Below, one piece after another: positions 1 through 64,000 of a stretch of 64,000 nt of DNA. The translations under genes and the position numbers were made by a program. Every line of letters starts with the position of its first letter. Position 1 is the stretch's first letter. Origin of the DNA: Nitrospira tepida (GTDB lineage: Bacteria > Nitrospirota > Nitrospiria > Nitrospirales > Nitrospiraceae); contig NZ_OX365700.1 in assembly GCF_947241125.1 (NCBI RefSeq), positions 3,194,001 to 3,258,000 of the forward strand, in the 5' to 3' direction. The notes beneath the pieces were generated by a model. The model had not been told where the DNA came from. It saw only the letters and a list, made by a program, of their open reading frames with translations, and searched no databases.

Positions 1-777
1 TTTCAAGCGCCGGGCCGCAGCGATCCGGTCCTGCATCACAGCCGGATGGCGGCCGCGAAAATCCTTGAGGATGTCATAGTGCTCGAACTCGGCCGCCTCG
101 GACGTAAACCAACGTGACTCCGACGGCGGAGGCGCGTCCCCGTGGTAGACGGCGGTCTGTTCCCGCTTCTTGGCCGTCATCGTCACCGGAGCCTTGACCC
201 AGCCGTAATGGAACACCAGGGCGCCGGATGAGGCGAGCCATTCCTTCGGCCCGTTTTGCAGATAGCGCTGCGTCGCCTTCTCATGAAAGCCGACCGCGTC
301 GCCGCAGGATTCGACTTCGCCGTTGTTGCGGATGATCCGCACCGCCTTATGGTAGTACCAGGGGTTCAGGGACCAGTAATCGCCGACGAAATGCAGGTAG
401 CGAAAGAGGAGGCCCTTCACCGCCGGATTGTTCACGTGCCTGGCCATGGAACGGACGATGCCCGGCAGATGGTCCTCATGAATCACTTCGTCGGCCTGGA
501 GGTAGAACGCCCAGTCCCCGCGGCAATGGGACAAGGCGATGTTCGTCTGTTGCGAATAGATCAGCCCGCCTTGCCGCAAGGTCTCGTCCCACACCGAGTC
601 GATGATCCGGATCTTCGGATCGTTGATGGACTCGATCAACTCGCGGGTGCCGTCCTCGCACCGCCCGACATTGACGATGAATTCATCGACGATCGGCAGG
701 ATGGATCGGATGGACTCCGTCACCGGATAGTCGTATTTGACCGCGTTCCGACAGAATGTGAACCCGCTGACCTTCAT
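1..777 (-). CDS. Glycosyltransferase family 2 protein, partial (C-terminus off the left edge)
   Basis: Read on the minus strand from an ATG at 777, this frame stays open to base 1, giving 259 visible residues with no stop. The start (MKVSGFTFCRNAV) and the segment FYLQADEVIHEDH near residues 91-103 are typical of GT-A family 2 glycosyltransferases, where the acidic QADE motif binds the metal-nucleotide sugar. It is the last visible gene of the envelope operon, 13 bp after the preceding glycosyltransferase, so a role in adding a sugar to LPS core or another surface glycan is inferred. The sugar specificity cannot be told. Confidence 0.85.
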   Translation of the reverse strand, partial: MKVSGFTFCRNAVKYDYPVTESIRSILPIVDEFIVNVGRCEDGTRELIESINDPKIRIIDSVWDETLRQGGLIYSQQTNIALSHCRGDWAFYLQADEVIHEDHLPGIVRSMARHVNNPAVKGLLFRYLHFVGDYWSLNPWYYHKAVRIIRNNGEVESCGDAVGFHEKATQRYLQNGPKEWLASSGALVFHYGWVKAPVTMTAKKREQTAVYHGDAPPPSESRWFTSEAAEFEHYDILKDFRGRHPAVMQDRIAAARRLK

Positions 778-790
778 TACTTGCTGGCCT

Positions 791-1591
791 TCACCCCTTC
801 CCACTTGAAGCTAAACATTTACTTGAGCCACTCACCTGAATCTCCCAAAACTTCGCGTACTTCAGGAAGGTGTAGTAGCCGTACAAGCCGGAGAGGATCA
901 ACCCCGGCATCCCGTCACGCCAGCCGCTTCTGCCGACGTACATCTTCAGAAACGTAAAGAGCGGGTGGCTGACCAGTTGGTGCGGGCGGAACCGGCGGCC
1001 CTGCGCGGCCATGCGCCTGGCCATCAGGTCCGAATACCGGTCCATCTTGGCCAGGTAGTGATCGATATTGCGGAACGGGTATTGGAAGATCGCCTGGGTG
1101 AAATACCCCGCCTTGCCGGTGATGTCGAACCCTTCGTGCACGACATCCCCCTCCCGGTACCGAACGCTCCCCTTGCGGAACAGTTGCGGCTGCCGGTAGT
1201 CGGGATAGAAGCCGCAGTGGCGGATCCACCGGCCCAGAAAAAAATTCTTGCGCGGAATGAAATAGGCATCGGCCTGACCGGAAACCATCGTGCGCCGCAC
1301 TTCATCGCGCACCTCCGGCGTGGCGCGCTCGTCCGTATCGAGGCTGAAGATCCAGTCGTGCGAGGCTCGGGCCGTGGCCTCGTTCCGGAGCCGGCCGAAC
1401 CCTCGAAACTCGTGTTGAAAAATCCTGTCGGTGAACTCCTTCGCGATCACCGCCGTTCGGTCCGTGCTGAAGGAATCCACCACGACGATTTCATCCGCCC
1501 ACGTCACCGACTCCAGGCAGGCCCGCATGTTCGGCTCGTCGTTGTAGGCCATGATGACGGCCGAAACCTTCGGCGACGCGGTTTCCATCAT
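791..1591 (-). CDS. Glycosyltransferase family 2, WaaE/KdtX-like
   Basis: This is a 266-residue GT2 enzyme. It starts with a Rossmann-type strand (VSAVIMAYNDE, residues 9-19), has IVVVDSFSTDRT at 35-46 and a DTDE metal-binding motif at 85-88. Its length and the CGFYPDYRQPQLFRK region match the WaaE/KdtX-like core glucosyltransferases that decorate LPS inner core on the cytoplasmic face. The gene begins ATGATG, and the preceding gene's TGA overlaps this start, so the two are translationally coupled. The first and second ATG are both possible starts. The exact acceptor sugar is inferred from context only. Confidence 0.85.
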   Translation of the reverse strand: MMETASPKVSAVIMAYNDEPNMRACLESVTWADEIVVVDSFSTDRTAVIAKEFTDRIFQHEFRGFGRLRNEATARASHDWIFSLDTDERATPEVRDEVRRTMVSGQADAYFIPRKNFFLGRWIRHCGFYPDYRQPQLFRKGSVRYREGDVVHEGFDITGKAGYFTQAIFQYPFRNIDHYLAKMDRYSDLMARRMAAQGRRFRPHQLVSHPLFTFLKMYVGRSGWRDGMPGLILSGLYGYYTFLKYAKFWEIQVSGSSKCLASSGKG

Positions 1592-2706
1592 GACCTGGCA
1601 GCGGCCATGTCAGCCGCGCGGCGGTACACCCGCTCCAGCTCGTCCAACATCCGATCCAGGGAATAATGCCGCTCGACGAGGGATCGCCCCGCCGCGCCCA
1701 GCCGCGCCCGCAGCTCGCGGTCGTTCAACAACAGGCGGATCCGGTCCGCCAGCGCGGCGGCATCACGGGGCGGCACGACGAACCCGGTTTCTCCGTTTCT
1801 CACGACATCCGGAATGGAACCCACCGTCGTCGACACGACCGGCAGCCCTACCGCCATCGCCTGCATGAGCACCTGCGGAATCGTGTCCCCCTCTACAGAC
1901 GGGATGACAAAGACATCGAGCGAGTGGAAGACGTTCAACAGATCGTCCCGATAGCCCAGCATCCGCACCGAATGCCCGACCCCCTGTTCCTGGATGCGCG
2001 CCCGCAGTCTCGCCTCTTCCGGCCCTTGTCCGACCACCACGAAGGTGACATCCCGATCGCGCGCCGCGATCCGGGCCGCCGCATCGATGAAGTATTCATG
2101 TCCTTTATAGGAGCGCAGATAAGAAATCAATCCGACCAGGAGGTGCGTCCGTGGGAGCCCCAGTTCCTCCCGAAGATCCTTCGTGGAAGCTCCCGGCTTG
2201 AAGACCCCCACGTCGATGCCGATCGGGAACGCCACGACACGGTCGGACGCCAGCCCGTCCCGCTCAATCAGCCCGCGGCGGGTCAGCTCTCCGCCGGTGA
2301 CGATGACCAGGTCGAGCAGCCGCTGATACAGAAGCCCGGTGGTCAGGTTGCGGTTGAGCGGGGTCGAAATATGCCTGGTCCTGATGACCGGCGGGCGCGG
2401 CGCCACCAGCCGGGCGGCCAACGATCCGATCCAACTGTCCCGCGAGCTGTTGACATGCACGATGGCCGGCCGTTCCTGCATCAACAGCCGGCGGAGCGTC
2501 AGGATCGCGGAGGGATAGCGCCACCGCCTCATGCAGAGCCCCACGACGGGAATGCCCTCCCGTTTGGCCATATCCATGATCGGGCTGCCTGGCTCCAGGA
2601 TCATCGTGACCTGATGCCCGCGCTTCCGCAAACCCTCGGCATGGAGGATCACGGCCAGTTCCTGCCCGCCGACCGTCGTGCTCGATTCAAGGACAAACAG
2701 TTTCAT
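1588..2706 (-). CDS. Glycosyltransferase family 4 (GT-B fold)
   Basis: This is a 372-residue GT4 enzyme. The N-terminal acceptor domain begins MKLFVLESSTTVGGQE; the C-terminal donor domain has the YLRSYKGHEYFIDA segment near 196-209 and the PSVEGDTIPQVLMQAMAVG region near 269-287, the usual E-x7-E-like nucleotide-sugar site. The frame is open much further upstream into the heptosyltransferase gene, but the ATG at 2706 overlaps that gene's TGA (ATGA) and begins exactly at the conserved N-terminus, so it is chosen. The likely role is transfer of a sugar to LPS core on the inner face of the membrane; the substrate is unknown. Confidence 0.88.
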   Translation of the reverse strand: MKLFVLESSTTVGGQELAVILHAEGLRKRGHQVTMILEPGSPIMDMAKREGIPVVGLCMRRWRYPSAILTLRRLLMQERPAIVHVNSSRDSWIGSLAARLVAPRPPVIRTRHISTPLNRNLTTGLLYQRLLDLVIVTGGELTRRGLIERDGLASDRVVAFPIGIDVGVFKPGASTKDLREELGLPRTHLLVGLISYLRSYKGHEYFIDAAARIAARDRDVTFVVVGQGPEEARLRARIQEQGVGHSVRMLGYRDDLLNVFHSLDVFVIPSVEGDTIPQVLMQAMAVGLPVVSTTVGSIPDVVRNGETGFVVPPRDAAALADRIRLLLNDRELRARLGAAGRSLVERHYSLDRMLDELERVYRRAADMAAARS

Positions 2707-3758
2707 GAGGTGAGCGAGACCGCCGAGCCGCTCGTCACGCGATCCACCTGCCGCGCAACCTCCGCCGGCGTGATGCGGGTCAGACATTCGAGATGGACCG
2801 TATGGCGACAGGTCCTGCTGAAACAGGGGCGGCAGGGCAGGGTGATTGAACAGACGTGATGGCCCAGGCCATAGGGGCCGGTGCGGACCTCGCTCGTCGG
2901 ACCGAACAGGGCGACGACCGGTGTTCCGACCGCCGCAGCCACGTGCATGGGACCGGAATCGTTCGTGACGAGGCAACCGGCTTCCCGCAACAGGGCCGGG
3001 AGCAGACGCAGCGGGATTTCGCCGGCAAGGTTGGCGGCGTGACCCCGCACCGCCTGAACGACTGATTCGGCCTCGGCTCGATCTTCCTCCCCGCCGATCA
3101 CGATGACCCCGTCCCAACCTTCCTGTATCAGCCGGTTCGCAACCTCGACAAACGACCCGCGCGGCCACCGCTTGGTGGGCCAGCGGGCCGAAACGTTCAT
3201 GGCTGCCCACCGGCTCCGCGGTCCCAAGCCGGCTTGAGAGAGTCGCGCCCTCACGGTTGCTTCATCCTCCGGCTGGAACACAAAGGGAACGCGAACCCGG
3301 TCCGGAACGACACAGCCGACATACTTCGCCACGGAGAGATACCGATCCACCGCATGGATATCAGGATCGGGGACCGGCACGCGATGGGAATAGAACCAGG
3401 GACTCCCTTCTCTCGCGCTCTCGAAGCCGATCCGGACCGGGCAGCCGGTCCTCCAAGCCAAAACACCGCTACGTAACAGCCCCTGCAAGTCGATCACCAG
3501 GTCGAACCGGTGTGATCGGAGCCGTTGCATCATCGCCAGCCAGCCGGTCCATCGATCCTTGACCCTCCAGATGCGATCGATCCCTTCCACCCGCTCAAGA
3601 ATGCCGGCCCACTGCTCCTTGACCAGCCAGGAAATCTCCGCCTGGGGAAACCGCGCGCGCAGCAATGGGATGACCGGCAAGGCATGGACAATATCGCCGA
3701 GCGAACTGGGCTTGACCACCAGCAGGCGCCGGACATCGGGGAGGGAGACTTCTCTCAT
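2703..3758 (-). CDS. Lipopolysaccharide heptosyltransferase (GT9, WaaC-like)
   Basis: This 351-residue GT9 protein transfers L-glycero-D-manno-heptose from the ADP-sugar to the LPS inner core. The N-terminal KPSSLGDIVHALP motif (16-28) and the C-terminal NDSGPMHVAAA motif (266-276) are diagnostic of heptosyltransferases, and a Cys-rich tail (CRPCFSRTC) follows. The ATG at 3758 lies 4 bp after the stop of the WaaF-GmhB fusion and fits the family's N-terminus; an open extension to 3893 overlaps that gene and is rejected. It overlaps the downstream GT4 gene by ATGA. It looks closer to heptosyltransferase I than II, but the exact step is inferred. Confidence 0.88.
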   Translation of the reverse strand: MREVSLPDVRRLLVVKPSSLGDIVHALPVIPLLRARFPQAEISWLVKEQWAGILERVEGIDRIWRVKDRWTGWLAMMQRLRSHRFDLVIDLQGLLRSGVLAWRTGCPVRIGFESAREGSPWFYSHRVPVPDPDIHAVDRYLSVAKYVGCVVPDRVRVPFVFQPEDEATVRARLSQAGLGPRSRWAAMNVSARWPTKRWPRGSFVEVANRLIQEGWDGVIVIGGEEDRAEAESVVQAVRGHAANLAGEIPLRLLPALLREAGCLVTNDSGPMHVAAAVGTPVVALFGPTSEVRTGPYGLGHHVCSITLPCRPCFSRTCRHTVHLECLTRITPAEVARQVDRVTSGSAVSLTS

Positions 3759-3762
3759 GGAC

Positions 3763-5568
3763 TCAGGCACCGGAGCGATCCCCTTCTCCTTTGAGCTGAA
3801 GCGCCAGGTCGCGGCGGCTGAGCCGATCGCGCAGAATCCAGTCCGCAGCCTCGGCCATGCTCTCGGCGACATGGTCGGGTGGCCGACCCTCATCGCGCAT
3901 CCGAGCCAGATCGTGCCGGCTGTCCTCGCCGGACAACAGCAACACCGTTCCGGCTCCGACCCTCTGTCCCGCTATGACGTCGCGCGCACGATCGCCGAGG
4001 ACATACAGGCTCGTCCGATCAAGGTCGTGCTCGCGACAGGCCTGCTCGATCAGTCCCGTCTCGGGCTTGCGGCAACGACAGCCGTCATCCGGATGATGCG
4101 GACAGACATAGAGGCCCGTCAATACCGCCCCCTGCTGCGCCAACTGGTCGCCAAGCCGTTTGTGAATCGCCTTGAGTTGTTGTCCCGTGATGAGGCCCCT
4201 GGCCACGCCCGATTGGTTGGTGACCACGATCAATGTGGCGCCGGCCGCAGACAGGCGCGCGAGCGCTTCCCCGACCCCGGGCAATAGCTCAAACGCCTCC
4301 GGGTCATTCAGGTACCCCGTGTCCCGGTTCAACGTGCCGTCCCGGTCGAGGAAGACGGTCACGCCGGTTAGAAGATTAGTGCTGGGTGCTGAGTGCTGGG
4401 TGCTGAGAGGTGAATGCTGAGTACTGGGCGCTGAGTGCGCAGGATCAAGTCCAGAGTGCTGGGTGCTGAGTGCTGGGTGCTGAGTGGTCACATCGCCAGT
4501 CTGGGGGCAGGACATCATCGCCTGTCGAGCGACCGCCACGACCTGCTCCACCGTCACGCCGGTCATGCAACGGTGGTCGATCGGGCATTCGCGCAACAGG
4601 CAGGGCGCGCACTCCACCGACGTCCGCACCACCGCGCGACCGTCGCCGAACGGCGCGGTCGTGCGCCAATCCGTCGGGCCGAACACCGCCACCACCGGGA
4701 CGCCGAAGGCCGCCGCGATATGCATCGGCCCCGTGTCGTTGGTCAGGTAAAGCCGGCATCGTTTCGTGATCGCCATCAGCTCCCGAACCGAGGTCCGGCC
4801 GGACAGGACCATCGTCGGGGCTTCGATCTGTCGCGCGATGGCCTCACCCAGCTCCTCTTCCCCTGGAGCGCCGACAATCACCACCTGCGCCGGACGGCCG
4901 GTGCGATCGCGACAGAACGCGGCGATCTTGGACGCCGCTTCAGCAAAACGATCCGGCAACCACCGTTTGGCCGTGCCATAGGTTGACCCGGGGTTGAGCC
5001 CGATCAAGGTTGCTCCGGCCTGCAGACCGAACTCGGCCAGCCGGGCGGCAGCCGCCGCCTCTTCTTCAGGCTTGAGATAGAGTCTCGGCGCGCAGGGTTC
5101 GGTTTCACAGCCGAGTTGCCGCAGCAGTTCCAGATAGTAGGACACCTGATGAGGCACATGGCGAACCTTCGGCACGGCGGTGGTCAATAAGCATCCCCGC
5201 CCGTCGGTCGCGTAGCCGTAACGTCTGGGAATCCCGGCCAGGGCCGTGATGAAGGCCGCTTCAAAGGCATTTTGAAACAGGACCGCCAGGTCGAACTTCC
5301 GGCCGCGTAATTCTTGGGCAAGTTGCCATTTTCCCCAGAGCCCCTGATGCCGGCCCCGGTGGTCGTAGACCATCGACTCCGCCACATCCGGATGGCCGTC
5401 CAGCAACTCGACGATGGAAGGCCGGCCAAGTACCGTCAGGCGAGCCTCCGAAGAGATGCGGCGAAGGGCTCTGATCGCCGGTTCACACATCACCGCATCC
5501 CCAAGCCAATTGGGGACGCGAAGCAGGATCTGCGCGGCATCGCGATACGTCATGGTCCTGGCAGGCAT
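3763..5568 (-). CDS. waaF-gmhB: Fusion: heptosyltransferase II (WaaF) plus heptose 1,7-bisphosphate 7-phosphatase (GmhB)
   Basis: One 601-residue frame carries two enzymes that are normally separate. Residues 1-355 are a GT9 heptosyltransferase II (VPNWLGDAVMCEPAIRAL near 18-35, NDTGPMHIAAA at 277-287, the Cys-rich CAPCLLRECP near 320). Residues 400-601 are a HAD phosphatase of the GmhB type, with the nucleophile motif DRDGT (408-412), GYLNDPEAF, and the zinc-binding CPHHPDDGCRC stretch. The linker at about 359-398 is low complexity (repeats of STQHS, TQHP) and is encoded by a degenerate TGCTGGG/TGCTGAG repeat of a kind otherwise seen between genes. The start ATG at 5568 overlaps the stop of lpxK. 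GmhB makes heptose 1-phosphate, a precursor of the ADP-heptose used by WaaF. Whether both halves stay joined in the cell is unknown. Confidence 0.88.
   Translation of the reverse strand: MPARTMTYRDAAQILLRVPNWLGDAVMCEPAIRALRRISSEARLTVLGRPSIVELLDGHPDVAESMVYDHRGRHQGLWGKWQLAQELRGRKFDLAVLFQNAFEAAFITALAGIPRRYGYATDGRGCLLTTAVPKVRHVPHQVSYYLELLRQLGCETEPCAPRLYLKPEEEAAAAARLAEFGLQAGATLIGLNPGSTYGTAKRWLPDRFAEAASKIAAFCRDRTGRPAQVVIVGAPGEEELGEAIARQIEAPTMVLSGRTSVRELMAITKRCRLYLTNDTGPMHIAAAFGVPVVAVFGPTDWRTTAPFGDGRAVVRTSVECAPCLLRECPIDHRCMTGVTVEQVVAVARQAMMSCPQTGDVTTQHPALSTQHSGLDPAHSAPSTQHSPLSTQHSAPSTNLLTGVTVFLDRDGTLNRDTGYLNDPEAFELLPGVGEALARLSAAGATLIVVTNQSGVARGLITGQQLKAIHKRLGDQLAQQGAVLTGLYVCPHHPDDGCRCRKPETGLIEQACREHDLDRTSLYVLGDRARDVIAGQRVGAGTVLLLSGEDSRHDLARMRDEGRPPDHVAESMAEAADWILRDRLSRRDLALQLKGEGDRSGA
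4378..4488. repeat. Degenerate GTGCTGGGTGCTGA repeat inside the waaF-gmhB frame
   Basis: About 110 bp made of imperfect copies of TGCTGGG and TGCTGAG (plus-strand reading), with a less repetitive stretch near 4435-4455. The repeat stays in frame and encodes the Ser/Thr/Gln/His/Pro linker between the two enzyme domains. Its composition differs sharply from the surrounding coding sequence. Confidence 0.9.
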
Positions 5569-6611
5569 CAGAAGAACCGCTCGTTCAACATTGCCAGGAG
5601 GGTCGCCTCGCCGGATTTGAACCGAGGTTCCAGCCGCACGGCCCACCAGGTATGGCCGAGACCGACCAATTCCGCCAGTTTGCAGGCGTCCTTCTCGGTC
5701 GTCACGATGAGGTCGGCGCCGCAAGCCTCCGCCCGCCTCTGGGCAGCCTCGACTTCTGCGGCGCGATAGGCGTGATGGTCTCGAAACTTCACGTGCTGGA
5801 CGATCTCCAGGCCCATCTCACGAAGCACCCGCTCGAACGAGGCTGGATTGCCGATGGCGCTGACCGCGACGGCGGTCTTGCCCTTGGCGGCGGTTCCGTC
5901 CATCTCGGCGCCCTGCCGGATATTGACGAGGCGCTCCGGCACGAAATCGACTTCCACGGGAACGATTCGATGGCCCAGCGCCTCTTCCACGAGCCTGACC
6001 ACCCTCTGTCCTCCGTTCCCCTCGCTGGCGCGGGTGATGATCAGGGTCGAACCTCGCGCCGCGGCGGTCAACGGTTCCCGCAGACGCCCGAACGGAAAGT
6101 GGCCCTTCAGCCCCTCCACGTCGGTCGCGTCCATCAACAGCAGATTGAGGTCCCGCCAGAGCGACAGGTGCTGGAATCCGTCGTCCAGGACCATGTCATC
6201 GATCGGAACGCGATTCAACAGCCAACGGCCCAGCTCATACCGGTCCCGGCCGACGGCGACGATGGCCCTTGGGCACCGACGGGCGATCAGAAACGGCTCG
6301 TCGCCCGCCTCCAGCGGGTTGGCCAAGAGATGGTGCCCGTCGGACACCAACAGATGAGCCTCTTGGCTACTGCGTCGATAGCCGCGGCTGAGCACGGCTA
6401 CCCTCCGGCCCTGCTCCACCAACTGTTGCACGGTCCAGATCACCATCGGCGTTTTGCCCGTTCCGCCGACCGTGAGGTTGCCGATGCTGACCACCCGCAC
6501 GGGCAACCGGTTGGTGCGCAGCAGTCCCCCACGATAGCAGGCGGCCCGGCATCGGGAGGCCAGTTCATAGGGTAGCGACAACAGCCTCATCAGTGACTGC
6601 GGGGCTCCCAC
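5568..6611 (-). CDS. lpxK: Tetraacyldisaccharide 4'-kinase
   Basis: LpxK phosphorylates the 4' position of tetraacyldisaccharide 1-phosphate to give lipid IVA, at the inner membrane. The 347-residue protein has an N-terminal hydrophobic patch, the P-loop [12 protein letters not shown] at 44-55, the LSRGYRR motif and the DDGFQH motif, all characteristic of the family. The start is a GTG at 6611, supported by GAGGT about 8 nt upstream and lying 6 bp after waaA. It overlaps the waaF-gmhB start by 4 bp. The normal order waaA-lpxK is kept. Confidence 0.95.
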
Positions 6612-6617
6612 CGCTTT

Positions 6618-7988
6618 TTACCTCGAACCGTTTCCGGCATGGCCCGGGCAGGTCGGCGACGGCATCGCATCGCTCCATACAGGGCGACGGTCGAGAAAGC
6701 CCTCCATCGCGTTGAGGCTCCGTTCCAAGGCCCCCTGGTTCTCCTGGAGGGCGGACCGGGCCCGCTGCCCGACTCGATCCAGGTCAACGGGACTGTCCAA
6801 CAACTGCCTGCAGACTTGAACCATCTGATCGACCGTCCGCACCCTGATCCCGCCGCCGGCCGATTCCAACAGCTCGGCAATCTCCTCGCAGTGGTCCGTG
6901 TGGGGCCCAAAGAGCACTGGTTTTCCCCAGGCGGCCGGTTCCAGCAGATTATGGCCTCCGACGGGAGCCAGGGTCCCGCCCACGAAGGTGATCGCGGCAT
7001 AGTGATACACCGCTCCCAATTCGCCCCTCGTATCCAGCAGCAGCACCCAAGGTTCCGGGGCTCCCTGGAGGCCAGCCGCTTCCATGGCAAGCCGCGAACG
7101 CCGCATGGACGGCAAGCCCCGTTGTACAAGCATCCGTTCGATCTCCTCCGTCCGCTCGATGTGCCGCGGCGCCAGGATCAGGGCGAGCGGTCGTTCCTTG
7201 CGGATCTGTTCACAGGCCGAGATCAAAAGTTCTTCTTCGCCGGGATGCGTGCTGCCCGCCACCAACACCGGCGGATGCGACTGCCGGGAGATCCAGCCGA
7301 TCAAGGGCGCGAGCCGGTCTTCTTGCAGGGAAACCGGCGGCTGATCGAACTTGAGGTTGCCCGTGCGCAGGACCCTTTCCGGATCCGCGCCCAAGGCGAT
7401 GATCCGTTGCGCATCCCGGTCGGACTGCATCAGGCACAGTGACAGCCGGCGCAGGATGAACCGATAGATCTGCCGCACGACAGGCCATTGCTGCCTGATA
7501 AACGAGCGGGTCGAAATGCGCCCGTTCAACATGACGGTCGGCACCCCGCGCGCGGCGAGCGAAGTCAGGAGATTCGGCCACAGCTCGGTCTCGACGAACA
7601 GGTACAGGCCCGGCCGCAGATGGTCGATCAGCCTGGCCACGGCCCAGGGGTAGTCCAACGGCGCGTAACAATGGGACGCAATGCCGGCCAGCCGCTGCTC
7701 GACCGCTTCACGCCCGGTTTCGGTGATAGTCGAGACGATCAGCGGCCGGCCGGGATACCGGGCATGCAGCGATTTGACAAGCGGCGTCACCGCCACCACC
7801 TCCCCTAACGACACGGCATGGACCCAGATCACGGAGCCGGCCCCCGGCGTGCTCCCCGCCGGCAAGACCGGCAACTTCAACCCGAGGCGGAACGGCAACC
7901 CGCGGCGGCAGCGCCGTTTGGCCAGGAGGATCAGCAAGATGGCCGGCGAGGCCAACAGGAAGAGCATGTTGTACAACGCCACCAGCAT
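6618..7988 (-). CDS. waaA: 3-deoxy-D-manno-octulosonic acid (Kdo) transferase
   Basis: WaaA (KdtA) adds Kdo from CMP-Kdo to lipid IVA at the cytoplasmic face of the inner membrane. The 456-residue protein has an N-terminal membrane anchor (LYNMLFLLASPAILLILL, residues 5-22), the WVHAVSLGEV motif with the catalytic-type Glu63, LFVETELWPN, and a C-terminal GT-B domain with GGHNLLEPAAWG. The ATG at 7988 is preferred because it begins at the membrane anchor and has a GGGAGAGG ribosome site just upstream; the frame is open to 8072. Whether it adds one or two Kdo residues cannot be read from sequence. Confidence 0.95.
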   Translation of the reverse strand: MLVALYNMLFLLASPAILLILLAKRRCRRGLPFRLGLKLPVLPAGSTPGAGSVIWVHAVSLGEVVAVTPLVKSLHARYPGRPLIVSTITETGREAVEQRLAGIASHCYAPLDYPWAVARLIDHLRPGLYLFVETELWPNLLTSLAARGVPTVMLNGRISTRSFIRQQWPVVRQIYRFILRRLSLCLMQSDRDAQRIIALGADPERVLRTGNLKFDQPPVSLQEDRLAPLIGWISRQSHPPVLVAGSTHPGEEELLISACEQIRKERPLALILAPRHIERTEEIERMLVQRGLPSMRRSRLAMEAAGLQGAPEPWVLLLDTRGELGAVYHYAAITFVGGTLAPVGGHNLLEPAAWGKPVLFGPHTDHCEEIAELLESAGGGIRVRTVDQMVQVCRQLLDSPVDLDRVGQRARSALQENQGALERSLNAMEGFLDRRPVWSDAMPSPTCPGHAGNGSR

Positions 7989-8040
7989 GATGCCTCTCCC
8001 GCCTGTCCGATGAATTCCCTCGCTCAGGCAGCCCTTCCGC

Positions 8041-8702
8041 TCAGGCGCGCGGACGGCCGGAGACCATGGCATCGGCGCGGGCCGTCAACTCGTTCAACGC
8101 CGCTTCGAGTTCCCGCCGTTTGGCCTCCACCTCCGAATCTGAGGCATCGGGAGAAACCAGGATCGGCTGTCCCCAGAGAAAGAGCCCTCGGGAAAAGGGG
8201 AGAGGAATCAGAAAGCGATCCCAGCTCGCGCAGAGTTTTTTTTTGAGCAGCCGAAGGTCACCGGCACGATCGGGAGGCCGGTGGCCTTGGCCAGATGCAC
8301 GACGCCCGGTTTGGCGACCTGGGCCGGTCCTTTCGGGCCGTCGGGCGTGACGCAGAGATCGCCGCCCTCTTCGCCGGCTCGAATCAGGCTGCGGAGCGCC
8401 GTCATCCCCCCGCGGGTGGTTGAGCCGCGCACGCTGTGAAACCCGAACCGGCCGATCAACCGGGCAATGATCTCGCCGTCCCGGTGCCGGCTGATCAACA
8501 CATGGATCCGGCGCCCCCGATAGGCCAGCGGCATCATCAACTGCCGGCTGTGCCAAAAGGCGAAGATCATCCCCCGCCCGCCGGCGTAATATTCGCGCAT
8601 GACCTCATCGCCGATTCGGTCCCACCGAATCAGCGCCCCGAGCAGCCGGATGATGAAGGCGCCGACAGGCGGCACGAGCGACAGTTTGATCCAGTTCACC
8701 AT
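8041..8702 (-). pseudogene. DUF374/LPLAT-like acyltransferase, frameshifted at an A9 run
   Basis: Two overlapping frames together encode one DUF374-type protein related to LPS and phospholipid acyltransferases. The first frame runs from ATG 8702 (MVNWIKLSLV) through the FWHSRQ motif (His51) and VTPDGPKGP to GCSKKN, then stops at 8208. The second frame carries the expected continuation (KKLCASWDRFLIP to SGRPRA) and stops at 8041. The change of frame falls on a run of nine A on the coding strand (8236-8244). A -1 shift, or a tenth A, would give a 220-residue protein of normal length. It may be a sequencing error, a real mutation, or slippage. An alternative start lies at 8756. It sits between msbA and waaA, where an acyl-transfer role is plausible. 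Confidence 0.75.
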
Positions 8703-8783
8703 CTCGTTCAACGTGCGCCGTGATTCGTGACTCGCAAGACCTCGCCTCCCGAACATGCGCGGTGAACGAATACCGCTTCACGA
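8703..8783. repeat. Intergenic block with GTGAA/TTCAC-type words
   Basis: This short gap between msbA and the LPLAT gene holds repeated words related to CGTGATTCGTGAC and GGTGAACGAATACCGCTTCACGATC. It resembles two other short gaps in this operon (12706-12791 and 14449-14533). No promoter or terminator is evident. Confidence 0.4.
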
Positions 8784-10523
8784 TCAGCGTATGACGTCGG
8801 CATCCTGGAATTGCATGCTGTGCAACCGGCGATAGGTGCCGTTATGGGCCAGAAGCTGCTCGTGCGTGCCCGATTCCACGATCCGGCCCCGGCTCATGAC
8901 CACGATCCGGTCGGCCTTCTGGATCGTCGACAGCCGGTGGGCGATGACCAACGTCGTCCTGTTTTTCATGAGGTTCGAGAGCGCCAATTGAACCATTCGT
9001 TCAGATTCTGAATCCAGGGCCGACGTGGCTTCGTCCAGGATCAAAATGGGCGGGTCCTTCAGGATCGCGCGGGCGATGGCCAGGCGCTGGCGCTCCCCTC
9101 CCGACAGCTTGAGGCCTCGTTCCCCGACGATAGTCTGATACCCCTGCGGCAGCTTCGAGATGAACTCATGGGCGTGGGCGGCATGGGCCGCGCGCATCAC
9201 CTCTTCTTCGGAGGCTCCGTCCCGGCTGTAGGCGATGTTGTTGCGGATCGTGTCGTCGAACAGCACCACTTCCTGCGAGACGATGCCGATCTGGCTCCTC
9301 AACGATCGCAACGTATAGGAGGCGATGTCCTGTCCGTTGATCAGGACCGTCCCGGAGGTCGGGGCGTAAAAACGGGGCACCAGGCTGATCAAGGTGGTTT
9401 TTCCGCTGCCGCTGCTTCCGACCAGGGCCACGACCTCCCCGGCCGCCACGTGCAGGTCGATCTCTTCCAGCGCGGCGATGGCATGGCCCGGATATCGAAA
9501 GGTGACCCGTCGGAACTCGATGGACTGGGGGCCCGGTTCCAGCGTCAACGTGCCCCGATCCACCTTGTGCTCGTCGTCAAGATCCAATACCATGAACACC
9601 CGCTCCGCCGCCGCGACCGCCTGTTGAATCGTGTTGTTGGCTCCGGAGAGCCGGCGGATCGGGGTATAGGCCATGAACATGGCGGTCAAGAACGAGAAGA
9701 ATGATCCCGGCGTCATGTCTCCCTGGATGACCAGAAACCCGCCGTACCAGATGATCCCGGCAATGCCGATCACGCCGATCACCTCCATGTGCGAGGAGCC
9801 CAGGGACGACACCTGGATGGATTTCATCAGGTTTTCCAGCACCGCCCGGTTATGCGTTCGAAAGCGCTCGCGCTCCACCTGCTCCCGGTTGAAGGCTTTG
9901 ACGACGCGGATGGCCCCCAAGGTCTCCTGAATCGTCGAGGCCATGTCCCCGATCCGTTCCTGGCCGAAGCTTGCGAGCTTGCGCAGCCGCCGCCCCATGC
10001 TGGTCATCGTATAGATCGAGAAGGGAATCACAAGCAGGGAGATCGTGGCCAGTTTCCAGTTTTGATAGAACACGACGCCGAGCATCACGACGAGCGTGAG
10101 TCCCTGCTGGAAGATGTCCTTGAGGACGCCGGACACCGCGTTCGACATCAGGATCACATCGTTGACGACGCGGGACACCAGCCGGCCGGAATTGTTGGCG
10201 TCGTGAAACGACACGGGTAATCGGACCATCTGCTCGAAGAGCTGCTGCCGGATATCGGTCACGACCCGGAAGCCGACATAGTTCATCAGATAGTTTTGCC
10301 CGTAGTTGAACAGGCCTTTCAGCACGGCCACCGCCAGGATGGCGAGCGGCAATACCATCAGCAGCGTCGAATCCTTGCTGATGAAAATCCCGTCCAAGAC
10401 GGGACGAACCAGCCAGGCGTAGACGCCCGAAAGAGCCGCCACCATGGCCGCGCAGACGATCGCCCCCGCCAGCCTGATCCGGTACGAGCCCAGATATTTC
10501 AGCAACCGGAGGTACAGGGTCAT
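8784..10523 (-). CDS. msbA: Lipid A export ATP-binding/permease protein (ABC transporter)
   Basis: MsbA flips core-lipid A across the inner membrane using ATP. The 579-residue half-transporter has an N-terminal six-helix membrane domain (about 1-310) and a C-terminal ATPase with Walker A GSSGSGKTT, signature LSGGERQRLAIARA, Walker B ILILDEATSALD and the H-loop IAHRLSTI. The ATG at 10523 overlaps the lpxB stop by ATGA and is preferred; an in-frame start 9 bp upstream (10532) is possible. Its position directly after lpxB supports MsbA rather than a generic multidrug exporter. Confidence 0.92.
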   Translation of the reverse strand: MTLYLRLLKYLGSYRIRLAGAIVCAAMVAALSGVYAWLVRPVLDGIFISKDSTLLMVLPLAILAVAVLKGLFNYGQNYLMNYVGFRVVTDIRQQLFEQMVRLPVSFHDANNSGRLVSRVVNDVILMSNAVSGVLKDIFQQGLTLVVMLGVVFYQNWKLATISLLVIPFSIYTMTSMGRRLRKLASFGQERIGDMASTIQETLGAIRVVKAFNREQVERERFRTHNRAVLENLMKSIQVSSLGSSHMEVIGVIGIAGIIWYGGFLVIQGDMTPGSFFSFLTAMFMAYTPIRRLSGANNTIQQAVAAAERVFMVLDLDDEHKVDRGTLTLEPGPQSIEFRRVTFRYPGHAIAALEEIDLHVAAGEVVALVGSSGSGKTTLISLVPRFYAPTSGTVLINGQDIASYTLRSLRSQIGIVSQEVVLFDDTIRNNIAYSRDGASEEEVMRAAHAAHAHEFISKLPQGYQTIVGERGLKLSGGERQRLAIARAILKDPPILILDEATSALDSESERMVQLALSNLMKNRTTLVIAHRLSTIQKADRIVVMSRGRIVESGTHEQLLAHNGTYRRLHSMQFQDADVIR

Positions 10524-11650
10524 GCCCGACACACCTTCAGAATCGCCTCGGCGGCGCGAGATGAGGCCCCGGGCTTGCCGAGGGATTCACGAACTTCGCG
10601 CAATGCCTCCTTCATCGCCATGGCCGCCTCCGGATCTCGCAAGAGCTTCATCGCCTCCTTGCTCACACGATCGGGGGTCGCTTCCTGTTGGATCAACTCG
10701 GGCACAACGCTCCGGCCCGCCACGATATTGACCAGGCCGATCCATTGTACAAGAATCTTGAGCCGGACGATCCAATAGGTCAGCCAGGCGGTCGTATAGA
10801 GGAGCACCATCGGGGTCCCGACGATCGCGGCCTGGAGCGTCGCGGTCCCGGACGCCACCAAGAGGACGTCCGCGCAGGCCATGACTTCACTCGCCTGATC
10901 CTTCACCACGGTCACCGGGACCTCCCGACCCTGAAGCTGCGAGGCCAGCAGCTCGTCGGAAACGGACCCGGCTTGAGCCAGGACGAACCGGGCCGACGGC
11001 TCCTGTTTGAGTATGAGGGTCGCGGCTTCAAGCAGGATCGGCAACAGCGAGCGAATCTCCGATTCGCGGCTTCCCGGCAGCAGGCCGATGACCGGGCCTC
11101 CTCCCTCCAGGCCGAACCGGTGCCGGAGCTCCAGTGGATTGTATGAAGGCGCCACCTGATCGAGCAAGGGATGGCCCACGAATTCGCAGGGGACACCGGC
11201 CTGCTGATACAGCGCCTGCTCGAACGGCAGGATGACCAGCATCTGATCGACCACCTGCCGAATCAGCGTGATCCGGCCCGGCGCCCAGGCCCAGATCTGC
11301 GGCGCGATGTAATAGACCACCCGCTGGCCCGCCGCCTTGGCGACGCGGGCGAGCCGGAGATTCAATCCCGGATGGTCGATGAAGACGACCGCGTCGAACC
11401 GGGTCCTGTTCAAGATGCCGGCAAGCCGTCGGTAGTTGTGGTAGGCGCCGAGGAGCACGGAAGGTCCTGGCAGGCCCATATGGTCCAGCCGCTTGAGTCC
11501 CGTGACCAGCTCGACGCCGGCCTCGGCCATGCGATGCCCGCCCACCCCGACCAATTCGGAATCGGGCCGCAACGCGCGCAGGGCCTTGGCCAGATTCGCG
11601 CCGTGCGCGTCGCCGGACGCTTCTCCTGTCACGATGAAGAGTCGAGACAT
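10520..11650 (-). CDS. lpxB: Lipid-A-disaccharide synthase
   Basis: LpxB joins UDP-2,3-diacylglucosamine and lipid X to form the lipid A disaccharide (GT19, membrane-associated). The 376-residue protein opens with LFIVTGEASGDAHGANL, has the YYIAPQIWAWAPGR motif and the LLPGSRESEIRSLLP donor-site motif, all family hallmarks. The length is normal. It overlaps msbA by 4 bp and follows the oxidoreductase gene by 65 bp. It consumes the product of LpxI encoded two genes upstream. Confidence 0.96.
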   Translation of the reverse strand: MSRLFIVTGEASGDAHGANLAKALRALRPDSELVGVGGHRMAEAGVELVTGLKRLDHMGLPGPSVLLGAYHNYRRLAGILNRTRFDAVVFIDHPGLNLRLARVAKAAGQRVVYYIAPQIWAWAPGRITLIRQVVDQMLVILPFEQALYQQAGVPCEFVGHPLLDQVAPSYNPLELRHRFGLEGGGPVIGLLPGSRESEIRSLLPILLEAATLILKQEPSARFVLAQAGSVSDELLASQLQGREVPVTVVKDQASEVMACADVLLVASGTATLQAAIVGTPMVLLYTTAWLTYWIVRLKILVQWIGLVNIVAGRSVVPELIQQEATPDRVSKEAMKLLRDPEAAMAMKEALREVRESLGKPGASSRAAEAILKVCRA

Positions 11651-11715
11651 GCGATCGGGGCCATCCGCGAGGCCATTCGATGGTTCGGACCCGTTCCTGA
11701 CGAAGTTCCTCAGTC

Positions 11716-12705
11716 CTACGCGTCCGCTCCGCGCGACGCGCTGCCGGACGGAGATGCCTGCTGCTGACGGCGCAAGAACGAGTCGATCGCCTCCCGGACC
11801 TGATAGGCGAGGGCCAGCGCGGCGGTGCCCGCCTCTCCGGACACGGCGGCCGGCGCGCCGGTCATGACGGAGGCGAGAAACGACTGCAATTGAAGCTTGA
11901 GCGGTTCCTCATCGGAGCCGACGAGCTGTTCCATGTCGAGTTGGGGCTTCGCGCCCTGATCCGTCCGCCGCCGGTACACCACCGCATGCCTGGTCTGATA
12001 ATCCACCGAGACATACCGGTCCCGTTGAAACACGCGCAGGCGCCGCATGCGGTTCATCGAGACGCGGCTCGACGTGAGGTTGGCCACGCACCCGCCGCCG
12101 AATTGAATGCGCGCATTCGCAATATCGACATGGGACGACAGCACCGGCACGCCGGCGGCGCGCACCTCTTCCACCGGGCCGGGATTGAAAGAGAGGACCA
12201 TGTCGAGGTCGTGAATCATGAGATCGAGGATGACGTCCACATCGGTGCCCCGTTCTCCGAAGGAGCTGAGCCGGTGACACTCGATGAACGACGGGGCATC
12301 GATGTGGGGCCGCGCGGCGAGCATGACAGGATTGAACCGCTCGCTGTGACCGACCTGCAGGATGCAGCCGCGCTCCGCCGCAAGCCGTACCAACTCCCGG
12401 GCCTCTGCCAGGCGGGCCGCGATCGGCTTTTCGACCAAGACATGCCGGCCGCGGTCGAGGCAGCGTTTGGTCACCTCATAATGGGCGGTGGTGGGCACCG
12501 CGACGCTGACCGCCTGGACGGAGTCGATCAGCTCATCCAGCCGGGAGAAAACCAGGCCGCCGTGACGCTCCGCAATCAGTCGCGCCCGTTCCGGATCGGC
12601 ATCGAACAGGCCGACCAGTTGCGACTCCGGGAGAGCGGCGTAGAGCCGCGCATGGTGCTGTCCCAGATGCCCGACCCCGATGACTCCAGTGCGTATCTTT
12701 GGCAT
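11716..12705 (-). CDS. Gfo/Idh/MocA family NAD(P)-dependent oxidoreductase
   Basis: This 329-residue dehydrogenase has the Rossmann motif GVIGVGHLGQHHARLY near residues 7-22 and the VEKPIA motif near 92-97 with the family lysine, then a C-terminal Gfo/Idh fold. It lies between lpxI and lpxB, so a sugar-nucleotide substrate is likely. GnnA, which oxidises UDP-GlcNAc for amide-linked lipid A, belongs to the same family, but its partner aminotransferase GnnB is not present in the window, so that identity is only a possibility. Expression with the lpx operon is inferred from strand and spacing. Confidence 0.85.
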   Translation of the reverse strand: MPKIRTGVIGVGHLGQHHARLYAALPESQLVGLFDADPERARLIAERHGGLVFSRLDELIDSVQAVSVAVPTTAHYEVTKRCLDRGRHVLVEKPIAARLAEARELVRLAAERGCILQVGHSERFNPVMLAARPHIDAPSFIECHRLSSFGERGTDVDVILDLMIHDLDMVLSFNPGPVEEVRAAGVPVLSSHVDIANARIQFGGGCVANLTSSRVSMNRMRRLRVFQRDRYVSVDYQTRHAVVYRRRTDQGAKPQLDMEQLVGSDEEPLKLQLQSFLASVMTGAPAAVSGEAGTAALALAYQVREAIDSFLRRQQQASPSGSASRGADA

Positions 12706-12791
12706 AGACTCCGTTAATCGTGAAGCGTCAACCGTGAACCGTGAAGGCGAAGCTTGTCTTATAGAGTATCTTCTCGGTTAACGAATAACGT
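12706..12791. repeat. Intergenic block of GTTAA/CGTGAA repeats
   Basis: This 86-bp, more AT-rich gap contains repeated words: CCGTGAACCGTGAA, then GGTTAACGAATAACGTTTAACG. The TAA stop of lpxI is part of the block. The words can pair partly with each other, so a hairpin is possible. The same word set occurs at 14449-14533 and, weaker, at 8703-8783. Confidence 0.55.
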
Positions 12792-13649
12792 TTAACGATG
12801 AACGTCCCCGCGCAGTCCCACAATGGCGATACCCGCGCGGTTGGCCGCCTGGAGCATCTCTGCCCGGTCCAACAGCACGCTGCGCCCCGCTTCGAGCGCC
12901 AACACGTTCGCCTTGACCGACCGCATCACCTCGATGGTGCGCGGCCCCACGGCCGGAAGGTCGAAGCGCAGGTCCTGCTGCGGCTTGCTTCGCTTGACGA
13001 CCACCGCCCCGCCCGCGGCCAGCTCGCCACCCCGTCGAATGGCCCCGTCCGTTCCCTCGACGGCTTCCACCGCCACGACAACACGGTCCTTAACCACCAC
13101 GCATTGGCCGATGTCGAGGCGGCCGATGTCGCGCGCCACCTCCCAACCGTATCGAATGTCCTCCCATTCCTTGTCGGTCGGCTTCCGGCTGGAGAGGACG
13201 CCCTCCTCCACCAACACGCCTTCCAGGCCGAAGGTGGACTCCCGGATCATGATCCCTTCGCGCTCCAGCTCGGCGGCGAACTCGCGCAGGATGTCGTCGT
13301 CCCGCCAGATCGCCAGGCGGGCGGCCATGGCCAACGTGCGGAAGTCCGGCCGCACGGTCGTGAAGACGTGGGTCTTCTTCACTCCCCCGAGCATGACCGC
13401 TTCCGTCACGCCCTCGCTCTTCAACGCCTGAACCAGCTTGTTGAGTTGGCCGATTTTGATCCAGTGGATGCGATCGACATGGTCGGCCAGCTCCGGCTCC
13501 GTTTCGCCGACATGCGCGACCGCGTAGACCTGATAGCCCAACCGACGGGCGTTGTCGGCGAAGATCACCGGAAAGCGCCCGTTGCCGGCGATCAACCCGA
13601 TGCGCCGCGCCTCGGTCGCGGACCCAGCCTCGCGGCTCATGTCACTCAT
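12792..13649 (-). CDS. lpxI: UDP-2,3-diacylglucosamine pyrophosphatase, LpxI type (DUF1009)
   Basis: LpxI hydrolyses UDP-2,3-diacylglucosamine to lipid X and UMP and replaces LpxH in many non-enteric lineages. The 285-residue protein shows the family features IGLIAGNGRFPVIFADNAR near 18-36, VMLGGVKK near 105, the FGLEGVLVEEGVLS segment and the AVEAVEGTDGAIRRGG motif. It overlaps lpxA by 8 bp if the ATG at 13649 is used; an internal ATG at 13640 is the alternative. It lies two genes before lpxB, which uses its product. Confidence 0.93.
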   Translation of the reverse strand: MSDMSREAGSATEARRIGLIAGNGRFPVIFADNARRLGYQVYAVAHVGETEPELADHVDRIHWIKIGQLNKLVQALKSEGVTEAVMLGGVKKTHVFTTVRPDFRTLAMAARLAIWRDDDILREFAAELEREGIMIRESTFGLEGVLVEEGVLSSRKPTDKEWEDIRYGWEVARDIGRLDIGQCVVVKDRVVVAVEAVEGTDGAIRRGGELAAGGAVVVKRSKPQQDLRFDLPAVGPRTIEVMRSVKANVLALEAGRSVLLDRAEMLQAANRAGIAIVGLRGDVHR

Positions 13650-14448
13650 CCGTTTCTTCGTCGCGCCCGACGGACGCGCAGAGCCCGCGCTTCGTGCCGT
13701 CCACGAAGTCCGTCATCTCCATCACGTGTTTGTGGTTCGCGAATTCCTTGCGCGCGAGCTTGACGGATTCGGCCAACCGGTGGCCGGACCGGAACAGCAG
13801 ATCATAGGCCCGCTTGAGCACGGCCAGTTGGTCGTTGGTAAACCCCTGCCGCTTGAGCCCGATGTAGTTGATGCCGTACATGCGGGCCCGGTATCCGCCC
13901 GCCGCTCTCGTGAAGGGGGCGACATCCTGCGTGAGGCCGCAACAGCCTCCGACCATCGCATAGGCCCCCACGCGGACGAATTGATGGATGCCGGTCAAGC
14001 CGCCGATGATCGCATGATCGCCGATCGTGATGTGCCCGGCCAGATTGGCGCAGTTCGCCATGATCAGGTGATTGCCGAGATGGCAATCGTGGGCCACGTG
14101 CACGTAGGCCATCAGGAAGTTGTGGTGTCCGAGCCTGGTCACCCCGCCGCCCTGCACCGTGGCGCGGTTCACGGTCACGTACTCCCGCAGGATATTATCG
14201 TTGCCGATGACCACCTTGGTGGGCTCCCCCTTGTAGTGGAGGTGCTGGGGCGGGCCTCCGACCGAGGCGAACGGATACAGGTGGCATCGCTCGCCGATCT
14301 CCGTCCACCCGTCCACGGACACGTGCGACACGAGTTTCGTGCCTCGTCCGATGCTGACATGTTCGCCGACGACGCAATAGGGGCCGATGACGACATCGTC
14401 CGCCAGTTCGGCCTTCGGGTGCACAACCGCCGTTGGATGAATCTCCAC
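13642..14448 (-). CDS. lpxA: Acyl-ACP--UDP-N-acetylglucosamine O-acyltransferase
   Basis: LpxA performs the first step of lipid A synthesis, moving a 3-hydroxyacyl chain from ACP to UDP-GlcNAc. The 268-residue protein is a left-handed beta-helix of hexapeptide repeats (residues 2-180), with the catalytic-type His120 in VHVAHDCHLG and the GGLTGIHQFVRVG segment, then a C-terminal helical domain. The length is typical. It follows fabZ after an 85-bp repeat-containing gap and overlaps lpxI. Chain-length preference cannot be read from the sequence. Confidence 0.96.
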   Translation of the reverse strand: MEIHPTAVVHPKAELADDVVIGPYCVVGEHVSIGRGTKLVSHVSVDGWTEIGERCHLYPFASVGGPPQHLHYKGEPTKVVIGNDNILREYVTVNRATVQGGGVTRLGHHNFLMAYVHVAHDCHLGNHLIMANCANLAGHITIGDHAIIGGLTGIHQFVRVGAYAMVGGCCGLTQDVAPFTRAAGGYRARMYGINYIGLKRQGFTNDQLAVLKRAYDLLFRSGHRLAESVKLARKEFANHKHVMEMTDFVDGTKRGLCASVGRDEETDE

Positions 14449-14533
14449 TCGCGTTCCTCCCGTTAATCGTTACCCGTCGTTCGTTCACCGTCTTGTTTGC
14501 GCCAATCTTGCATATTACGTTTCACGTTCACGA
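14449..14533. repeat. Intergenic block of GTTAATCG/TTCACG repeats
   Basis: This 85-bp gap between fabZ and lpxA contains CGTTAATCGTTAC on one side and ACGTTTCACGTTCACG then ATTAACGATTCACG on the other. The words are partly self-complementary. It belongs to the same word family as 12706-12791. Confidence 0.55.
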
Positions 14534-14992
14534 TTAACGATTCACGTCTTCCGCTTTTTCGTCCGTCACCATCGCCGTAATTTCCGCTTCACAGACGAGA
14601 TTGGTCTCCACGAACGCGCGTCCCTGCATCTTCCAAAACGGCTGGCGGCGCTTGATCACGTCAATCTCGAACCGCAACTGGTCCCCGGGAATCACCGGCC
14701 TCCGAAATTTGGCCTGATCGACCCCCGTCAAATAGACGACCGGCTTGCCCGTCGCCGGCGCCGACTTGAAGGCCAGCACGCCGCCGACCTGAGCCATGGC
14801 CTCCAGGATCAGAACGCCCGGCATGATGGGGCGGCCTGGGAAATGGCCCTGGAAGAAGGGCTCGTTGGCGGTCACGTTTTTGATGCCGACGATGCGCTGC
14901 CCCGACTCCCATTCCCTGATCCGATCGACCAGCAGGAATGGATAGCGATGTGGCAACAACTGCAGGATGTCACCGATGTCCAGCTCCGGCAT
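14534..14992 (-). CDS. fabZ: 3-hydroxyacyl-[acyl-carrier-protein] dehydratase
   Basis: FabZ dehydrates 3-hydroxyacyl-ACP in fatty acid synthesis and balances the 3-hydroxyacyl pool with LpxA. The 152-residue hot-dog protein has [14 protein letters not shown] near 12-25, the active-site segment [20 protein letters not shown] with His50 and Glu64, and normal length. The ATG at 14992 is chosen because a strong GGAGGAGGGG site lies 8 nt upstream; the open frame continues to 15031 without support. In many genomes lpxD lies just upstream of fabZ; here only 65 bp separate fabZ from the Skp-like gene. Confidence 0.95.
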
Positions 14993-15057
14993 GGATCTCG
15001 CCCCTCCTCCGTCGCAACGCCTGGGCCGCATCGCGGCCCGGCGCCTGCCGCTCGTGG

Positions 15058-15636
15058 CTACGGCTTGAATTGACGGTCAAACTCCTTGATGACCTCATCC
15101 GTGATATCGACCGACCGATTGGCGTAAATGACGATTTTCACGCTGGCTTCCGTGCCCGTATCCAGGACGGCGGCAAACCCGCGGCGCTGCGCCACTTTCA
15201 GCGCCGCCTCGGAGATCTTTTTCGAATACTGCTCGAACAGCTCTTTCTGCTTCTGCTGGATCTCCCGGTTGAAATCCTGCACGCGGCGTTGGTACGCATC
15301 CAGCTTCGCGCGAAAGAGGTTTTGTTTCTCCTGTTTCTGCTCGTCCTTTAAGGTTCCGTCCTGCAGGACTTTCTCCAATTCCTTGAGCTCCTCCTCGTCC
15401 GAGCTGACGATTTTCTGTCTGGTTGCGGAGAAGGTCTTCAGCTCCTCGATCGCGCGCTGCCCGGTCTTGGATTTATCCATGACGGTCTGCTGATTGACGA
15501 CGGCGACCGAAAACGACTCCGCCCCCATGGCGCCGGCCGTCCAACACAGCATCGCCCCGACGACCGCGAGCACGCCCGCTCCCGCCGCCACCCACTTCCG
15601 CCGAACAAGCCCATGGGATGATTGGTCCGCTGTCAT
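15058..15636 (-). CDS. OmpH/Skp-family periplasmic chaperone, soluble paralogue
   Basis: This 192-residue exported protein has a cationic start and a hydrophobic segment (about 14-38) ending AGAMGAES, a likely signal peptidase I site. A long charged helical region (about 60-150) forms the coiled tentacles of Skp, and the C-terminal YANRSVDITDEVIKEFD motif is the family signature. Skp-like proteins hold unfolded outer-membrane proteins in the periplasm for delivery to BamA, encoded two genes upstream. The gap to the preceding lipoprotein paralogue is 8 bp, so they are co-transcribed. Confidence 0.85.
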   Translation of the reverse strand: MTADQSSHGLVRRKWVAAGAGVLAVVGAMLCWTAGAMGAESFSVAVVNQQTVMDKSKTGQRAIEELKTFSATRQKIVSSDEEELKELEKVLQDGTLKDEQKQEKQNLFRAKLDAYQRRVQDFNREIQQKQKELFEQYSKKISEAALKVAQRRGFAAVLDTGTEASVKIVIYANRSVDITDEVIKEFDRQFKP

Positions 15637-15644
15637 CGTCGCCC

Positions 15645-16178
15645 CTATTCCTTGTTCAATTCGTCGATCACCCGATTGGAGAGATCCAACGTGCTGTCGC
15701 TGTAGACCGTCGGCCCTCCGCGGCCCCGTTCCAGCACCAGCAGGAGGTTCAACTGCTTCGCCAGGTTCGAGACCACGCGCTCCATCTTCTCGTGAAACCC
15801 GTCCAGCACTTCCTTCTGTTTCTCCTGCACTTCGCGATTCAACTCCGCGGCCTTCTGCTGGTACTCGGCCATCCGGCGCCGGAACTGCTCTTCGCGCTCG
15901 CGCTTGGCGTTGGCGCTGAGGACGCTCCCCTGCTTGACGAAGTCCTCCTCCATGCGCCGGAGTTCCCGCTCTTCCAGCTCAATGAGCGCCTGCCGGTTCT
16001 TGGTGAAGGTCGCCATGGTGTCTTTGGCTTTCTTGCCGGGATTGCTCTCGTTGAGTACCCGTTGCGCATCGATCACGCCGATGCGCAGGTCCGACTGCGC
16101 GGGCGCCGCCGCGCACCCGGCCAACAACAAGAGGGCTCCGACCGGCCACAGCCGCCGCATTCCGCCTCGAGACGTCAT
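15645..16178 (-). CDS. OmpH/Skp-family protein with lipoprotein signal
   Basis: This 177-residue Skp/OmpH relative has a lipobox-type signal (GALLLLAGC), so it is probably lipid-anchored after cleavage at Cys. The mature part begins LRIGVIDAQRVLNES, as in OmpH, continues as a charged coiled coil, and ends in the YSDSTLDLSNRVIDELN signature. A GGTGGG site supports the ATG at 16178; an upstream in-frame ATG at 16190 is the alternative. It follows bamA by about 75 bp. Two adjacent Skp paralogues, one anchored and one soluble, suggest division of labour in outer-membrane protein transport. Confidence 0.83.
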   Translation of the reverse strand: MTSRGGMRRLWPVGALLLLAGCAAAPAQSDLRIGVIDAQRVLNESNPGKKAKDTMATFTKNRQALIELEERELRRMEEDFVKQGSVLSANAKREREEQFRRRMAEYQQKAAELNREVQEKQKEVLDGFHEKMERVVSNLAKQLNLLLVLERGRGGPTVYSDSTLDLSNRVIDELNKE

Positions 16179-16253
16179 GTTTCCCACCATACGCAGCAGA
16201 GTCGGCAGCCGGGGCGCCGGTTCACGCGGGCGGAGACCGCCCGACCGTTTGCT

Positions 16254-18551
16254 CTAGAACAACGATCCGACCGTAAATTCGAACACGCCCTTCCGCTCGT
16301 TCGGGTTGGGGTCCAAATTGATCCCGTAGGCCGCCCGGAGGGGACCGAAGGGAGAAATCCACCGGACTTCCAACCCGGCCGAACTCCGCAAATTGAAATT
16401 GACCGGCTCATTCTCATCGAACCCCTTTCCGTAATCGAAGAAGATCACGCCGTTCAGCTTGGCCTCGGTCGAGATCGGGAAGATGAAGTCGAAGTTGAAG
16501 ATGAGCTCCTTCGCCGCGCCGAGCAGGGAGCCGCTCGGCGTCACCGGTCCCGCCCGGCCGAAGACGAATCCGCGCATGGTGTTGATGCCGCCGACGAAAA
16601 ACCGCTCGGTCAGCGGGATCGGCTTCCCGTGCCGTCCTTCGACCACTCCATACCGTCCACGCACGGCGAACCGCGTGTCGAAGAACAGCGGGGTATATTT
16701 GATGACGTCGAAATAGTATTTGTAAAAATCGTTGGACCCGCCGAGATAGGGGGTACCGAGGTCGAATCCCACGGCCGTCCGGAGACCCGTCCGAGGGTCC
16801 AGATAGTAATCCCGCGTGTCCCGCGACAGGAGCGTTCGAAAACCCGTCGTGGTCTGCCGTCCAAGCTGCTGGGTGATGAACTCGGGCGCGTCGATGGTCG
16901 CGTCCCGGTAGTTGAGCTGCTCGGCGAACGGCGTGATGCTCCCGAAGATATACTCGGAGAACCACCGGCCGAACGTCCCGCTCACCCCCTGCTTTTCCTC
17001 GAAGTACGTCAGATAATTCGTAAACGTGCTGTAGATGTCGAGCTGCATCGACGTGAGCGAATCGTTGACGTAGGGGTTGCGGAAGCTGATCAAGCCGAGG
17101 CTTCGGCGCTGGCCGAGCTGTCCCCGGATCCGGCCCAAATAGCCATACCCGCCCAGGTTGCCCTCCGTAATGTCGGCGACCGCCACCAGCTTGTCCAACG
17201 TGCTGAAGCCGCCGCCGATGCTGAACATGCCGGTGGATTTTTCCTTGACCTTGACGTCCAGATCGACCTTGTCGCTCTCCACCTGTTTGGGGAGAATTTC
17301 GACGGTTTCGAAGAAATTCAAATTGTTCAGCCGCTGGAAGCTCCGTTTCAAGGACACGGTGTCGATCACGTCGGACTCGTTCACGCGCAATTCCCGCCGG
17401 ATGACGTTGTCCCGCGTCTTGTCGTTGCCCGAGATTCGGATCTGCCGGATGCGGGTAAGCTCGCCCTCCTTGATGTTGAAAATGATGGAGGCGGTCTTGT
17501 CGTCCTGGTTGGGCGTTACGTTCGGATTCACGTCGGTGAACGCGTAGCCCTTGGCGCCGTATTTGTCCGTCAAGCGGGTGACCTCGTCGCGGATCTTGGC
17601 GCGCTGAAAGATCTCGCCTTCGTAGATCTTCATGCCCTCGCGGAGCTCCGGCTCCTCGAACACCGTGTTGCCGCGGAAGCCCACCTGGCTGACGGTGAAC
17701 GGCTCCCCTTCGACAATGGCGAAGGTCACGATGAACCACTTTCGGTCCTCCGTCAATTCGATCGTCGGCAACCCCACCTGCATATTGAGGTAGCCCTTGT
17801 TCATATAGACTTCCCGGATCCGCTCGAGATCGTTCGGCACTTCCTCCCGTTTGAGCAGGCCGGCGTCGGAGAACACCGAGGGAATCGTGAACCGGGTCAA
17901 GAGCGCATACCACGGCACCCATTCCCGGGTCGCCATGACGGACAACAGCTCCTTCTTCGTGACCGACTTCATCCCCTCGAAATTCACGGTCTTGATCCGG
18001 GCGCGCTCGCCTTCGCGGATATAGAAAGTCAGCCGCTTGCGGTCCTCATCCAGCGTCTGAATGATCGGCACGACCTCGACGTTGTAATATCCGTCCTCCT
18101 GATAGGCGCCTCGGATCTTCTCCGCGCTTTCCTTGACCAGTTGCGGATCAAGAAAGGTCTGGCCGCGGATGGTGATTTTCTCCTTGAGCTTGTCCTCGCT
18201 GAGTTCCTCGTTGCCGTCGAACAGGATCTCCGTGATGAAGGGCTTCTCCTTGACGATGAAGGACACCGCCATGCCGTCCGGCACCGCTTCGACTTCCGAT
18301 TGGACGTCCTCGAAGAAGCCGGTCTCATAAAGCAGACGCATCTGCTTCCGCACCGCGTCGGGCGTGTAAGGATCCCCGGCCTTGAGCGTCAGGCGGCCCT
18401 GGATGGCCGACGTTTCAATCCGGCTGTTGCCTCGAATGACGACGGACGTGACCTTCTGGACGGCCTCCTGCGCGGCCGCCACGACCGCGAGACCCGCCAT
18501 CAACAGCCCGATCAGCCCTATCCAAAGCAAGGCAAGACGTGCGCGAATCAC
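16254..18551 (-). CDS. bamA: Outer membrane protein assembly factor BamA
   Basis: BamA is the core of the machine that folds beta-barrel proteins into the outer membrane. The 765-residue protein has a signal peptide (hydrophobic residues 7-26, cleavage near AAAQ), five POTRA repeats over about 30-420 and a C-terminal 16-strand barrel, with the loop 6 type motif VRGRYG and a terminal Phe (FTVGSLF) that acts as the barrel signal. The start is GTG, with AAGGG about 9 nt upstream. A good sigma70 promoter lies about 200 nt upstream, making bamA the first gene of the LPS/BAM operon. Confidence 0.96.
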   Translation of the reverse strand: MIRARLALLWIGLIGLLMAGLAVVAAAQEAVQKVTSVVIRGNSRIETSAIQGRLTLKAGDPYTPDAVRKQMRLLYETGFFEDVQSEVEAVPDGMAVSFIVKEKPFITEILFDGNEELSEDKLKEKITIRGQTFLDPQLVKESAEKIRGAYQEDGYYNVEVVPIIQTLDEDRKRLTFYIREGERARIKTVNFEGMKSVTKKELLSVMATREWVPWYALLTRFTIPSVFSDAGLLKREEVPNDLERIREVYMNKGYLNMQVGLPTIELTEDRKWFIVTFAIVEGEPFTVSQVGFRGNTVFEEPELREGMKIYEGEIFQRAKIRDEVTRLTDKYGAKGYAFTDVNPNVTPNQDDKTASIIFNIKEGELTRIRQIRISGNDKTRDNVIRRELRVNESDVIDTVSLKRSFQRLNNLNFFETVEILPKQVESDKVDLDVKVKEKSTGMFSIGGGFSTLDKLVAVADITEGNLGGYGYLGRIRGQLGQRRSLGLISFRNPYVNDSLTSMQLDIYSTFTNYLTYFEEKQGVSGTFGRWFSEYIFGSITPFAEQLNYRDATIDAPEFITQQLGRQTTTGFRTLLSRDTRDYYLDPRTGLRTAVGFDLGTPYLGGSNDFYKYYFDVIKYTPLFFDTRFAVRGRYGVVEGRHGKPIPLTERFFVGGINTMRGFVFGRAGPVTPSGSLLGAAKELIFNFDFIFPISTEAKLNGVIFFDYGKGFDENEPVNFNLRSSAGLEVRWISPFGPLRAAYGINLDPNPNERKGVFEFTVGSLF

Positions 18552-18758
18552 TCACCGGTGCCCTTCGTAGGCGCCCCACTGGTCCACCAGACTTGATCTG
18601 CAAGTCTCGCCGCGCGGCGGCGCGAGAGCCTTGTGCCACTTCCTCCACCGCCTGTCGCAGGGGATTCTTTCGACTTACAGGCTGCCGAGGCCCATCTGAA
18701 CCGGTCCGTTCCGCCGTCGGACCGGACCGAAAGGAGGAGTGTCGAAGAAAATCGACGA
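18552..18758 (-). promoter_or_regulatory. About 200-nt bamA 5' leader with two hairpins
   Basis: From the predicted transcription start near 18752 to the GTG at 18551 no gene is apparent. The leader can form an 8-bp perfect stem (CCGGTCCG at 18701-18708 with CGGACCGG at 18718-18725) and a second GC-rich stem around 18605-18627. Its function is unknown. It could regulate the operon or simply be an untranslated leader. Confidence 0.45.
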
Positions 18759-18787
18759 ATTATAATTTTCGCTGCGGACAATGTAAA
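18759..18787 (-). promoter_or_regulatory. Sigma70-type promoter for bamA operon
   Basis: On the minus strand a TTTACA -35 box (18782-18787) and a perfect TATAAT -10 box (18759-18764) are separated by exactly 17 nt. It faces bamA. This is the strongest promoter match in the window. Confidence 0.75.
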
Positions 18788-18840
18788 GCGAGTTTCCTCG
18801 CCCACGGCGCGGCCCGCGTCCGCGCGAAGCGGTCACTTCC

Positions 18841-18869
18841 TTGACTTCGCGTACCCCATCACATACTAT
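18841..18869 (+). promoter_or_regulatory. Sigma70-type promoter for galU
   Basis: TTGACT (18841-18846), a 17-nt spacer and TACTAT (18864-18869) face galU. The predicted start near 18876 excludes the in-frame ATG at 18875 as a normal start and supports the ATG at 18914. Confidence 0.7.
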
Positions 18870-18913
18870 CCAGAATGTCCGCCGGTTTCTCATCTCGGCC
18901 ATCTCAATACCCC

Positions 18914-19801
18914 ATGAAGGTTCGCAAAGCCGTATTCCCAGCCGCGGGGTTGGGCACCCGCTTTCTCCCCGCCACCAAGGCCTCTCCCAAGGAGATGCTG
19001 TCGCTTGTCGACAAGCCGTTGATTCAATATGCCGTGGAGGAGGCCGTCGCCTCCGGCATTGAAGACATCATCATCATCACCGGCCGGGGGAAGCGGGCGA
19101 TCGAGGACCATTTCGACCGGTCGTTCGAGTTGGAAGAAAACCTGCGCTCCAACGGCAAGCTCGATCTGCTCAAGGAAGTCGAGGGCATCTCCCAGCTCGC
19201 AAATTTTTGTTACGTCCGCCAGCCGGAGGCCCGCGGGTTGGGCCATGCCGTGCTCTGCGCGCAACATCTGATCGGCGACGAGCCGTTCGCGGTGATACTG
19301 GGCGACGAGATCATCGACGCGCCGGTCCCCGGATTGGCGCAGCTGATCGAGGTCTATCACAGCAAGAAGGGCGGGGTCGTCGGCGTCCAGGAAGTCCCGG
19401 ACAGCGAGGTCAACCGGTATGGGATCATCAAGCCTAAGGCGCTCAAGCCCGGCCTGTTCCGGGTGGAGTCGATCGTGGAAAAGCCGGCCCGCGTGGATGC
19501 GCCCTCGAACTATGCGGTGATCGGGCGCTACGTGCTCCCGCCGTCCATCTTTCCCATCTTGCGGGACACCAAGCCGGGCAAGAACGGCGAGATCCAGTTG
19601 ACGGACGCACTCCGGACCCTCGCCGTCCACTCGCCGATGTACGCCGTCGAGGTCAAGGGGTCCCGCCACGACGCGGGCGACAAACTCGGCTTTTTGGTCG
19701 CCACGGTCGAATTCGCCCTGCGCAACCCGCGCCTCGGACCGGCCTTCAGCGAATATCTAAAAGAACTCAAGCCGCGCCTCGGCAAGACCCCGCATCACTG
19801 A
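18914..19801 (+). CDS. galU: UTP--glucose-1-phosphate uridylyltransferase
   Basis: GalU makes UDP-glucose from UTP and glucose 1-phosphate, feeding LPS and other glycans. The 295-residue protein starts [19 protein letters not shown], carrying the nucleotide-binding GxGTRxLP motif, followed by [10 protein letters not shown], the [12 protein letters not shown] segment and [20 protein letters not shown]. The start at 18914 matches the family; a 13-residue upstream extension from 18875 would begin at the predicted transcription start. It is the first gene of the plus-strand unit. Confidence 0.95.
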
Positions 19802-19845
19802 GGAGCGACACAGGACCGGGCACTGCCCGTGCGAGAGGACTGTTG

Positions 19846-22347
19846 ATGAACGAGCCAGCGTCCAACGATCAGCCGGTTGAATCCGTCTCCAGCGCCGACG
19901 TGCCAGACCAGCTTCCGCTCCTGCCGGTCCGGGACATCGTCGTCTTCCCTTACATGGTGCTGCCGCTCTTCGTCGGCCGCGAAATGTCGATCAAGGCCAT
20001 CGAAGCGGCGCTGGCCGGCAACCGGATGATCTTCCTCGCGACCCAGAAGGCGCTGGACGTGGAGAATCCCACGCCCGACGACATCCACAGGATCGGCACC
20101 GTCGGCATCATCATGCGCATGCTGAAGCTCCCCGACGAGCGCATCAAGATCCTCGTGCAGGGGATCGTGAAGGCACGGGTCGTTGATTACATCCAGCAGG
20201 ACCCCTATTTCTCCGTGAGAATCGAAAAGGTCGTGGAGAACAAGGCCGTCGCCCCGACCCTGGAGAGCGAAGCCTTGATGCGGACCGTCAAGGAACAAGT
20301 CGAGCGACTGGTCAGCCTGGGGAAGGTGCTCATCCCGGACGTCATGGTCGTCATTGAGAACCTGGAGGACCCCGGCCGCCTGGCCGATATGGTCGTCTCC
20401 AACCTCGGCCTCAAGGTAGACATCACCCAGAGCGTGCTGGAGATCCTGGACCCGCTGGGACGGCTCAAGCAGGCCAGCGAAATTCTCTCCAAAGAGATCG
20501 ACGTCCTGTCGATGCAGCAGAAGATCCAGGCGCAGGCCAAGGGCGAGATGGACAAGACCCAGCGCGAGTACTTTCTCCGGGAGCAGCTCAAGGCCATCCA
20601 GAAGGAGCTGGGCGAGCTCGACGAACGGTCCGAGGAGATCGCCGAGTTCCGGAAGCGCGTCAAGGACGCCAAGATGCCGGAGAAGGTTCTGAAGGAGGTC
20701 GAGAAGCAGCTCAAACGCCTGGAGAAGATGCATCCGGACACGGCGGAATCCGCCACCGTGCGCACCTATCTGGAATGGATGGTGGAGCTGCCCTGGAGCA
20801 AGAAATCCAAGGACAACCTCGACATCAAGGCCGCCGCCAAGGTGCTGAACGAGGACCACTACGACCTGGAAAAGGTCAAGGAGCGGATTCTCGAATACCT
20901 GGCGGTGCGCAAGCTCAAAGACAAGATGAAGGGGCCCATCCTCTGCTTTGCCGGTCCTCCGGGCGTCGGCAAGACCTCGCTGGGCAAATCCATCGCGCGG
21001 GCGCTCGGGCGCGAGTTCGTCCGGATCAGCCTGGGCGGCGTCCGCGACGAGGCCGAAATCCGAGGCCACCGCCGGACCTACGTCGGGGCGTTGCCGGGCC
21101 GGATCATCCAGGGCATCAAGCAGGCCGGCACCAACAACCCGGTGTTCATGCTCGACGAGGTGGACAAGGTCGGGATGGACTTCCGCGGAGACCCCTCGGC
21201 GGCCCTGTTGGAGGTCCTGGATCCGGAGCAGAACCACGCCTTCAGCGATCACTATCTGGGCGTGCCGTTCGATCTGACCGACGTGATGTTCATCGCGACC
21301 GCGAACTTGATGGACCCGATCCTGCCCGCCTTGCGCGACCGCATGGAGATCATCGAGATTCCCGGCTATACGGAAGAGGAGAAGCTCGGCATCGCCTTGC
21401 GATACATCGTCCCGCGCCAGCTCACCGAGCACGGGATCTCGGAGAAACACATTCAAATCGGAGAAGCCGCCCTGCGCCAAATCATCTCCCACTACACGCG
21501 CGAGGCCGGCGTCCGCAACCTCGAACGGGAAGTGGCCAACGTGATGCGGAAGGTGGCCAAGAAGGTGGCGGAAGGGAAGGGGCAGTGTCAGACCATTACG
21601 CCCGCGAACCTGCACAAATACCTGGGCGTGCCCAAGTTCGTGCCGGACCCCGAGCAGGAAAAGGACGAGGTCGGCGTGGCGACCGGGCTGGCCTGGACCG
21701 AGACCGGCGGCGACGTGCTCTACATCGAAGCGACCGCGATGAAGGGGAAGGGGCACCTGACCCTCACGGGACAGTTGGGCGACGTCATGAAGGAATCGGC
21801 GCAGGCGGCGTTGAGCTACGTCCGGTCTCGGGCCAAGCTGCTGGGGATCAATCCGGACGTGTTCGCGAAGACCGATCTGCACATTCACGTGCCGGCCGGC
21901 GCCATTCCGAAAGACGGCCCGTCGGCCGGCATCACGATGGCCACCGCCATCGCCTCCACGCTCGCGAATCTCCAGGCCCGCCGCGACGTGGCCATGACCG
22001 GCGAAGTGACACTACGCGGACGCGTCCTGCCGATCGGAGGATTGAAAGAAAAAATTCTGGCCGCCAAGCGGGCCCACATCACCACCGTGATCCTGCCGAA
22101 ACGAAACAAGAAGGATCTGGACGAGATTCCCAAGCACCTGTTGAAGGGCTTGCAATTCGTGTTTGCCGAGACGATGGACGACGTGATCAAGGCCGGGTTG
22201 AGGCGCCTGCCCGTCTCCCTGACGCGGGGCAACGGGGCGCATCACACCCGCGCCCAGAAATCCACCCGTAAACCGGTCCGCCAGGCGGTCCCGGCGCCGC
22301 GGCGACCGAGCCGGCCGGCGCCGAGCATCCACCCAGTCCACCTGTAA
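19846..22347 (+). CDS. lon: ATP-dependent protease Lon
   Basis: Lon is a cytosolic AAA+ serine protease for damaged and regulatory proteins. The 833-residue protein has an N-terminal substrate domain opening [19 protein letters not shown], a coiled section, the Walker A GPPGVGKT (370-377), Walker [12 protein letters not shown], and a C-terminal protease domain with the Ser-Lys dyad: Ser693 in KDGPSAG and Lys736 in GGLKEK. A Pro/Arg-rich tail of about 35 residues follows the usual end. The ATG at 19846 is preferred over the TTG 3 bp upstream. It ends 1 bp before thiL. Confidence 0.97.
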
Positions 22348-22348
22348 C

Positions 22349-23392
22349 ATGCCGGCTCGCCGGAGGCAGCAGGGACCTCGACGGCTCGAAGAGTTCGCGT
22401 TCATCAATCTGATCAAACGCCGGTTCGGTCGCGTCCCCCGCCGTGTCGCTATGGGCATCGGAGACGACGCCGCCGTGGTGCGGGGCCCATCGACGCGGGA
22501 TTGGGTCGTCACGACGGACCTGCTCGCCGAGGACGTTCATTTTTCTCTCGACACGACCTCGTTCGACGATCTCGGATACAAGGCCGCGGCCGCCAACCTG
22601 AGCGACATCGCCGCCATGGGAGGTTCGCCGACCTACCTCCTGATCGCGCTGGCCATTCCCACAACCCTGTCCCAATCGGACCTTTCGCGCTTGTACCAGG
22701 GTCTCCATCGGGCCTGCCGCCCGCACCATGTGGCACTGATCGGCGGGGATACCTCCTCTTCCCGCGCCGGCCTGTTCCTCACCATCACCCTCATCGGGGA
22801 GATTGCCCGAGGCCGCGCTGTCCTTCGATCCGGAGCCAGGCCGGGAGACCTCCTGTACGTCAGCGGCACCTTGGGGGAGTCGCAGGCCGGTTTGATGTTG
22901 CTAGGGAAGGCCCTCACGCGCGGGATTCGGCGAGGCCTCGCGCCGGCCGACCGGGCTCGCTTGATCGGCCGGCACCGGCGCCCGACTCCTCGCGTGGCAC
23001 TCGGAGAGGCGCTCGCGTCGCGACGGCTGGCGACCGCCATGATCGACCTCTCCGACGGCCTGTCCGGAGACCTCGCCCATCTCTGCGAGGAAAGCCGCGT
23101 CGGCGCCCTGCTGGATCGTTCGGCCCTGCCTCTTTCACCTGCCCTGAGGAGATTTGCCGCGCTGGCCGGCTCTTCTGCCGAGTCTCTGGCGCTTCAGGGA
23201 GGCGAGGACTATGAGCTGTTATTCACCCTGTCTCCCCGGCATGAAGCCGCGGTGCAGCGTCTCGGCCGGCAACTTCGCGTGCCCGTCACCAACATCGGCC
23301 GCATGATGCCAGCCCGCTTCGGCATGAAGGAGCGGGATCGCCACGGCAGCCTGAAGGACCTGGCCGTCACCAGTTATCGACATTTCACCTGA
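22349..23392 (+). CDS. thiL: Thiamine-monophosphate kinase
   Basis: ThiL phosphorylates thiamine monophosphate to the active cofactor thiamine diphosphate. The 347-residue protein has the N-terminal LEEFAFINLIKRRF segment, the GIGDDAAVV metal/ATP motif near 36-44, TTDLLAEDVHF, ANLSDIAAMGG and IGGDTSSS, in the order usual for the family. It starts 1 bp after lon, so the two are coupled. Other thiamine genes (thiS, thiG, thiE) lie at 32.9-34.7 kb on the other strand. Confidence 0.94.
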   Translation: MPARRRQQGPRRLEEFAFINLIKRRFGRVPRRVAMGIGDDAAVVRGPSTRDWVVTTDLLAEDVHFSLDTTSFDDLGYKAAAANLSDIAAMGGSPTYLLIALAIPTTLSQSDLSRLYQGLHRACRPHHVALIGGDTSSSRAGLFLTITLIGEIARGRAVLRSGARPGDLLYVSGTLGESQAGLMLLGKALTRGIRRGLAPADRARLIGRHRRPTPRVALGEALASRRLATAMIDLSDGLSGDLAHLCEESRVGALLDRSALPLSPALRRFAALAGSSAESLALQGGEDYELLFTLSPRHEAAVQRLGRQLRVPVTNIGRMMPARFGMKERDRHGSLKDLAVTSYRHFT

Positions 23393-23410
23393 GCCAGCTC
23401 CACGCGACCG

Positions 23411-23902
23411 ATGCGTTCCTCGTCTCGACTTCGCAGCCTGTTGCGCCAGCTCCTCCACTTGCAGGAGTCTCCCCACAGGACCGCGCTTGCGTTCGCCCTC
23501 GGCGTCTTTTTCACCTTCTCGCCCCCCTATGGACTCCATATGATGATGGCCGTGTTCTGCGCCTGGGCCTTCCGGCTGAACTTTGTCGCGCTGCTGGCGG
23601 GCCTCTGCGTCAATACCCCCTGGACGATCGTGGCCGTCCTTGGCGGGACGCTCTGGCTGGGCTGCCTCCTGCTCGGCGTCCCCTTTCCGACCTCGCTCGA
23701 TTGGGGCGATACCAGCCCATCGGCGATTTTCAATCAGGTGAAGCCCTATCTCCTGCCCTTCATCGTCGGCGGGACGGTCCTCAGCCTGGCCGCAGGACTG
23801 CTCGCCTATCCGATCGCCTATTGGCTGATCACGCGCTATCGGGAACGAGCGGGCGGCGAGGTGCGGGAGGCCCCGTTGCCGCCTTCCAGAGGCCTCGGGT
23901 AA
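23411..23902 (+). CDS. DUF2062 family membrane protein
   Basis: This 163-residue protein has the DUF2062 pattern: an amphipathic N-terminus (LRSLLRQLLHLQESPHR), then helices around 25-45, 50-75 and 115-145, with the short motifs FTFSPPYGLHM and NTPWT. Members are inner-membrane proteins of unknown role, sometimes found fused to or beside glycosyltransferases. It lies 18 bp after thiL and 1 bp before the HD gene, so it belongs to the same unit. No catalytic residues can be assigned. Confidence 0.8.
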   Translation: MRSSSRLRSLLRQLLHLQESPHRTALAFALGVFFTFSPPYGLHMMMAVFCAWAFRLNFVALLAGLCVNTPWTIVAVLGGTLWLGCLLLGVPFPTSLDWGDTSPSAIFNQVKPYLLPFIVGGTVLSLAAGLLAYPIAYWLITRYRERAGGEVREAPLPPSRGLG

Positions 23903-23903
23903 G

Positions 23904-25349
23904 ATGCGGACGATCCCGCACAGACGCATGACGCCCTCGAACGACGCCGCGGCCAAGCCCTACGACGGATGCGCGCTCATCGCCGATCCGATCCATGACT
24001 ATGTCTTCTTCACCGTGCCGCTGGATTCGCCCGACGCCTCCGAGCGGACGGAGAAGGACTTGATCGACTCGGCCTGGGTCCAGCGCCTCCGGTATATCTA
24101 TCAGCTCCAAAGCGCCCGGTGGGTCTACCCCTCGGCCGAACATAGCCGGTTTGTCCACTCGGTCGGCACGATGCACGTGGCCGGACGATTCGCCCGGCAC
24201 CTCCATCCCTTTCTCAAAGAGGCGGCCCCGGACTGTCCGTCCATCAACTTTGTAGAGGAGTTTCTGCGGGTGACCGCCCTGGTGCATGACATCGGCCACG
24301 GCCCCTTCTGCCATTTCTTCGACGACAACTTCCTCGCGGCCTACCATCTCACGCACGAACGGATCGGCCAGATCATCATTCGCGACCATCTCGGCCCGAC
24401 GATCAGAAAGATCCGCCGCAGCCCGAGCGGCCCCTTCGCCAAGGGCGAGGAACTGGACCCGGCGCAGATCGCCCACATCATCCTGAAGGAGAAGGGGAAG
24501 GACAACTCCCGGCTCCCTCGATGGTTGACATACCTCCAGCCGGTCATCTCGGGCAGTTATACGGCCGACAATCTCGATTACGTCCTGCGGGATTCCTACA
24601 TGTGCGGGGTGGCGGTCGGCCCCGTGGATCTGGACCGTCTGATCCACTACACGATGCTGACCAAACAGGGGTTCACCATCCATAAGACGGGCCTCCCCGC
24701 GCTTCAGATGTTCCTCACCACGCGCATGTACCTGTACTCGAACGTCTACTACCATCGCACCACCAGGGCGATCGACATCCACCTCCGCGATATCTTCGGC
24801 GACAGCATGAGGCTCTTGTTTCCCTACGATCCGCGGCGCCGTATGGACCGCTACCTCGATCTGACCGATTGGTCGCTCCTCGAAGAAGTCCGCACCTGGC
24901 GGTCCTCGCGCCATCGGAACCGGCGCCGGCTCGCGGCGGAATGGGCGAGAATTCTAGGGCGCGATGTGAAGTGGAAAATGGCCTACAGCACGGTGCTCAA
25001 GGAGAAGGGGCAGGAGCGAGGGCTCGACTTCCCCAGCCATACGCACTTCGAGCAGTTGATCACAAAGGAGCTTCCCGCCTCCCGACAGCGGATCGCCTTT
25101 CGCGTCGACATGGCTCCGCTGGATCCCCGCCCGGATCCGAAAGACCTGAGCAGCAAGCCGCTGTTCGTCTACGACCCCGGGACCAAAGGGGTCTCTCGGG
25201 AGCCGTTGGAGGAATTTCTCGATCTCCTGCCCACCAGGCTGGTCCAGTTCCGCATTTACGCGCTTGATCACGAGCACGACGCGGACCTCTCACGGGCCGC
25301 CGCTTCCGTGCTTAATCGGACCCCCTCCAGCAGCCCCACCAACGTCTAG
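23904..25349 (+). CDS. HD-domain phosphohydrolase, SAMHD1-like dNTPase family
   Basis: This 481-residue protein has the metal-binding HD triad in the arrangement of SAMHD1-type dNTP triphosphohydrolases: His85 in RFVHSVG, His128-Asp129 in ALVHDIGHGPFCH and Asp225 in DNLDYVLRD. The QRLRYIYQLQ and VYPSAEHSR motifs are also family features. Related enzymes hydrolyse dNTPs to nucleosides and triphosphate, controlling pools or limiting phage. The substrate here is inferred. The C-terminal third (about 310-481) has no recognised motif. An internal ATG at 23928 is an alternative start. Confidence 0.85.
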   Translation: MRTIPHRRMTPSNDAAAKPYDGCALIADPIHDYVFFTVPLDSPDASERTEKDLIDSAWVQRLRYIYQLQSARWVYPSAEHSRFVHSVGTMHVAGRFARHLHPFLKEAAPDCPSINFVEEFLRVTALVHDIGHGPFCHFFDDNFLAAYHLTHERIGQIIIRDHLGPTIRKIRRSPSGPFAKGEELDPAQIAHIILKEKGKDNSRLPRWLTYLQPVISGSYTADNLDYVLRDSYMCGVAVGPVDLDRLIHYTMLTKQGFTIHKTGLPALQMFLTTRMYLYSNVYYHRTTRAIDIHLRDIFGDSMRLLFPYDPRRRMDRYLDLTDWSLLEEVRTWRSSRHRNRRRLAAEWARILGRDVKWKMAYSTVLKEKGQERGLDFPSHTHFEQLITKELPASRQRIAFRVDMAPLDPRPDPKDLSSKPLFVYDPGTKGVSREPLEEFLDLLPTRLVQFRIYALDHEHDADLSRAAASVLNRTPSSSPTNV

Positions 25350-25453
25350 CCGGCTCCGGAAACCCGTCTTGGATGGTAGGGCGCTTGCTCAGTCCGCGCG
25401 GTCTGCCGTGCGAAATCGCGATAGAAGGGGGAAATCAGCGAAGGGGCTGGACG

Positions 25454-26398
25454 TTATCGAGGGGCGGCGCCGTTGAGCAACGGGAGGCCGACCAGCGCAT
25501 AGGGATTGATCCAGGCCCCGTTGACCCGAGCACCCCAATGGAGATGCGGACCGGTCGCCCGGCCGCTCGCGCCGACCTTGCCGATCACTTGACCCGCCTT
25601 GACCGGATCGCCGTCCTTGACGAGGACTTCGGAGAGATGAAAATACATCGAGTACAGGCCGAGCCCGTGATCCAGGTAGATGCCGAGCCCGGAGAACACG
25701 TGATCGACCGTCAACCGCACGATGCCGTCGTTCGTCGCCACGACCTCGGTCCCCGCCGGGGCGGCGATGTCTTCCCCCCGATGGGGGCTCTTGGGCTGGC
25801 CGTTCAACACGCGGACGCTCCCGAACCGTCCGCTCCGCTTGCCGCCCACCGGCTCCCGGAAATCCACCGACCATAACCGGATGCGCGAATCCTCCGCCAA
25901 CGCCGCCCGCACCTGTTCCTGTTCGCTCTTGTAACGGGCCAACCCCTCCTCGTCGAGGTCGACCTTCTCCTTCGGCAGCTTCAGCCGCTCGACGTTGAAT
26001 TTCTCTTTGAGCACGAGGATGTTGTAGCTCAGACGCCGCTGCTGTTCCCCGTTTCGGACCTCGACCACCAGCTCATGCGTCCCCGGCTCGTCCTGCAAAT
26101 CGAGACCGAGCAACGCCACGAAGCCCTGGCCCTGCCCGGGCCGATACTCGGGAAAGAACGGAATCGTTCGTCCCATGAAAGTTCCGGACAGGACCGCGGT
26201 CGGCTCCTCGATCGGCACCTTGACGACCAATACCTGTCCCTGTTTCCCGCTGAGTTGCCCGTCGGTGCCGTGGAGGACCTGCGGGCCGGATGGAAACCAT
26301 TCCACCGGAAAGATGCTTGCGAGGATGACAATGGCCGAGAGCGTCACCCGCTCGGCGTAACCCATGGCCAATGACGGCCTGGCGGACGGGAGCCTCAT
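25454..26398 (-). CDS. M23/LytM-family peptidase, membrane-anchored
   Basis: This 314-residue protein has an uncleaved or late-cleaved hydrophobic N-terminus (about 18-32), a middle beta-rich region and a C-terminal LytM domain with intact zinc ligands: His206 and Asp210 in HRGED, and His285/His287 in GPHLHWG. It is therefore likely an active glycyl or cross-link endopeptidase in the periplasm. The ATG at 26398 overlaps the stop of pafA by ATGA, although the frame is open further upstream. Coupling of a murein hydrolase to the Pup ligase gene is unexpected. Confidence 0.88.
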   Translation of the reverse strand: MRLPSARPSLAMGYAERVTLSAIVILASIFPVEWFPSGPQVLHGTDGQLSGKQGQVLVVKVPIEEPTAVLSGTFMGRTIPFFPEYRPGQGQGFVALLGLDLQDEPGTHELVVEVRNGEQQRRLSYNILVLKEKFNVERLKLPKEKVDLDEEGLARYKSEQEQVRAALAEDSRIRLWSVDFREPVGGKRSGRFGSVRVLNGQPKSPHRGEDIAAPAGTEVVATNDGIVRLTVDHVFSGLGIYLDHGLGLYSMYFHLSEVLVKDGDPVKAGQVIGKVGASGRATGPHLHWGARVNGAWINPYALVGLPLLNGAAPR

Positions 26399-27771
26399 CG
26401 GTAGAACCTCAATCCGGCCACCTGAGAGACCAGCTCCTCCACCCGCCGGTTGATGGGGCTGAAGGGATCCATGCACAGGATCGTTTCTTCCCAATAGCCG
26501 TTCAACTTCAAGTAGGTCCAGTCCACGGTATACGAGCGGTTCTTCGCGCGCGCGAACCGGATGAAGTCGCCGCGCACCTTGGCGCGGGTGGTCTGCGGCG
26601 GCACGGACATCGCCCGCTGAATCGATTCTTCTCCGACGATCCGTTCGACCATGCCCTTGGACTCCATCAGATAATAAAGCCCCCGGGTCCGTTTGACATC
26701 ATGAAATTGCAAATCCATCAGGAACACGCGCGGGTCGTCCCAGCCGCAGCCCTTTTTCTCGACGAACGACTGGATGAGATGTCGCTTGGCGACCCAATCC
26801 ACTTCCCGGACCAGTTGCATGGGGTCCTCGTCCAGCCGGTCCAGGACGACGGCCCATTTCGACAGCACATCGTCCATCACTTCATCATAGGGCTGCGTCC
26901 CCAGATACTCGCGGGCCCGTTCGAGATAGGCGCGCTGTATCTCGATGGCGCTCATTTGCCGGCCATCGTCCAGCCGGATTTTCTTTTTGAGCGTCGGATC
27001 GCGCGAGATCTCCCGGATCGCCTTCACCGGATCCTCCAACTCCATGCCGGTGACGTTGAATCCGTCCTCGATCATCGACAGCACCAGCGCCGCCGTTCCG
27101 ATCTTGAGGTAGGTGGCAAACTCCGACATGTTGGAATCGCCGACGATGATGTGCAGGCGGCGGTACTTCTCCGCGTCGGCGTGCGGCTCGTCCCTGGTAT
27201 TGATGATGCTCCGGGACGACGTGGTCGAAGAGGAGGTCTTCTCGTGGATGTGCTGGGCGCGTTGCGAGATGAAGAACTGCGGCTTGCCCGAGACCTTCAA
27301 CACCTTGCCGGAGCCGGAAAAGATCTGGCGGGTGACGAAGAACGGGATCAACTGCTCGGTCACTTTCCAGAAATCCACGTCCCGCCGCATCAGGTAATTC
27401 TCGTGGCAGCCGTAGGTGTTGCCAAGAGAGTCGGTATTGTTCTTGAAAATATAGATCTCGCCGGACAGGCCCTCCTCCCGGAGCCGCTCCTCCGCCGCCG
27501 GGAGACAGGCCTCGAGCAGGCGCTCGCCCGCCTTGTCATGCACGACAAGATCCACGATGCTGTCGCATTCCGGCGTCGAATATTCGGGATGGCAGCCGGT
27601 GTCCTGATAGAAGCGCGCCCCGTTGACCAGAAAGGCGTTGGAGGGCCAACTGTTGGGAATCAACCCTTCGAAGATATAGCCGAGCACCTTCTCCATGGGC
27701 AGGTAGATGCGCCCATTGGGAGAGAAGATGAGGCCGTATTCGTTCTCAAGGCCGAAAATCCGAGGTCTCAT
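26395..27771 (-). CDS. pafA: Pup/UBact--protein ligase PafA
   Basis: PafA attaches a Pup-like tag through its C-terminal Glu to lysines of target proteins for proteasomal degradation. The 458-residue protein belongs to the carboxylate-amine ligase fold: N-terminal RIFGLENEYGLIFSPNG, the catalytic-type Asp57 in FYQDTGCHPEYSTPEC, IFKNNTDSLGN, and NTRDEPHADAEKYRRLH. Unlike Dop it lacks the loop insertion before the HPEY motif, which separates the two enzymes. It has its own promoter 24-52 bp upstream and follows prcA by 87 bp. No pup gene lies nearby. Confidence 0.94.
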   Translation of the reverse strand: MRPRIFGLENEYGLIFSPNGRIYLPMEKVLGYIFEGLIPNSWPSNAFLVNGARFYQDTGCHPEYSTPECDSIVDLVVHDKAGERLLEACLPAAEERLREEGLSGEIYIFKNNTDSLGNTYGCHENYLMRRDVDFWKVTEQLIPFFVTRQIFSGSGKVLKVSGKPQFFISQRAQHIHEKTSSSTTSSRSIINTRDEPHADAEKYRRLHIIVGDSNMSEFATYLKIGTAALVLSMIEDGFNVTGMELEDPVKAIREISRDPTLKKKIRLDDGRQMSAIEIQRAYLERAREYLGTQPYDEVMDDVLSKWAVVLDRLDEDPMQLVREVDWVAKRHLIQSFVEKKGCGWDDPRVFLMDLQFHDVKRTRGLYYLMESKGMVERIVGEESIQRAMSVPPQTTRAKVRGDFIRFARAKNRSYTVDWTYLKLNGYWEETILCMDPFSPINRRVEELVSQVAGLRFYR

Positions 27772-27794
27772 GAGGTTCTGGGCCGGTAAAATTG

Positions 27795-27823
27795 AGCATA
27801 CACGCCATCCGGGCGCACTGCAA
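27795..27823 (-). promoter_or_regulatory. Sigma70-type promoter for pafA
   Basis: In the 87-bp gap between prcA and pafA, TTGCAG (27818-27823) and TATGCT (27795-27800) on the minus strand are separated by 17 nt. It would allow pafA and the LytM gene to be transcribed separately from the proteasome genes. Confidence 0.55.
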
Positions 27824-27858
27824 CCGACGGAGGTCGATGAGGGGTCGAAAGAAAGGTG

Positions 27859-28545
27859 TTACGTGGCCAGCAGCCGCTTCACGTCCTGGACGGGAATGCG
27901 ACGGAACTTCCGGCCGTCTCGCGTACGGTCCAGAACCGCCACTTCGAGGCTTTCCAGGGCCAACTTCTGGGTGGAGCCGCTTTCGAGGGCCGCCAGGGAG
28001 AGGGACAGGGCTTGGCTCAGCGAGGGCAAGGTGCCGGGCAGGCGATCCTTCAGAAAACCCTGCAGCACCTCGGCGCGCCCGCCGATCACGGCGAACCCCC
28101 GCTCGTCGATGATGCTGCCGTCGAAGGAAATCCGATAAATTTCGTTGGGCTGACCGGACGAGCCCACGCCCACGACCAGGATTTCCACCTCCAGCGGCTT
28201 CAACTCCTGGCTGAAGATGGTCCCCAGCGCCTGCGAATAGGTGTTCGCCAGTGACCGGGCCGTCACATCCTCCCGGCTGTAGGCGAACCCTTTCAGATCC
28301 GCGTGACGGATCCCGGCCTTCCGCAGATTCTCGAACTCGCTGTACTTGCCCGCGCCGGAAAAGGCGATGGTGTCGTAGATCTCCGAAATCTTATGCAGCG
28401 AGGCGCTGGGATTGTCCGCGGTGAGCAGCACGCCGTCCGCATATTCCATCGCGACGATCGACCGTCCCTTGGCGATGCCTTTCTTGGCATATTCCGCCTT
28501 GTCCTGCATCATCTGCTCGGGAGAGACGTAGTAGGGCAGCGGCAT
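27859..28545 (-). CDS. prcA: Proteasome subunit alpha
   Basis: PrcA forms the outer gated rings of the 20S proteasome and docks the ATPase. The 228-residue protein begins PYYVSPEQMMQDKAEYAKKGIA, the N-terminal gate and H0 helix, then GRSIVAMEYADGVLL and the usual alpha/beta sandwich; it has no catalytic Thr. The start ATG overlaps the prcB stop by one base (TGATG), so the two subunits are translationally coupled for equal synthesis. Confidence 0.95.
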   Translation of the reverse strand: MPLPYYVSPEQMMQDKAEYAKKGIAKGRSIVAMEYADGVLLTADNPSASLHKISEIYDTIAFSGAGKYSEFENLRKAGIRHADLKGFAYSREDVTARSLANTYSQALGTIFSQELKPLEVEILVVGVGSSGQPNEIYRISFDGSIIDERGFAVIGGRAEVLQGFLKDRLPGTLPSLSQALSLSLAALESGSTQKLALESLEVAVLDRTRDGRKFRRIPVQDVKRLLAT

Positions 28546-29369
28546 CAGGAGGCCTCTTGCGATCGGCGAGCGATGAGTTCCGTATAGGCGGAACGAATCC
28601 GTTCCGTGTCCACGTCCGCAATGCCCTGGATGGTCACCAGCTTGGCGGTCGGGAAGATGCCGCGGACGAGATCCGGCCCTCCCGTGCCGACATCGTCTTC
28701 CGCCGCGTTGTACAGGGCCAGCAGGGCCAGACGCAGCGCGTCGTTCTCCGGAAGGCGCCGGCGATAATGTTCACGCATCGTATTTCTGGCGTCCTTCCCC
28801 CCGGACCCGATGGCGTGGTAGTCCGATTCCTCGTACCGCCCTCCCGCGAGATCGTACTTGAAGATTCGCCCCTCCCCTCGGGCCAGATCGAATCCGACAT
28901 AGATCGGCATGACCACCAACCCTTGGAAGACCATCGGGAGATTGGCCTTGACCATCTGGCCGAGTTTGTTCGCTTTGCCTTCGGAGGAGAGCGGGACGCC
29001 TTCGATCTTTTCGTAATGCTCCAGCTCGGTCTGGAACAACCGGGCCATTTCGATGCAGGGGCCGGCCGCCCCGGCAATCGCCATGGCGGAATGGGAATCG
29101 ATCGCAAAGACCTTTTCGATCCGGCGTTCGGCGATCTGGAACCCTTCCGTGGCCCGCCGGTCCCCGGCGATCACAATCCCGGAGTCATATTTGAGCGCGA
29201 GCACCGTGGTCCCGGTCGGCAGAGGGACCTGGCCCGGACGGATCGGAATTTCGCTCGGTTGAGAAGGCTGACTCCACCGATCCGGCGCAGGCGCCAGTTC
29301 CGGCCGTTGTTTCAGCAGGAGATCAAAAAAGCTCGAACCTTCGTCATGCGGGAAGAACGGCAGCTTCAT
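28545..29369 (-). CDS. prcB: Proteasome subunit beta (catalytic)
   Basis: PrcB is the N-terminal nucleophile protease of the 20S core. The 274-residue precursor has a propeptide of 53 residues removed at PLPTG/TTVLALK, exposing Thr54 as the nucleophile. DGR-type residues follow in GDRRATEGFQIA, and the C-terminal half has GSGGKDARNTMREHYRRR and AEDDVGTGGPDLVRG. The gene begins 37 bp after dop and is followed directly by prcA. A Gln/Pro-rich stretch (about 34-50) precedes the cleavage site. Confidence 0.95.
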   Translation of the reverse strand: MKLPFFPHDEGSSFFDLLLKQRPELAPAPDRWSQPSQPSEIPIRPGQVPLPTGTTVLALKYDSGIVIAGDRRATEGFQIAERRIEKVFAIDSHSAMAIAGAAGPCIEMARLFQTELEHYEKIEGVPLSSEGKANKLGQMVKANLPMVFQGLVVMPIYVGFDLARGEGRIFKYDLAGGRYEESDYHAIGSGGKDARNTMREHYRRRLPENDALRLALLALYNAAEDDVGTGGPDLVRGIFPTAKLVTIQGIADVDTERIRSAYTELIARRSQEAS

Positions 29370-29406
29370 GTTCTAGGCGGTGGCGATGGGCATCGGCAGG
29401 GCTCGA

Positions 29407-30903
29407 TCACGCCGTGAGTTTGGACAGGAGCTGCGCGGCGGTCTCGCATCCGTCCAGCAGCTCCCTCGTCAATGCTTCCGTTCCCCTGGTCGGTTCGAGC
29501 AGGGGGACTTTCTTGACCGAGGTGTTGCCGATATCGAACAGGACGGAGGTCCAGCTCCCGCCGTAGACTGAGGACGCGAATTTCTTGAGACAGGTGCCTC
29601 GGAAATAGGCGCGCGTGCTCGTCGGAGGCTGATGCTCGGCGCGGCTGATGGCCGCATCCGTCACGAGGCGCTCGATCCGATTGGTCCGTTCCAGGGCATA
29701 ATAGAGCCCCTTCTCGGGGCGCACGTCATGGTATTGGAGGTCCAACAGCAAGATCCGCGGATCGTTCCAGCCGCAGCCTTTGCGGTCCATGTAGGACTCG
29801 ATCATCTGCCGCTTGGCGACCCAGTCGAGTTCCCTGGCCAGCGCCATCGGCTCGCGCTCCAGCTTGTCCAGCACGTCGCCCCAGCGGGACAGGACTTGCT
29901 GATACGCGGGCGAGAGCGGGTGGCTCGCGGCGTAATCGGTCACGGCCCGCAGGTACGCCCGTTGGACGGCGATCGCCGTGGTGGGCCGGCCATCAACCAA
30001 CTTCAAGGTCTGTTTCACGTCGAGGTCCCGGGACACATGCTTGATGGCCCGCACCGGATCGTCCAGCTCGAACACAGGAAGCGGCCATCCGGCCTCGATC
30101 AATTCCAACACCAGCGCCATGGTCCCGACTTTGAGATAGGTCGAGAGTTCCGCCATGTTGGCGTCGCCGACAATCACGTGCAGCCGCCGGTATTTGGCCG
30201 GATCCGCATGGGGCTCGTCGCGGGTGTTCATGATGGGACGCCGAACCATGGTATTCAGATCGACGAGACATTCGAAGAAATCCGCGCGCTGGGAGATCTG
30301 GTACTCGCAGGGCGCGGTCTGGTTCTCGGCTCCGACTTTCCCGGCGCCGACAAAAATGAGGCGCGTCACAAAAAACGGAATCAACGCCTTCGTCAACTGG
30401 TCGAACGGCACGGCGCGGGCGACCAGGTAGTTCTCATGGTACCCGTAGCTGTTGCCCTTGCCGTCCGAATTGTTCTTATAGAGGACGAACTGGTCCGACC
30501 CGCGAGAGCGGGTCAACGCCTCCAAGCTCTTGGCCAGCACCAACTCGCCCGCCCGCTCATAGGCCACCAGTTCCGCCGGTTCGAGACATTCCGGGGTCGA
30601 ATATTCGGGATGCGCGCCGTCCACATAGAGACGCCCCCCGTTGGCCAAGAGCTTGTTCAACTGGCGATTGTACTCGGGCCCCGGCCGCTCCCGTTCCCCT
30701 TCCACTTCAAATCCGCGGGCGTCCAGGAGCGGATTCTCGCCTTCGTAATCCCAGACGGCTTGCGGCGCCGGCAAGGACGGATAGTGGGCGATGACGTGCA
30801 GGGAGTTCGTGACCGGATCCGCCGCGCCGGCATCCCGCACGGCGATCCCGAACTCCGTTTCGGTGCCCAGAACCCTGTGAAAGGGACCTGTTTCCGTTGC
30901 CAT
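29407..30903 (-). CDS. dop: Pup/UBact deamidase-depupylase Dop
   Basis: Dop removes the tag from proteins, and deamidates tags ending in Gln. The 498-residue protein has the ligase-like fold: GTETEFGIAV near 13-22, the Dop-specific loop region WDYEGENPLLDARGFEV (51-67) and Asp95 in RLYVDGAHPEYSTPEC, the position of the catalytic aspartate. NTRDEPHADPAKYRRLH follows as in PafA. It lies between mpa (24 bp) and prcB (37 bp). These gaps are too small for the tag gene that is normally found between dop and prcB. Confidence 0.94.
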   Translation of the reverse strand: MATETGPFHRVLGTETEFGIAVRDAGAADPVTNSLHVIAHYPSLPAPQAVWDYEGENPLLDARGFEVEGERERPGPEYNRQLNKLLANGGRLYVDGAHPEYSTPECLEPAELVAYERAGELVLAKSLEALTRSRGSDQFVLYKNNSDGKGNSYGYHENYLVARAVPFDQLTKALIPFFVTRLIFVGAGKVGAENQTAPCEYQISQRADFFECLVDLNTMVRRPIMNTRDEPHADPAKYRRLHVIVGDANMAELSTYLKVGTMALVLELIEAGWPLPVFELDDPVRAIKHVSRDLDVKQTLKLVDGRPTTAIAVQRAYLRAVTDYAASHPLSPAYQQVLSRWGDVLDKLEREPMALARELDWVAKRQMIESYMDRKGCGWNDPRILLLDLQYHDVRPEKGLYYALERTNRIERLVTDAAISRAEHQPPTSTRAYFRGTCLKKFASSVYGGSWTSVLFDIGNTSVKKVPLLEPTRGTEALTRELLDGCETAAQLLSKLTA

Positions 30904-30927
30904 AGATAGAACTGAAACGAACCCGAC

Positions 30928-32715
30928 TTAGAGATAGTGACCGGTCGTAATGGTTTCGATCTGGCGCGCCTCGGAGCCACCACCGATGATGGTGCGGATA
31001 TGGACGATCTTCTCTCCCTTCTTGCCGGCAATTTTCGCCCAATCGTCGGGATTGGTGGTGTTGGGCAGGTCCTCGTGTTCCTTGAACTCCTCGCGGATGG
31101 CGCGAATCAGGTCGTCGGCCCGGAGTCCCTGTCCTTCATTGGCGATCGCGCGCTTGACGGCGAACTTCTTGGCCCGCGAGACGATGCCTTCGATCAGCGC
31201 GCCGCTCGCAAAATCCTTGAAGTACAGGGTTTCCTTCTCTCCGTTGGCATAGGTGACTTCGATGAACTTGTTTTCGTCGCTGGTGCTGTACATCCGATCC
31301 ACGGTCATGGCGATCACATGCTCGACGAAGGCGGCGGGATCGTTCCCGTGCCGCTTCACTTCCTCCGGATCGAACGGGAGCTCCGTCGTGACGTAGATCG
31401 AGAAAATGTCTCGCGCGGACGAGGCGTCCGGCCGGGACACCTTCACCTTGACGTCGAGGCGCCCGGCCCGCAGCACGGCGGGATCGATGAGATCCTGCCG
31501 GTTGCTGGCGCCGATCACGATCACGTTGCGGAGCCGCTCCACGCCGTCGATCTCCGAGAGGAACTGCGGCACGATCGTGGACTCGATATCGGACGAAATG
31601 CCGCTCCCTCTGGTCCGGAACAGGGCGTCCATCTCGTCGAAGAACACGATCACCGGATGGCCGCTGGCCGCCCGCTCCTTCGCCTTCTTGAACACCTCGC
31701 GAACCTGCCGTTCGGATTCCCCCACGTACTTGTTCAGCAGCTCCGGCCCCTTCACGTGGAGAAAGAAGCTGCGCACTTCCTTCCCCGTCAGGTGGCCGAG
31801 CTTCTTTGCGATCGAGTTCGCCACCGCTTTGGCGATCAGCGTCTTGCCGCAGCCGGGCGGACCGTACAGCAGCACCCCCTTGGGCGCGCTCAACTTGTAT
31901 TCGGCAAACAGGTGCGGATACAGGAACGGCAGCTCGACCGCGTCCCGCACCTGTTCGAGCTCCTTCTGAAGCCCGCCGATGTGCTCGTAGCTGACGTCGG
32001 GAATTTCTTCGAGGACGAGTTCTTCGGCCTCGGACTTCGGCAGCTTCTCGATCACATATCCCGAACGGGGGTCATAGAGCAGATGATCGCCGACGCTCAG
32101 TCGCTGGCTGAGCAGGGGCTCCCCAAGATCGGCCACTTTTTCTTCGTCGAAGTGCAGCGTCACGAGCGCGCGGCGGTCGTCGAGGACGTCCTTAAGCCTG
32201 ACGACTTCCCCCTGGCTGTCGAAGCCGCGGGACTCGATGATGTTGAGCGCGTCGTTCAGGATCACCTCCTGGCCCTTGCGCAACCCCTTGACGGCGACGG
32301 CCGGATGCACGCTCACCTTCATCTTCCGGCCGGACACGTACACGTTCGCCGTGCCGTCGTCATTCACGCCGGAAAAAATGGCGAAGGTGGAGGGCGGCGC
32401 GGTCAGCTTGTCGATCTCGGCCCGCAACGCTTCGATCTGGGCCTTGGCTTCCTGCAGCGTGGCGGCGAGCTTTTCGTTGTGGCGGTTGGCCTGTTCGAGT
32501 TGATAGCGTGACTGGTACAGCCGGTGGATCTCTTCCTCCATCGACTGGATTTGGACGCGGAGCTTCTCGATCTCTCGCGAATGCTCGTCGTGTTTCTGCA
32601 CGGGGGTCGAGTCCTTTTCGGAAAGACGTTTGGTGATCTTCTGAACGGATTCACGCAGGGAACGGAGCCGCCCCGATCCTTTTTTTGGCTCCCGCATCCT
32701 CCCTGCCGACCTCAT
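30928..32715 (-). CDS. mpa: Proteasome-associated AAA ATPase (Mpa/ARC)
   Basis: Mpa/ARC unfolds tagged proteins and feeds them into the 20S core. Numbered from the ATG at 32715 (595 residues), it has a coiled coil (about 43-105) that binds the tag, tandem OB domains (about 110-225), and an AAA module with Walker A YGPPGCGKTL near 284-293, Walker B VIVFFDEMDAL and RAGRLDVK. It ends TTGHYL, matching the GQYL-type tail that docks into PrcA except for His in place of Gln. Possible starts are 32715 and 32697; the open frame to 32766 begins upstream of the predicted transcription start. Confidence 0.93.
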   Translation of the reverse strand: MRSAGRMREPKKGSGRLRSLRESVQKITKRLSEKDSTPVQKHDEHSREIEKLRVQIQSMEEEIHRLYQSRYQLEQANRHNEKLAATLQEAKAQIEALRAEIDKLTAPPSTFAIFSGVNDDGTANVYVSGRKMKVSVHPAVAVKGLRKGQEVILNDALNIIESRGFDSQGEVVRLKDVLDDRRALVTLHFDEEKVADLGEPLLSQRLSVGDHLLYDPRSGYVIEKLPKSEAEELVLEEIPDVSYEHIGGLQKELEQVRDAVELPFLYPHLFAEYKLSAPKGVLLYGPPGCGKTLIAKAVANSIAKKLGHLTGKEVRSFFLHVKGPELLNKYVGESERQVREVFKKAKERAASGHPVIVFFDEMDALFRTRGSGISSDIESTIVPQFLSEIDGVERLRNVIVIGASNRQDLIDPAVLRAGRLDVKVKVSRPDASSARDIFSIYVTTELPFDPEEVKRHGNDPAAFVEHVIAMTVDRMYSTSDENKFIEVTYANGEKETLYFKDFASGALIEGIVSRAKKFAVKRAIANEGQGLRADDLIRAIREEFKEHEDLPNTTNPDDWAKIAGKKGEKIVHIRTIIGGGSEARQIETITTGHYL

Positions 32716-32756
32716 CCACGGCTCTGCCGAACGCGCCCCACTGCTGACTTGCACGG

Positions 32757-32785
32757 ATTCTAACATCCGGTCTATCGAGGGTCAA
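32757..32785 (-). promoter_or_regulatory. Sigma70-type promoter for mpa-dop-prcBA
   Basis: TTGACC (32780-32785) and TAGAAT (32757-32762) on the minus strand lie 17 nt apart, placing the transcription start near 32750. This heads the proteasome operon and argues against the ATG at 32766. Confidence 0.65.
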
Positions 32786-32918
32786 CTGGAACACAGAACG
32801 GAACCGGCCGCACGCATGGGCTCCGGCGCATTGTCTAGTGTTACTACGTATCATGGCCCCGCCATATTCCCATGACGGCTCCTGTCGCTGCGACCGACGT
32901 AGTCCGAACTCGAACCCC

Positions 32919-33560
32919 TTATGCCGATGGACCGGCCTCATGCAACGCCCGAAGAAACGCGCGGACGGCAGCCGGCACGTCCGGCGCGGAGAGAATCGAA
33001 GAGACCACGGCCACGCCATGGGCTCCCGCTCGCCGCGCCTCCACCGCGCGCCCCGGAGTCACGCCGCCGATGGCAAAGACCGGCACCCGCGCGATTCTAC
33101 AGACCTCCGCCAGCCGATCTATCCCCTGCGGCCTGCCGTAGGCGTGTTTGGACGGCGTGTCGTAGACCGGCCCGAAGACCACGAAGTCCGCCCCGTCATC
33201 CTGCGCCCGGCGGACCTCCTCCAATGAATGGGTGGAGACGCCCAGCAAGCGGTCCGGGCCAATCATGGCCCTGACGCGTCCGGGCGGCAGACTGCTGGCG
33301 CGCAAGTGCACGCCATCGGCCCCAAGAGCCAGGGCGATATCCGCACGGTCGTTGACGAGCACACGGGTGGGGCGATCGGCAACCGCCGAGCGGATCATTC
33401 GGACCAACGCCGCCAGTTCCCGCGTCGGCAGGTCCCGCTCGCGCACTTGGACAGCCGGCAGGCCGGCTTGACTCGCCAGCGCGATCACCTCGCCGAGGGG
33501 CCGCCCGCCGGTCTGACTCCGGTCGCTCACTAAATAGAGACGGAACTGAACGGGAGGCAT
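32919..33560 (-). CDS. thiE: Thiamine-phosphate synthase
   Basis: ThiE joins the thiazole phosphate and HMP-diphosphate to make thiamine monophosphate. The 213-residue TIM-barrel protein has LYLVSDRSQTGGRPL, VQVRERDLPTREL, VLVNDRADIALALGADGVHL, GVSTHSLEE, FGPVYDTPSKH and FAIGGVTPG, in the family order. It is the last gene of thiS-thiG-thiE, separated from thiG by a 117-bp gap holding degenerate GGACTGAG-type words. Confidence 0.94.
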   Translation of the reverse strand: MPPVQFRLYLVSDRSQTGGRPLGEVIALASQAGLPAVQVRERDLPTRELAALVRMIRSAVADRPTRVLVNDRADIALALGADGVHLRASSLPPGRVRAMIGPDRLLGVSTHSLEEVRRAQDDGADFVVFGPVYDTPSKHAYGRPQGIDRLAEVCRIARVPVFAIGGVTPGRAVEARRAGAHGVAVVSSILSAPDVPAAVRAFLRALHEAGPSA

Positions 33561-33677
33561 GGACGGCCAAGATTGTGCAACAAGGGCTGAGGACTGAGAA
33601 CCAAGGGCAGGACTCTTGTCATCCGTTCCGATCGACCGTCACCATGCAGCCCTCGTGGCTCGCGTCTCAATCCTGAA
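33561..33677. repeat. thiG-thiE gap with degenerate GACTGAG words
   Basis: This 117-bp gap contains GGGCTGAGGACTGAGAACC, a short degenerate repeat of the same style as the TGCTGAG repeat inside waaF-gmhB. No gene or clear signal is seen. Confidence 0.35.
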
Positions 33678-34451
33678 TTACAGCATGCCCTCGATCGGGC
33701 TGCTGGCCGTCGCGTACAACTTCCTGGGAATGCGTCCGGCCTTATAGGCCAACCGGCCCGCGTGCACCGCATAGCGCATCGCTTCCGCCATTGCGATGGG
33801 ATGCTGCGCGCCCGCGATCGCGGTGTTCATCAACACCGCATCGGCGCCGTATTCCATGGCCAGCGCCGCATCCGAGGCGGTTCCCACGCCGGCGTCTACG
33901 ATGACCGGCACGTTGACGGTTTCGAGGATGATCTTGAGGTTGTAGGGATTGCGAATGCCCAATCCCGAACCGATGGGGGCCGCCAGGGGCATGACCGCGG
34001 GACAGCCGATATCGACCAGTTTCTTCGCCACGATCGGGTCGTCATTGGTGTAGGGCAAGACCACGAACCCTTCCTTGACGAGAATCTTCGCGGCTTCGAT
34101 CAAGCCGGCGGTGTCCGGAAACAGCGTCCGTTCGTCTCCGATGACCTCGAGCTTGACCAGATCGGACACCCCGGCGGCTCGGGCGAGCCGCGCATACCGG
34201 ACCGCATCCTCGACGGTGTAGCAGCCGGCGGTGTTGGGGAGGATCGTGTATTTTTTCGGGTCCAGATAATCCAGCAGATTCTCTTTCGACCGATCGGTGA
34301 TGTTCACGCGCCGGACCGCGACCGTGACCACGTCCGCGCCCGACGCTTCAATCGCCTTCTGGGTTTCCACGAAATCCTTGTACTTTCCCGTCCCCACCCA
34401 TAAGCGAGACCGGAATTCCCGCCCGGCAATGATCAGGCTATCGTCCTGCAT
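33678..34451 (-). CDS. thiG: Thiazole synthase
   Basis: ThiG forms the thiazole ring from deoxyxylulose 5-phosphate, dehydroglycine and sulfur carried on ThiS. The 257-residue TIM-barrel protein has the [12 protein letters not shown] segment, [29 protein letters not shown], the KLEVIGD motif with the Schiff-base-type Lys, and [23 protein letters not shown] split over the C-terminal half. The ATG at 34451 has GAAGG 8 nt upstream and is preferred to the GTG at 34460. It follows thiS by 34 bp. Neither thiH nor thiO is in the window. Confidence 0.95.
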
Positions 34452-34485
34452 GGCTATCACCTTCGCGGAGCCCGAGGCTCCCTCT

Positions 34486-34692
34486 TCAGAGACTCCCGCC
34501 TCCGATGAAACTGATGATCTCGACCCGGTCCCCCTCCGTGAGCAACCGTTGGCCGAATTGTCCCCGCTCGAGGATGTCCAGATTCACTTCGACCGCCACC
34601 CGTTCTCCCGTGATGTTCAGTTCCCGCAGGAGGTCGGCGACGGTCGTGCCCGACGTCGTTTCCCGCACCTGCCCGTTCACGTGGATTTGCAT
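34486..34692 (-). CDS. thiS: Sulfur carrier protein ThiS with two extra C-terminal residues
   Basis: ThiS is a small ubiquitin-fold carrier whose C-terminal Gly is adenylated and thiolated for thiazole synthesis. The 68-residue protein starts [22 protein letters not shown] and ends [10 protein letters not shown]. The glycines are not terminal: Ser and Leu follow before the TGA, checked codon by codon. An exposed Gly-Gly end is needed for activation, so trimming, or use of a variant tail, is implied. It is the first gene of the thiSGE unit. Confidence 0.92.
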
Positions 34693-34712
34693 TCAGGAGA
34701 CCCGGCGAAGTA

Positions 34713-34742
34713 ATCCTAGGGGACGGTTTCCCGGAATGTCAA
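34713..34742 (-). promoter_or_regulatory. Sigma70-type promoter for thiSGE
   Basis: A perfect TTGACA (34737-34742) and TAGGAT (34713-34718) on the minus strand are 18 nt apart. The predicted leader is only about 14 nt, too short for a TPP riboswitch, and no thi-box sequence is seen. Confidence 0.55.
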
Positions 34743-34773
34743 CCGACGGAACTGCCGGAATCCAGCCGATCAC

Positions 34774-35265
34774 ATGGCCATGACGAGAGCAAACGAAGAG
34801 CTGGCCGCAATCTTTCTCCGCATGGCCGACCTGTTGCGCGGCCAGCAGGCCAATCCCTACCGGATCAGGGCCTACCGGCGCGCGGCTGAAACCTTAACGT
34901 CGATTGTGGAAGATGTCGCGCAGATTGAAGGGCGTGGAGAGTTGGAGCGGATCGACGGAATCGGGAAGGACCTCGCGAACAAGATTCGGGAATTTCTCAG
35001 GACCGGCGCGATCCAATCCTATGAAGCTCTCAAGCGCCCGCTGCCGCCGGAGGTTCAGCCATGGACATCCCTGCCGGGACTCTCCGAGACGCTGGTGCAG
35101 CATCTCTATTTCCGCTTGAACATTCGGGACCTGGACGACCTGGCGGGGCTGGTCCGCTCCCATCTGCTCCGCACGCTGCCGAGTTTCGGGGGTGACGAGG
35201 AGAGCCTGCTCCAAGCCATCGACGCGCTGCGCGCCGGTCAGGACGCCCGTCCTCCTTCGACCTGA
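34774..35265 (+). CDS. Helix-hairpin-helix protein related to the PolX 8-kDa domain
   Basis: This 163-residue protein resembles the N-terminal DNA-binding part of family X DNA polymerases. It has LAAIFLRMADLLRGQ, then NPYRIRAYRRAAETL (about 30-44), and the HhH motif ERIDGIGKDLANKIREFL near 60-77, with a second possible HhH in SLPGLSETLVQHL. The polymerase and PHP domains are absent. A DNA-end or gap-binding role is inferred. It stands alone on plus between the minus-strand thi and ctpA units. A second ATG lies 6 bp downstream of the chosen start. Confidence 0.78.
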   Translation: MAMTRANEELAAIFLRMADLLRGQQANPYRIRAYRRAAETLTSIVEDVAQIEGRGELERIDGIGKDLANKIREFLRTGAIQSYEALKRPLPPEVQPWTSLPGLSETLVQHLYFRLNIRDLDDLAGLVRSHLLRTLPSFGGDEESLLQAIDALRAGQDARPPST

Positions 35266-35297
35266 CCCGTCACTCGGTCCCGGTTCACTCCTCCCAC

Positions 35298-36677
35298 TTA
35301 TGTCGTGGGCTTGAGATCCTTGAAGATCGACCAGGTCTTCAACATATCGACGGCCTTCTGCAATTGCACATCCTCTTCAAGCGACGGCTCCCCGTTCGCA
35401 TCGGTGGGAACCGCGGGAATCGGAGCCTTGCTTCCACCGTTCGTGGCAGGGGGAGTCGTGGCGGCATCTTTTTCCTTCTCCTTATTCCCCGTTCCCTTGG
35501 CCCCCTTGTCGGCCGCGCCCTTCTCCGGCGCCTCCTTGTCGCCAGGCTTGGCGCTTGCGACCTGCGGAGCAGGCTGCGCCGCCTTCACGACGATATCCGG
35601 CGTGATGCCGGTCGACTGGATGGTTCGCCCTTTCGGCGTATAGTACTTGGCGGTCGTGAGCCGCAAGCCTGATCCATCCTGAAGCGGCAGAATCGTCTGG
35701 ACGGAGCCCTTGCCGAAGCTGGTCGCGCCGACGATGACGGCACGGCCCCAATCCTGAAGCGCCCCTGCGACGATTTCCGACGCGCTGGCGGACCCCTCAT
35801 TGACCAGGACGATCATCGGAGAATCGTCAATGCCGTCCTTGGCCTTGGAAACATACTCGTCCTTGCGCCCGTCCCGGCCCTTGATATACACGATCAGCTT
35901 CCCGGGCCCGACGAACTGTTCGGAGACTTCCACCGCCGCCGTCAGCAACCCGCCGGGATTATTGCGCAGGTCGAGAATGGTGGCGGTCGTTTTCTGCTCG
36001 CGGAGCTGCTTCAACGCTTTGCTGAGGTCCCGGCCGGTTGATTCCTGGAATTGCGTGAGCCTGATGTAACCGATGGTCTTGTCGATCACCTTCGACTTCA
36101 CGCTCTCGATCTTGATCGTGTCCCGCACCAGTTCGAACACGAGCGGGTCGGCGGCGCCCTCCCGCTGGACCGTCAGGTTGACTTTGGTGCCTTTGGGCCC
36201 CCGCATCTTCTGGACGGCGTCCATGAGCGTGAGATCTTTCGTCGGCTCATTGTTCACCTTGGTAATGAAATCCCCGGCCTTGATCCCGGCGCGATAGGCC
36301 GGCGTGCCTTCAATGGGGGCGATGACCGTCAATCGATTGTCCTTGACGCCGATCTGGATCCCGACGCCGCCGAACTCGCCCTTGGTCTCGACCTGCATCT
36401 CCTTGTACATCTCGGCCGTCATGTAGGCCGAGTGGGGATCGAGCGTGGACAGCATGCCGCGGATGGCCCCCTGCACCAGATCCTTGATCTTTGTCTCATC
36501 CACATAGTGCTTCTGAACCTGGCTCAACACTTCGGAAAAGACTTTGAGCTCCTCATACGTTTCCGTGGCGTAGCCGGTGTGTTCCCACCCCTTGCCGATC
36601 AGAACCCCTCCGACCAAGGCCACCACGACCAACGGCCCAAGCAACCATGAACGGCGCCGTGACTGCTGTTCCATCAT
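35298..36677 (-). CDS. ctpA: Carboxyl-terminal processing protease (S41 family)
   Basis: This periplasmic Ser-Lys protease trims or degrades exported and murein-related proteins. The 459-residue protein has an N-terminal signal or anchor (about 13-28), the HYVDE and LDPHSAYM motifs, a PDZ domain (about 75-160), then the S41 core with LDLRNNPGGLL, the catalytic-type Ser in NEGSASASEI and Lys in TSFGKGSVQT. A Lys/Pro/Ala-rich low-complexity linker (about 370-430) precedes the last 30 residues. The ATG at 36677 has AAAGGA upstream; the open frame to 36761 is unsupported. It follows the EnvC-like gene by 25 bp. Confidence 0.93.
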   Translation of the reverse strand: MMEQQSRRRSWLLGPLVVVALVGGVLIGKGWEHTGYATETYEELKVFSEVLSQVQKHYVDETKIKDLVQGAIRGMLSTLDPHSAYMTAEMYKEMQVETKGEFGGVGIQIGVKDNRLTVIAPIEGTPAYRAGIKAGDFITKVNNEPTKDLTLMDAVQKMRGPKGTKVNLTVQREGAADPLVFELVRDTIKIESVKSKVIDKTIGYIRLTQFQESTGRDLSKALKQLREQKTTATILDLRNNPGGLLTAAVEVSEQFVGPGKLIVYIKGRDGRKDEYVSKAKDGIDDSPMIVLVNEGSASASEIVAGALQDWGRAVIVGATSFGKGSVQTILPLQDGSGLRLTTAKYYTPKGRTIQSTGITPDIVVKAAQPAPQVASAKPGDKEAPEKGAADKGAKGTGNKEKEKDAATTPPATNGGSKAPIPAVPTDANGEPSLEEDVQLQKAVDMLKTWSIFKDLKPTT

Positions 36678-36702
36678 CCCACGATCCTTTCTGTGAACGT
36701 CG

Positions 36703-37893
36703 TTAGCGTTTGGCCAGCCAGAGAAGGGGGTCCACCGCCTCCGCGCCTTCCCGTAGTTCAAAGTATAACGTGCTGTCGCCTGTCATCCCAGTATCCCCGG
36801 TCTCGCCCAGCGCCTGCCCGGTCTCGACCCGGTCGCCCACGTTGGCCAGAAGTTTCGAGGCATGCGCGTACAGCGAGAAGTACCCGTTTTGATGGTCGAC
36901 GATCACCACCTGCCCGTAGCCCTTCAACCAATCGGCATAGACCACCGTGCCCGGCATCACGCACTTGATCGCGCTGCCTTCGGCGGACCGGATCTCGATC
37001 CCCTTGCGTTGGATGTAGGTTTCAAACGTCGGATGCTTCTGCCGGCCGAATAGGGACACCACCTCGCCCTGTACCGGCCATGGGAGCACCCCCTTGAACT
37101 TCCGCCCCGCGCCGGGCAGCGCCGCCGGCGGCTTCGCCCTCGCCAGCTTGCGTCGCTGTTCCAGCTCGTTCAAGAGACTGTCGACGCGGCCCGCGGACCG
37201 TTCCAGCTCATCGATCACTCGCTGATAGGACTCCTTTTGATAGGTCACCTTTTTCAGATACTGGCGCTTCTGGCTGCGGAGGTCCCGGATCTCGCGGATT
37301 TTCTTGTCGGTCAGCAACTGGTACGCCACCATCTCCTCCCGGACCAGCGCCCGCTGTCGCTCGGCCGCTTCCAGGCGGGTCATATCCGTCCGGTAGGATT
37401 CCACCATCGCATATTCCCGCCGGGACAGCGTGGAGAGATACTGAAAACGGCGTTGGAAGTCGCTGTACGACTGGGCCGCCAGCAGGAGCTTCATCGGCCC
37501 CCACTGCCCTTGAATGTATTGCAGCCGGGCCCTGGCCAGAATCGCCTCCTGATGTTCGGTCGTGCGGCCCCTGAGTTCGGCCAACTGGCCGTTGAGTTCG
37601 GTGATCTCCTGATCTTTCTTGGCCACTTGGCGAGTGACCTCTTGCCGTTCCTGGCGTAATTTGACGACTCGTTGATCGAGCTGTTGCAGATTTTGCAGCA
37701 CGGATTCGCGCTGCCGTTCCGCCGCGTCGGCATGCTGCTTTTCTTCTTGAATCCGGCTCTTGAGCTTCTGGAGGTTCTGGCGCTCGCGCTCGATCTTCTG
37801 CGACAGCCCGTCGCCCTCCTTCCCGGCCCAAACGGGCGCGGCCAATCCCGCGCAGAGCGCCAATCCGAGCCAGGCCGAGATCAACCTTGGCAT
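36703..37893 (-). CDS. EnvC-like murein hydrolase activator (degenerate LytM domain)
   Basis: This 396-residue periplasmic protein has a signal peptide (to about VWAGK), two long coiled-coil stretches (about 25-110 and 160-240) and a C-terminal LytM fold. The zinc ligands are not conserved: KGIEI stands where HxxxD is usual and LYFEL where HxH is usual. It is therefore probably non-enzymatic and activates an amidase at the division site, as EnvC does, under control of FtsEX. The ATG at 37893 overlaps the ftsX stop by one base. The ftsE-ftsX-envC-ctpA order supports the role. Confidence 0.88.
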   Translation of the reverse strand: MPRLISAWLGLALCAGLAAPVWAGKEGDGLSQKIERERQNLQKLKSRIQEEKQHADAAERQRESVLQNLQQLDQRVVKLRQERQEVTRQVAKKDQEITELNGQLAELRGRTTEHQEAILARARLQYIQGQWGPMKLLLAAQSYSDFQRRFQYLSTLSRREYAMVESYRTDMTRLEAAERQRALVREEMVAYQLLTDKKIREIRDLRSQKRQYLKKVTYQKESYQRVIDELERSAGRVDSLLNELEQRRKLARAKPPAALPGAGRKFKGVLPWPVQGEVVSLFGRQKHPTFETYIQRKGIEIRSAEGSAIKCVMPGTVVYADWLKGYGQVVIVDHQNGYFSLYAHASKLLANVGDRVETGQALGETGDTGMTGDSTLYFELREGAEAVDPLLWLAKR

Positions 37894-38795
37894 CACAGGC
37901 TTGCCGCCTCCCGCATCCGCATGATGGACAAAAAACTCCCGACAGCGCCCAAGAGCACCCCGGCCACGATCAACACACCCTTCACGTGTCCCGGGAAATA
38001 ACTCAGCCAGGGCTGCGGGCCCAGCAACTGGGAGGCCGTGCCGAGCTTCAGGCGAAACAGCTCGAAACCGCCCTTCAGAATGCCGAGAGCCAGGAGGCTG
38101 CCGGCTCCCCCCAGCATGGCTCCTTCTATCAGATAGGGCAGCCGGAGAAAACTCCCGGACGCCCCCACCAGCCGCAGGATCTGGACCTCATCGCGCCGCG
38201 CATGCAAGGTCAGGCGGATCGTACTGCCGATAATCGTCACAGACGCGACGGAGAGGATCAAGCCGACGCTGAGCGCCAAACCCTCCAGATTCCGCAACAG
38301 CCCCGTCAAATTCTCCACCCAATCCTGGCTATACTCCACTTGGGCGACCCCCGGCAGCGCCTTGAATTGCTCGGCCCACCGCCGCACGAATTCAGGCGAG
38401 CGAAAGCGCGGGGCGAGCGTGACCGCAAACGACGCCGGAAGGGGATTCTCGCCGAGCCCTTCCAGCAGTTCGAAGTCGGACGGGAACTGCTCCCGGAAAT
38501 CTGCCAGCGCCTGATCCTTGGAGACGAAGGAGAGGGCGGCCACGGCCTGTTCCCGCTCCAATTGCTGTCGCAGTTCGGCCAACTGAGAGTCGGACAGGTT
38601 CTCTTGCAAGAACACGATGACCTTGATTTCATTGGCCAGCGAGGCCGCCATTCCCCGCACGTTCAGATAGATCAAGAGGAACACCCCGAGGCAGGCCAGG
38701 GTGAAGCCGGTCGTCACGACCGCGACGAGGCTGGTCGTCCGGTTCAACCGGATGTTCGCCCAGGCTTCCCGAAGCAGATAGCCGAGTCGTCTCAT
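37893..38795 (-). CDS. ftsX: Cell division protein FtsX
   Basis: FtsX is the membrane partner of FtsE and passes ATP-driven movement to EnvC in the periplasm. The 300-residue protein has four predicted membrane helices (about 22-45, 172-192, 220-240, 268-288), a periplasmic domain between the first two (about 50-165), and the RLTLHARRDEVQILRLVGAS segment of the family. It overlaps ftsE by ATGA and envC by TGATG, so the three are tightly coupled. Confidence 0.94.
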   Translation of the reverse strand: MRRLGYLLREAWANIRLNRTTSLVAVVTTGFTLACLGVFLLIYLNVRGMAASLANEIKVIVFLQENLSDSQLAELRQQLEREQAVAALSFVSKDQALADFREQFPSDFELLEGLGENPLPASFAVTLAPRFRSPEFVRRWAEQFKALPGVAQVEYSQDWVENLTGLLRNLEGLALSVGLILSVASVTIIGSTIRLTLHARRDEVQILRLVGASGSFLRLPYLIEGAMLGGAGSLLALGILKGGFELFRLKLGTASQLLGPQPWLSYFPGHVKGVLIVAGVLLGAVGSFLSIMRMREAASL

Positions 38796-39460
38796 GCCCC
38801 GTCCCGTTGATCGCCGACCAGCTTACCATGTTGCATGGTGACGACGCGCCGGTTGACCTGCTTCATCACCTGCGGGTCGTGGGTCGCCAGGATCACCGTC
38901 GTGCCGCGGGCGTTGATCATTTTGAAGAGCTCGATGATCTCCGACGTCAAATGCGGGTCCAGGTTCCCGGTCGGCTCGTCGGCCAGCAGGATCAGCGGAC
39001 TGTTCACGATCGCCCGGGCGATGCAGACCCGCTGCTGTTCCCCTGCCGACAGACTGGGGGGCAATTGCTCCTTCTTGTGCTCGACGCCGACCGACCGCAA
39101 GGCCTCCGACACCTTCCGCCTGGTATCCGCGCCCGAGGCGCCCGCCACCACCAGCGGAAGCGCCACATTCTCGTAGACCGTTCGTTTCGGCAGGAGCCGG
39201 AAATCCTGGAGCACGATGCCCATCCGGCGCCGGAGGAGCGGAACCTCGCGCGGAGACAGTTTCCCGATATTCTGTCCCTGAATCAGCAGTTGTCCCTCGT
39301 CCGCCTGTTCTCCTCCGAACAGCAGCTTGAGGAGGGTGGTCTTTCCCGCTCCGCTGCCACCCATCAGGAGCACGAACTCGCCCTTGCCGATCTCCAAATT
39401 GATATCGGACAGCGCCTGGCATCGCCCATAGGCCTTGGAGACGTGGAACAGTTGGATCAT
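38792..39460 (-). CDS. ftsE: Cell division ATP-binding protein FtsE
   Basis: FtsE is the ATPase of the FtsEX complex at the division ring. The 222-residue ABC protein has Walker A MGGSGAGKTTLLKLL near 33-47, the Q-loop, the signature LSAGEQQRVCIARA, Walker B LILLADEPTGNLD and the switch His in ILATHD. It is the first gene of the ftsE-ftsX-envC-like-ctpA unit. No clear promoter is seen in the 43 bp before the adjacent MITE-like element. Confidence 0.95.
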   Translation of the reverse strand: MIQLFHVSKAYGRCQALSDINLEIGKGEFVLLMGGSGAGKTTLLKLLFGGEQADEGQLLIQGQNIGKLSPREVPLLRRRMGIVLQDFRLLPKRTVYENVALPLVVAGASGADTRRKVSEALRSVGVEHKKEQLPPSLSAGEQQRVCIARAIVNSPLILLADEPTGNLDPHLTSEIIELFKMINARGTTVILATHDPQVMKQVNRRVVTMQHGKLVGDQRDGA

Positions 39461-39502
39461 GCAGACGCCCGCGCGCCGGACCGATCGTACCCGGATGCCG
39501 GC

Positions 39503-39692
39503 CTAGGAGCCTGTCCGACATTGACCTTTCTACTGCGGCGAACGATGTACCGGCATCTGCTTCGTTCTCGGCCCCGAAACATCCTCAACGTATTCCAGCG
39601 AATACGCTTCCGGGTTTTCGTGGCCTGCGGCCTTGCATCTGCCAGCACCTCCTTCACCTCGTCACGAACGGCAATGTCGGATAGGCTCCTAG
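39503..39692. mobile_element. MITE-like element A (21-bp inverted repeats, bounded by CTAG)
   Basis: CTAGGAGCCTGTCCGACATT at 39503 onward is mirrored by the inverted copy ending at 39692; 20 of 21 positions match. The 190-bp interior holds no convincing gene. CTAG at both edges is consistent with a 4-bp target duplication of the type left by some IS5-family elements; the family assignment is inference. Confidence 0.75.
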
Positions 39693-39907
39693 CCCACATT
39701 ATTCATGACGGTTCGTGACGAAACCGCCAAGACGCCATGCGAGACGGGCACGCAGAGACGCGAGGGAGGAAGGCATACTTGAAACAGTATGTCGACCGAC
39801 CGAGCGGCGAGCGCCTGCCCGCTTGGTTGCCGGAAACAGGCAGCCAAGCTTGTCGCAGCGGCGTGTTGGCGGTTGCAGTAGAAGCGGTCATGAATAATGT
39901 GGGCTAG
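39689..39907. mobile_element. MITE-like element B (21-bp perfect inverted repeats, bounded by CTAG)
   Basis: CTAGCCCACATTATTCATGA at 39689 and its exact inverse ending at 39907 form 21-bp perfect terminal repeats around 219 bp without a gene. The left CTAG is shared with the right edge of element A. The right CTAG supplies the TAG stop codon of yraN. The interior contains AACCGCCAAGACGCC-type sequence. Confidence 0.8.
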
Positions 39908-40296
39908 CACCGGAGATGCTGTGCCGACACCTCAAAGGCGTTCTCAATGTGGGTGACCGTCGCCGGAGCGTCACAGGGTTGTTCAACGAGCACTACATCA
40001 AAGCGGCAGACCTGATCCTCAAGCCGATGGATCGACAGGTACTGGGCCGCCAGTTGCGCGAGCCGGCGTTGCTTGGCCGGCGTCACGGCGTAGGCGGCGC
40101 CCCCCATCGCCGCGGAGCGGCGGGCCTTCACTTCCACGAACACCAACACGGCTCCCTGCCGGACGATCAGATCGACTTCGCCCTGCGGCAGCCGCACGTT
40201 GCGGGCGACCAAACGGTAGCCTTTCCGGAGCAAATGGCGTTCGGCCAGATGTTCGCTCTGCTGGCCGAATCCCCGGGCCTCCTGTTTGGTCGTCAT
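39904..40296 (-). CDS. yraN: UPF0102/YraN family nuclease-fold protein
   Basis: This 130-residue protein has the YraN pattern: GFGQQSEHLAERHLLRKGYRL, NVRLPQGEVDLIVRQ and FVEVKARRSAAMGG, a PD-(D/E)XK-like core with the Glu-Val-Lys motif. Its cellular role is unclear; Holliday-junction or ribosome-related functions have been suggested for the family. Its last codons run into MITE element B, whose terminal CTAG gives the TAG stop, so the natural C-terminus may have been altered. It ends the ffh-trmD ribosomal unit. Confidence 0.88.
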   Translation of the reverse strand: MTTKQEARGFGQQSEHLAERHLLRKGYRLVARNVRLPQGEVDLIVRQGAVLVFVEVKARRSAAMGGAAYAVTPAKQRRLAQLAAQYLSIHRLEDQVCRFDVVLVEQPCDAPATVTHIENAFEVSAQHLRC

Positions 40297-40357
40297 GGTT
40301 CGGATTCACACAACCCGCTCATCGGCTCGGCCGGCGACAGACCTGTTACCCGGCCTG

Positions 40358-41026
40358 TTACAAGGGAGCACGTGTCTGGGCCGCACACTGTTCATCAGGC
40401 CCGTCGAACGGCAGCAGGTCCGTCTCGATCCGCTCCACCGGCGCGAAGGTCCGCCGATGGATGGGGCTCGGTCCATGGAGTTTCAGCAAGTGGAGGTGCT
40501 CGGGGGTGCCATACCCCTTATGGTCGCGAAAATTATACTGGGGATAGAGGCGGTGATACTGTTCCATCAGCCGATCCCGCGCCACCTTGGCAACAATCGA
40601 GGCCGCCGCCACGGACAGGGAGAGTTGATCGCCCTTGATGATGGGGCGTTGAGGAATCGGCACGTTCGGAAGCACGATGGCGTCCAAGAGCAGAAAGTCC
40701 GGGGCGGCCTGTAAGCAGAGCAGGGCCCGGGACATGGCCAGGCGCGTCGCTTCGAGGATGTTGAGGCGGTCGATCTCCTGTTCGGACACCTGCCCGACTC
40801 CCACGGCCAGGGCACGGAGCCGGATGTCCTCGAAGAGCTTCGTCCGAACCGGTTCGGTCAACAACTTCGAATCGGCGACGCCGGGAAGTTTGACACGCGC
40901 GGGCAGGATGACCGCTGCGGCAACAACCGGACCGGCCAACGGCCCGCGGCCGGCTTCGTCAAGGCCGGCGACCAGGCGATAGCCGCACCGGCGTGCTTCG
41001 GACTCGAATTCGTGGGTGGGCTCCAC
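40358..41026 (-). CDS. rnhB: Ribonuclease HII
   Basis: RNase HII cuts RNA in RNA-DNA hybrids and removes misincorporated ribonucleotides. The 222-residue protein has GLDEAGRGPLAGPVVAAAV (metal residues Asp, Glu), VADSKLL, LLLDAIVL and SIVAKVARDRLM with HKGYGTPEH, the full set of family motifs. It lies 68 bp after rplS and 61 bp before yraN, the common bacterial order. Confidence 0.95.
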   Translation of the reverse strand: MEPTHEFESEARRCGYRLVAGLDEAGRGPLAGPVVAAAVILPARVKLPGVADSKLLTEPVRTKLFEDIRLRALAVGVGQVSEQEIDRLNILEATRLAMSRALLCLQAAPDFLLLDAIVLPNVPIPQRPIIKGDQLSLSVAAASIVAKVARDRLMEQYHRLYPQYNFRDHKGYGTPEHLHLLKLHGPSPIHRRTFAPVERIETDLLPFDGPDEQCAAQTRAPL

Positions 41027-41094
41027 GCAGCGTCTCTCGGCGTCGGGCCGGCTTCCCCGGAGATTGGCCGGTGCCGCCGCCGTTCAAGCCAAGT

Positions 41095-41499
41095 CTATGC
41101 CTTCGCAGCGGGCGCGGCCAGTTTCGCTTCCCCCACGCCGCTCTTGCCTTCGGGCGAATACTCCCGCTCCGCGACCTTCGCCGTCTTGCCCTTCTTGCCT
41201 CTCAAATAATAGAGCTTGGCGCGGCGGACACGTCCCTGCCGCACCACGTCGATCTTGGCGATGATCGGCGAATGCACCGGGAAAATCCGCTCGACGCCGA
41301 CGCCGTAGGAAATCTTCCGCACAGTGAACGTTTCGGCGTTGCCGCCCCCTTTGCGGCTGATCACGACGCCCTCATAGACCTGAATGCGGTCCTTGTCGCC
41401 TTCGCTCACCGTCACATGCACCCGCACCGTGTCGCCAATCTCAAATTTAGGCTGGTCCTTCTTGACCAAAGACCGGTTCAGCCGTTCCAAGCGATTCAT
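41095..41499 (-). CDS. rplS: 50S ribosomal protein L19
   Basis: L19 lies at the 30S-50S interface. The 134-residue protein starts [15 protein letters not shown], has [24 protein letters not shown]-type [33 protein letters not shown] and [15 protein letters not shown] short Ala/Lys-rich tail extends past the usual end. The ATG at 41499 with AGGAAC upstream matches the family start; the open frame upstream overlaps trmD. Confidence 0.96.
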
Positions 41500-41503
41500 G
41501 TTC

Positions 41504-42292
41504 CTACCCCTCCTCCCCACACTCGACCGTCGTCGAGGGGGTTCGTTCGTGAAGTATTTCGTCCAACAGCCTACGGTCTTCGGCTGAGAGAACCCGATCC
41601 CGTAACAAATCCGGACGCTTGACGTAGGTACTGCGCAAGGCCTCCTTCCGTCGCCATCGTCGAATGTGCTCATGATTCCCGGAGAGCAAAATCTCCGGAA
41701 CAGCCAACCCGCGAAACTCAGGCGGCCGCGTATAGTGCGGATAGTCCAGCAGCGGCTCCTGAAAGGAGTCCCGCAAGGCGGAGTCTGGATCACCCAGAAC
41801 GCCCGGAATCAACCGGGTGGCGGCATCGATCATCACCAGCGCGGCCAATTCGCCGCCGGTGAGCACATAGTCCCCGATCGAGATTTCCTCCGGCTTGAGG
41901 CTGAGCCGCACCCGCTCGTCAATGCCTTCGTAGTGCCCGCACAAAAACACGATTGTCCGTGCTTCCTCGCTCAACTCCTGAGCGATCTGTTGGCTGAACG
42001 GCCGTCCCTGGGGCGACGGCATGATCACCCGCAGACCGGAGGGCTCCCCCTGTTCTTCCGCACCGGCTTGCAGGGCTTCCACGGCGCGCACAAACGGCTC
42101 CGGCTTCAGCACCATGCCGCCGCCGCCGCCATAGGGGGCATCGTCAGCCACCTTGTGACGATCCTCCGTATAGTCGCGCAAATTCCGCACCCGGACCGCC
42201 AGCAGGCCCTTCTCCTGGGCGCGCTTCAGCATGCTCTGCCCCAGCACTCCCGAGACCAGGTCGGGAAACAGCGTGAGCACCTCACCACGCAT
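41504..42292 (-). CDS. trmD: tRNA (guanine-N1-)-methyltransferase
   Basis: TrmD methylates G37 of tRNA using AdoMet, preventing frameshifts. The 262-residue protein begins [20 protein letters not shown] and carries [17 protein letters not shown], the trefoil-knot segment [11 protein letters not shown], and [20 protein letters not shown]. The ATG at 42292 is chosen because it matches the family start; it overlaps rimM by 11 bp. It lies 4 bp before rplS. Confidence 0.95.
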
Positions 42293-42857
42293 GGGCGCCG
42301 ACCTTTCCATCCTCATACAGGTCGTCGAGCAGTCCGGGAATGGCGTGAATGGTCACCTGACGACTTGCCAGATCCACCTGGGCGACGAACTCTTTTACCG
42401 CCGGCACCATCGCCTCCCGCTTGCCGCTCCGCACGACGAGCAGATGGCCGCCGGCCGTCTCGATGACTTCTTCTAACCGCCCCACCGGATGGCCCTGCTC
42501 GTCCACGACGGAGAGTCCGATCAGATCACATTGCAAGGGTGCGTCCGGCAACGCCATATTCGCCGCGGCCCACCGCTCGGCATAGAGGTATCCACCCCGA
42601 AATGCTCCGGCCTCTTCCGGCGAGCGCAGGGCTTCGACGCTCAGAATGTAGCGGTCGCCCCCGCCCCGCACCTCCGTCACCCTCGTCTCCACTCGTTTTC
42701 CTTCCAGAGAGGTCAAGACCACCTGATCCAACGACTCGAACCGGCTTGACACGTCGCTGAGCGACCGGACCTTGATCGCACCCTTGACGCCGAACGGGCG
42801 CTCGATTGCCCCGATCACGACCAACTCGGCTTCCATGATATCTGTAGGTCCCTTCAT
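42282..42857 (-). CDS. rimM: 16S rRNA processing protein RimM
   Basis: RimM helps mature the 30S head and binds S19. The 191-residue protein has an N-terminal RimM domain (LVVIGAIERPFGVKGAIKV, GGDRYILSVEAL) and a C-terminal PRC-barrel (LIGLSVVDEQGHPVGRLEEV, MVPAVKEFVAQVD). The start is uncertain: ATG 42857, ATG 42836 and GTG 42872 are all in frame; 42857 leaves a usual N-terminal length. No KH-domain gene lies between rpsP and rimM. Confidence 0.9.
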   Translation of the reverse strand: MKGPTDIMEAELVVIGAIERPFGVKGAIKVRSLSDVSSRFESLDQVVLTSLEGKRVETRVTEVRGGGDRYILSVEALRSPEEAGAFRGGYLYAERWAAANMALPDAPLQCDLIGLSVVDEQGHPVGRLEEVIETAGGHLLVVRSGKREAMVPAVKEFVAQVDLASRQVTIHAIPGLLDDLYEDGKVGAHAW

Positions 42858-42948
42858 CACCAATATCCCCACGGGCTCCCGCGGGCGGCTGACTACCGGA
42901 AGCGCTCAAGGTCCAAATTCCCGAATCCTGATCGATGAGACGACCGAG

Positions 42949-43230
42949 CTACCGAGGCTTTTCAGCGGCACGGGGCGCAGGAGTAGATGCCAACAGGCCG
43001 GCGCGACGGAGAATCGTCCGCACCGTCACGGTCGGCTGGGCCCCCTTCTTAATCCAGTCCAGCACGCGCTCCTGCTTGATCTCCGCCACGGCAGGGTTCT
43101 TCAACGGATTGTAGGTCCCCAGCACCTCGATGTACCGGCCGTCTCTGGGACACCGGGAATCGGCGGCCACCAGCCGGTAGAGGGGAAGTTTATGTCGCCC
43201 TGCGCGCGCGAGTCGTAAATGAACGGCCAC
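42949..43230 (-). CDS. rpsP: 30S ribosomal protein S16
   Basis: S16 is an early-assembling 30S protein. The 93-residue protein reads VAVHLRLARAGRHKLPLYRL at its start, with LGTYNPLKNPAVAEIKQERV later, as in the family. The start is a GTG at 43230 with a near-perfect AAAGGAG 6 nt upstream; the longer open frame to 43341 overlaps ffh and is rejected. The tail (TPAPRAAEKPR) is slightly long. Confidence 0.94.
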   Translation of the reverse strand: MAVHLRLARAGRHKLPLYRLVAADSRCPRDGRYIEVLGTYNPLKNPAVAEIKQERVLDWIKKGAQPTVTVRTILRRAGLLASTPAPRAAEKPR

Positions 43231-43276
43231 GTGAATCTCCTTTGTTCTGGGAAGCGAGCTTCCTGGTTGCGTTGAA

Positions 43277-44632
43277 CTACATCGTCCGGAGGGCCTGCAG
43301 CAGATTGCGGCGGCCACCCGGCCCGCTGATGGCTTTGACAAGCTTTCTCGCGCTGAGAAACTGCTTGATGAGCCGGTTGACTTCCTGCACGCTGGTGCCG
43401 CTGCCGCGCGCGATGCGCTTCTTGCGGCTGCCGTTGAGCAACGTGTGGTCGCGGCGCTCCTGCGCCGTCATGGAATCGATGATGGCCACGATCCGGCCGA
43501 TCTCCTTGTCCGGCATCGCGTCGCCGTTCATCATGTCGCGCAGCCGCTGGCCGCCCGGCAGCATGCCGAGAATCTGCTCCATGCTCCCCAGCTTGTTGAC
43601 CTGCTTGATCTGGTCGCGAAAATCGTCGAACGTCAGCGTCTTGCCGCTCAATGTCTTGCGGGCGACCTCGGCCTGTTCCTGCGAATAGGTCTCCTGCGCC
43701 TTTTCGATGAGGGTCAGCACGTCCCCCATGCCCAGGATCCGGGAGGCCATCCGATCCGGGTGGAACAGTTCCAGCGCATCGAGCTTCTCGCCCACCCCGA
43801 GGAACTTGATCGGCTTCCCGGTCACCGCGCGGATGGACAGGACGGCGCCGCCGCGCGCATCGCCTTCGGTCTTCGTCAGGATCACGCCGGTCAGCCCCAC
43901 CTGCTGGTCGAACTGCCCGGCCATCGAGACCGCATCCTGCCCCGTCATCGCGTCGGCCACGAGCAGGACTTCCTGCGGGAGAACGGCCTGTTTCACCGCC
44001 ACCAGCTCGTGCATCAGCTCATCGTCGATATGCAGGCGCCCGCCTGTGTCCAGAATCACGACGTCGTAGCCCTTGTCCCTGCCCCGCTCCGTTCCCTCGC
44101 GGCAGATCTGCACCACATCCCGCTGGGTCGCATCGACCCGGTCGGCCCGGTGCACGTCTACGCCCAGCGACGCCCCGAGATTGGACAACTGGTCGCCCGC
44201 CGCCGGCCGCCGCGGATCGGCCGCCACAAGGAGCACGCGACGGCCCTGGTTCTTGAACCATCGCGCGAGCTTGCCGCAGGTCGTCGTCTTGCCGGCCCCC
44301 TGCAACCCTACCATCATGATGATCGTGGGAGGGACCGAGGCCAGTTTCAGACCGGCCTGCTCCTTCCCCATCATCTCGCCCAGCTCTTCCCAGACGATCT
44401 TGACGACCTGGTGTCCGGGAGTCAGGCTCTGCAAGACCTCCTGCCCGACCGCTTTCACACGGACCCGCTCGATGAAGTCCTTGACCACCTTGAAGTTCAC
44501 GTCCGCTTCGAGCAGCGCCAGGCGAACTTCCTTGAGAGCCTCCGCAATGTTGGCCTCAGTGAGCACACCCTGCCCCCGAAGCTTCCGGAGAATGGTCTCG
44601 AATTTCTGGCTTAAGGCATCCAGCACGGGCAC
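43277..44632 (-). CDS. ffh: Signal recognition particle protein Ffh
   Basis: Ffh binds signal sequences and 4.5S/6S RNA and delivers ribosomes to the membrane. The 451-residue GTPase has an N domain, G domain with MVGLQGAGKTTTCGKLA, DPRRPAAGDQL, DTGGRLHIDDELM and TKTEGDARGG, and an M domain with GGQRLRDM and GSGTSVQEVNRLIKQF. The start is GTG with AGGA 6 nt or so upstream. It heads the ffh-rpsP-rimM-trmD-rplS-rnhB-yraN unit. Confidence 0.96.
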   Translation of the reverse strand: MPVLDALSQKFETILRKLRGQGVLTEANIAEALKEVRLALLEADVNFKVVKDFIERVRVKAVGQEVLQSLTPGHQVVKIVWEELGEMMGKEQAGLKLASVPPTIIMMVGLQGAGKTTTCGKLARWFKNQGRRVLLVAADPRRPAAGDQLSNLGASLGVDVHRADRVDATQRDVVQICREGTERGRDKGYDVVILDTGGRLHIDDELMHELVAVKQAVLPQEVLLVADAMTGQDAVSMAGQFDQQVGLTGVILTKTEGDARGGAVLSIRAVTGKPIKFLGVGEKLDALELFHPDRMASRILGMGDVLTLIEKAQETYSQEQAEVARKTLSGKTLTFDDFRDQIKQVNKLGSMEQILGMLPGGQRLRDMMNGDAMPDKEIGRIVAIIDSMTAQERRDHTLLNGSRKKRIARGSGTSVQEVNRLIKQFLSARKLVKAISGPGGRRNLLQALRTM

Positions 44633-44709
44633 ACCTATCCTGCTCGTCGGGCTATTTTTAGGTATCGCTTACGTATCGTGTCGGAATTTCAGGAAAAAGA
44701 CCATCGGGC

Positions 44710-44738
44710 AGTGTAGACAACAGGATGCTGAAAGTCAA
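44710..44738 (-). promoter_or_regulatory. Sigma70-type promoter for ffh operon
   Basis: TTGACT (44733-44738) and TACACT (44710-44715) on the minus strand lie 17 nt apart, facing ffh. The IS1380-family element begins 13 bp upstream of the -35 box. Confidence 0.65.
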
Positions 44739-44751
44739 GGCGTCAAAGAGA

Positions 44752-46291
44752 CCCCTATTCTCCGGCTAAGCAGGGCTGAGCGCCAGGATTTTGCTTCGCG
44801 CCAAGGCCAAAAGGGTCTGTTGGACCGCTGCTGTGAGGCGCAAGAGCGTGCGGCGGGCATGATGGATGACTGTGCCGACCGTATTGAACACCAGAAACCG
44901 CAGCCGCTTCGGCCGGGCGTCGGAGAAATCTCCGGGTAGCGCGAGGCGCTTCAACGCGCTGAGCAGGTTATACGTGAGCACGTTGAGCCGGAACCAGGCG
45001 GCATTGGCGCCAAACTTCCCACTGGGCAGGGCCTCTGCCGCCAACTCGTTCTTGAGGACATGATGCACATGCTCCACCGTCCCGGCCTTCTCTCGGTGCC
45101 AGCGGATCAGGGAGCGACCGTCGCCCTCCCGGTTGGTCACGATCGCGAAGTGTTTCGCGGTGCTGCCATCCGCGAACAGCTCGCCTTGGCGGTGTCGCAC
45201 GCGAATCGCCAAGTAGCGCCGCGCGCAAGGCCGACCCTTCCGGTAGTCCTTATCATCGGGGACAGAGGGCACCTCGGCCCACTCGCGGATCATATCCGGC
45301 TCGTCGCGGTCTGGTTGCCAGGCGGTCCCCGGCAGCCGCTCGATCTCGGCCCGCAACGGCGGGCTCATGTCCGCGCTGATTGCGTAGCCGATCCCTCGCG
45401 CCGGCTCCTCGCACCACGCCAGCACCTCCTGTTCATACAGGGCGCTGTCGCCCCGGACGAAGAGCTGCTCCACGCCGGCTGGCAACGCCGCCACGGCCCG
45501 CTCCAGGATGCGCACGTTGCCGCAGCCCGCCGGCACGTTCCCATCCCGGAATTCGTCGTGGACGACCAGGTCCTGCTCGGCCCAGACGACCACGACGGGT
45601 TGATAGCCCGACGTGCCCTCGTACGTCACCGTCGCCGTGCGCTTGTGGGCTTCCAGGATCGTGGCATCCACATCCAGCGTGGCGGTGCGCTGCGGCATCT
45701 GCTGCTGCACCGCGGCGAGGATGCGCCGGTTCGCGGCCCCCACGCCCGCCAAGGGCGCCGACTCCTCGGGCACGGCCGTCTGCTCGCCAGCACGCAGCAA
45801 CGGGAGATCCTCGACATGACACGCCTCCAAGAAGTCGCGCATCGTGGTGGCCGCGGGCAGCTCATAGCCCAGCAGGGCGGCCAGTGCGGCATCGGCGCGC
45901 AGGGTCGTGAGGTCCTGGCAGCGGTCCCCGCCCGCCGCCCACAGCGCGATCAGCGTCTCCACCCACTGCGCCGACGTCACGCCGCGCTGCCGCTGTTTGA
46001 TCCGGACCTGCTCATCGACGACCTGCGCCGCTCCGACGCGGCGAAACAGCTCGATCACCAAGGGCACACCCGCATGCGCGGTGACCAGACGGGGATCAAT
46101 GCGGTCGTCAATCTCGAACGGCAGCCGAGGACTCGCAAACGGCTTCTCAGGCATCAACCTCCTCCTTGGTTGGCGAATCACCCATTGGGTGAATCACCTC
46201 GCAAGGCTGATGCCATGCGGTCGCCTGCTGCTCATGCGTCCAGACCGATTCCGTGTCCATCACGGTTGGGGGCTTAGCCGGAGAATAGGGG
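44752..46291. mobile_element. IS1380-family insertion sequence
   Basis: A 1,540-bp element is bounded by the 20-bp perfect inverted repeats CCCCTATTCTCCGGCTAAGC (44752-44771) and its inverse (46272-46291). The tetranucleotide GAGA lies just outside the left end and again at 46291-46294, consistent with a 4-bp target duplication if the right boundary is 46290. It carries one full-length transposase gene and appears intact. Confidence 0.88.
44766..46154 (-). CDS. IS1380-family transposase
   Basis: This 462-residue DDE transposase has the N-terminal helix-rich region (RFDD-like opening RLPFEIDDRIDPRLVTAHAG), the first Asp in TLDVDATILEAHK, the second in FVRGDSALYEQEV and the Glu region KAGTVEHVHHVLKNELA, followed by a C-terminal FRLNVLTYNLL block typical of the family. 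The ATG at 46154 follows a strong GGAGGAGG site. The frame is intact, so the element may still be mobile. Its stop lies inside the left inverted repeat region. Confidence 0.92.
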   Translation of the reverse strand: MPEKPFASPRLPFEIDDRIDPRLVTAHAGVPLVIELFRRVGAAQVVDEQVRIKQRQRGVTSAQWVETLIALWAAGGDRCQDLTTLRADAALAALLGYELPAATTMRDFLEACHVEDLPLLRAGEQTAVPEESAPLAGVGAANRRILAAVQQQMPQRTATLDVDATILEAHKRTATVTYEGTSGYQPVVVVWAEQDLVVHDEFRDGNVPAGCGNVRILERAVAALPAGVEQLFVRGDSALYEQEVLAWCEEPARGIGYAISADMSPPLRAEIERLPGTAWQPDRDEPDMIREWAEVPSVPDDKDYRKGRPCARRYLAIRVRHRQGELFADGSTAKHFAIVTNREGDGRSLIRWHREKAGTVEHVHHVLKNELAAEALPSGKFGANAAWFRLNVLTYNLLSALKRLALPGDFSDARPKRLRFLVFNTVGTVIHHARRTLLRLTAAVQQTLLALARSKILALSPA

Positions 46292-46572
46292 AGAAATTCC
46301 GTGCATCTTTACCGAGGGTGATAATCAAGAAAACCCGATCGAGCGCCGAACGCCACAGGATCAGGACAGACGATTCTTCTTTGTCAGGGGCACCCGCATC
46401 GCCACCGCTCTAAGAAATCCGGTCGAAGAAATCCGGCGTGGCTATTGACTTGTTGGTACCTTCGTAGGCCATGCTGCTTTATCTTCTTGCTTGCGCGAGA
46501 GGTCCAGGGACGGTCGAAGCAATTACAAGAATAAAGATGAGCAAAGACGAATTCATATGGGGTCTGCGTATG
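46292..46572. other. Relic region left of the RAYT element, with a truncated 5' copy of the 122-aa gene
   Basis: No intact gene is seen. Bases 46486-46557 match the sequence just before and at the start of the 122-aa gene (47609-47688) with a few substitutions and a 9-bp deletion. They include ATGAGCAAAGACGAATTCAT, that is MSKDEFI, after which the frame is cut by the RAYT-bearing unit. The preceding codons, read in another frame, end LKQLQE-stop-like, suggesting the tail of an upstream gene in the original locus. Confidence 0.6.
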
Positions 46573-47582
46573 GGGTCAGGCATGAGTATTGACTTGTTAT
46601 TGTACAAAGACATACGCTCCACGGCATGCCCAGGAAGCCACGCGTGGAGTTTGAGGGGGCGCTCTATCACGTCATTGCCAGGGGCAACCGCCGGGCAGCG
46701 CTCTTTCACGATGATGCCGATTACCAGACCTATCTGGATCGCCTTGAACGGTATCGCCAGCGCGACGGCATGACCCTCTATGCTTACGTTCTTATGGCGA
46801 ATCACGTGCACCTCCTAGTCGAAACCGGCATCGTTCCGCTCTCCCGTACGATGCAGACGCTTCAGTTCACATACAGCCAATATTACAACCGCCGGTATCG
46901 TAAGACCGGCCACCTGTTCCAAGGACGCTACACGGCGATCCTCTGTGACCGGGAAGCCTATCTACTGGAATTGGTTCGCTATCTCCATCTGAATCCGGCC
47001 CGTCTGCGGACGCCCCTGAACCCCTGGTCTTATAAGTGGAGCAGCCACCGCGCCTACCTGGGAGAGTCAGGGACCGTGCAGGTGCAATCGGCCACGGTGC
47101 TCGACCAGTTCCACCGCCAACTGGGGCCGGCCCGGCAGGCATATCTGCAATTTCTCAAAGCCGGGATCAGACAGGGGCATGACGAGCGCTACTATGAGAC
47201 GGTGGACCAGCGGTTTCTTGGAGATGCACGGTTTGTGGCCGAGGTCGGCCGTCGAGCAGGGAAACGCTATCCCGTCACCACCCGACCGCGACGGGTGTCC
47301 TTTGAGCGTCTACTCCACGCCATCGCCGACCTACATGGAGTGATGCCCCACGCCATCTTTGCCCCGGGACGGCGTCGGGCACCGGTCCCAGCACGAGCCA
47401 TGCTGGTGTATCTGGCGCGGGAGTGGGGGGCGGTCAGCACCCAAGAGCTCGGACGACGGCTCCAACGAGACCCATCCATGATCAGCCGGTTGGCCAGTCG
47501 TTATGCGATGCAGCGGGATGACAAGGCGGAAGCCCACCTGAGCAAGGCGTTGAACCAATAAGTCAATACTCATGCCTGACCC
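46573..47582 (+). mobile_element. REP/RAYT-type element, copy 1, with 23-bp inverted repeats
   Basis: GGGTCAGGCATGAGTATTGA at 46573 (23-bp repeat to 46595) is matched by its perfect inverse at 47560-47582. The pair frames a single Y1-type transposase gene, whose TAA stop lies at the edge of the right repeat. Confidence 0.8.
46626..47561 (+). CDS. REP-associated tyrosine transposase (RAYT, Y1_Tnp), copy 1
   Basis: This 311-residue protein has the IS200-like Y1 domain: GALYHVIARGNRR near 11-23, the HUH metal motif in MANHVHLLVE (His60, His62), and the FTYSQYYNRRYRKTGHLFQGR region near 81-101 with the candidate nucleophile Tyr. The C-terminal 85 residues (SFERLLHAIADLHG to SMISRLASRY) resemble a DnaA-like helix-turn-helix. 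RAYTs act on flanking REP-type hairpins by single-strand cleavage. The protein is identical to copy 2 at 48441. Confidence 0.92.
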   Translation: MPRKPRVEFEGALYHVIARGNRRAALFHDDADYQTYLDRLERYRQRDGMTLYAYVLMANHVHLLVETGIVPLSRTMQTLQFTYSQYYNRRYRKTGHLFQGRYTAILCDREAYLLELVRYLHLNPARLRTPLNPWSYKWSSHRAYLGESGTVQVQSATVLDQFHRQLGPARQAYLQFLKAGIRQGHDERYYETVDQRFLGDARFVAEVGRRAGKRYPVTTRPRRVSFERLLHAIADLHGVMPHAIFAPGRRRAPVPARAMLVYLAREWGAVSTQELGRRLQRDPSMISRLASRYAMQRDDKAEAHLSKALNQ

Positions 47583-47666
47583 TTTTGCTCTGACTTTTGC
47601 TCTCCTTTTGCTTGCGCGAGAGGACCAGGGGCGGTTGAAGCAATTGCAAGAATTACAAGAATAAAG

Positions 47667-48035
47667 ATGAGCAAAGACGAATTCATAGATTGGATGTTGT
47701 ACATCATGGATAGGAGTCCAGCTCCGGATTCAGGAGAACGAACGTACGACTATCTCAAAGAACACACCGCGAGGCTTCTTGATCACGAGCCCGAGGAACG
47801 CGGGGTAGCCCTTGAAGCGCTACGCTCGTGGTTGGCGATCCGAAGAGCCCCTGAGAGCATGGTCGCAGCTATGTTAGCTGCAGATCTCAAGTTGATCGAG
47901 TTGCGCGAGGACCTCCATCGACTTCTTGAGGATATTGAGGCGGGACGATCAAACTTCAATCCTCGAATGAAGGCTTATTATGCCGAGAGGGCGCATAACT
48001 ACTTGACAGCGTTGTACAACATCCCGCCTGAATGA
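47667..48035 (+). CDS. Hypothetical 122-aa protein, copy 1
   Basis: I do not recognise this family. The 122-residue acidic, helical protein begins MSKDEFIDWMLYIMD and contains LDHEPEERGVALEALRSWLA and DLKLIELREDLHRLL; no signal peptide, membrane helix or metal motif is seen. It is preceded by a short stop-terminated tail of another frame (RLKQLQELQE) ending just before its ATG, as if it were the second gene of a lost operon. The composition is lower in GC than nearby genes. Copy 2 at 49482 is identical. Confidence 0.65.
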   Translation: MSKDEFIDWMLYIMDRSPAPDSGERTYDYLKEHTARLLDHEPEERGVALEALRSWLAIRRAPESMVAAMLAADLKLIELREDLHRLLEDIEAGRSNFNPRMKAYYAERAHNYLTALYNIPPE

Positions 48036-48099
48036 GCAGCTTGTGCAAGATAACTCTAGGCACAGAACTACTCTGGAATTGTAAATCTTTCGATATGGA

Positions 48100-48300
48100 A
48101 TCAGTCCCGAGCAAGCCCCCACCTGAAATCAAACCCCGTTCGCGCAACTTCTTCCGAATCAACTCCGCGACCCGCCGATGACCTTCGGGTGAAAAGTGCA
48201 TCGGATCGTTGAGGAGATAGAGTCTGGTCGAGGCTCCTTCCAGGCAATCCAGCACCTGCCAGCGCCTGCCGGAAATCAGCCGGATTTGTTGACAGGCTCA
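48100..48300 (-). pseudogene. C-terminal fragment of an SGNH/GDSL-type hydrolase, copy 1
   Basis: The minus-strand frame reads VLDCLEGASTRLYLLNDPMH then FSPEGHRRVAELIRKKL, matching block V of SGNH hydrolases (the DxxH of the catalytic pair). The N-terminal Ser, Gly and Asn blocks are absent, so it is a remnant. It overlaps, on the opposite strand, a second fragment read into the DUF4321 gene. Confidence 0.6.
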
Positions 48301-48387
48301 AGGGCTTCGGTTATCGTGCGGCCATTCTTCCCGACTACGCTTTTCCCCTCAGCATCCGAGAACGCGCGAGCCTGGGGTCTGCGTATG

Positions 48388-49397
48388 GGGTCAGGCATGA
48401 GTATTGACTTGTTATTGTACAAAGACATACGCTCCACGGCATGCCCAGGAAGCCACGCGTGGAGTTTGAGGGGGCGCTCTATCACGTCATTGCCAGGGGC
48501 AACCGCCGGGCAGCGCTCTTTCACGATGATGCCGATTACCAGACCTATCTGGATCGCCTTGAACGGTATCGCCAGCGCGACGGCATGACCCTCTATGCTT
48601 ACGTTCTTATGGCGAATCACGTGCACCTCCTAGTCGAAACCGGCATCGTTCCGCTCTCCCGTACGATGCAGACGCTTCAGTTCACATACAGCCAATATTA
48701 CAACCGCCGGTATCGTAAGACCGGCCACCTGTTCCAAGGACGCTACACGGCGATCCTCTGTGACCGGGAAGCCTATCTACTGGAATTGGTTCGCTATCTC
48801 CATCTGAATCCGGCCCGTCTGCGGACGCCCCTGAACCCCTGGTCTTATAAGTGGAGCAGCCACCGCGCCTACCTGGGAGAGTCAGGGACCGTGCAGGTGC
48901 AATCGGCCACGGTGCTCGACCAGTTCCACCGCCAACTGGGGCCGGCCCGGCAGGCATATCTGCAATTTCTCAAAGCCGGGATCAGACAGGGGCATGACGA
49001 GCGCTACTATGAGACGGTGGACCAGCGGTTTCTTGGAGATGCACGGTTTGTGGCCGAGGTCGGCCGTCGAGCAGGGAAACGCTATCCCGTCACCACCCGA
49101 CCGCGACGGGTGTCCTTTGAGCGTCTACTCCACGCCATCGCCGACCTACATGGAGTGATGCCCCACGCCATCTTTGCCCCGGGACGGCGTCGGGCACCGG
49201 TCCCAGCACGAGCCATGCTGGTGTATCTGGCGCGGGAGTGGGGGGCGGTCAGCACCCAAGAGCTCGGACGACGGCTCCAACGAGACCCATCCATGATCAG
49301 CCGGTTGGCCAGTCGTTATGCGATGCAGCGGGATGACAAGGCGGAAGCCCACCTGAGCAAGGCGTTGAACCAATAAGTCAATACTCATGCCTGACCC
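48388..49397 (+). mobile_element. REP/RAYT-type element, copy 2
   Basis: Same 23-bp inverted repeats (48388-48410 and 49375-49397) and single transposase gene as copy 1, displaced by 1,815 bp. Confidence 0.8.
48441..49376 (+). CDS. REP-associated tyrosine transposase (RAYT, Y1_Tnp), copy 2
   Basis: The 311-residue protein is identical to copy 1 at 46626: HUH motif in NHVHLLVE, Tyr-rich YSQYYNRRY region and C-terminal DnaA-like helix-turn-helix. Identity at the DNA level suggests a recent duplication. Confidence 0.92.
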   Translation: MPRKPRVEFEGALYHVIARGNRRAALFHDDADYQTYLDRLERYRQRDGMTLYAYVLMANHVHLLVETGIVPLSRTMQTLQFTYSQYYNRRYRKTGHLFQGRYTAILCDREAYLLELVRYLHLNPARLRTPLNPWSYKWSSHRAYLGESGTVQVQSATVLDQFHRQLGPARQAYLQFLKAGIRQGHDERYYETVDQRFLGDARFVAEVGRRAGKRYPVTTRPRRVSFERLLHAIADLHGVMPHAIFAPGRRRAPVPARAMLVYLAREWGAVSTQELGRRLQRDPSMISRLASRYAMQRDDKAEAHLSKALNQ

Positions 49398-49481
49398 TTT
49401 TGCTCTGACTTTTGCTCTCCTTTTGCTTGCGCGAGAGGACCAGGGGCGGTTGAAGCAATTGCAAGAATTACAAGAATAAAG

Positions 49482-49850
49482 ATGAGCAAAGACGAATTCA
49501 TAGATTGGATGTTGTACATCATGGATAGGAGTCCAGCTCCGGATTCAGGAGAACGAACGTACGACTATCTCAAAGAACACACCGCGAGGCTTCTTGATCA
49601 CGAGCCCGAGGAACGCGGGGTAGCCCTTGAAGCGCTACGCTCGTGGTTGGCGATCCGAAGAGCCCCTGAGAGCATGGTCGCAGCTATGTTAGCTGCAGAT
49701 CTCAAGTTGATCGAGTTGCGCGAGGACCTCCATCGACTTCTTGAGGATATTGAGGCGGGACGATCAAACTTCAATCCTCGAATGAAGGCTTATTATGCCG
49801 AGAGGGCGCATAACTACTTGACAGCGTTGTACAACATCCCGCCTGAATGA
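49482..49850 (+). CDS. Hypothetical 122-aa protein, copy 2
   Basis: Identical to the unrecognised 122-residue protein at 47667. It is an acidic, helix-rich cytosolic protein without a known motif. It lies between the RAYT copy 2 and the SGNH fragment. Confidence 0.65.
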   Translation: MSKDEFIDWMLYIMDRSPAPDSGERTYDYLKEHTARLLDHEPEERGVALEALRSWLAIRRAPESMVAAMLAADLKLIELREDLHRLLEDIEAGRSNFNPRMKAYYAERAHNYLTALYNIPPE

Positions 49851-49914
49851 GCAGCTTGTGCAAGATAACTCTAGGCACAGAACTACTCTGGAATTGTAAA
49901 TCTTTCGATATGGA

Positions 49915-50115
49915 ATCAGTCCCGAGCAAGCCCCCACCTGAAATCAAACCCCGTTCGCGCAACTTCTTCCGAATCAACTCCGCGACCCGCCGATGACCTT
50001 CGGGTGAAAAGTGCATCGGATCGTTGAGGAGATAGAGTCTGGTCGAGGCTCCTTCCAGGCAATCCAGCACCTGCCAGCGCCTGCCGGAAATCAGCCGGAT
50101 TTGTTGACAGGCTCA
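49915..50115 (-). pseudogene. C-terminal fragment of an SGNH/GDSL-type hydrolase, copy 2
   Basis: Same remnant as at 48100-48300 (LLNDPMHFSPEGHRRVAELI, DxxH block), shifted by 1,815 bp. Confidence 0.6.
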
Positions 50116-50192
50116 AGGGCTTCGGTTATCGTGCGGCCATTCTTCCCGACTACGCTTTTCCCCTCAGCATCCGAGAACGCGCGAGCCTGTGA
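50028..50192 (+). pseudogene. C-terminal fragment of an unknown gene ending at the DUF4321 start
   Basis: An open plus-strand frame from about 50028 ends RLKGFGYRAAILPDYAFPL, SIRERASL and TGA at 50190-50192, which is directly followed by the ATG of the DUF4321 gene (TGAATG). The coupling and the protein-like sequence suggest the tail of a real gene whose 5' part was lost to the rearrangement. In copy 1 the matching frame runs on into copy 2 instead. The family is not recognised. Confidence 0.45.
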
Positions 50193-50453
50193 ATGAGGAA
50201 ATCGGCCTGGTTACTGTTGGTCTTCATGCTGGTCGGCGGGCTGCTCGGCGGCGTGATGGGCGAAATCCTCCGGGTCATTGCCCCACATGGGACGATTCAA
50301 AGCATCTTCGCCACAAGCCTGACGCCGGGCATCAATCCCCCGCTGACCCTTGATCTCGTCCTCCTCAAAATCACCTTCGGCCTGTCCGTGAAGATGAACC
50401 TGCTTTCCTTCCTCGGCATCATCCTGGGCATGTACCTGTATAAACAAGTTTAG
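50193..50453 (+). CDS. DUF4321 family small membrane protein
   Basis: This 86-residue protein has an N-terminal helix (WLLLVFMLVGGLLGGVMGEI, about 5-24) and a C-terminal helix (MNLLSFLGIILGMYLY, about 68-83), with the LDLVLLKITFGLSVKMN segment typical of DUF4321. The function is unknown. Its ATG follows immediately after the stop of a truncated upstream frame, so it was probably translated by coupling before the rearrangement. It converges with uvrB with 23 bp between. Confidence 0.75.
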   Translation: MRKSAWLLLVFMLVGGLLGGVMGEILRVIAPHGTIQSIFATSLTPGINPPLTLDLVLLKITFGLSVKMNLLSFLGIILGMYLYKQV

Positions 50454-50476
50454 GACAACGCGCACCTGCTGGGCGC

Positions 50477-52474
50477 TCACGTCTGGACTTCCAGTGCCTT
50501 CAACCTCAACAGCCTGATGCGATCGCGGAGCGCCGCCGCCCGCTCGAACTCCAATTGCTTGGCCGCCGCCTTCATCTCGCCTTCCAATCGTTGAATCAGT
50601 TCCTCCACCGTCCCGATCTTGCCATAGCCGGTCGCCGGCTCGGCCACCAGCTCAAGCTGCACATAATCGGCCTCGGCCGTTCGGTATTCCAGTTCCGGCA
50701 CCAGCTTTTTGACCGTTTCGGGCGTGATCCCATGGGCCTGGTTGTATTCCTCCTGGATGCGTCGCCGCCTCGCCGTCTCCTCGATCGCGAGACGCATGGA
50801 CTCCGTCACCCCCTCGCCATAGAGAATCACCCGGCCCTCCACATTCCGGGCTGCGCGTCCCGCCGTTTGAATCAGCGACCGGTGCGACCGGAGATAGCCC
50901 TCTTTGTCCGCATCCAGGATCGCCACCAGACTGACCTCGGGGAGATCCAACCCTTCCCGGAGCAGATTGATCCCGACCAGGACGTCGAATACCCCGAGCC
51001 GCAGATCTCGGATGATTTCGGCCCGCTCCAACGTCTTGATGTCGGAATGCAGGTACCGCACCTTCACCCCCAGCTCGTGGTAGTACTCGGTCAGGTCCTC
51101 GGCCATCCGCTTGGTCAGGGTCGTGACCAACACCCGGTTGCCCTTCGCCGCCTCTTTTCTCACCTCGGCAAGCAAGTCATCGACCTGACCTTTGGCAGGC
51201 CGCACCTCCATGACCGGGTCCGTCAGGCCGGTCGGCCTGATGATCTGCTCCACCACCTGCCCCTCCGCATGTTTGAGTTCGTACGGGCCGGGCGTCGCCG
51301 ATACGTACACGACCTGGTTGATGAACCGTTCGAACTCCGGGAACTTGAGCGGCCGGTTGTCCACTGCCGAGGGCAGGCGGAAGCCATACTCCACCAGCGT
51401 CTTCTTCCGGGAATAGTCCCCCTCATACATCCCCTGCACCTGCGGCACCGTCACGTGCGACTCGTCCACGACCAACAGGAAGTCTTTCGGAAAATAATCC
51501 AACAGGGTCGGAGGCGGCTCGCCGGGCATGCGCCCGCTGAGGTGTCGCGAATAGTTCTCGATCCCGTGGCAATAGCCCATGGCCCGGATCATTTCGAGGT
51601 CGAACTTGGTCCGTTGCTCGATGCGCTGCGCCTCCAGCAGCTTGCCCTCTTTCTTGAAGGCGGCGATGCGCGCGTCCAACTCTTCCTCGATCCCGGTGAT
51701 CGCCCGCTCATAACGATCCGGCGCGATCAAGTAGTGGGTGTTGGGATAGATCGGCACCTTCGGCAGCCGCGCGAGCGACTTCCCTGTCAGCGGATCGATC
51801 TGATGGATGGCGTCCACCGTATCGCCGAACAGTTCGATGCGGACGGAGATCGCATCGGAGGAGGCGGGAAAGATCTCGACGACGTCTCCTCTCGCCCGGA
51901 ACGTGCCGCGATGGAAATCCATGTCGTTCCGCTGGTACTGAATTTCCACCAGCTTCGAAAGGATTTTTTCCCGTCGGATCTCCATCCCCTCCTCCAGATA
52001 GAGCAACATGCCGTGGTAGACCTCCGGCGAGCCGAGGCCGTAAATGCAGGAGACGGAGGAGACGATCAGCACATCGTTGCGCTGCAACAGCGAGGTGGTC
52101 GCAGCATGGCGCATCTGGTCGATCGCGTCGTTGATTGACGCGTCCTTGGCGATGTAGGTGTCGGTCTGGGGGATATAGGCTTCCGGCTGGTAGTAATCAT
52201 AGTAGCTGACGAAATACTCGACGGCATTGTGGGGCAAGAACTGCTTGAACTCCTGATAGAGCTGGGCCGCGAGCGTCTTGTTGTGGACCAGCACCAGCGT
52301 GGGCTTCTGCACCCGCGCGACCAGGTTGGCGATCGTAAAGGTCTTGCCGGAGCCGGTGACACCGAGCAAGACTTGGTGCTTGGTCTTCTTCTCGATGCCG
52401 GCGACGAGTTTCTCGATCGCCTGGCCTTGGTCCCCGCAGGGATGAAAGGGCGCTTCCAGTTTGAAGGGCGGCAT
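50477..52474 (-). CDS. uvrB: UvrABC system protein B
   Basis: UvrB verifies DNA damage and recruits UvrC in nucleotide excision repair. The 665-residue helicase-fold protein has Walker A GVTGSGKT (38-45), the beta-hairpin region [18 protein letters not shown] (91-108), ESHVTVPQV, helicase motifs GRAARN and [12 protein letters not shown], and a C-terminal UVR domain (about 625-660) that contacts UvrC. The length is normal. Confidence 0.97.
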
Positions 52475-52488
52475 GGCTTTCAGCGCTG

Positions 52489-52519
52489 ATCATACCAGCG
52501 CCTGTCCGGAAGAGTCCAA
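52489..52519 (-). promoter_or_regulatory. Candidate promoter for uvrB
   Basis: TATGAT (52489-52494) with TTGGAC (52514-52519) upstream on the minus strand; the 19-nt spacer is longer than ideal and the predicted leader is under 10 nt. No LexA-type box was recognised. Confidence 0.35.
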
Positions 52520-52579
52520 GGCGGCGCTGCCTGCTGTGCACGAGCGCCACTGATAGAGCACCTCGTGCCTCCCTGCGCC

Positions 52580-52608
52580 TTGTACAGCCAGGAGGGACTT
52601 GCTATGCT
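52580..52608 (+). promoter_or_regulatory. Sigma70-type promoter for the H1-like gene
   Basis: TTGTAC (52580-52585) and TATGCT (52603-52608) are 17 nt apart, followed by a leader of about 50 nt that contains the inverted words GTTAGTAAGG and GTGTTAACG and an AAAGGAG ribosome site. Confidence 0.5.
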
Positions 52609-52667
52609 GCGATCGAACCCTGTGTTAGTAAGGGTGTTAACGCCACCTACGTGAGAAAGGAGCATCC

Positions 52668-52958
52668 ATGGCTGTCGCAAAGAAGGTTGCACGGGCTCGA
52701 AAACAAGTCTCCCGCTCCGCTGCCGCGGCCAAGCGCGCCGTGACGACGAAGGTCGCGCGCGTGACAAAAAAACAGGCGAAGAAAGCTTCTCGGGTCATGA
52801 CCCGCGCCAAGAAAGCGGCGTCGGGCGTCAGCGGCAAGACCAGGAAGACCGCCCGCAAGACCGGCGCCGCCGTCGGCAAGGTGCTGGGCCGCACCATCGG
52901 CACGATGGAGAAGATGGTGAACAGTGTGGTCTCGACGGCCAAATCGACCTTGCGTTGA
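52668..52958 (+). CDS. Histone H1-like Lys/Ala-rich DNA-binding protein
   Basis: This 96-residue protein is very basic. Residues 1-66 are mostly Lys, Ala, Arg, Val, Ser and Thr in KKxAxxA-like spacing (AKKVARARKQVSRSAAAAKR), as in bacterial H1-like proteins and AlgP tails. The C-terminal GKVLGRTIGTMEKMVNSVV part is less basic. Non-specific DNA binding and a nucleoid role are inferred. A strong AAAGGAG site lies 6 nt upstream of the ATG. It has its own promoter and no operon partners. Confidence 0.75.
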   Translation: MAVAKKVARARKQVSRSAAAAKRAVTTKVARVTKKQAKKASRVMTRAKKAASGVSGKTRKTARKTGAAVGKVLGRTIGTMEKMVNSVVSTAKSTLR

Positions 52959-53069
52959 TCGTTAACCTCGAGCCTTTCTTACGGCTCCGCCATCGTCCGC
53001 CAAGCGGGATCTCGCAATACGTGAATCCATCGGTATAGAATCGCAGGGCCGCGAACGGGATCTCGCTCC

Positions 53070-55451
53070 CTACCGATTCTCCAAACGGTTATAGTCGAAA
53101 AGGCCGGCTTCGATGGGGGAAAGCTCGAAGTACAGGCGGTGGAGCAGATCGCTGTGCTCCCAAAAGGAGGCGTCGGTCCGCCGGACGGCGAAGCGTTCGG
53201 CCAGCCGGCGGTAATCCTCCTCGCCAGCCAGCTCCATGACGGCCTTGACGAAGTCCGGCAGGCCGGCCCGATCCACCCGATAGAACGCATTCGGATAGGC
53301 GCCGATCAGTCCCCGCGCTACCGTGAGCGCGTCTTCCTCGGGCAGACGCCGCTTCTCCTCATCGAAGAGCGCGGCGATGTTGCTGAGACCCGCATCGTGA
53401 ATCACGGTGTAGAGGGACGGCGGCGCGTGGGATTCCCTGCCGTCCGTCACCAACAGAAACGCCACCTCCGGCATCCAGGACAGGCTCCGTCCCCGGGCAT
53501 GCGTCAGGACGTCGAGCGACCGGTGAAGGCCCGCGTCTGGCTCCAACGCAAGATCGTGCCGGCGATCGAGCGCGCCACCCAGGCGTGTACGCAACAACTC
53601 GAACAGCTCGGCTTTGGGATCGGCGGTGCGGTATTCGATGCCACTCTCGTAGGGAAAATCGATATGGGCACCGTAGACATAGTCCTTGACCGATTGATGC
53701 GCCTGTCGATACCATAGATCCCGTTCCTTTTCGCGGACTTCTTTCGGCAACATCACTAAAAAATTGAACTCGGCCTCCATCCGCAGAAAGTCCATGTACA
53801 TGCGCGTATCCAATTGGTGCCCCACATTGCCGAACACATCGAACCCGGCCACCAGCAGATAGTGAATCCGCTCCAGAAGTTGGTAGCTGACGAGCCAGGC
53901 GGTCTTCGGATCGCGTCCGATCAACCCTTTCACCACGCTGGCGCTGTCCTGGTGCCGCAAGACCGTCAGCGCCGCGCTTGGGTTCTGCCCGTCTCCGTTC
54001 CAGATAAACTTCAGCCCCTCGACTTCGGCCTGCGCCCGGTTCTCTTCCAGGTACCGTTGCTTGGCCTTGAGAAACGCTTTCTGCAAACGCGAATACTCCA
54101 ACCAGGAGAGGACCCCTAACGGGCTCACTTGCTCGGATGTCGGCAGGCGCAGGTGCTTGCTTTCTCGCGCCAGGAATTCGGCGTTCGCTTCGAGCAGCGA
54201 GCTGTCCGGGTCGAGAAAGAAGATCCAGAACCGCTCTTCGATCACGCTCAAGGCGACCTGGCCCCGGCACACCGGCCCCTTGATGAACTGCATCACGAAG
54301 GTCTGGGCGTCATCGAGCAGAAAGCGGTAGCGTGAGGACACCGGCAGGTCCCGGTAGACGATGAAGGGGTTAGAGGCGACATCCGGATGATAGACCGGCA
54401 GCGAGCGGACCTCATAGCGTACGTCCAGGAATAATTCCGTCCAACGTGTCCGGCGCGCATGGCTCAGCTCGTAGGGCATGTGAGTCTTGGACAGCGCGCT
54501 CACCCTCATGGGGTCGAGCCGATAGTAGACCCGCTCGACCCCGGGATCGTCGTACGGCCGGCGCGTGGAGATGAAGTCGATCGGTTTGCCCGGCGGCGTG
54601 CGCGACCGGACCAGGCGGAAGAACTGCCGGTGCGGCAGGTCGTCAAAGTACAGGCTCGTGAGGGAGAGATGCTCGTACAGGTAGCGGCTCATCGCCTGTT
54701 GCTTGAGCGAATCGCCGTTGAGAAAGGCTTCCCATTCGGCGATCCGCTCCGCATAGCCGTTCGGCAAAGGATCAAATTCACCATACGGAGCGCCCTCGTC
54801 CAACCAGCGCATCAGCAGGTCATGCTCCTGGCCGGTCAGCCCCGGCAATCCATAGGGCATGCCCCAGAGCGGATGTAGGCGGGCATAGTCGCCGAACTCC
54901 TCGCGGGTCGGGCACTGTTGCGGGCGATCCAGCGAGAAATCGAACAAGGCCGGCAATGGAGCCACGGTGGGAAGTGGATGTTGGCGCTTCAACGCCAGCA
55001 TCTGCGCCAGGACGCCGGCCTGCCGAGCCTGGGTGTTGCCGTCGGCCGGCGGATTGAGGACGGAAAAGAACCCTTTCTTGCGCCAGTCTGCTTCCGATGC
55101 TCCATCTTCAAACAGCCTGGTCGGCTCCACCGCCAGCAGGCGAGAGGCGTCGTAAACCTTTTTCTTGTGCGCTCCCCGCTCAATACCTTGAGGCGCGCCG
55201 AGGTTCAATTGGCAGGGGGCATCATAACAGCCGTGGCAGACGACACAGCGACGCTCCAAAATCGGCTTCACGTCCCGCCAGTAGCTCACCGTCGCCACCC
55301 CGTCGGCCAGGCTTGCGCGAGCGGCAGTGACGCGCCCGTCCGCAGAGGCGCCGGACCAGGGTCGTTCCGGCTGCGCGCAGCCCGACGAAATGACCATCAT
55401 GAACAACCACAGACAGGTGACTCGTCGATTGACACCGATCAACGGCATCAT
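53070..55451 (-). CDS. cti: Cis/trans fatty acid isomerase (CTI), cytochrome c-type
   Basis: Cti converts cis to trans unsaturated phospholipid acyl chains in place, stiffening membranes under solvent or heat stress. The 793-residue protein has a lipoprotein-like signal (MMVISSGC, Cys25), and the c-type heme site C69-V-V-C-H73 in RRCVVCHGCYDAPCQL, which is the family signature, followed by the long CTI domain to the C-terminus. It acts in the periplasm. It is third in cinA-thpR-cti (10 bp after thpR), with AGGAGGAG before its ATGATG start. Confidence 0.9.
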   Translation of the reverse strand: MMPLIGVNRRVTCLWLFMMVISSGCAQPERPWSGASADGRVTAARASLADGVATVSYWRDVKPILERRCVVCHGCYDAPCQLNLGAPQGIERGAHKKKVYDASRLLAVEPTRLFEDGASEADWRKKGFFSVLNPPADGNTQARQAGVLAQMLALKRQHPLPTVAPLPALFDFSLDRPQQCPTREEFGDYARLHPLWGMPYGLPGLTGQEHDLLMRWLDEGAPYGEFDPLPNGYAERIAEWEAFLNGDSLKQQAMSRYLYEHLSLTSLYFDDLPHRQFFRLVRSRTPPGKPIDFISTRRPYDDPGVERVYYRLDPMRVSALSKTHMPYELSHARRTRWTELFLDVRYEVRSLPVYHPDVASNPFIVYRDLPVSSRYRFLLDDAQTFVMQFIKGPVCRGQVALSVIEERFWIFFLDPDSSLLEANAEFLARESKHLRLPTSEQVSPLGVLSWLEYSRLQKAFLKAKQRYLEENRAQAEVEGLKFIWNGDGQNPSAALTVLRHQDSASVVKGLIGRDPKTAWLVSYQLLERIHYLLVAGFDVFGNVGHQLDTRMYMDFLRMEAEFNFLVMLPKEVREKERDLWYRQAHQSVKDYVYGAHIDFPYESGIEYRTADPKAELFELLRTRLGGALDRRHDLALEPDAGLHRSLDVLTHARGRSLSWMPEVAFLLVTDGRESHAPPSLYTVIHDAGLSNIAALFDEEKRRLPEEDALTVARGLIGAYPNAFYRVDRAGLPDFVKAVMELAGEEDYRRLAERFAVRRTDASFWEHSDLLHRLYFELSPIEAGLFDYNRLENR

Positions 55452-55461
55452 GCTCCTCCTG

Positions 55462-56094
55462 CTATCGGCCCTCGGCTGAACCGGACCTCTCGCCGACCTG
55501 AACGGCCCAGAGTTTGGTATACGACGGCCCCTCCGGCCGCAATTCGCTCTTGATGAGCGAAAGACCGTTCAAGACCAAGTGCCCCATCTCCAACGGCCGA
55601 TCCAGCAGGCCACTGTTCGCCAAGGCCTGCCCTACCTGACGCTCCCCTTCTTTGATTCGCGCGATGGTCAGGTGCGGACTGAATGACTTGGTCTCCGGAG
55701 CAAACCCGAACGGCCGGCATCCTTCATCGACCGAACGCTGCCAGGCGACGGCCTCGGCACAGTCCTCGCTCCGTTCCCATTCTTCTCCCGGCCCGACCCA
55801 GAGCACGCGAGGGCTTTGCGCCCGCGGGAACCCGCCGACCCGTTCCAGCGGCACCGACAACTCGCGCCGTCCTCCGAGGGCCTGCGTGAGGGCCTCCCGC
55901 AAGGACTCCACCATCTGTTCGCCCGTGTCGCCAAGAAACTTGATCGTCAGGTGCAACGCGGCAGGCTTCACCCAGGTGATGCGCGAACCCCGGCGCCCGG
56001 CTCCCTCGATCCGCCGTCGGACCTCTTGTTGTACGAGCGCGACCGAGCGGCGGAGGTCGTCCGTGAGTTCGACGGCGAGAAACGCGCGGATCAT
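55462..56094 (-). CDS. thpR: RNA 2',3'-cyclic phosphodiesterase (2H family)
   Basis: ThpR (formerly LigT-like) opens RNA 2',3'-cyclic phosphates. The 210-residue protein starts MIRAFLAVEL and has both HxTx motifs of the 2H fold, HLTI at 48-51 and HLTI at 141-144, with the expected spacing. The ATG at 56094 overlaps the cinA stop by ATGA; a long open extension to 56406 antisense-free inside cinA is rejected. Its substrate in vivo is not certain. Confidence 0.93.
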   Translation of the reverse strand: MIRAFLAVELTDDLRRSVALVQQEVRRRIEGAGRRGSRITWVKPAALHLTIKFLGDTGEQMVESLREALTQALGGRRELSVPLERVGGFPRAQSPRVLWVGPGEEWERSEDCAEAVAWQRSVDEGCRPFGFAPETKSFSPHLTIARIKEGERQVGQALANSGLLDRPLEMGHLVLNGLSLIKSELRPEGPSYTKLWAVQVGERSGSAEGR

Positions 56095-57425
56095 GTCGGC
56101 CTTCGTTCCAACAGCCATCGTCTCACGCGATCCAGGGCGGCCTGTGAAGAACGGAGCTTGATCATGTCCCTTGTCCCATGAAAACGAAACTCTTTGGCCT
56201 GCGCCTGTCCGTCCGGGGTTGCCAATCCGATATAGACCAGCCCCACCGGCTTGCCGGGCGTCGCTCCGCCCGGTCCGGCAATCCCTGTGATGCTGAGGCC
56301 GAGCGAGGCTCCGCTTCGGGCCCGGATACCACGGGCCATCGCTGCCGCGACCTCGGCGCTGACCGCCCCATGCTGCCGAAGCAACGGCTCCGGCACGGCG
56401 AGCCAATCCTGCTTCATCCGATTGCTGTAGCAGATCACGCCGCCTTCGAAATAGTCGGAGGAGCCCGGCACCTGCGTCAGGCGATGACCGATCAATCCGC
56501 CGGTGCAGGATTCCGCCACCGCCAGGGTGAGCGACTGTTGAGACAGAAGTCTTCCGACGACCGATTCCATCGTGTCCGCCTCGTCGGCGTAGACGAACGG
56601 CGCAAGCTGATCGCGCATCGCGCCAAGCGTCCGTTCGACCGCTTCCTCCCCAACCGATCGGCCTCTATCTATAGAAGAAGAGGAGGCGGGCGAACGGCCC
56701 CGTCCCTCATGGATCACCGTCAGCGAGACGCTCACTCCCAGGGGAGACGCGTAGATCCCCAATCGAATCGGGCTCCCTGGGGGTAACAGGTGCGCGATCT
56801 TGGCCTGCACCTCCGATTCCGGAAGGCCGAAGGTGTGAAACAGGCGCCGGATAATACGAACGGCCGGGCGAGCCTCCTTGCCGGCCTTCAGTTTTGCCCG
56901 GATCAGCGGGACCACCGAAGTCTCAAACATCTGCTGCGCCTCGGCCGGCACCCCCGGAAGCGCCGCAATGAGCGCCTGCCCGTGACGGACCGCAAACCCC
57001 GGAGCGGACCCGACCGGATTGGCCAGGACCAGCGCGCCGCGCGGAATCAGCGCCTGGCGGAGCTGCGCGTCGTTCGGGACCCGGTTCCATGTGGCCAGCC
57101 GCTCCGTCATCTGCCGGAGCGCTTCCGCCCGGACTTGCAGGGGCCGCTTGGTCACGAACGAGACCGCCTCCCTCGTGCAATCGTCGCTGGTGGGCCCGAG
57201 GCCGCCGGTCACGACGATCCAACGCGCCCGGCGCGCCGCCGTCCCGATCGCGCGGGCGATATCCCGGACCGCATCGCCGACCACGGACTTATATCGGACT
57301 TCGACCCCTTCCCTCGCCAACGCCTCGGTGAGAAACAAGGAATTGCTGTCCAGGCGGCCGCCGAGCAGGAGCTCCGATCCGATGGCGATGATTTCCGCGA
57401 AGGAAGCCGGCGGCTTACCGATCAC
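56091..57425 (-). CDS. cinA: CinA family nicotinamide-nucleotide amidohydrolase / competence-damage protein
   Basis: This 444-residue protein has both CinA parts. The N-terminal MoCF/COG1058 domain (1-170) has IIAIGSELLLGGRLDSN and VTGGLGPTSDD; the C-terminal deamidase domain (280-440) has LAVAESCTGGLIGHRLTQ and SITGIAGPGGATPGKPVG. Such proteins hydrolyse NMN and ADP-ribose, recycling pyridine nucleotides. The start is GTG. A Ser/Arg-rich insert (SPASSSSIDRGRSVG, about 243-257) separates the domains. Confidence 0.92.
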   Translation of the reverse strand: MIGKPPASFAEIIAIGSELLLGGRLDSNSLFLTEALAREGVEVRYKSVVGDAVRDIARAIGTAARRARWIVVTGGLGPTSDDCTREAVSFVTKRPLQVRAEALRQMTERLATWNRVPNDAQLRQALIPRGALVLANPVGSAPGFAVRHGQALIAALPGVPAEAQQMFETSVVPLIRAKLKAGKEARPAVRIIRRLFHTFGLPESEVQAKIAHLLPPGSPIRLGIYASPLGVSVSLTVIHEGRGRSPASSSSIDRGRSVGEEAVERTLGAMRDQLAPFVYADEADTMESVVGRLLSQQSLTLAVAESCTGGLIGHRLTQVPGSSDYFEGGVICYSNRMKQDWLAVPEPLLRQHGAVSAEVAAAMARGIRARSGASLGLSITGIAGPGGATPGKPVGLVYIGLATPDGQAQAKEFRFHGTRDMIKLRSSQAALDRVRRWLLERRPT

Positions 57426-57476
57426 GTGGAACTCCGCAGGCGATCCGCCATCCGATTTCGCCCGCGATGCGTTCGG

Positions 57477-58058
57477 TCAATCGATGCGGGCAAAGTCCAA
57501 GTCAAAGGTTACCTCTCCACCGCGGGCCGGGTAGACGAGGAGTCGCGTCTTGGCGAGCGGATCGAGATCGGCATAGTTGAAGGAGGCCACGACCTTGGCG
57601 CGATAGGCCGGGGCCTTCGGCCAGACGGACGTGCGGGCGGCCTGGCCGTCGAACCGCACATGCTGCGGCTTCACGGTCTTGCCTCCCTGGTCCATGACGA
57701 CATAGGTGTCACGGGCGAAATCGGGACGGTCGCCGAACAGGTGCACCGTGACCAGGAACGTTTTTTCAGCGAGGATCTGGTCGATGTCGGACCGGCTCGG
57801 GGTCTCCCCTCGCAGGGCGAAGTGGGAGGTCATCACGGTGATGCCGACCAGTTTGCTCAGCAGAAAGCCGCGGGGCTCCAGGTCCCGATCGCTGCCGAAC
57901 CAGGCATAGAGCCGATCCGGCGGCAGGCGCTCCTGGGCCGCCTCCTTGCCCCGCTGCATGGCCGCTTCGATGGCGGTGGCGCTCGGGTCGATCTGGATGG
58001 CGAGACCTGGCTCGACACAGAGCCCGGAGAATCCCAAAAGGGCCAAGGTGAGGCCCAT
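57477..58058 (-). CDS. Exported protein of unknown function
   Basis: I do not recognise the family. From the ATG at 58058 the protein has 193 residues: a signal peptide (MGLTLALLGFSGLCVEPGLA), then an alpha/beta domain with DRLYAWFGSDRDLEPRGFL and FLVTVHLFGDRPDFARDTYV and a tail ending FDLDFARID. The start is uncertain, since the frame is open to 58253. It lies 51 bp upstream of cinA on the same strand and may be transcribed with it. It reads as a soluble periplasmic protein. Confidence 0.7.
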   Translation of the reverse strand: MGLTLALLGFSGLCVEPGLAIQIDPSATAIEAAMQRGKEAAQERLPPDRLYAWFGSDRDLEPRGFLLSKLVGITVMTSHFALRGETPSRSDIDQILAEKTFLVTVHLFGDRPDFARDTYVVMDQGGKTVKPQHVRFDGQAARTSVWPKAPAYRAKVVASFNYADLDPLAKTRLLVYPARGGEVTFDLDFARID

Positions 58059-58204
58059 CTCCCATGGGAGGATTCGGCGCAGACCGGGCCGACGATGAAC
58101 AGATACCAGCCCTTGTATCCGCTGTCTGTCCCGCGCGATCACGGCCCGCAGTATCAAATGGGCGCGCCCGCCTGTCAACGGGCGGTCCGACCCGGCTGAC
58201 GCGG

Positions 58205-58234
58205 TTGACAATATCGCAAAAGAAGTGCTACACG
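58205..58234 (+). promoter_or_regulatory. Candidate promoter for the Cld-family gene
   Basis: A perfect TTGACA (58205-58210) is followed after 17 or 18 nt by CTACAC or TACACG. The -10 match is moderate. A GGAGGA ribosome site precedes the ATG at 58286. Confidence 0.45.
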
Positions 58235-58285
58235 TGCGCACTTGCAGGCACATGAGTCAAGCATGCGATTCGACGGAGGACGGTA

Positions 58286-59011
58286 ATGGCAGGCCCTGAA
58301 CAGCAACAGCAATCCCAACAGCCCCAGCGGCGGCAATTCTGCAACTTCATCTTTTACAAGGTTGATCCCGCCTGGCGCCGCCTGTCGGAAGATGAGCGGA
58401 CCCGCGGCAAGCAGGAGTTCATCCGGGCCATCGAAGAATACCAAGGGAAAGTCATCGTCATCGCCTACAGCACCGTAGGCATCAGGCCGGAAACGGACAT
58501 CATGCTCTGGCGCATTTCCTACGAAATGGAACTGTTCCAGGAAATGTCGACGAAGATCATGGCCAGCGGGCTCGGGAAATACCTGTCCACGCCCTATTCC
58601 TACTTATCCATGACCAAACGGTCGATCTATGTGGACAACCATTCGCACGAGGGCCAGGAGAGCAAGCGGCTGACGATCATCCCGGGGCGGAGCAAGTACA
58701 TCTTTGTGTATCCGTTCCTGAAGACCCGCGAGTGGTTCCTGCTGACCAAAGCGGCCCGCCAGGGCATGATGGATGAGCATATCGAAGTGGGGCACCGGTT
58801 TCCCTCCGTGAAACTGAACACCACCTACAGCTTCGGCCTCGACGATCAGGAGTGGGTCGTGGCCTTCGAATCGGACAAGCCCGAAGATTTCTTGGATCTC
58901 GTGATGGCGTTGCGGGAAACAGAGGGCAGCCGTTACACCCTTCGGGACACGCCGATCTTCACCTGCATCCGCAAGAGTCTCAAGGAAGCGCTCGACACCT
59001 TGGGCGGCTGA
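58286..59011 (+). CDS. Chlorite dismutase family heme protein (HemQ/ChdC-like)
   Basis: This 241-residue Cld-fold protein has a Gln-rich start (residues 6-17), then FCNFIFYKVDPAWRRL, and the heme-binding half with YPFLKTREWFLL (Tyr142), MMDEHIEVGHRFPSV (candidate proximal His170) and SFGLDDQEWVVAFE. These features match the coproheme decarboxylase/HemQ-like branch rather than the short chlorite-detoxifying enzymes. It may finish heme b synthesis, but the true reaction is not provable here. A strong GGAGGA site and a hairpin terminator frame it as a single-gene unit. Confidence 0.85.
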   Translation: MAGPEQQQQSQQPQRRQFCNFIFYKVDPAWRRLSEDERTRGKQEFIRAIEEYQGKVIVIAYSTVGIRPETDIMLWRISYEMELFQEMSTKIMASGLGKYLSTPYSYLSMTKRSIYVDNHSHEGQESKRLTIIPGRSKYIFVYPFLKTREWFLLTKAARQGMMDEHIEVGHRFPSVKLNTTYSFGLDDQEWVVAFESDKPEDFLDLVMALRETEGSRYTLRDTPIFTCIRKSLKEALDTLGG

Positions 59012-59036
59012 GCGAGGTGCGAGAATAGGGTCCGTC

Positions 59037-59077
59037 AAGCGGCCTTCGGAAGCGCTTCCGAAGGCCGCTTCTGTTTT
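59037..59077. terminator. Rho-independent terminator after the Cld-family gene
   Basis: AAGCGGCCTTCGGAAG pairs perfectly with CTTCCGAAGGCCGCTT around a 2-nt CG centre, followed on plus by CTGTTTTCTG. The palindrome could act on either strand. Confidence 0.8.
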
Positions 59078-59118
59078 CTGCCTCGTCGATCTGCCGCTGA
59101 GCTTCGGGACATGAACGC

Positions 59119-59805
59119 ATGAGCGAGACGCCTCCCGCTTCGTCTTCGGTTCCTTCCTCTCCTCCCCCTGCCTGGCTGCCCGTCCTCCTGTCCGGTTTCC
59201 TCCCCGGTCTGGGCCAAGTCCGGCTGGGACGGCCCCGACAGGGGCTCTGGATCATCGCCGTCACCCTGCTGCTGATTCTGATCGGGCACGGACTCGGCCG
59301 CATGACCGACTTGAGCGCCGAGATCTTCTATTTCATGTTGATCGTGCTGCCCTGGTGGGCCTTGCAGGCCTACGACGCCTCTTTCGGCGACGATGGGCGG
59401 CCGGCCGGCCGCCGCACCCTGATCCATTCGCTCAAGCAGGCCTGGTCGGAGGGACACGACCTCCGCTACCTCGGCGCGCTCTTTTTTCTTTCCGCCTTCA
59501 TGGACCTCTATATCATTGTGGTGAATCCGGACTATGCGCTGCCGGTCTTCTGCTCCAAACCGACCGGGTGGCTCGGCCTGGCCGCCAAGGCCCAGTCTCC
59601 CCCCTCCCATCTGTTGATCGGATACGGCTTCGTGCGCTTGCGCCGGTGGGCCCTGGTCTTCTATTTAGTCTACGCCGCCTACCAACTCATTAGCGCCATG
59701 GTGAACTATGTCTGTTTCGGCTATGGGAGGATTCGAACGGTCATGTTCGTGACCCTGCTGCTCTTCACCGGCTATATCCTCTGGAGGCGGGATCGTTTCG
59801 TCTGA
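59119..59805 (+). CDS. Multi-pass membrane protein of unknown function
   Basis: This 228-residue protein has a Pro/Ser-rich start (3-18), then a TM2-like motif LSGFLPGLGQVRLGRPRQG (24-42) and about five hydrophobic helices (43-60, 68-85, 118-135, 165-190, 205-222). It does not match a named family that I can recognise with confidence. It follows the terminator, so it is transcribed separately. An inner-membrane location is inferred. Confidence 0.7.
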   Translation: MSETPPASSSVPSSPPPAWLPVLLSGFLPGLGQVRLGRPRQGLWIIAVTLLLILIGHGLGRMTDLSAEIFYFMLIVLPWWALQAYDASFGDDGRPAGRRTLIHSLKQAWSEGHDLRYLGALFFLSAFMDLYIIVVNPDYALPVFCSKPTGWLGLAAKAQSPPSHLLIGYGFVRLRRWALVFYLVYAAYQLISAMVNYVCFGYGRIRTVMFVTLLLFTGYILWRRDRFV

Positions 59806-59889
59806 TGAGCAGGGTTTCCGCCTCTTTGACAGCCTTTTGGAGGCTATGTTATTGGTGAATGGCTGGATCGATCGCAGGGTGACCTCAGC

Positions 59890-60102
59890 ATGAGCAACAG
59901 CGAACCCCTCTACGCCGTCCGCTACCCCGACGGTTCCGTGAGCTTGTATGTCGATGAGGAGTACGCGCTGGATCAGGGGATCGATCCGGCCAAGCTGGTG
60001 CGGGTCGATGTTCCCCGCGAGCTGTACAGCACCGGAACGGTGCAGGAAATACGGGAGTATGTCGCAACCTACATCGAATCCCTGGCGAGCGGTTCCGCCT
60101 AA
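59890..60102 (+). CDS. Small hypothetical protein (70 aa)
   Basis: This 70-residue protein reads YAVRYPDGSVSLYVDEEYAL and ends TVQEIREYVATYIESL; it is acidic and lacks a signal or membrane helix. It lies 13 bp before the 391-residue unknown gene and is likely co-transcribed with it. Conservation was not tested. Confidence 0.6.
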   Translation: MSNSEPLYAVRYPDGSVSLYVDEEYALDQGIDPAKLVRVDVPRELYSTGTVQEIREYVATYIESLASGSA

Positions 60103-60115
60103 CACCGGGTCAACC

Positions 60116-61291
60116 ATGAATGCCACTTTGACGTTTGACCTGATCGAATCCACAATCGCGGCGCTCCCCGTTCAGGGGCGCATCATGCTGCGGCTGTTGC
60201 TCCTGCCCTACTTCGATGTGACCCAGGAAGACTGCGAGTTCATAGCCTCCGATCAGCCGGATTCCCGGATGGTGTCCGGCAAGAAATTGGTGGTCCCGGT
60301 CATCTCGAAGGAGAAGATCCAGGCGGTCGTTGATCGTGCCGCCCAATATCGGCGGTATGTGCGGATCAAGCGCGAACGGGCCTGGCTCCAGGTGGAAGGC
60401 CTCCAGAAGCTCATTCAACTGAACAGCGCCAAGCTCGCGGCGGCGGCCGATCTTTTGCGCACGCGCTTCGAAGTGCCCGCAGAGCGGCTGGAAGAGCTGA
60501 AGCGCGAGGCGAGGGCCATGGTGCCCAAACCGGCACTGCGTTCACTTGACCAGCAGTGGGACCGGGATGAGATCGAGGAGGAATCCTACCGGAAAGCCCG
60601 CCTCTGCCTCGAATTGCAATTCCTTGTGCGCCGGATTGATCGGGAGCGCCGGCAACTGGAAATTGCGGAACGGGAACTGCAGACCATCTCTCGCGCTCCC
60701 CTGCAGGACCATGAGATCGGCCATATCTGGGGAATCCCCGCCGGCGCGCTGATGGCTCGGAAGGTCAAGTTTCTCAGCACCTACACCCAAGCCTTACAGA
60801 GCAAGTTGTCCGCGGCGGGCGCCTTGCCGCAGGCTCAGGCGCAAGGACCCGTCGATCTCTGGAAAGAGACTTTTACGGTCCTATCCAAGCGGCCTGTTGA
60901 ACGGTCCTTGGCCCACTACGACGGGCTGGAGCAGACGGAAGACGCCTTTATGGTGAAGCTCCAGGCGTTCGTCGCGAACCGTCTTCCCGAAGATGCCCAA
61001 ACCAAGTTCTGGCTCTCGCTGGGGAAAGGAGGCAGCTCGAACGCGGTCCATGCCGAAGAAGGCTGGTCGGTCTTCGGGTTGCAAAAGCTTTGCGCGGTTT
61101 TGGCGGAAGCCGATCAGAGCCGAGAGGCGCTCGAAGACGAGCTGCTCGCCCTGGTCTCGCCGCAGCCGAAGCTGGCGCCGGGCGAACTGCCTCCGCCGGC
61201 TCCGGAAAAGATCGAAATCAACGAAATGACGCAGCACGTGTTGAACAGCATGTTCGGCGAGGTTCGATCCGCCCAAGAACCGGGCCCTTGA
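60116..61291 (+). CDS. Uncharacterised 391-aa protein
   Basis: I do not recognise the family. The 391-residue, mostly helical, soluble protein begins MNATLTFDLIESTIAALPVQ; an N-terminal RLLLLPYFDVTQEDCEFIAS segment is followed by a long charged coiled region (about 90-220) and a C-terminal part with WSVFGLQKLCAVLAEADQSR. The ATG at 60116 fits the 13-bp gap to the small upstream gene; a longer open frame from 59948 overlaps that gene and is rejected. A scaffold or regulatory role is possible but not shown. Confidence 0.65.
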   Translation: MNATLTFDLIESTIAALPVQGRIMLRLLLLPYFDVTQEDCEFIASDQPDSRMVSGKKLVVPVISKEKIQAVVDRAAQYRRYVRIKRERAWLQVEGLQKLIQLNSAKLAAAADLLRTRFEVPAERLEELKREARAMVPKPALRSLDQQWDRDEIEEESYRKARLCLELQFLVRRIDRERRQLEIAERELQTISRAPLQDHEIGHIWGIPAGALMARKVKFLSTYTQALQSKLSAAGALPQAQAQGPVDLWKETFTVLSKRPVERSLAHYDGLEQTEDAFMVKLQAFVANRLPEDAQTKFWLSLGKGGSSNAVHAEEGWSVFGLQKLCAVLAEADQSREALEDELLALVSPQPKLAPGELPPPAPEKIEINEMTQHVLNSMFGEVRSAQEPGP

Positions 61292-61343
61292 GAACCCTCC
61301 CGCCGGTGATCCACTCTCGTCCAAACTTCTTTTTCATCGACCG

Positions 61344-61372
61344 TTTTCTCATAGAAGGTTCTGCGGTATAAT
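61344..61372 (+). promoter_or_regulatory. Candidate promoter upstream of the OB-fold gene
   Basis: A perfect TATAAT (61367-61372) with a poor -35 (TTTTCT, 61344-61349) at 17 nt lies just before the OB-fold gene. The start codon GTG at 61391 follows AAGGA. Confidence 0.4.
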
Positions 61373-61390
61373 CTCACCCAAGGATCAGCC

Positions 61391-61804
61391 GTGACGCGAC
61401 CTGCACCGCCGATGACCGCCACGATTCTCGCCGGTCTATTCGGATTTTTCCTCAGCCTGTTTCCTCCGTTTCTGATCGCCGCCAACGTGTTGGAGATCGC
61501 GGAGCTCATCAGCCATCCGGAGCAATATGATCACCAGACCGTGATCATCGCGGGCCAAGTCAGCAACTTTCAACTGGCCACCACCCGCGACGGCAAGCCC
61601 GCGTACGGGTTCCTGATCAAGGACCAGGCCGGCACGGTCAAGGTCGTCGCGCTGGGACAGGCGGAAGTTCGCGAGGGCGATCTGGTCATCGTCGAAGGCA
61701 TCTTCAGCCGCATGCGCCAGTCTGGCCGCGCGATCGTCTACAACGAAATCAAAGCCACCGGCGTCCGCTCCATGAATCGCCTGAATCCCGACTTCGTCGG
61801 CTGA
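61391..61804 (+). CDS. Exported OB-fold (tRNA_anti-like) protein
   Basis: This 137-residue protein has a signal or anchor (ATILAGLFGFFLSLFPPFLI, about 10-29), then an OB-fold-like segment with VIIAGQVSNFQLATTRDGKP, FLIKDQAGTVKVVALG and REGDLVIVEGIFSR. The fold binds nucleic acid or small ligands in other proteins; here it would be periplasmic, so the ligand is unclear. The GTG at 61391 has AAGGA 7 nt upstream; an ATG at 61412 is an alternative. Confidence 0.7.
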   Translation: MTRPAPPMTATILAGLFGFFLSLFPPFLIAANVLEIAELISHPEQYDHQTVIIAGQVSNFQLATTRDGKPAYGFLIKDQAGTVKVVALGQAEVREGDLVIVEGIFSRMRQSGRAIVYNEIKATGVRSMNRLNPDFVG

Positions 61805-61917
61805 CTTCCTTTCACCCCTAATCCCGCTTTCCCTGTCGTACTCCCATCCTTCACGCTTCCCGATCAGCAGCGGAATCAGTTTGAAATCCATCGGGCCGGT
61901 GAGGCATCCTGCTCTCC

Positions 61918-63744
61918 ATGGCCTCTCGAATTGAAGACTACGCGCTGATCGGCGATACCCACACGGCCGCCCTTGTCGGACGGGACGGCTCGATCGACTG
62001 GTACTGCGTCCCCCGTTTCGATTCCGCCGCCTGTTTCGCCGCATTGCTCGGAACTCAGGACAACGGGCGCTGGCTGCTGGCGCCCAAGGACGAGGTACGG
62101 AAGACCAGCCGCCGTTATCGAGACGGCACCTTGATCCTGGAAACGGAGTACCGGACCGAGGGCGGGACGGCCACCGTTATCGATTGGATGCCGCCGCACG
62201 ACACGAACATCGACCTGATTCGGTTGGTCGTCGGCATCAAGGGCCAGGTCCGCATGGCCATGGAGCTGATCATCCGCTTCGATTACGGATGGGTCGTGCC
62301 CTGGGTCAGAAGGCGAGACGGTCTCCTGGAAGCGCTGGCCGGCCCCGATGCACTCGATCTCCGGACCGACATCAAGCTCGAAGGCAAGGGATTCTCCACC
62401 GTCGCCGAGTTCACGGTGACAGAAGGACAGGAGATCCCGTTCGTGCTGACCTGGCGTCCGTCTCACGGAGCGCCGCCCGAGCGGATCGATGCCCGCCGGG
62501 CTTTGGCCGAGACGGAAACCTGGTGGCGCGGTTGGTCCGGCCGCTGCACCTATCAGGGCCCCTGGCGCGAAGCCGTGCTGCGATCCTTGATCACGCTCAA
62601 AGCCTTGACCTACGCGCCGACCGGCGGGATCGTGGCCGCCGTGACCACCTCGCTGCCCGAATGGATCGGCGGGGTCCGCAATTGGGATTACCGCTACTGC
62701 TGGGTGCGCGACGCCACCTTTACCCTCTACGCCCTCCTGTTGGCCGGCTACCAGGACGAGGCCCGCGCCTGGCGCGAATGGCTGTTGCGGGCCGCCGCGG
62801 GCAATCCATCCGAGTTGCAGATCATGTACGGATTATCAGGCGAGCGCCGGCTCCTCGAATACAACCTGGACTGGCTGCCGGGATACGAAGGCTCGGCCCC
62901 GGTCAGGGTCGGAAACGCCGCCTCCCAACAGTTTCAACTCGACGTCTATGGCGAGATCATGGACTCGGCCCACATCGCCAGGCGCAGCGGCATCGAGCCG
63001 AACGAAATGGCCTGGGAGTTTCAGCGACAACTGCTGGAATTTCTCGAATCGGCCTGGGAACGCCCCGATGAAGGCATCTGGGAAGTACGCGGGCCGCGCC
63101 GCCATTTCACGCATTCCAAGGTCATGGCCTGGGTCGGGGTAGACCGTGCGATCAAGGCCATCGAGCGATTCGGACGGTCCGGCCCGTTGGACCGATGGAA
63201 GGCCGTGCGGCACCGCATCCATGAGCAGGTCTGTCGCGAGGGGTACGATCCTGAGCGGGGCGCCTTCATGCAGTATTACGGCGCCGCACAGGTGGACGCC
63301 AGCGCCCTCATGATCCCGCTGGTCGGCTTTTTGCCCGCCACGGACCCGCGCATGGTCGCCACGGTGAAGCGGATCGAGCAGGAGCTGGTCGAGCACGGAT
63401 TCGTCAAACGTTACGAGCCCCAGCCCTCGGTCGATGGGTTGCCGCCCGGGGAAGGCTCGTTCCTGACCTGCACGTTCTGGTTGGCCGACAACCTCGCCCT
63501 GATGGGCCACCAGAAACGTGCCCTTGATCTCTTCGCCCGCCTGCTCGACATCCGGAACGATGTCGGCCTCCTGGCCGAAGAATACGATCCCGTCTCCGGC
63601 CGCCAACTCGGAAACTTTCCCCAGGCCCTCTCCCATATCTCGCTTATCAATACCGCCTATAACCTGACGCGTTGCGCCGAGAAGTCCGCGGAGGATCGAC
63701 CGGCAGCGGCCGCACCGGTCCAACAGCATCCCAGGGCGGAGTAG
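61918..63744 (+). CDS. Glycoside hydrolase family 15 protein (glucoamylase/trehalase-like)
   Basis: This 608-residue GH15 protein has an N-terminal beta-sandwich (RIEDYALIGDTHTAALVGRD, about 4-23, then to about 260) and a C-terminal (alpha/alpha)6 barrel with GGVRNWDYRYCWVRDATF (about 250-270), the general-acid region PDEGIWEVRGP with Glu385, and the base region LAEEYDPVSGRQLGNFPQ with Glu554/Glu555. Family members release glucose from alpha-glucans or cleave trehalose. No signal peptide is seen, so it acts on cytoplasmic glycogen or trehalose. The last 20 residues are Ala/Pro-rich. Confidence 0.92.
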   Translation: MASRIEDYALIGDTHTAALVGRDGSIDWYCVPRFDSAACFAALLGTQDNGRWLLAPKDEVRKTSRRYRDGTLILETEYRTEGGTATVIDWMPPHDTNIDLIRLVVGIKGQVRMAMELIIRFDYGWVVPWVRRRDGLLEALAGPDALDLRTDIKLEGKGFSTVAEFTVTEGQEIPFVLTWRPSHGAPPERIDARRALAETETWWRGWSGRCTYQGPWREAVLRSLITLKALTYAPTGGIVAAVTTSLPEWIGGVRNWDYRYCWVRDATFTLYALLLAGYQDEARAWREWLLRAAAGNPSELQIMYGLSGERRLLEYNLDWLPGYEGSAPVRVGNAASQQFQLDVYGEIMDSAHIARRSGIEPNEMAWEFQRQLLEFLESAWERPDEGIWEVRGPRRHFTHSKVMAWVGVDRAIKAIERFGRSGPLDRWKAVRHRIHEQVCREGYDPERGAFMQYYGAAQVDASALMIPLVGFLPATDPRMVATVKRIEQELVEHGFVKRYEPQPSVDGLPPGEGSFLTCTFWLADNLALMGHQKRALDLFARLLDIRNDVGLLAEEYDPVSGRQLGNFPQALSHISLINTAYNLTRCAEKSAEDRPAAAAPVQQHPRAE

Positions 63745-63961
63745 CCGCTCGTGCTGCTGATCGGTCCGGGCGGCGCGCCGCCGGCCCCAGTTGCGGAATC
63801 GGCGGCTTGACCGGGGGAGGCGTCGGGTCCGGCAAGGGCGGATCGGGCGTCGGGTTGGGGGGAGGAAACGGATCAGGTTGAGGCTCAGGCGGAAAGGGCG
63901 ATGGATCAGGCTGGACGGGGGCCGGCCGAACGGATCCCCGCCTCCTCGGACGCCTCATCAC
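63647..63961 (-). CDS. Possible Pro-rich small protein, uncertain
   Basis: The minus strand carries an open frame of 104 residues rich in Pro and Asp (PDPFPPPNPTPDPPLPDPTP-like). It overlaps the 3' end of the GH15 gene for about 100 bp and has no ribosome site that I can support. Short Pro-rich proteins of this look exist in bacteria, but the same bases read Gly-rich on plus, so composition alone could explain the frame. Confidence 0.25.
   Translation of the reverse strand: MMRRPRRRGSVRPAPVQPDPSPFPPEPQPDPFPPPNPTPDPPLPDPTPPPVKPPIPQLGPAARRPDRSAARAATPPWDAVGPVRPLPVDPPRTSRRNASGYRRY
63780..63900. repeat. GC-rich low-complexity stretch (Pro codons on minus, Gly codons on plus)
   Basis: Bases downstream of the GH15 gene consist of GGGG/GGA/CGG-type triplets repeated irregularly. 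They explain the Pro-rich and Gly-rich open frames here. No confident gene follows to the window end. Confidence 0.5.
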
Positions 63962-64000
63962 CGCCCGCCGCGGTTCCAGCCATGATTGCAGACCAACCTC

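Follow-up and report, generated by a model that had tools for sequence, protein, structure and literature searches.

The waaF::gmhB gene of Nitrospira tepida encodes a heptosyltransferase and a GmhB-like phosphatase in one chain, joined by a linker that is mostly written by a dispersed heptamer repeat. The explanation that we favour, and consider probable as a whole, is that the product is an ancient bifunctional enzyme combining WaaF and GmhB, made from the LPS-core operon, and that its disordered linker is a recurrent landing or replacement site for lineage-specific dispersed repeats. At this one site dispersed non-coding repeats have become protein linkers over and over, which makes a clear natural series, and the idea that the repeat created the fusion is corrected.

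Complete WaaF and GmhB-like domains in one open frame

The gene lies in a window of 64,000 nucleotides, by which we mean the whole stretch of DNA that was analysed. Its parts are as follows:

3763..5568, minus strand: waaF::gmhB fusion gene, 601 aa, open frame from the ATG at 5568
4522..5529, minus strand: WaaF / heptosyltransferase II domain (GT9), over cut-off for TIGR02195 and PF01075, confident fold
4384..4500, minus strand: disordered linker, residues 357-395, TTQHPALSTQHSGLDPAHSAPSTQHSPLSTQHSAPST, mostly heptamer-coded, pLDDT about 30
4378..4486, plus strand: degenerate heptamer array TGCTGAG/TGCTGGG, read on the coding strand as CTCAGCA/CCCAGCA, with no stop in three frames
3829..4359, minus strand: GmhB-like D,D-heptose 1,7-bisphosphate phosphatase domain (HAD-IIIA), over cut-off for TIGR01656 and just under for NF006506

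WaaF transfers the second heptose onto the LPS core, and GmhB dephosphorylates heptose 1,7-bisphosphate (at C7), the third step toward ADP-heptose. As a first-pass annotation of this DNA had claimed, a single frame links a complete WaaF to a complete GmhB: the minus strand is open from 5568 to 3763, and both domains are complete by profile and by motifs. No stop or frameshift was seen in the sequence of 4378-4488, where that annotation had allowed for one. The WaaF part is a member of TIGR02195, scoring 193.9 bits where the cut-off is 134.6, over model positions 2-336 of 339 (residues 66-401 when translation is begun upstream, at 5724, which gives 653 aa). The C-terminal part (residues 456-632 of the 653-aa translation) belongs to the HAD-IIIA histidinol-phosphatase/GmhB domain TIGR01656, scoring 139 bits against a cut-off of 84.15. 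Since its scores with the GmhB phosphatase models fall below their cut-offs, slightly for NF006506 (164.6 bits against 178) and also for TIGR00213 (118.9 against 149.6), we call this domain GmhB-like. DRDGT, CPHH...CRC and GDxARD, the catalytic and zinc motifs, are conserved columns in the family alignment. Compared with separate WaaF (TIGR02195) and GmhB (TIGR01656 / NF006506) proteins, the domains are complete and carry the family motifs, but they lie in one chain. In a structure model of the fusion protein both domains are folded with confidence, and pLDDT drops to about 30 in residues 357-395. The domains probably act independently of each other, held on a single tether.

The gene is part of an LPS-core run, in the order msbA-like, acyltransferase, kdtA, lpxK, waaF::gmhB, heptosyltransferase and glycosyltransferases, the msbA and acyltransferase neighbours being named from sequence only. 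Its start codon, the ATG at 5568, overlaps the stop of lpxK in TGATG (an alternative start is the ATG at 5553), and 4 bases separate its 3' end from the start of the heptosyltransferase gene that follows. With the whole fusion protein as query, the sole GmhB-like match in the genome was the fusion itself; an HldE kinase in this genome scores over cut-off, and its GmhA-like genes score below. The sequence upstream of a possible internal start for GmhB contains no ribosome-binding-like motif, and we detected no promoter or terminator at the linker that exceeded the chance level.

The linker is encoded by a dispersed heptamer repeat

Tandem Repeats Finder assigned positions 4378-4486 a period of 7, with 15.6 copies, 66% matches and a score of 90, the maximum in the window. 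None of the other arrays examined is as long as this one, at 119 bp, and the linker, at 64 aa from CMTGVT to FLDRDG, is the longest of 76 family members. The first-pass proposal that a degenerate TGCTGGG/TGCTGAG repeat codes for the linker is therefore confirmed, and the same heptamer is dispersed elsewhere in the genome. Allowing up to 3 mismatches, a 21-mer from the array matched the single-contig genome of 4.73 Mb 61 times, whereas its reversed control never did; the array is not a product of chance. TGCTGRG occurs at no fewer than 27 separate genome sites, in keeping with dispersed heptamer direct repeats of the TAACTGA type, whose 7-bp units stand in tandem at many sites, mainly outside genes. 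Many of the TGCTGRG sites are pairs of inverted arms 17-110 bp apart. Most lie beyond or at the margin of long frames, an intergenic placement judged from open frames and not with a gene caller. The heptamer repeat itself is probably without an enzymatic role.

A second gene of the same genome also contains the heptamer. An Lhr-family helicase (P0002) carries two in-frame heptamer arrays (L132:3109-3178 and L132:3966-4007), which lie in interdomain linkers and directly precede the WH3 and WH4 domains. These stretches vary in all relatives compared, which have different variable inserts there. All three coding arrays are in the CTCAGCA sense, because this sense is free of stops in every frame, whereas the opposite sense meets TGA: computed translations of CTCAGCA repeats give LSTQHSA in all three frames, and TGCTGAG repeats hit TGA in all three.

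The fusion is older than the repeat

The fusion protein was matched in 144 of 147 genomes of the same family, mostly as one open frame of 560-650 aa. We read 76 distinct family linkers directly, each of at least 90 bases; all are fused, and they span 34-64 aa. In the relative L151 (G126:C149:50300-53200) the frame shifts by one base between waaF and gmhB at the linker, through a sequencing error or else a secondary split. Other Nitrospirota families have the same fusion with a 16-aa linker that contains no such repeat. Some relatives are unfused; in L078 (2964-4130), waaF ends ...LLKRAR* and its TAG stop directly abuts the ATG of gmhB (TAGATG), which continues as MITDIAVFLDRDGT. Its homologue L066 (591-2217) is fused at the same junction, reading ...LLKRSRSTTDIAVFLDRDGT, with no repeat. 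This pair shows fusion through loss of a stop at a tight gene junction, without a repeat. Together, the comparisons show that the fusion is older than the repeat, a later occupant of a pre-existing linker. Acidobacterial matches L086, L118 and L121 were considered as fusions and rejected, their parts lying in separate frames.

The first-pass annotation had proposed that the repeat made the fusion by expanding, in this lineage, between two genes that were still separate, so that the stop and start codons were lost, and it had looked to related genomes for separate gmhB and waaF. The array does sit exactly at the domain junction, and elsewhere the heptamer lies chiefly beyond long frames or at their margins. 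However, the repeat was not the maker of the fusion, since fusions with other repeats or none occur across the family and phylum, including the repeat-free 16-aa linkers of other Nitrospirota, and since L066 and L078 document a fusion in which no repeat took part. The family is nearly all fused, and separate genes were found in some relatives (L078) and in Acidobacteria. We regard an origin of the fusion by repeat expansion as very improbable. An assembly or sequencing artefact at the repeat is, if anything, even harder to credit. Short degenerate repeats are prone to mis-assembly, and most relatives are represented by metagenome assemblies, but the genome of the window is a single contig, both domains share one frame with motifs intact, and the fusion recurs in independent assemblies.

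Unrelated repeat families occupy the same linker across the family

The linkers of other species contain nonamers (SGLSGSSG...NQTNQTN), heptamers and octamers, often arranged as inverted repeats. One of eight unrelated repeat families with units of 7-9 bp is present in 45 of the 76 distinct linkers, a count that is partly post hoc, as the motifs were read off the linkers beforehand, and whose bias the controls lessen but do not abolish. The eight motifs occur in 25 of 867 windows of the same length elsewhere in the same frames, and in 1.6% of shuffled linkers. A tree computed with the linker left out requires no fewer than 21 changes of repeat type; it is a quick build, and the grouping of the window branch and of G020 is unsure because both are long. 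The well-sampled genus g18 has Pro/Ala linkers that are free of repeats.

Dispersal of the linker repeats in the genomes that carry them supports a hot spot independently of the post hoc motif count. The nonamer AACCAAACA is dispersed in G036 and G075, and is also abundant in G041, whose linker now carries another family; the reversed control is invalid for this nonamer because the pattern is nearly identical when reversed. CCTCACG is dispersed in G056, and GACTTTCG has 22 matches in G018 versus 0 to 2 in each of 15 other genomes searched. For the CTGACARG family dispersal was barely detected. Linker repeats were shown in this way to match dispersed repeats of their host genomes. One candidate, CTGACAGG, was rejected as a dispersed repeat, having near-zero matches beyond the linkers.

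In six pairs of sister species, both domains share 87-97% nucleotide identity and the linker 44-56%, with sharp borders of divergence at the domain edges; in such sister species one repeat family has replaced another outright, although the flanks are up to 97% identical. The clearest pair is L033/L043 (G099/G056), with nucleotide identities of 97.3% for waaF, 53.5% for the linker and 94.8% for gmhB; one linker is a nonamer hairpin and the other a CCTCACG hairpin. Five blocks diverge within 10.6 kb of these two genomes, and among them it is the linker that reads as a clean swap of repeat families. In 11 kb of synteny at 88% identity, G066 and G080 diverge strongly in one block alone, the linker. 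No insertion or excision of a linker repeat was caught directly among the genomes compared.

How the linker may be rewritten

The comparisons and the structure model show a linker, predicted to be disordered, that accepts foreign sequence provided that it is stop-free and in frame. Dispersed repeats may enter intergenic DNA by copying or recombination and, on rare occasions, interdomain linkers that tolerate them, and selection would retain only those events that are in frame, stop-free and of limited length. Such selection would result in fast turnover of the linker sequence while both domains stay fixed. More tentatively, the linker could be a preferred target for cassette-like exchange of unrelated dispersed hairpin or tandem repeats between close species, through an undescribed process of mobilisation or recombination that also writes disordered linkers into modular proteins such as Lhr helicases; we consider this possible, though the odds are against it. 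Both the movement of short dispersed bacterial repeats and the evolution of linkers in fused enzymes can be tested here by comparison of close species.

The repeats might instead be selected as an RNA or DNA element, in which a hairpin slows the ribosome between the domains or protects the transcript and hairpin-forming repeats are recruited again and again. Many family linkers are inverted repeats, and 26 of 76 fold better than their shuffles at z < -2 (13 of 76 at z < -3). The linker in the window, however, has no inverted repeat and folds worse than shuffles (z of +1.8 and +3.7 in two runs); being less structured than these, it is unlikely to have a role as an RNA hairpin. Moreover, genus g18 does without repeats at this site, and dispersed elements that are palindromic would give hairpins anyway, so that we think selection for such an element unlikely across the family. 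A contingency switch is a still weaker contender, and one that we would be surprised to see borne out. Gain or loss of a heptamer unit would shift the GmhB frame and turn off heptose supply by phase variation, as 7 bp is not a multiple of 3; because the array is open in all frames, slippage would alter only the downstream part, and L151 has a one-base offset between waaF and gmhB. Yet an array with 66% matches is degenerate and should slip slowly, most other linkers are made of 9-bp units or imperfect tandems, and the GmhB frame is preserved in nearly all genomes.

Comparison with known repeats

Precedents exist for translated heptamer repeats and for palindromic elements in frame. The TAACTGA heptamer forms dispersed, mainly intergenic arrays of direct repeats in marine Beggiatoaceae and Cyanobacteria; it has stops in all frames one way, the other way is open and encodes a 7-aa repeat, genic arrays are in the open orientation, and the authors of that study suggest that modular proteins tolerate such arrays between their parts (PMC4679880). 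TGCTGRG shares the dispersal, the mainly intergenic placement and the stop-free orientation logic, but is a different heptamer and is often paired as inverted repeats; furthermore, the WaaF-GmhB linker hosts many unrelated families of repeats, which are swapped between species. The GGGAATC / GGGGAYT heptamers of Xanthomonas and Nostoc likewise form short arrays of 7-bp units, mostly intergenic, and are set apart by forming G-quadruplexes and by depletion in coding DNA (PMC4692102). Rickettsia palindromic elements (RPE) are dispersed palindromes about 150 bp long, whose encoded peptide is conserved and which are found in frame within housekeeping genes that survive them (Ogata et al. 2000, reviewed in PMC10969869). 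Both they and the linker arrays are dispersed repeats translated in frame without destroying the gene, but the latter are 60-120 bp long, consist of 7-9 bp units, encode no conserved peptide and lie in interdomain linkers. The window linker, with an array of 109-119 bp and no inverted repeat, is not an RPE; other family linkers are palindromic yet of many sequences. An open-literature search found no paper on a WaaF-GmhB fusion or on dispersed repeats in Nitrospira, and the swapping of unrelated repeat families within a single interdomain linker, across a whole family, appears to be undescribed in the literature searched.

Other repeats in the window

The window also contains a direct duplication with a spacing of 1815 bp (46558-50373), which holds two identical copies of a transposase gene:

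46626-47561 and 48441-49376, plus strand: Y1_Tnp, RAYT-like transposase with a DnaA-C-like tail

Transposases of the Y1 type are of a kind able to move palindromic repeats; in REP/REPIN systems the repeat adjoins a RAYT gene, whose transposase mobilises it. No TGCTGRG array flanks these copies, and nothing links the transposase to the linker arrays. At 12711-12805, the heptamers GTGAACC/CGTGAAG face GGTTAACGA/TTAACGA, forming another family of repeats with inverted arms in this genome.
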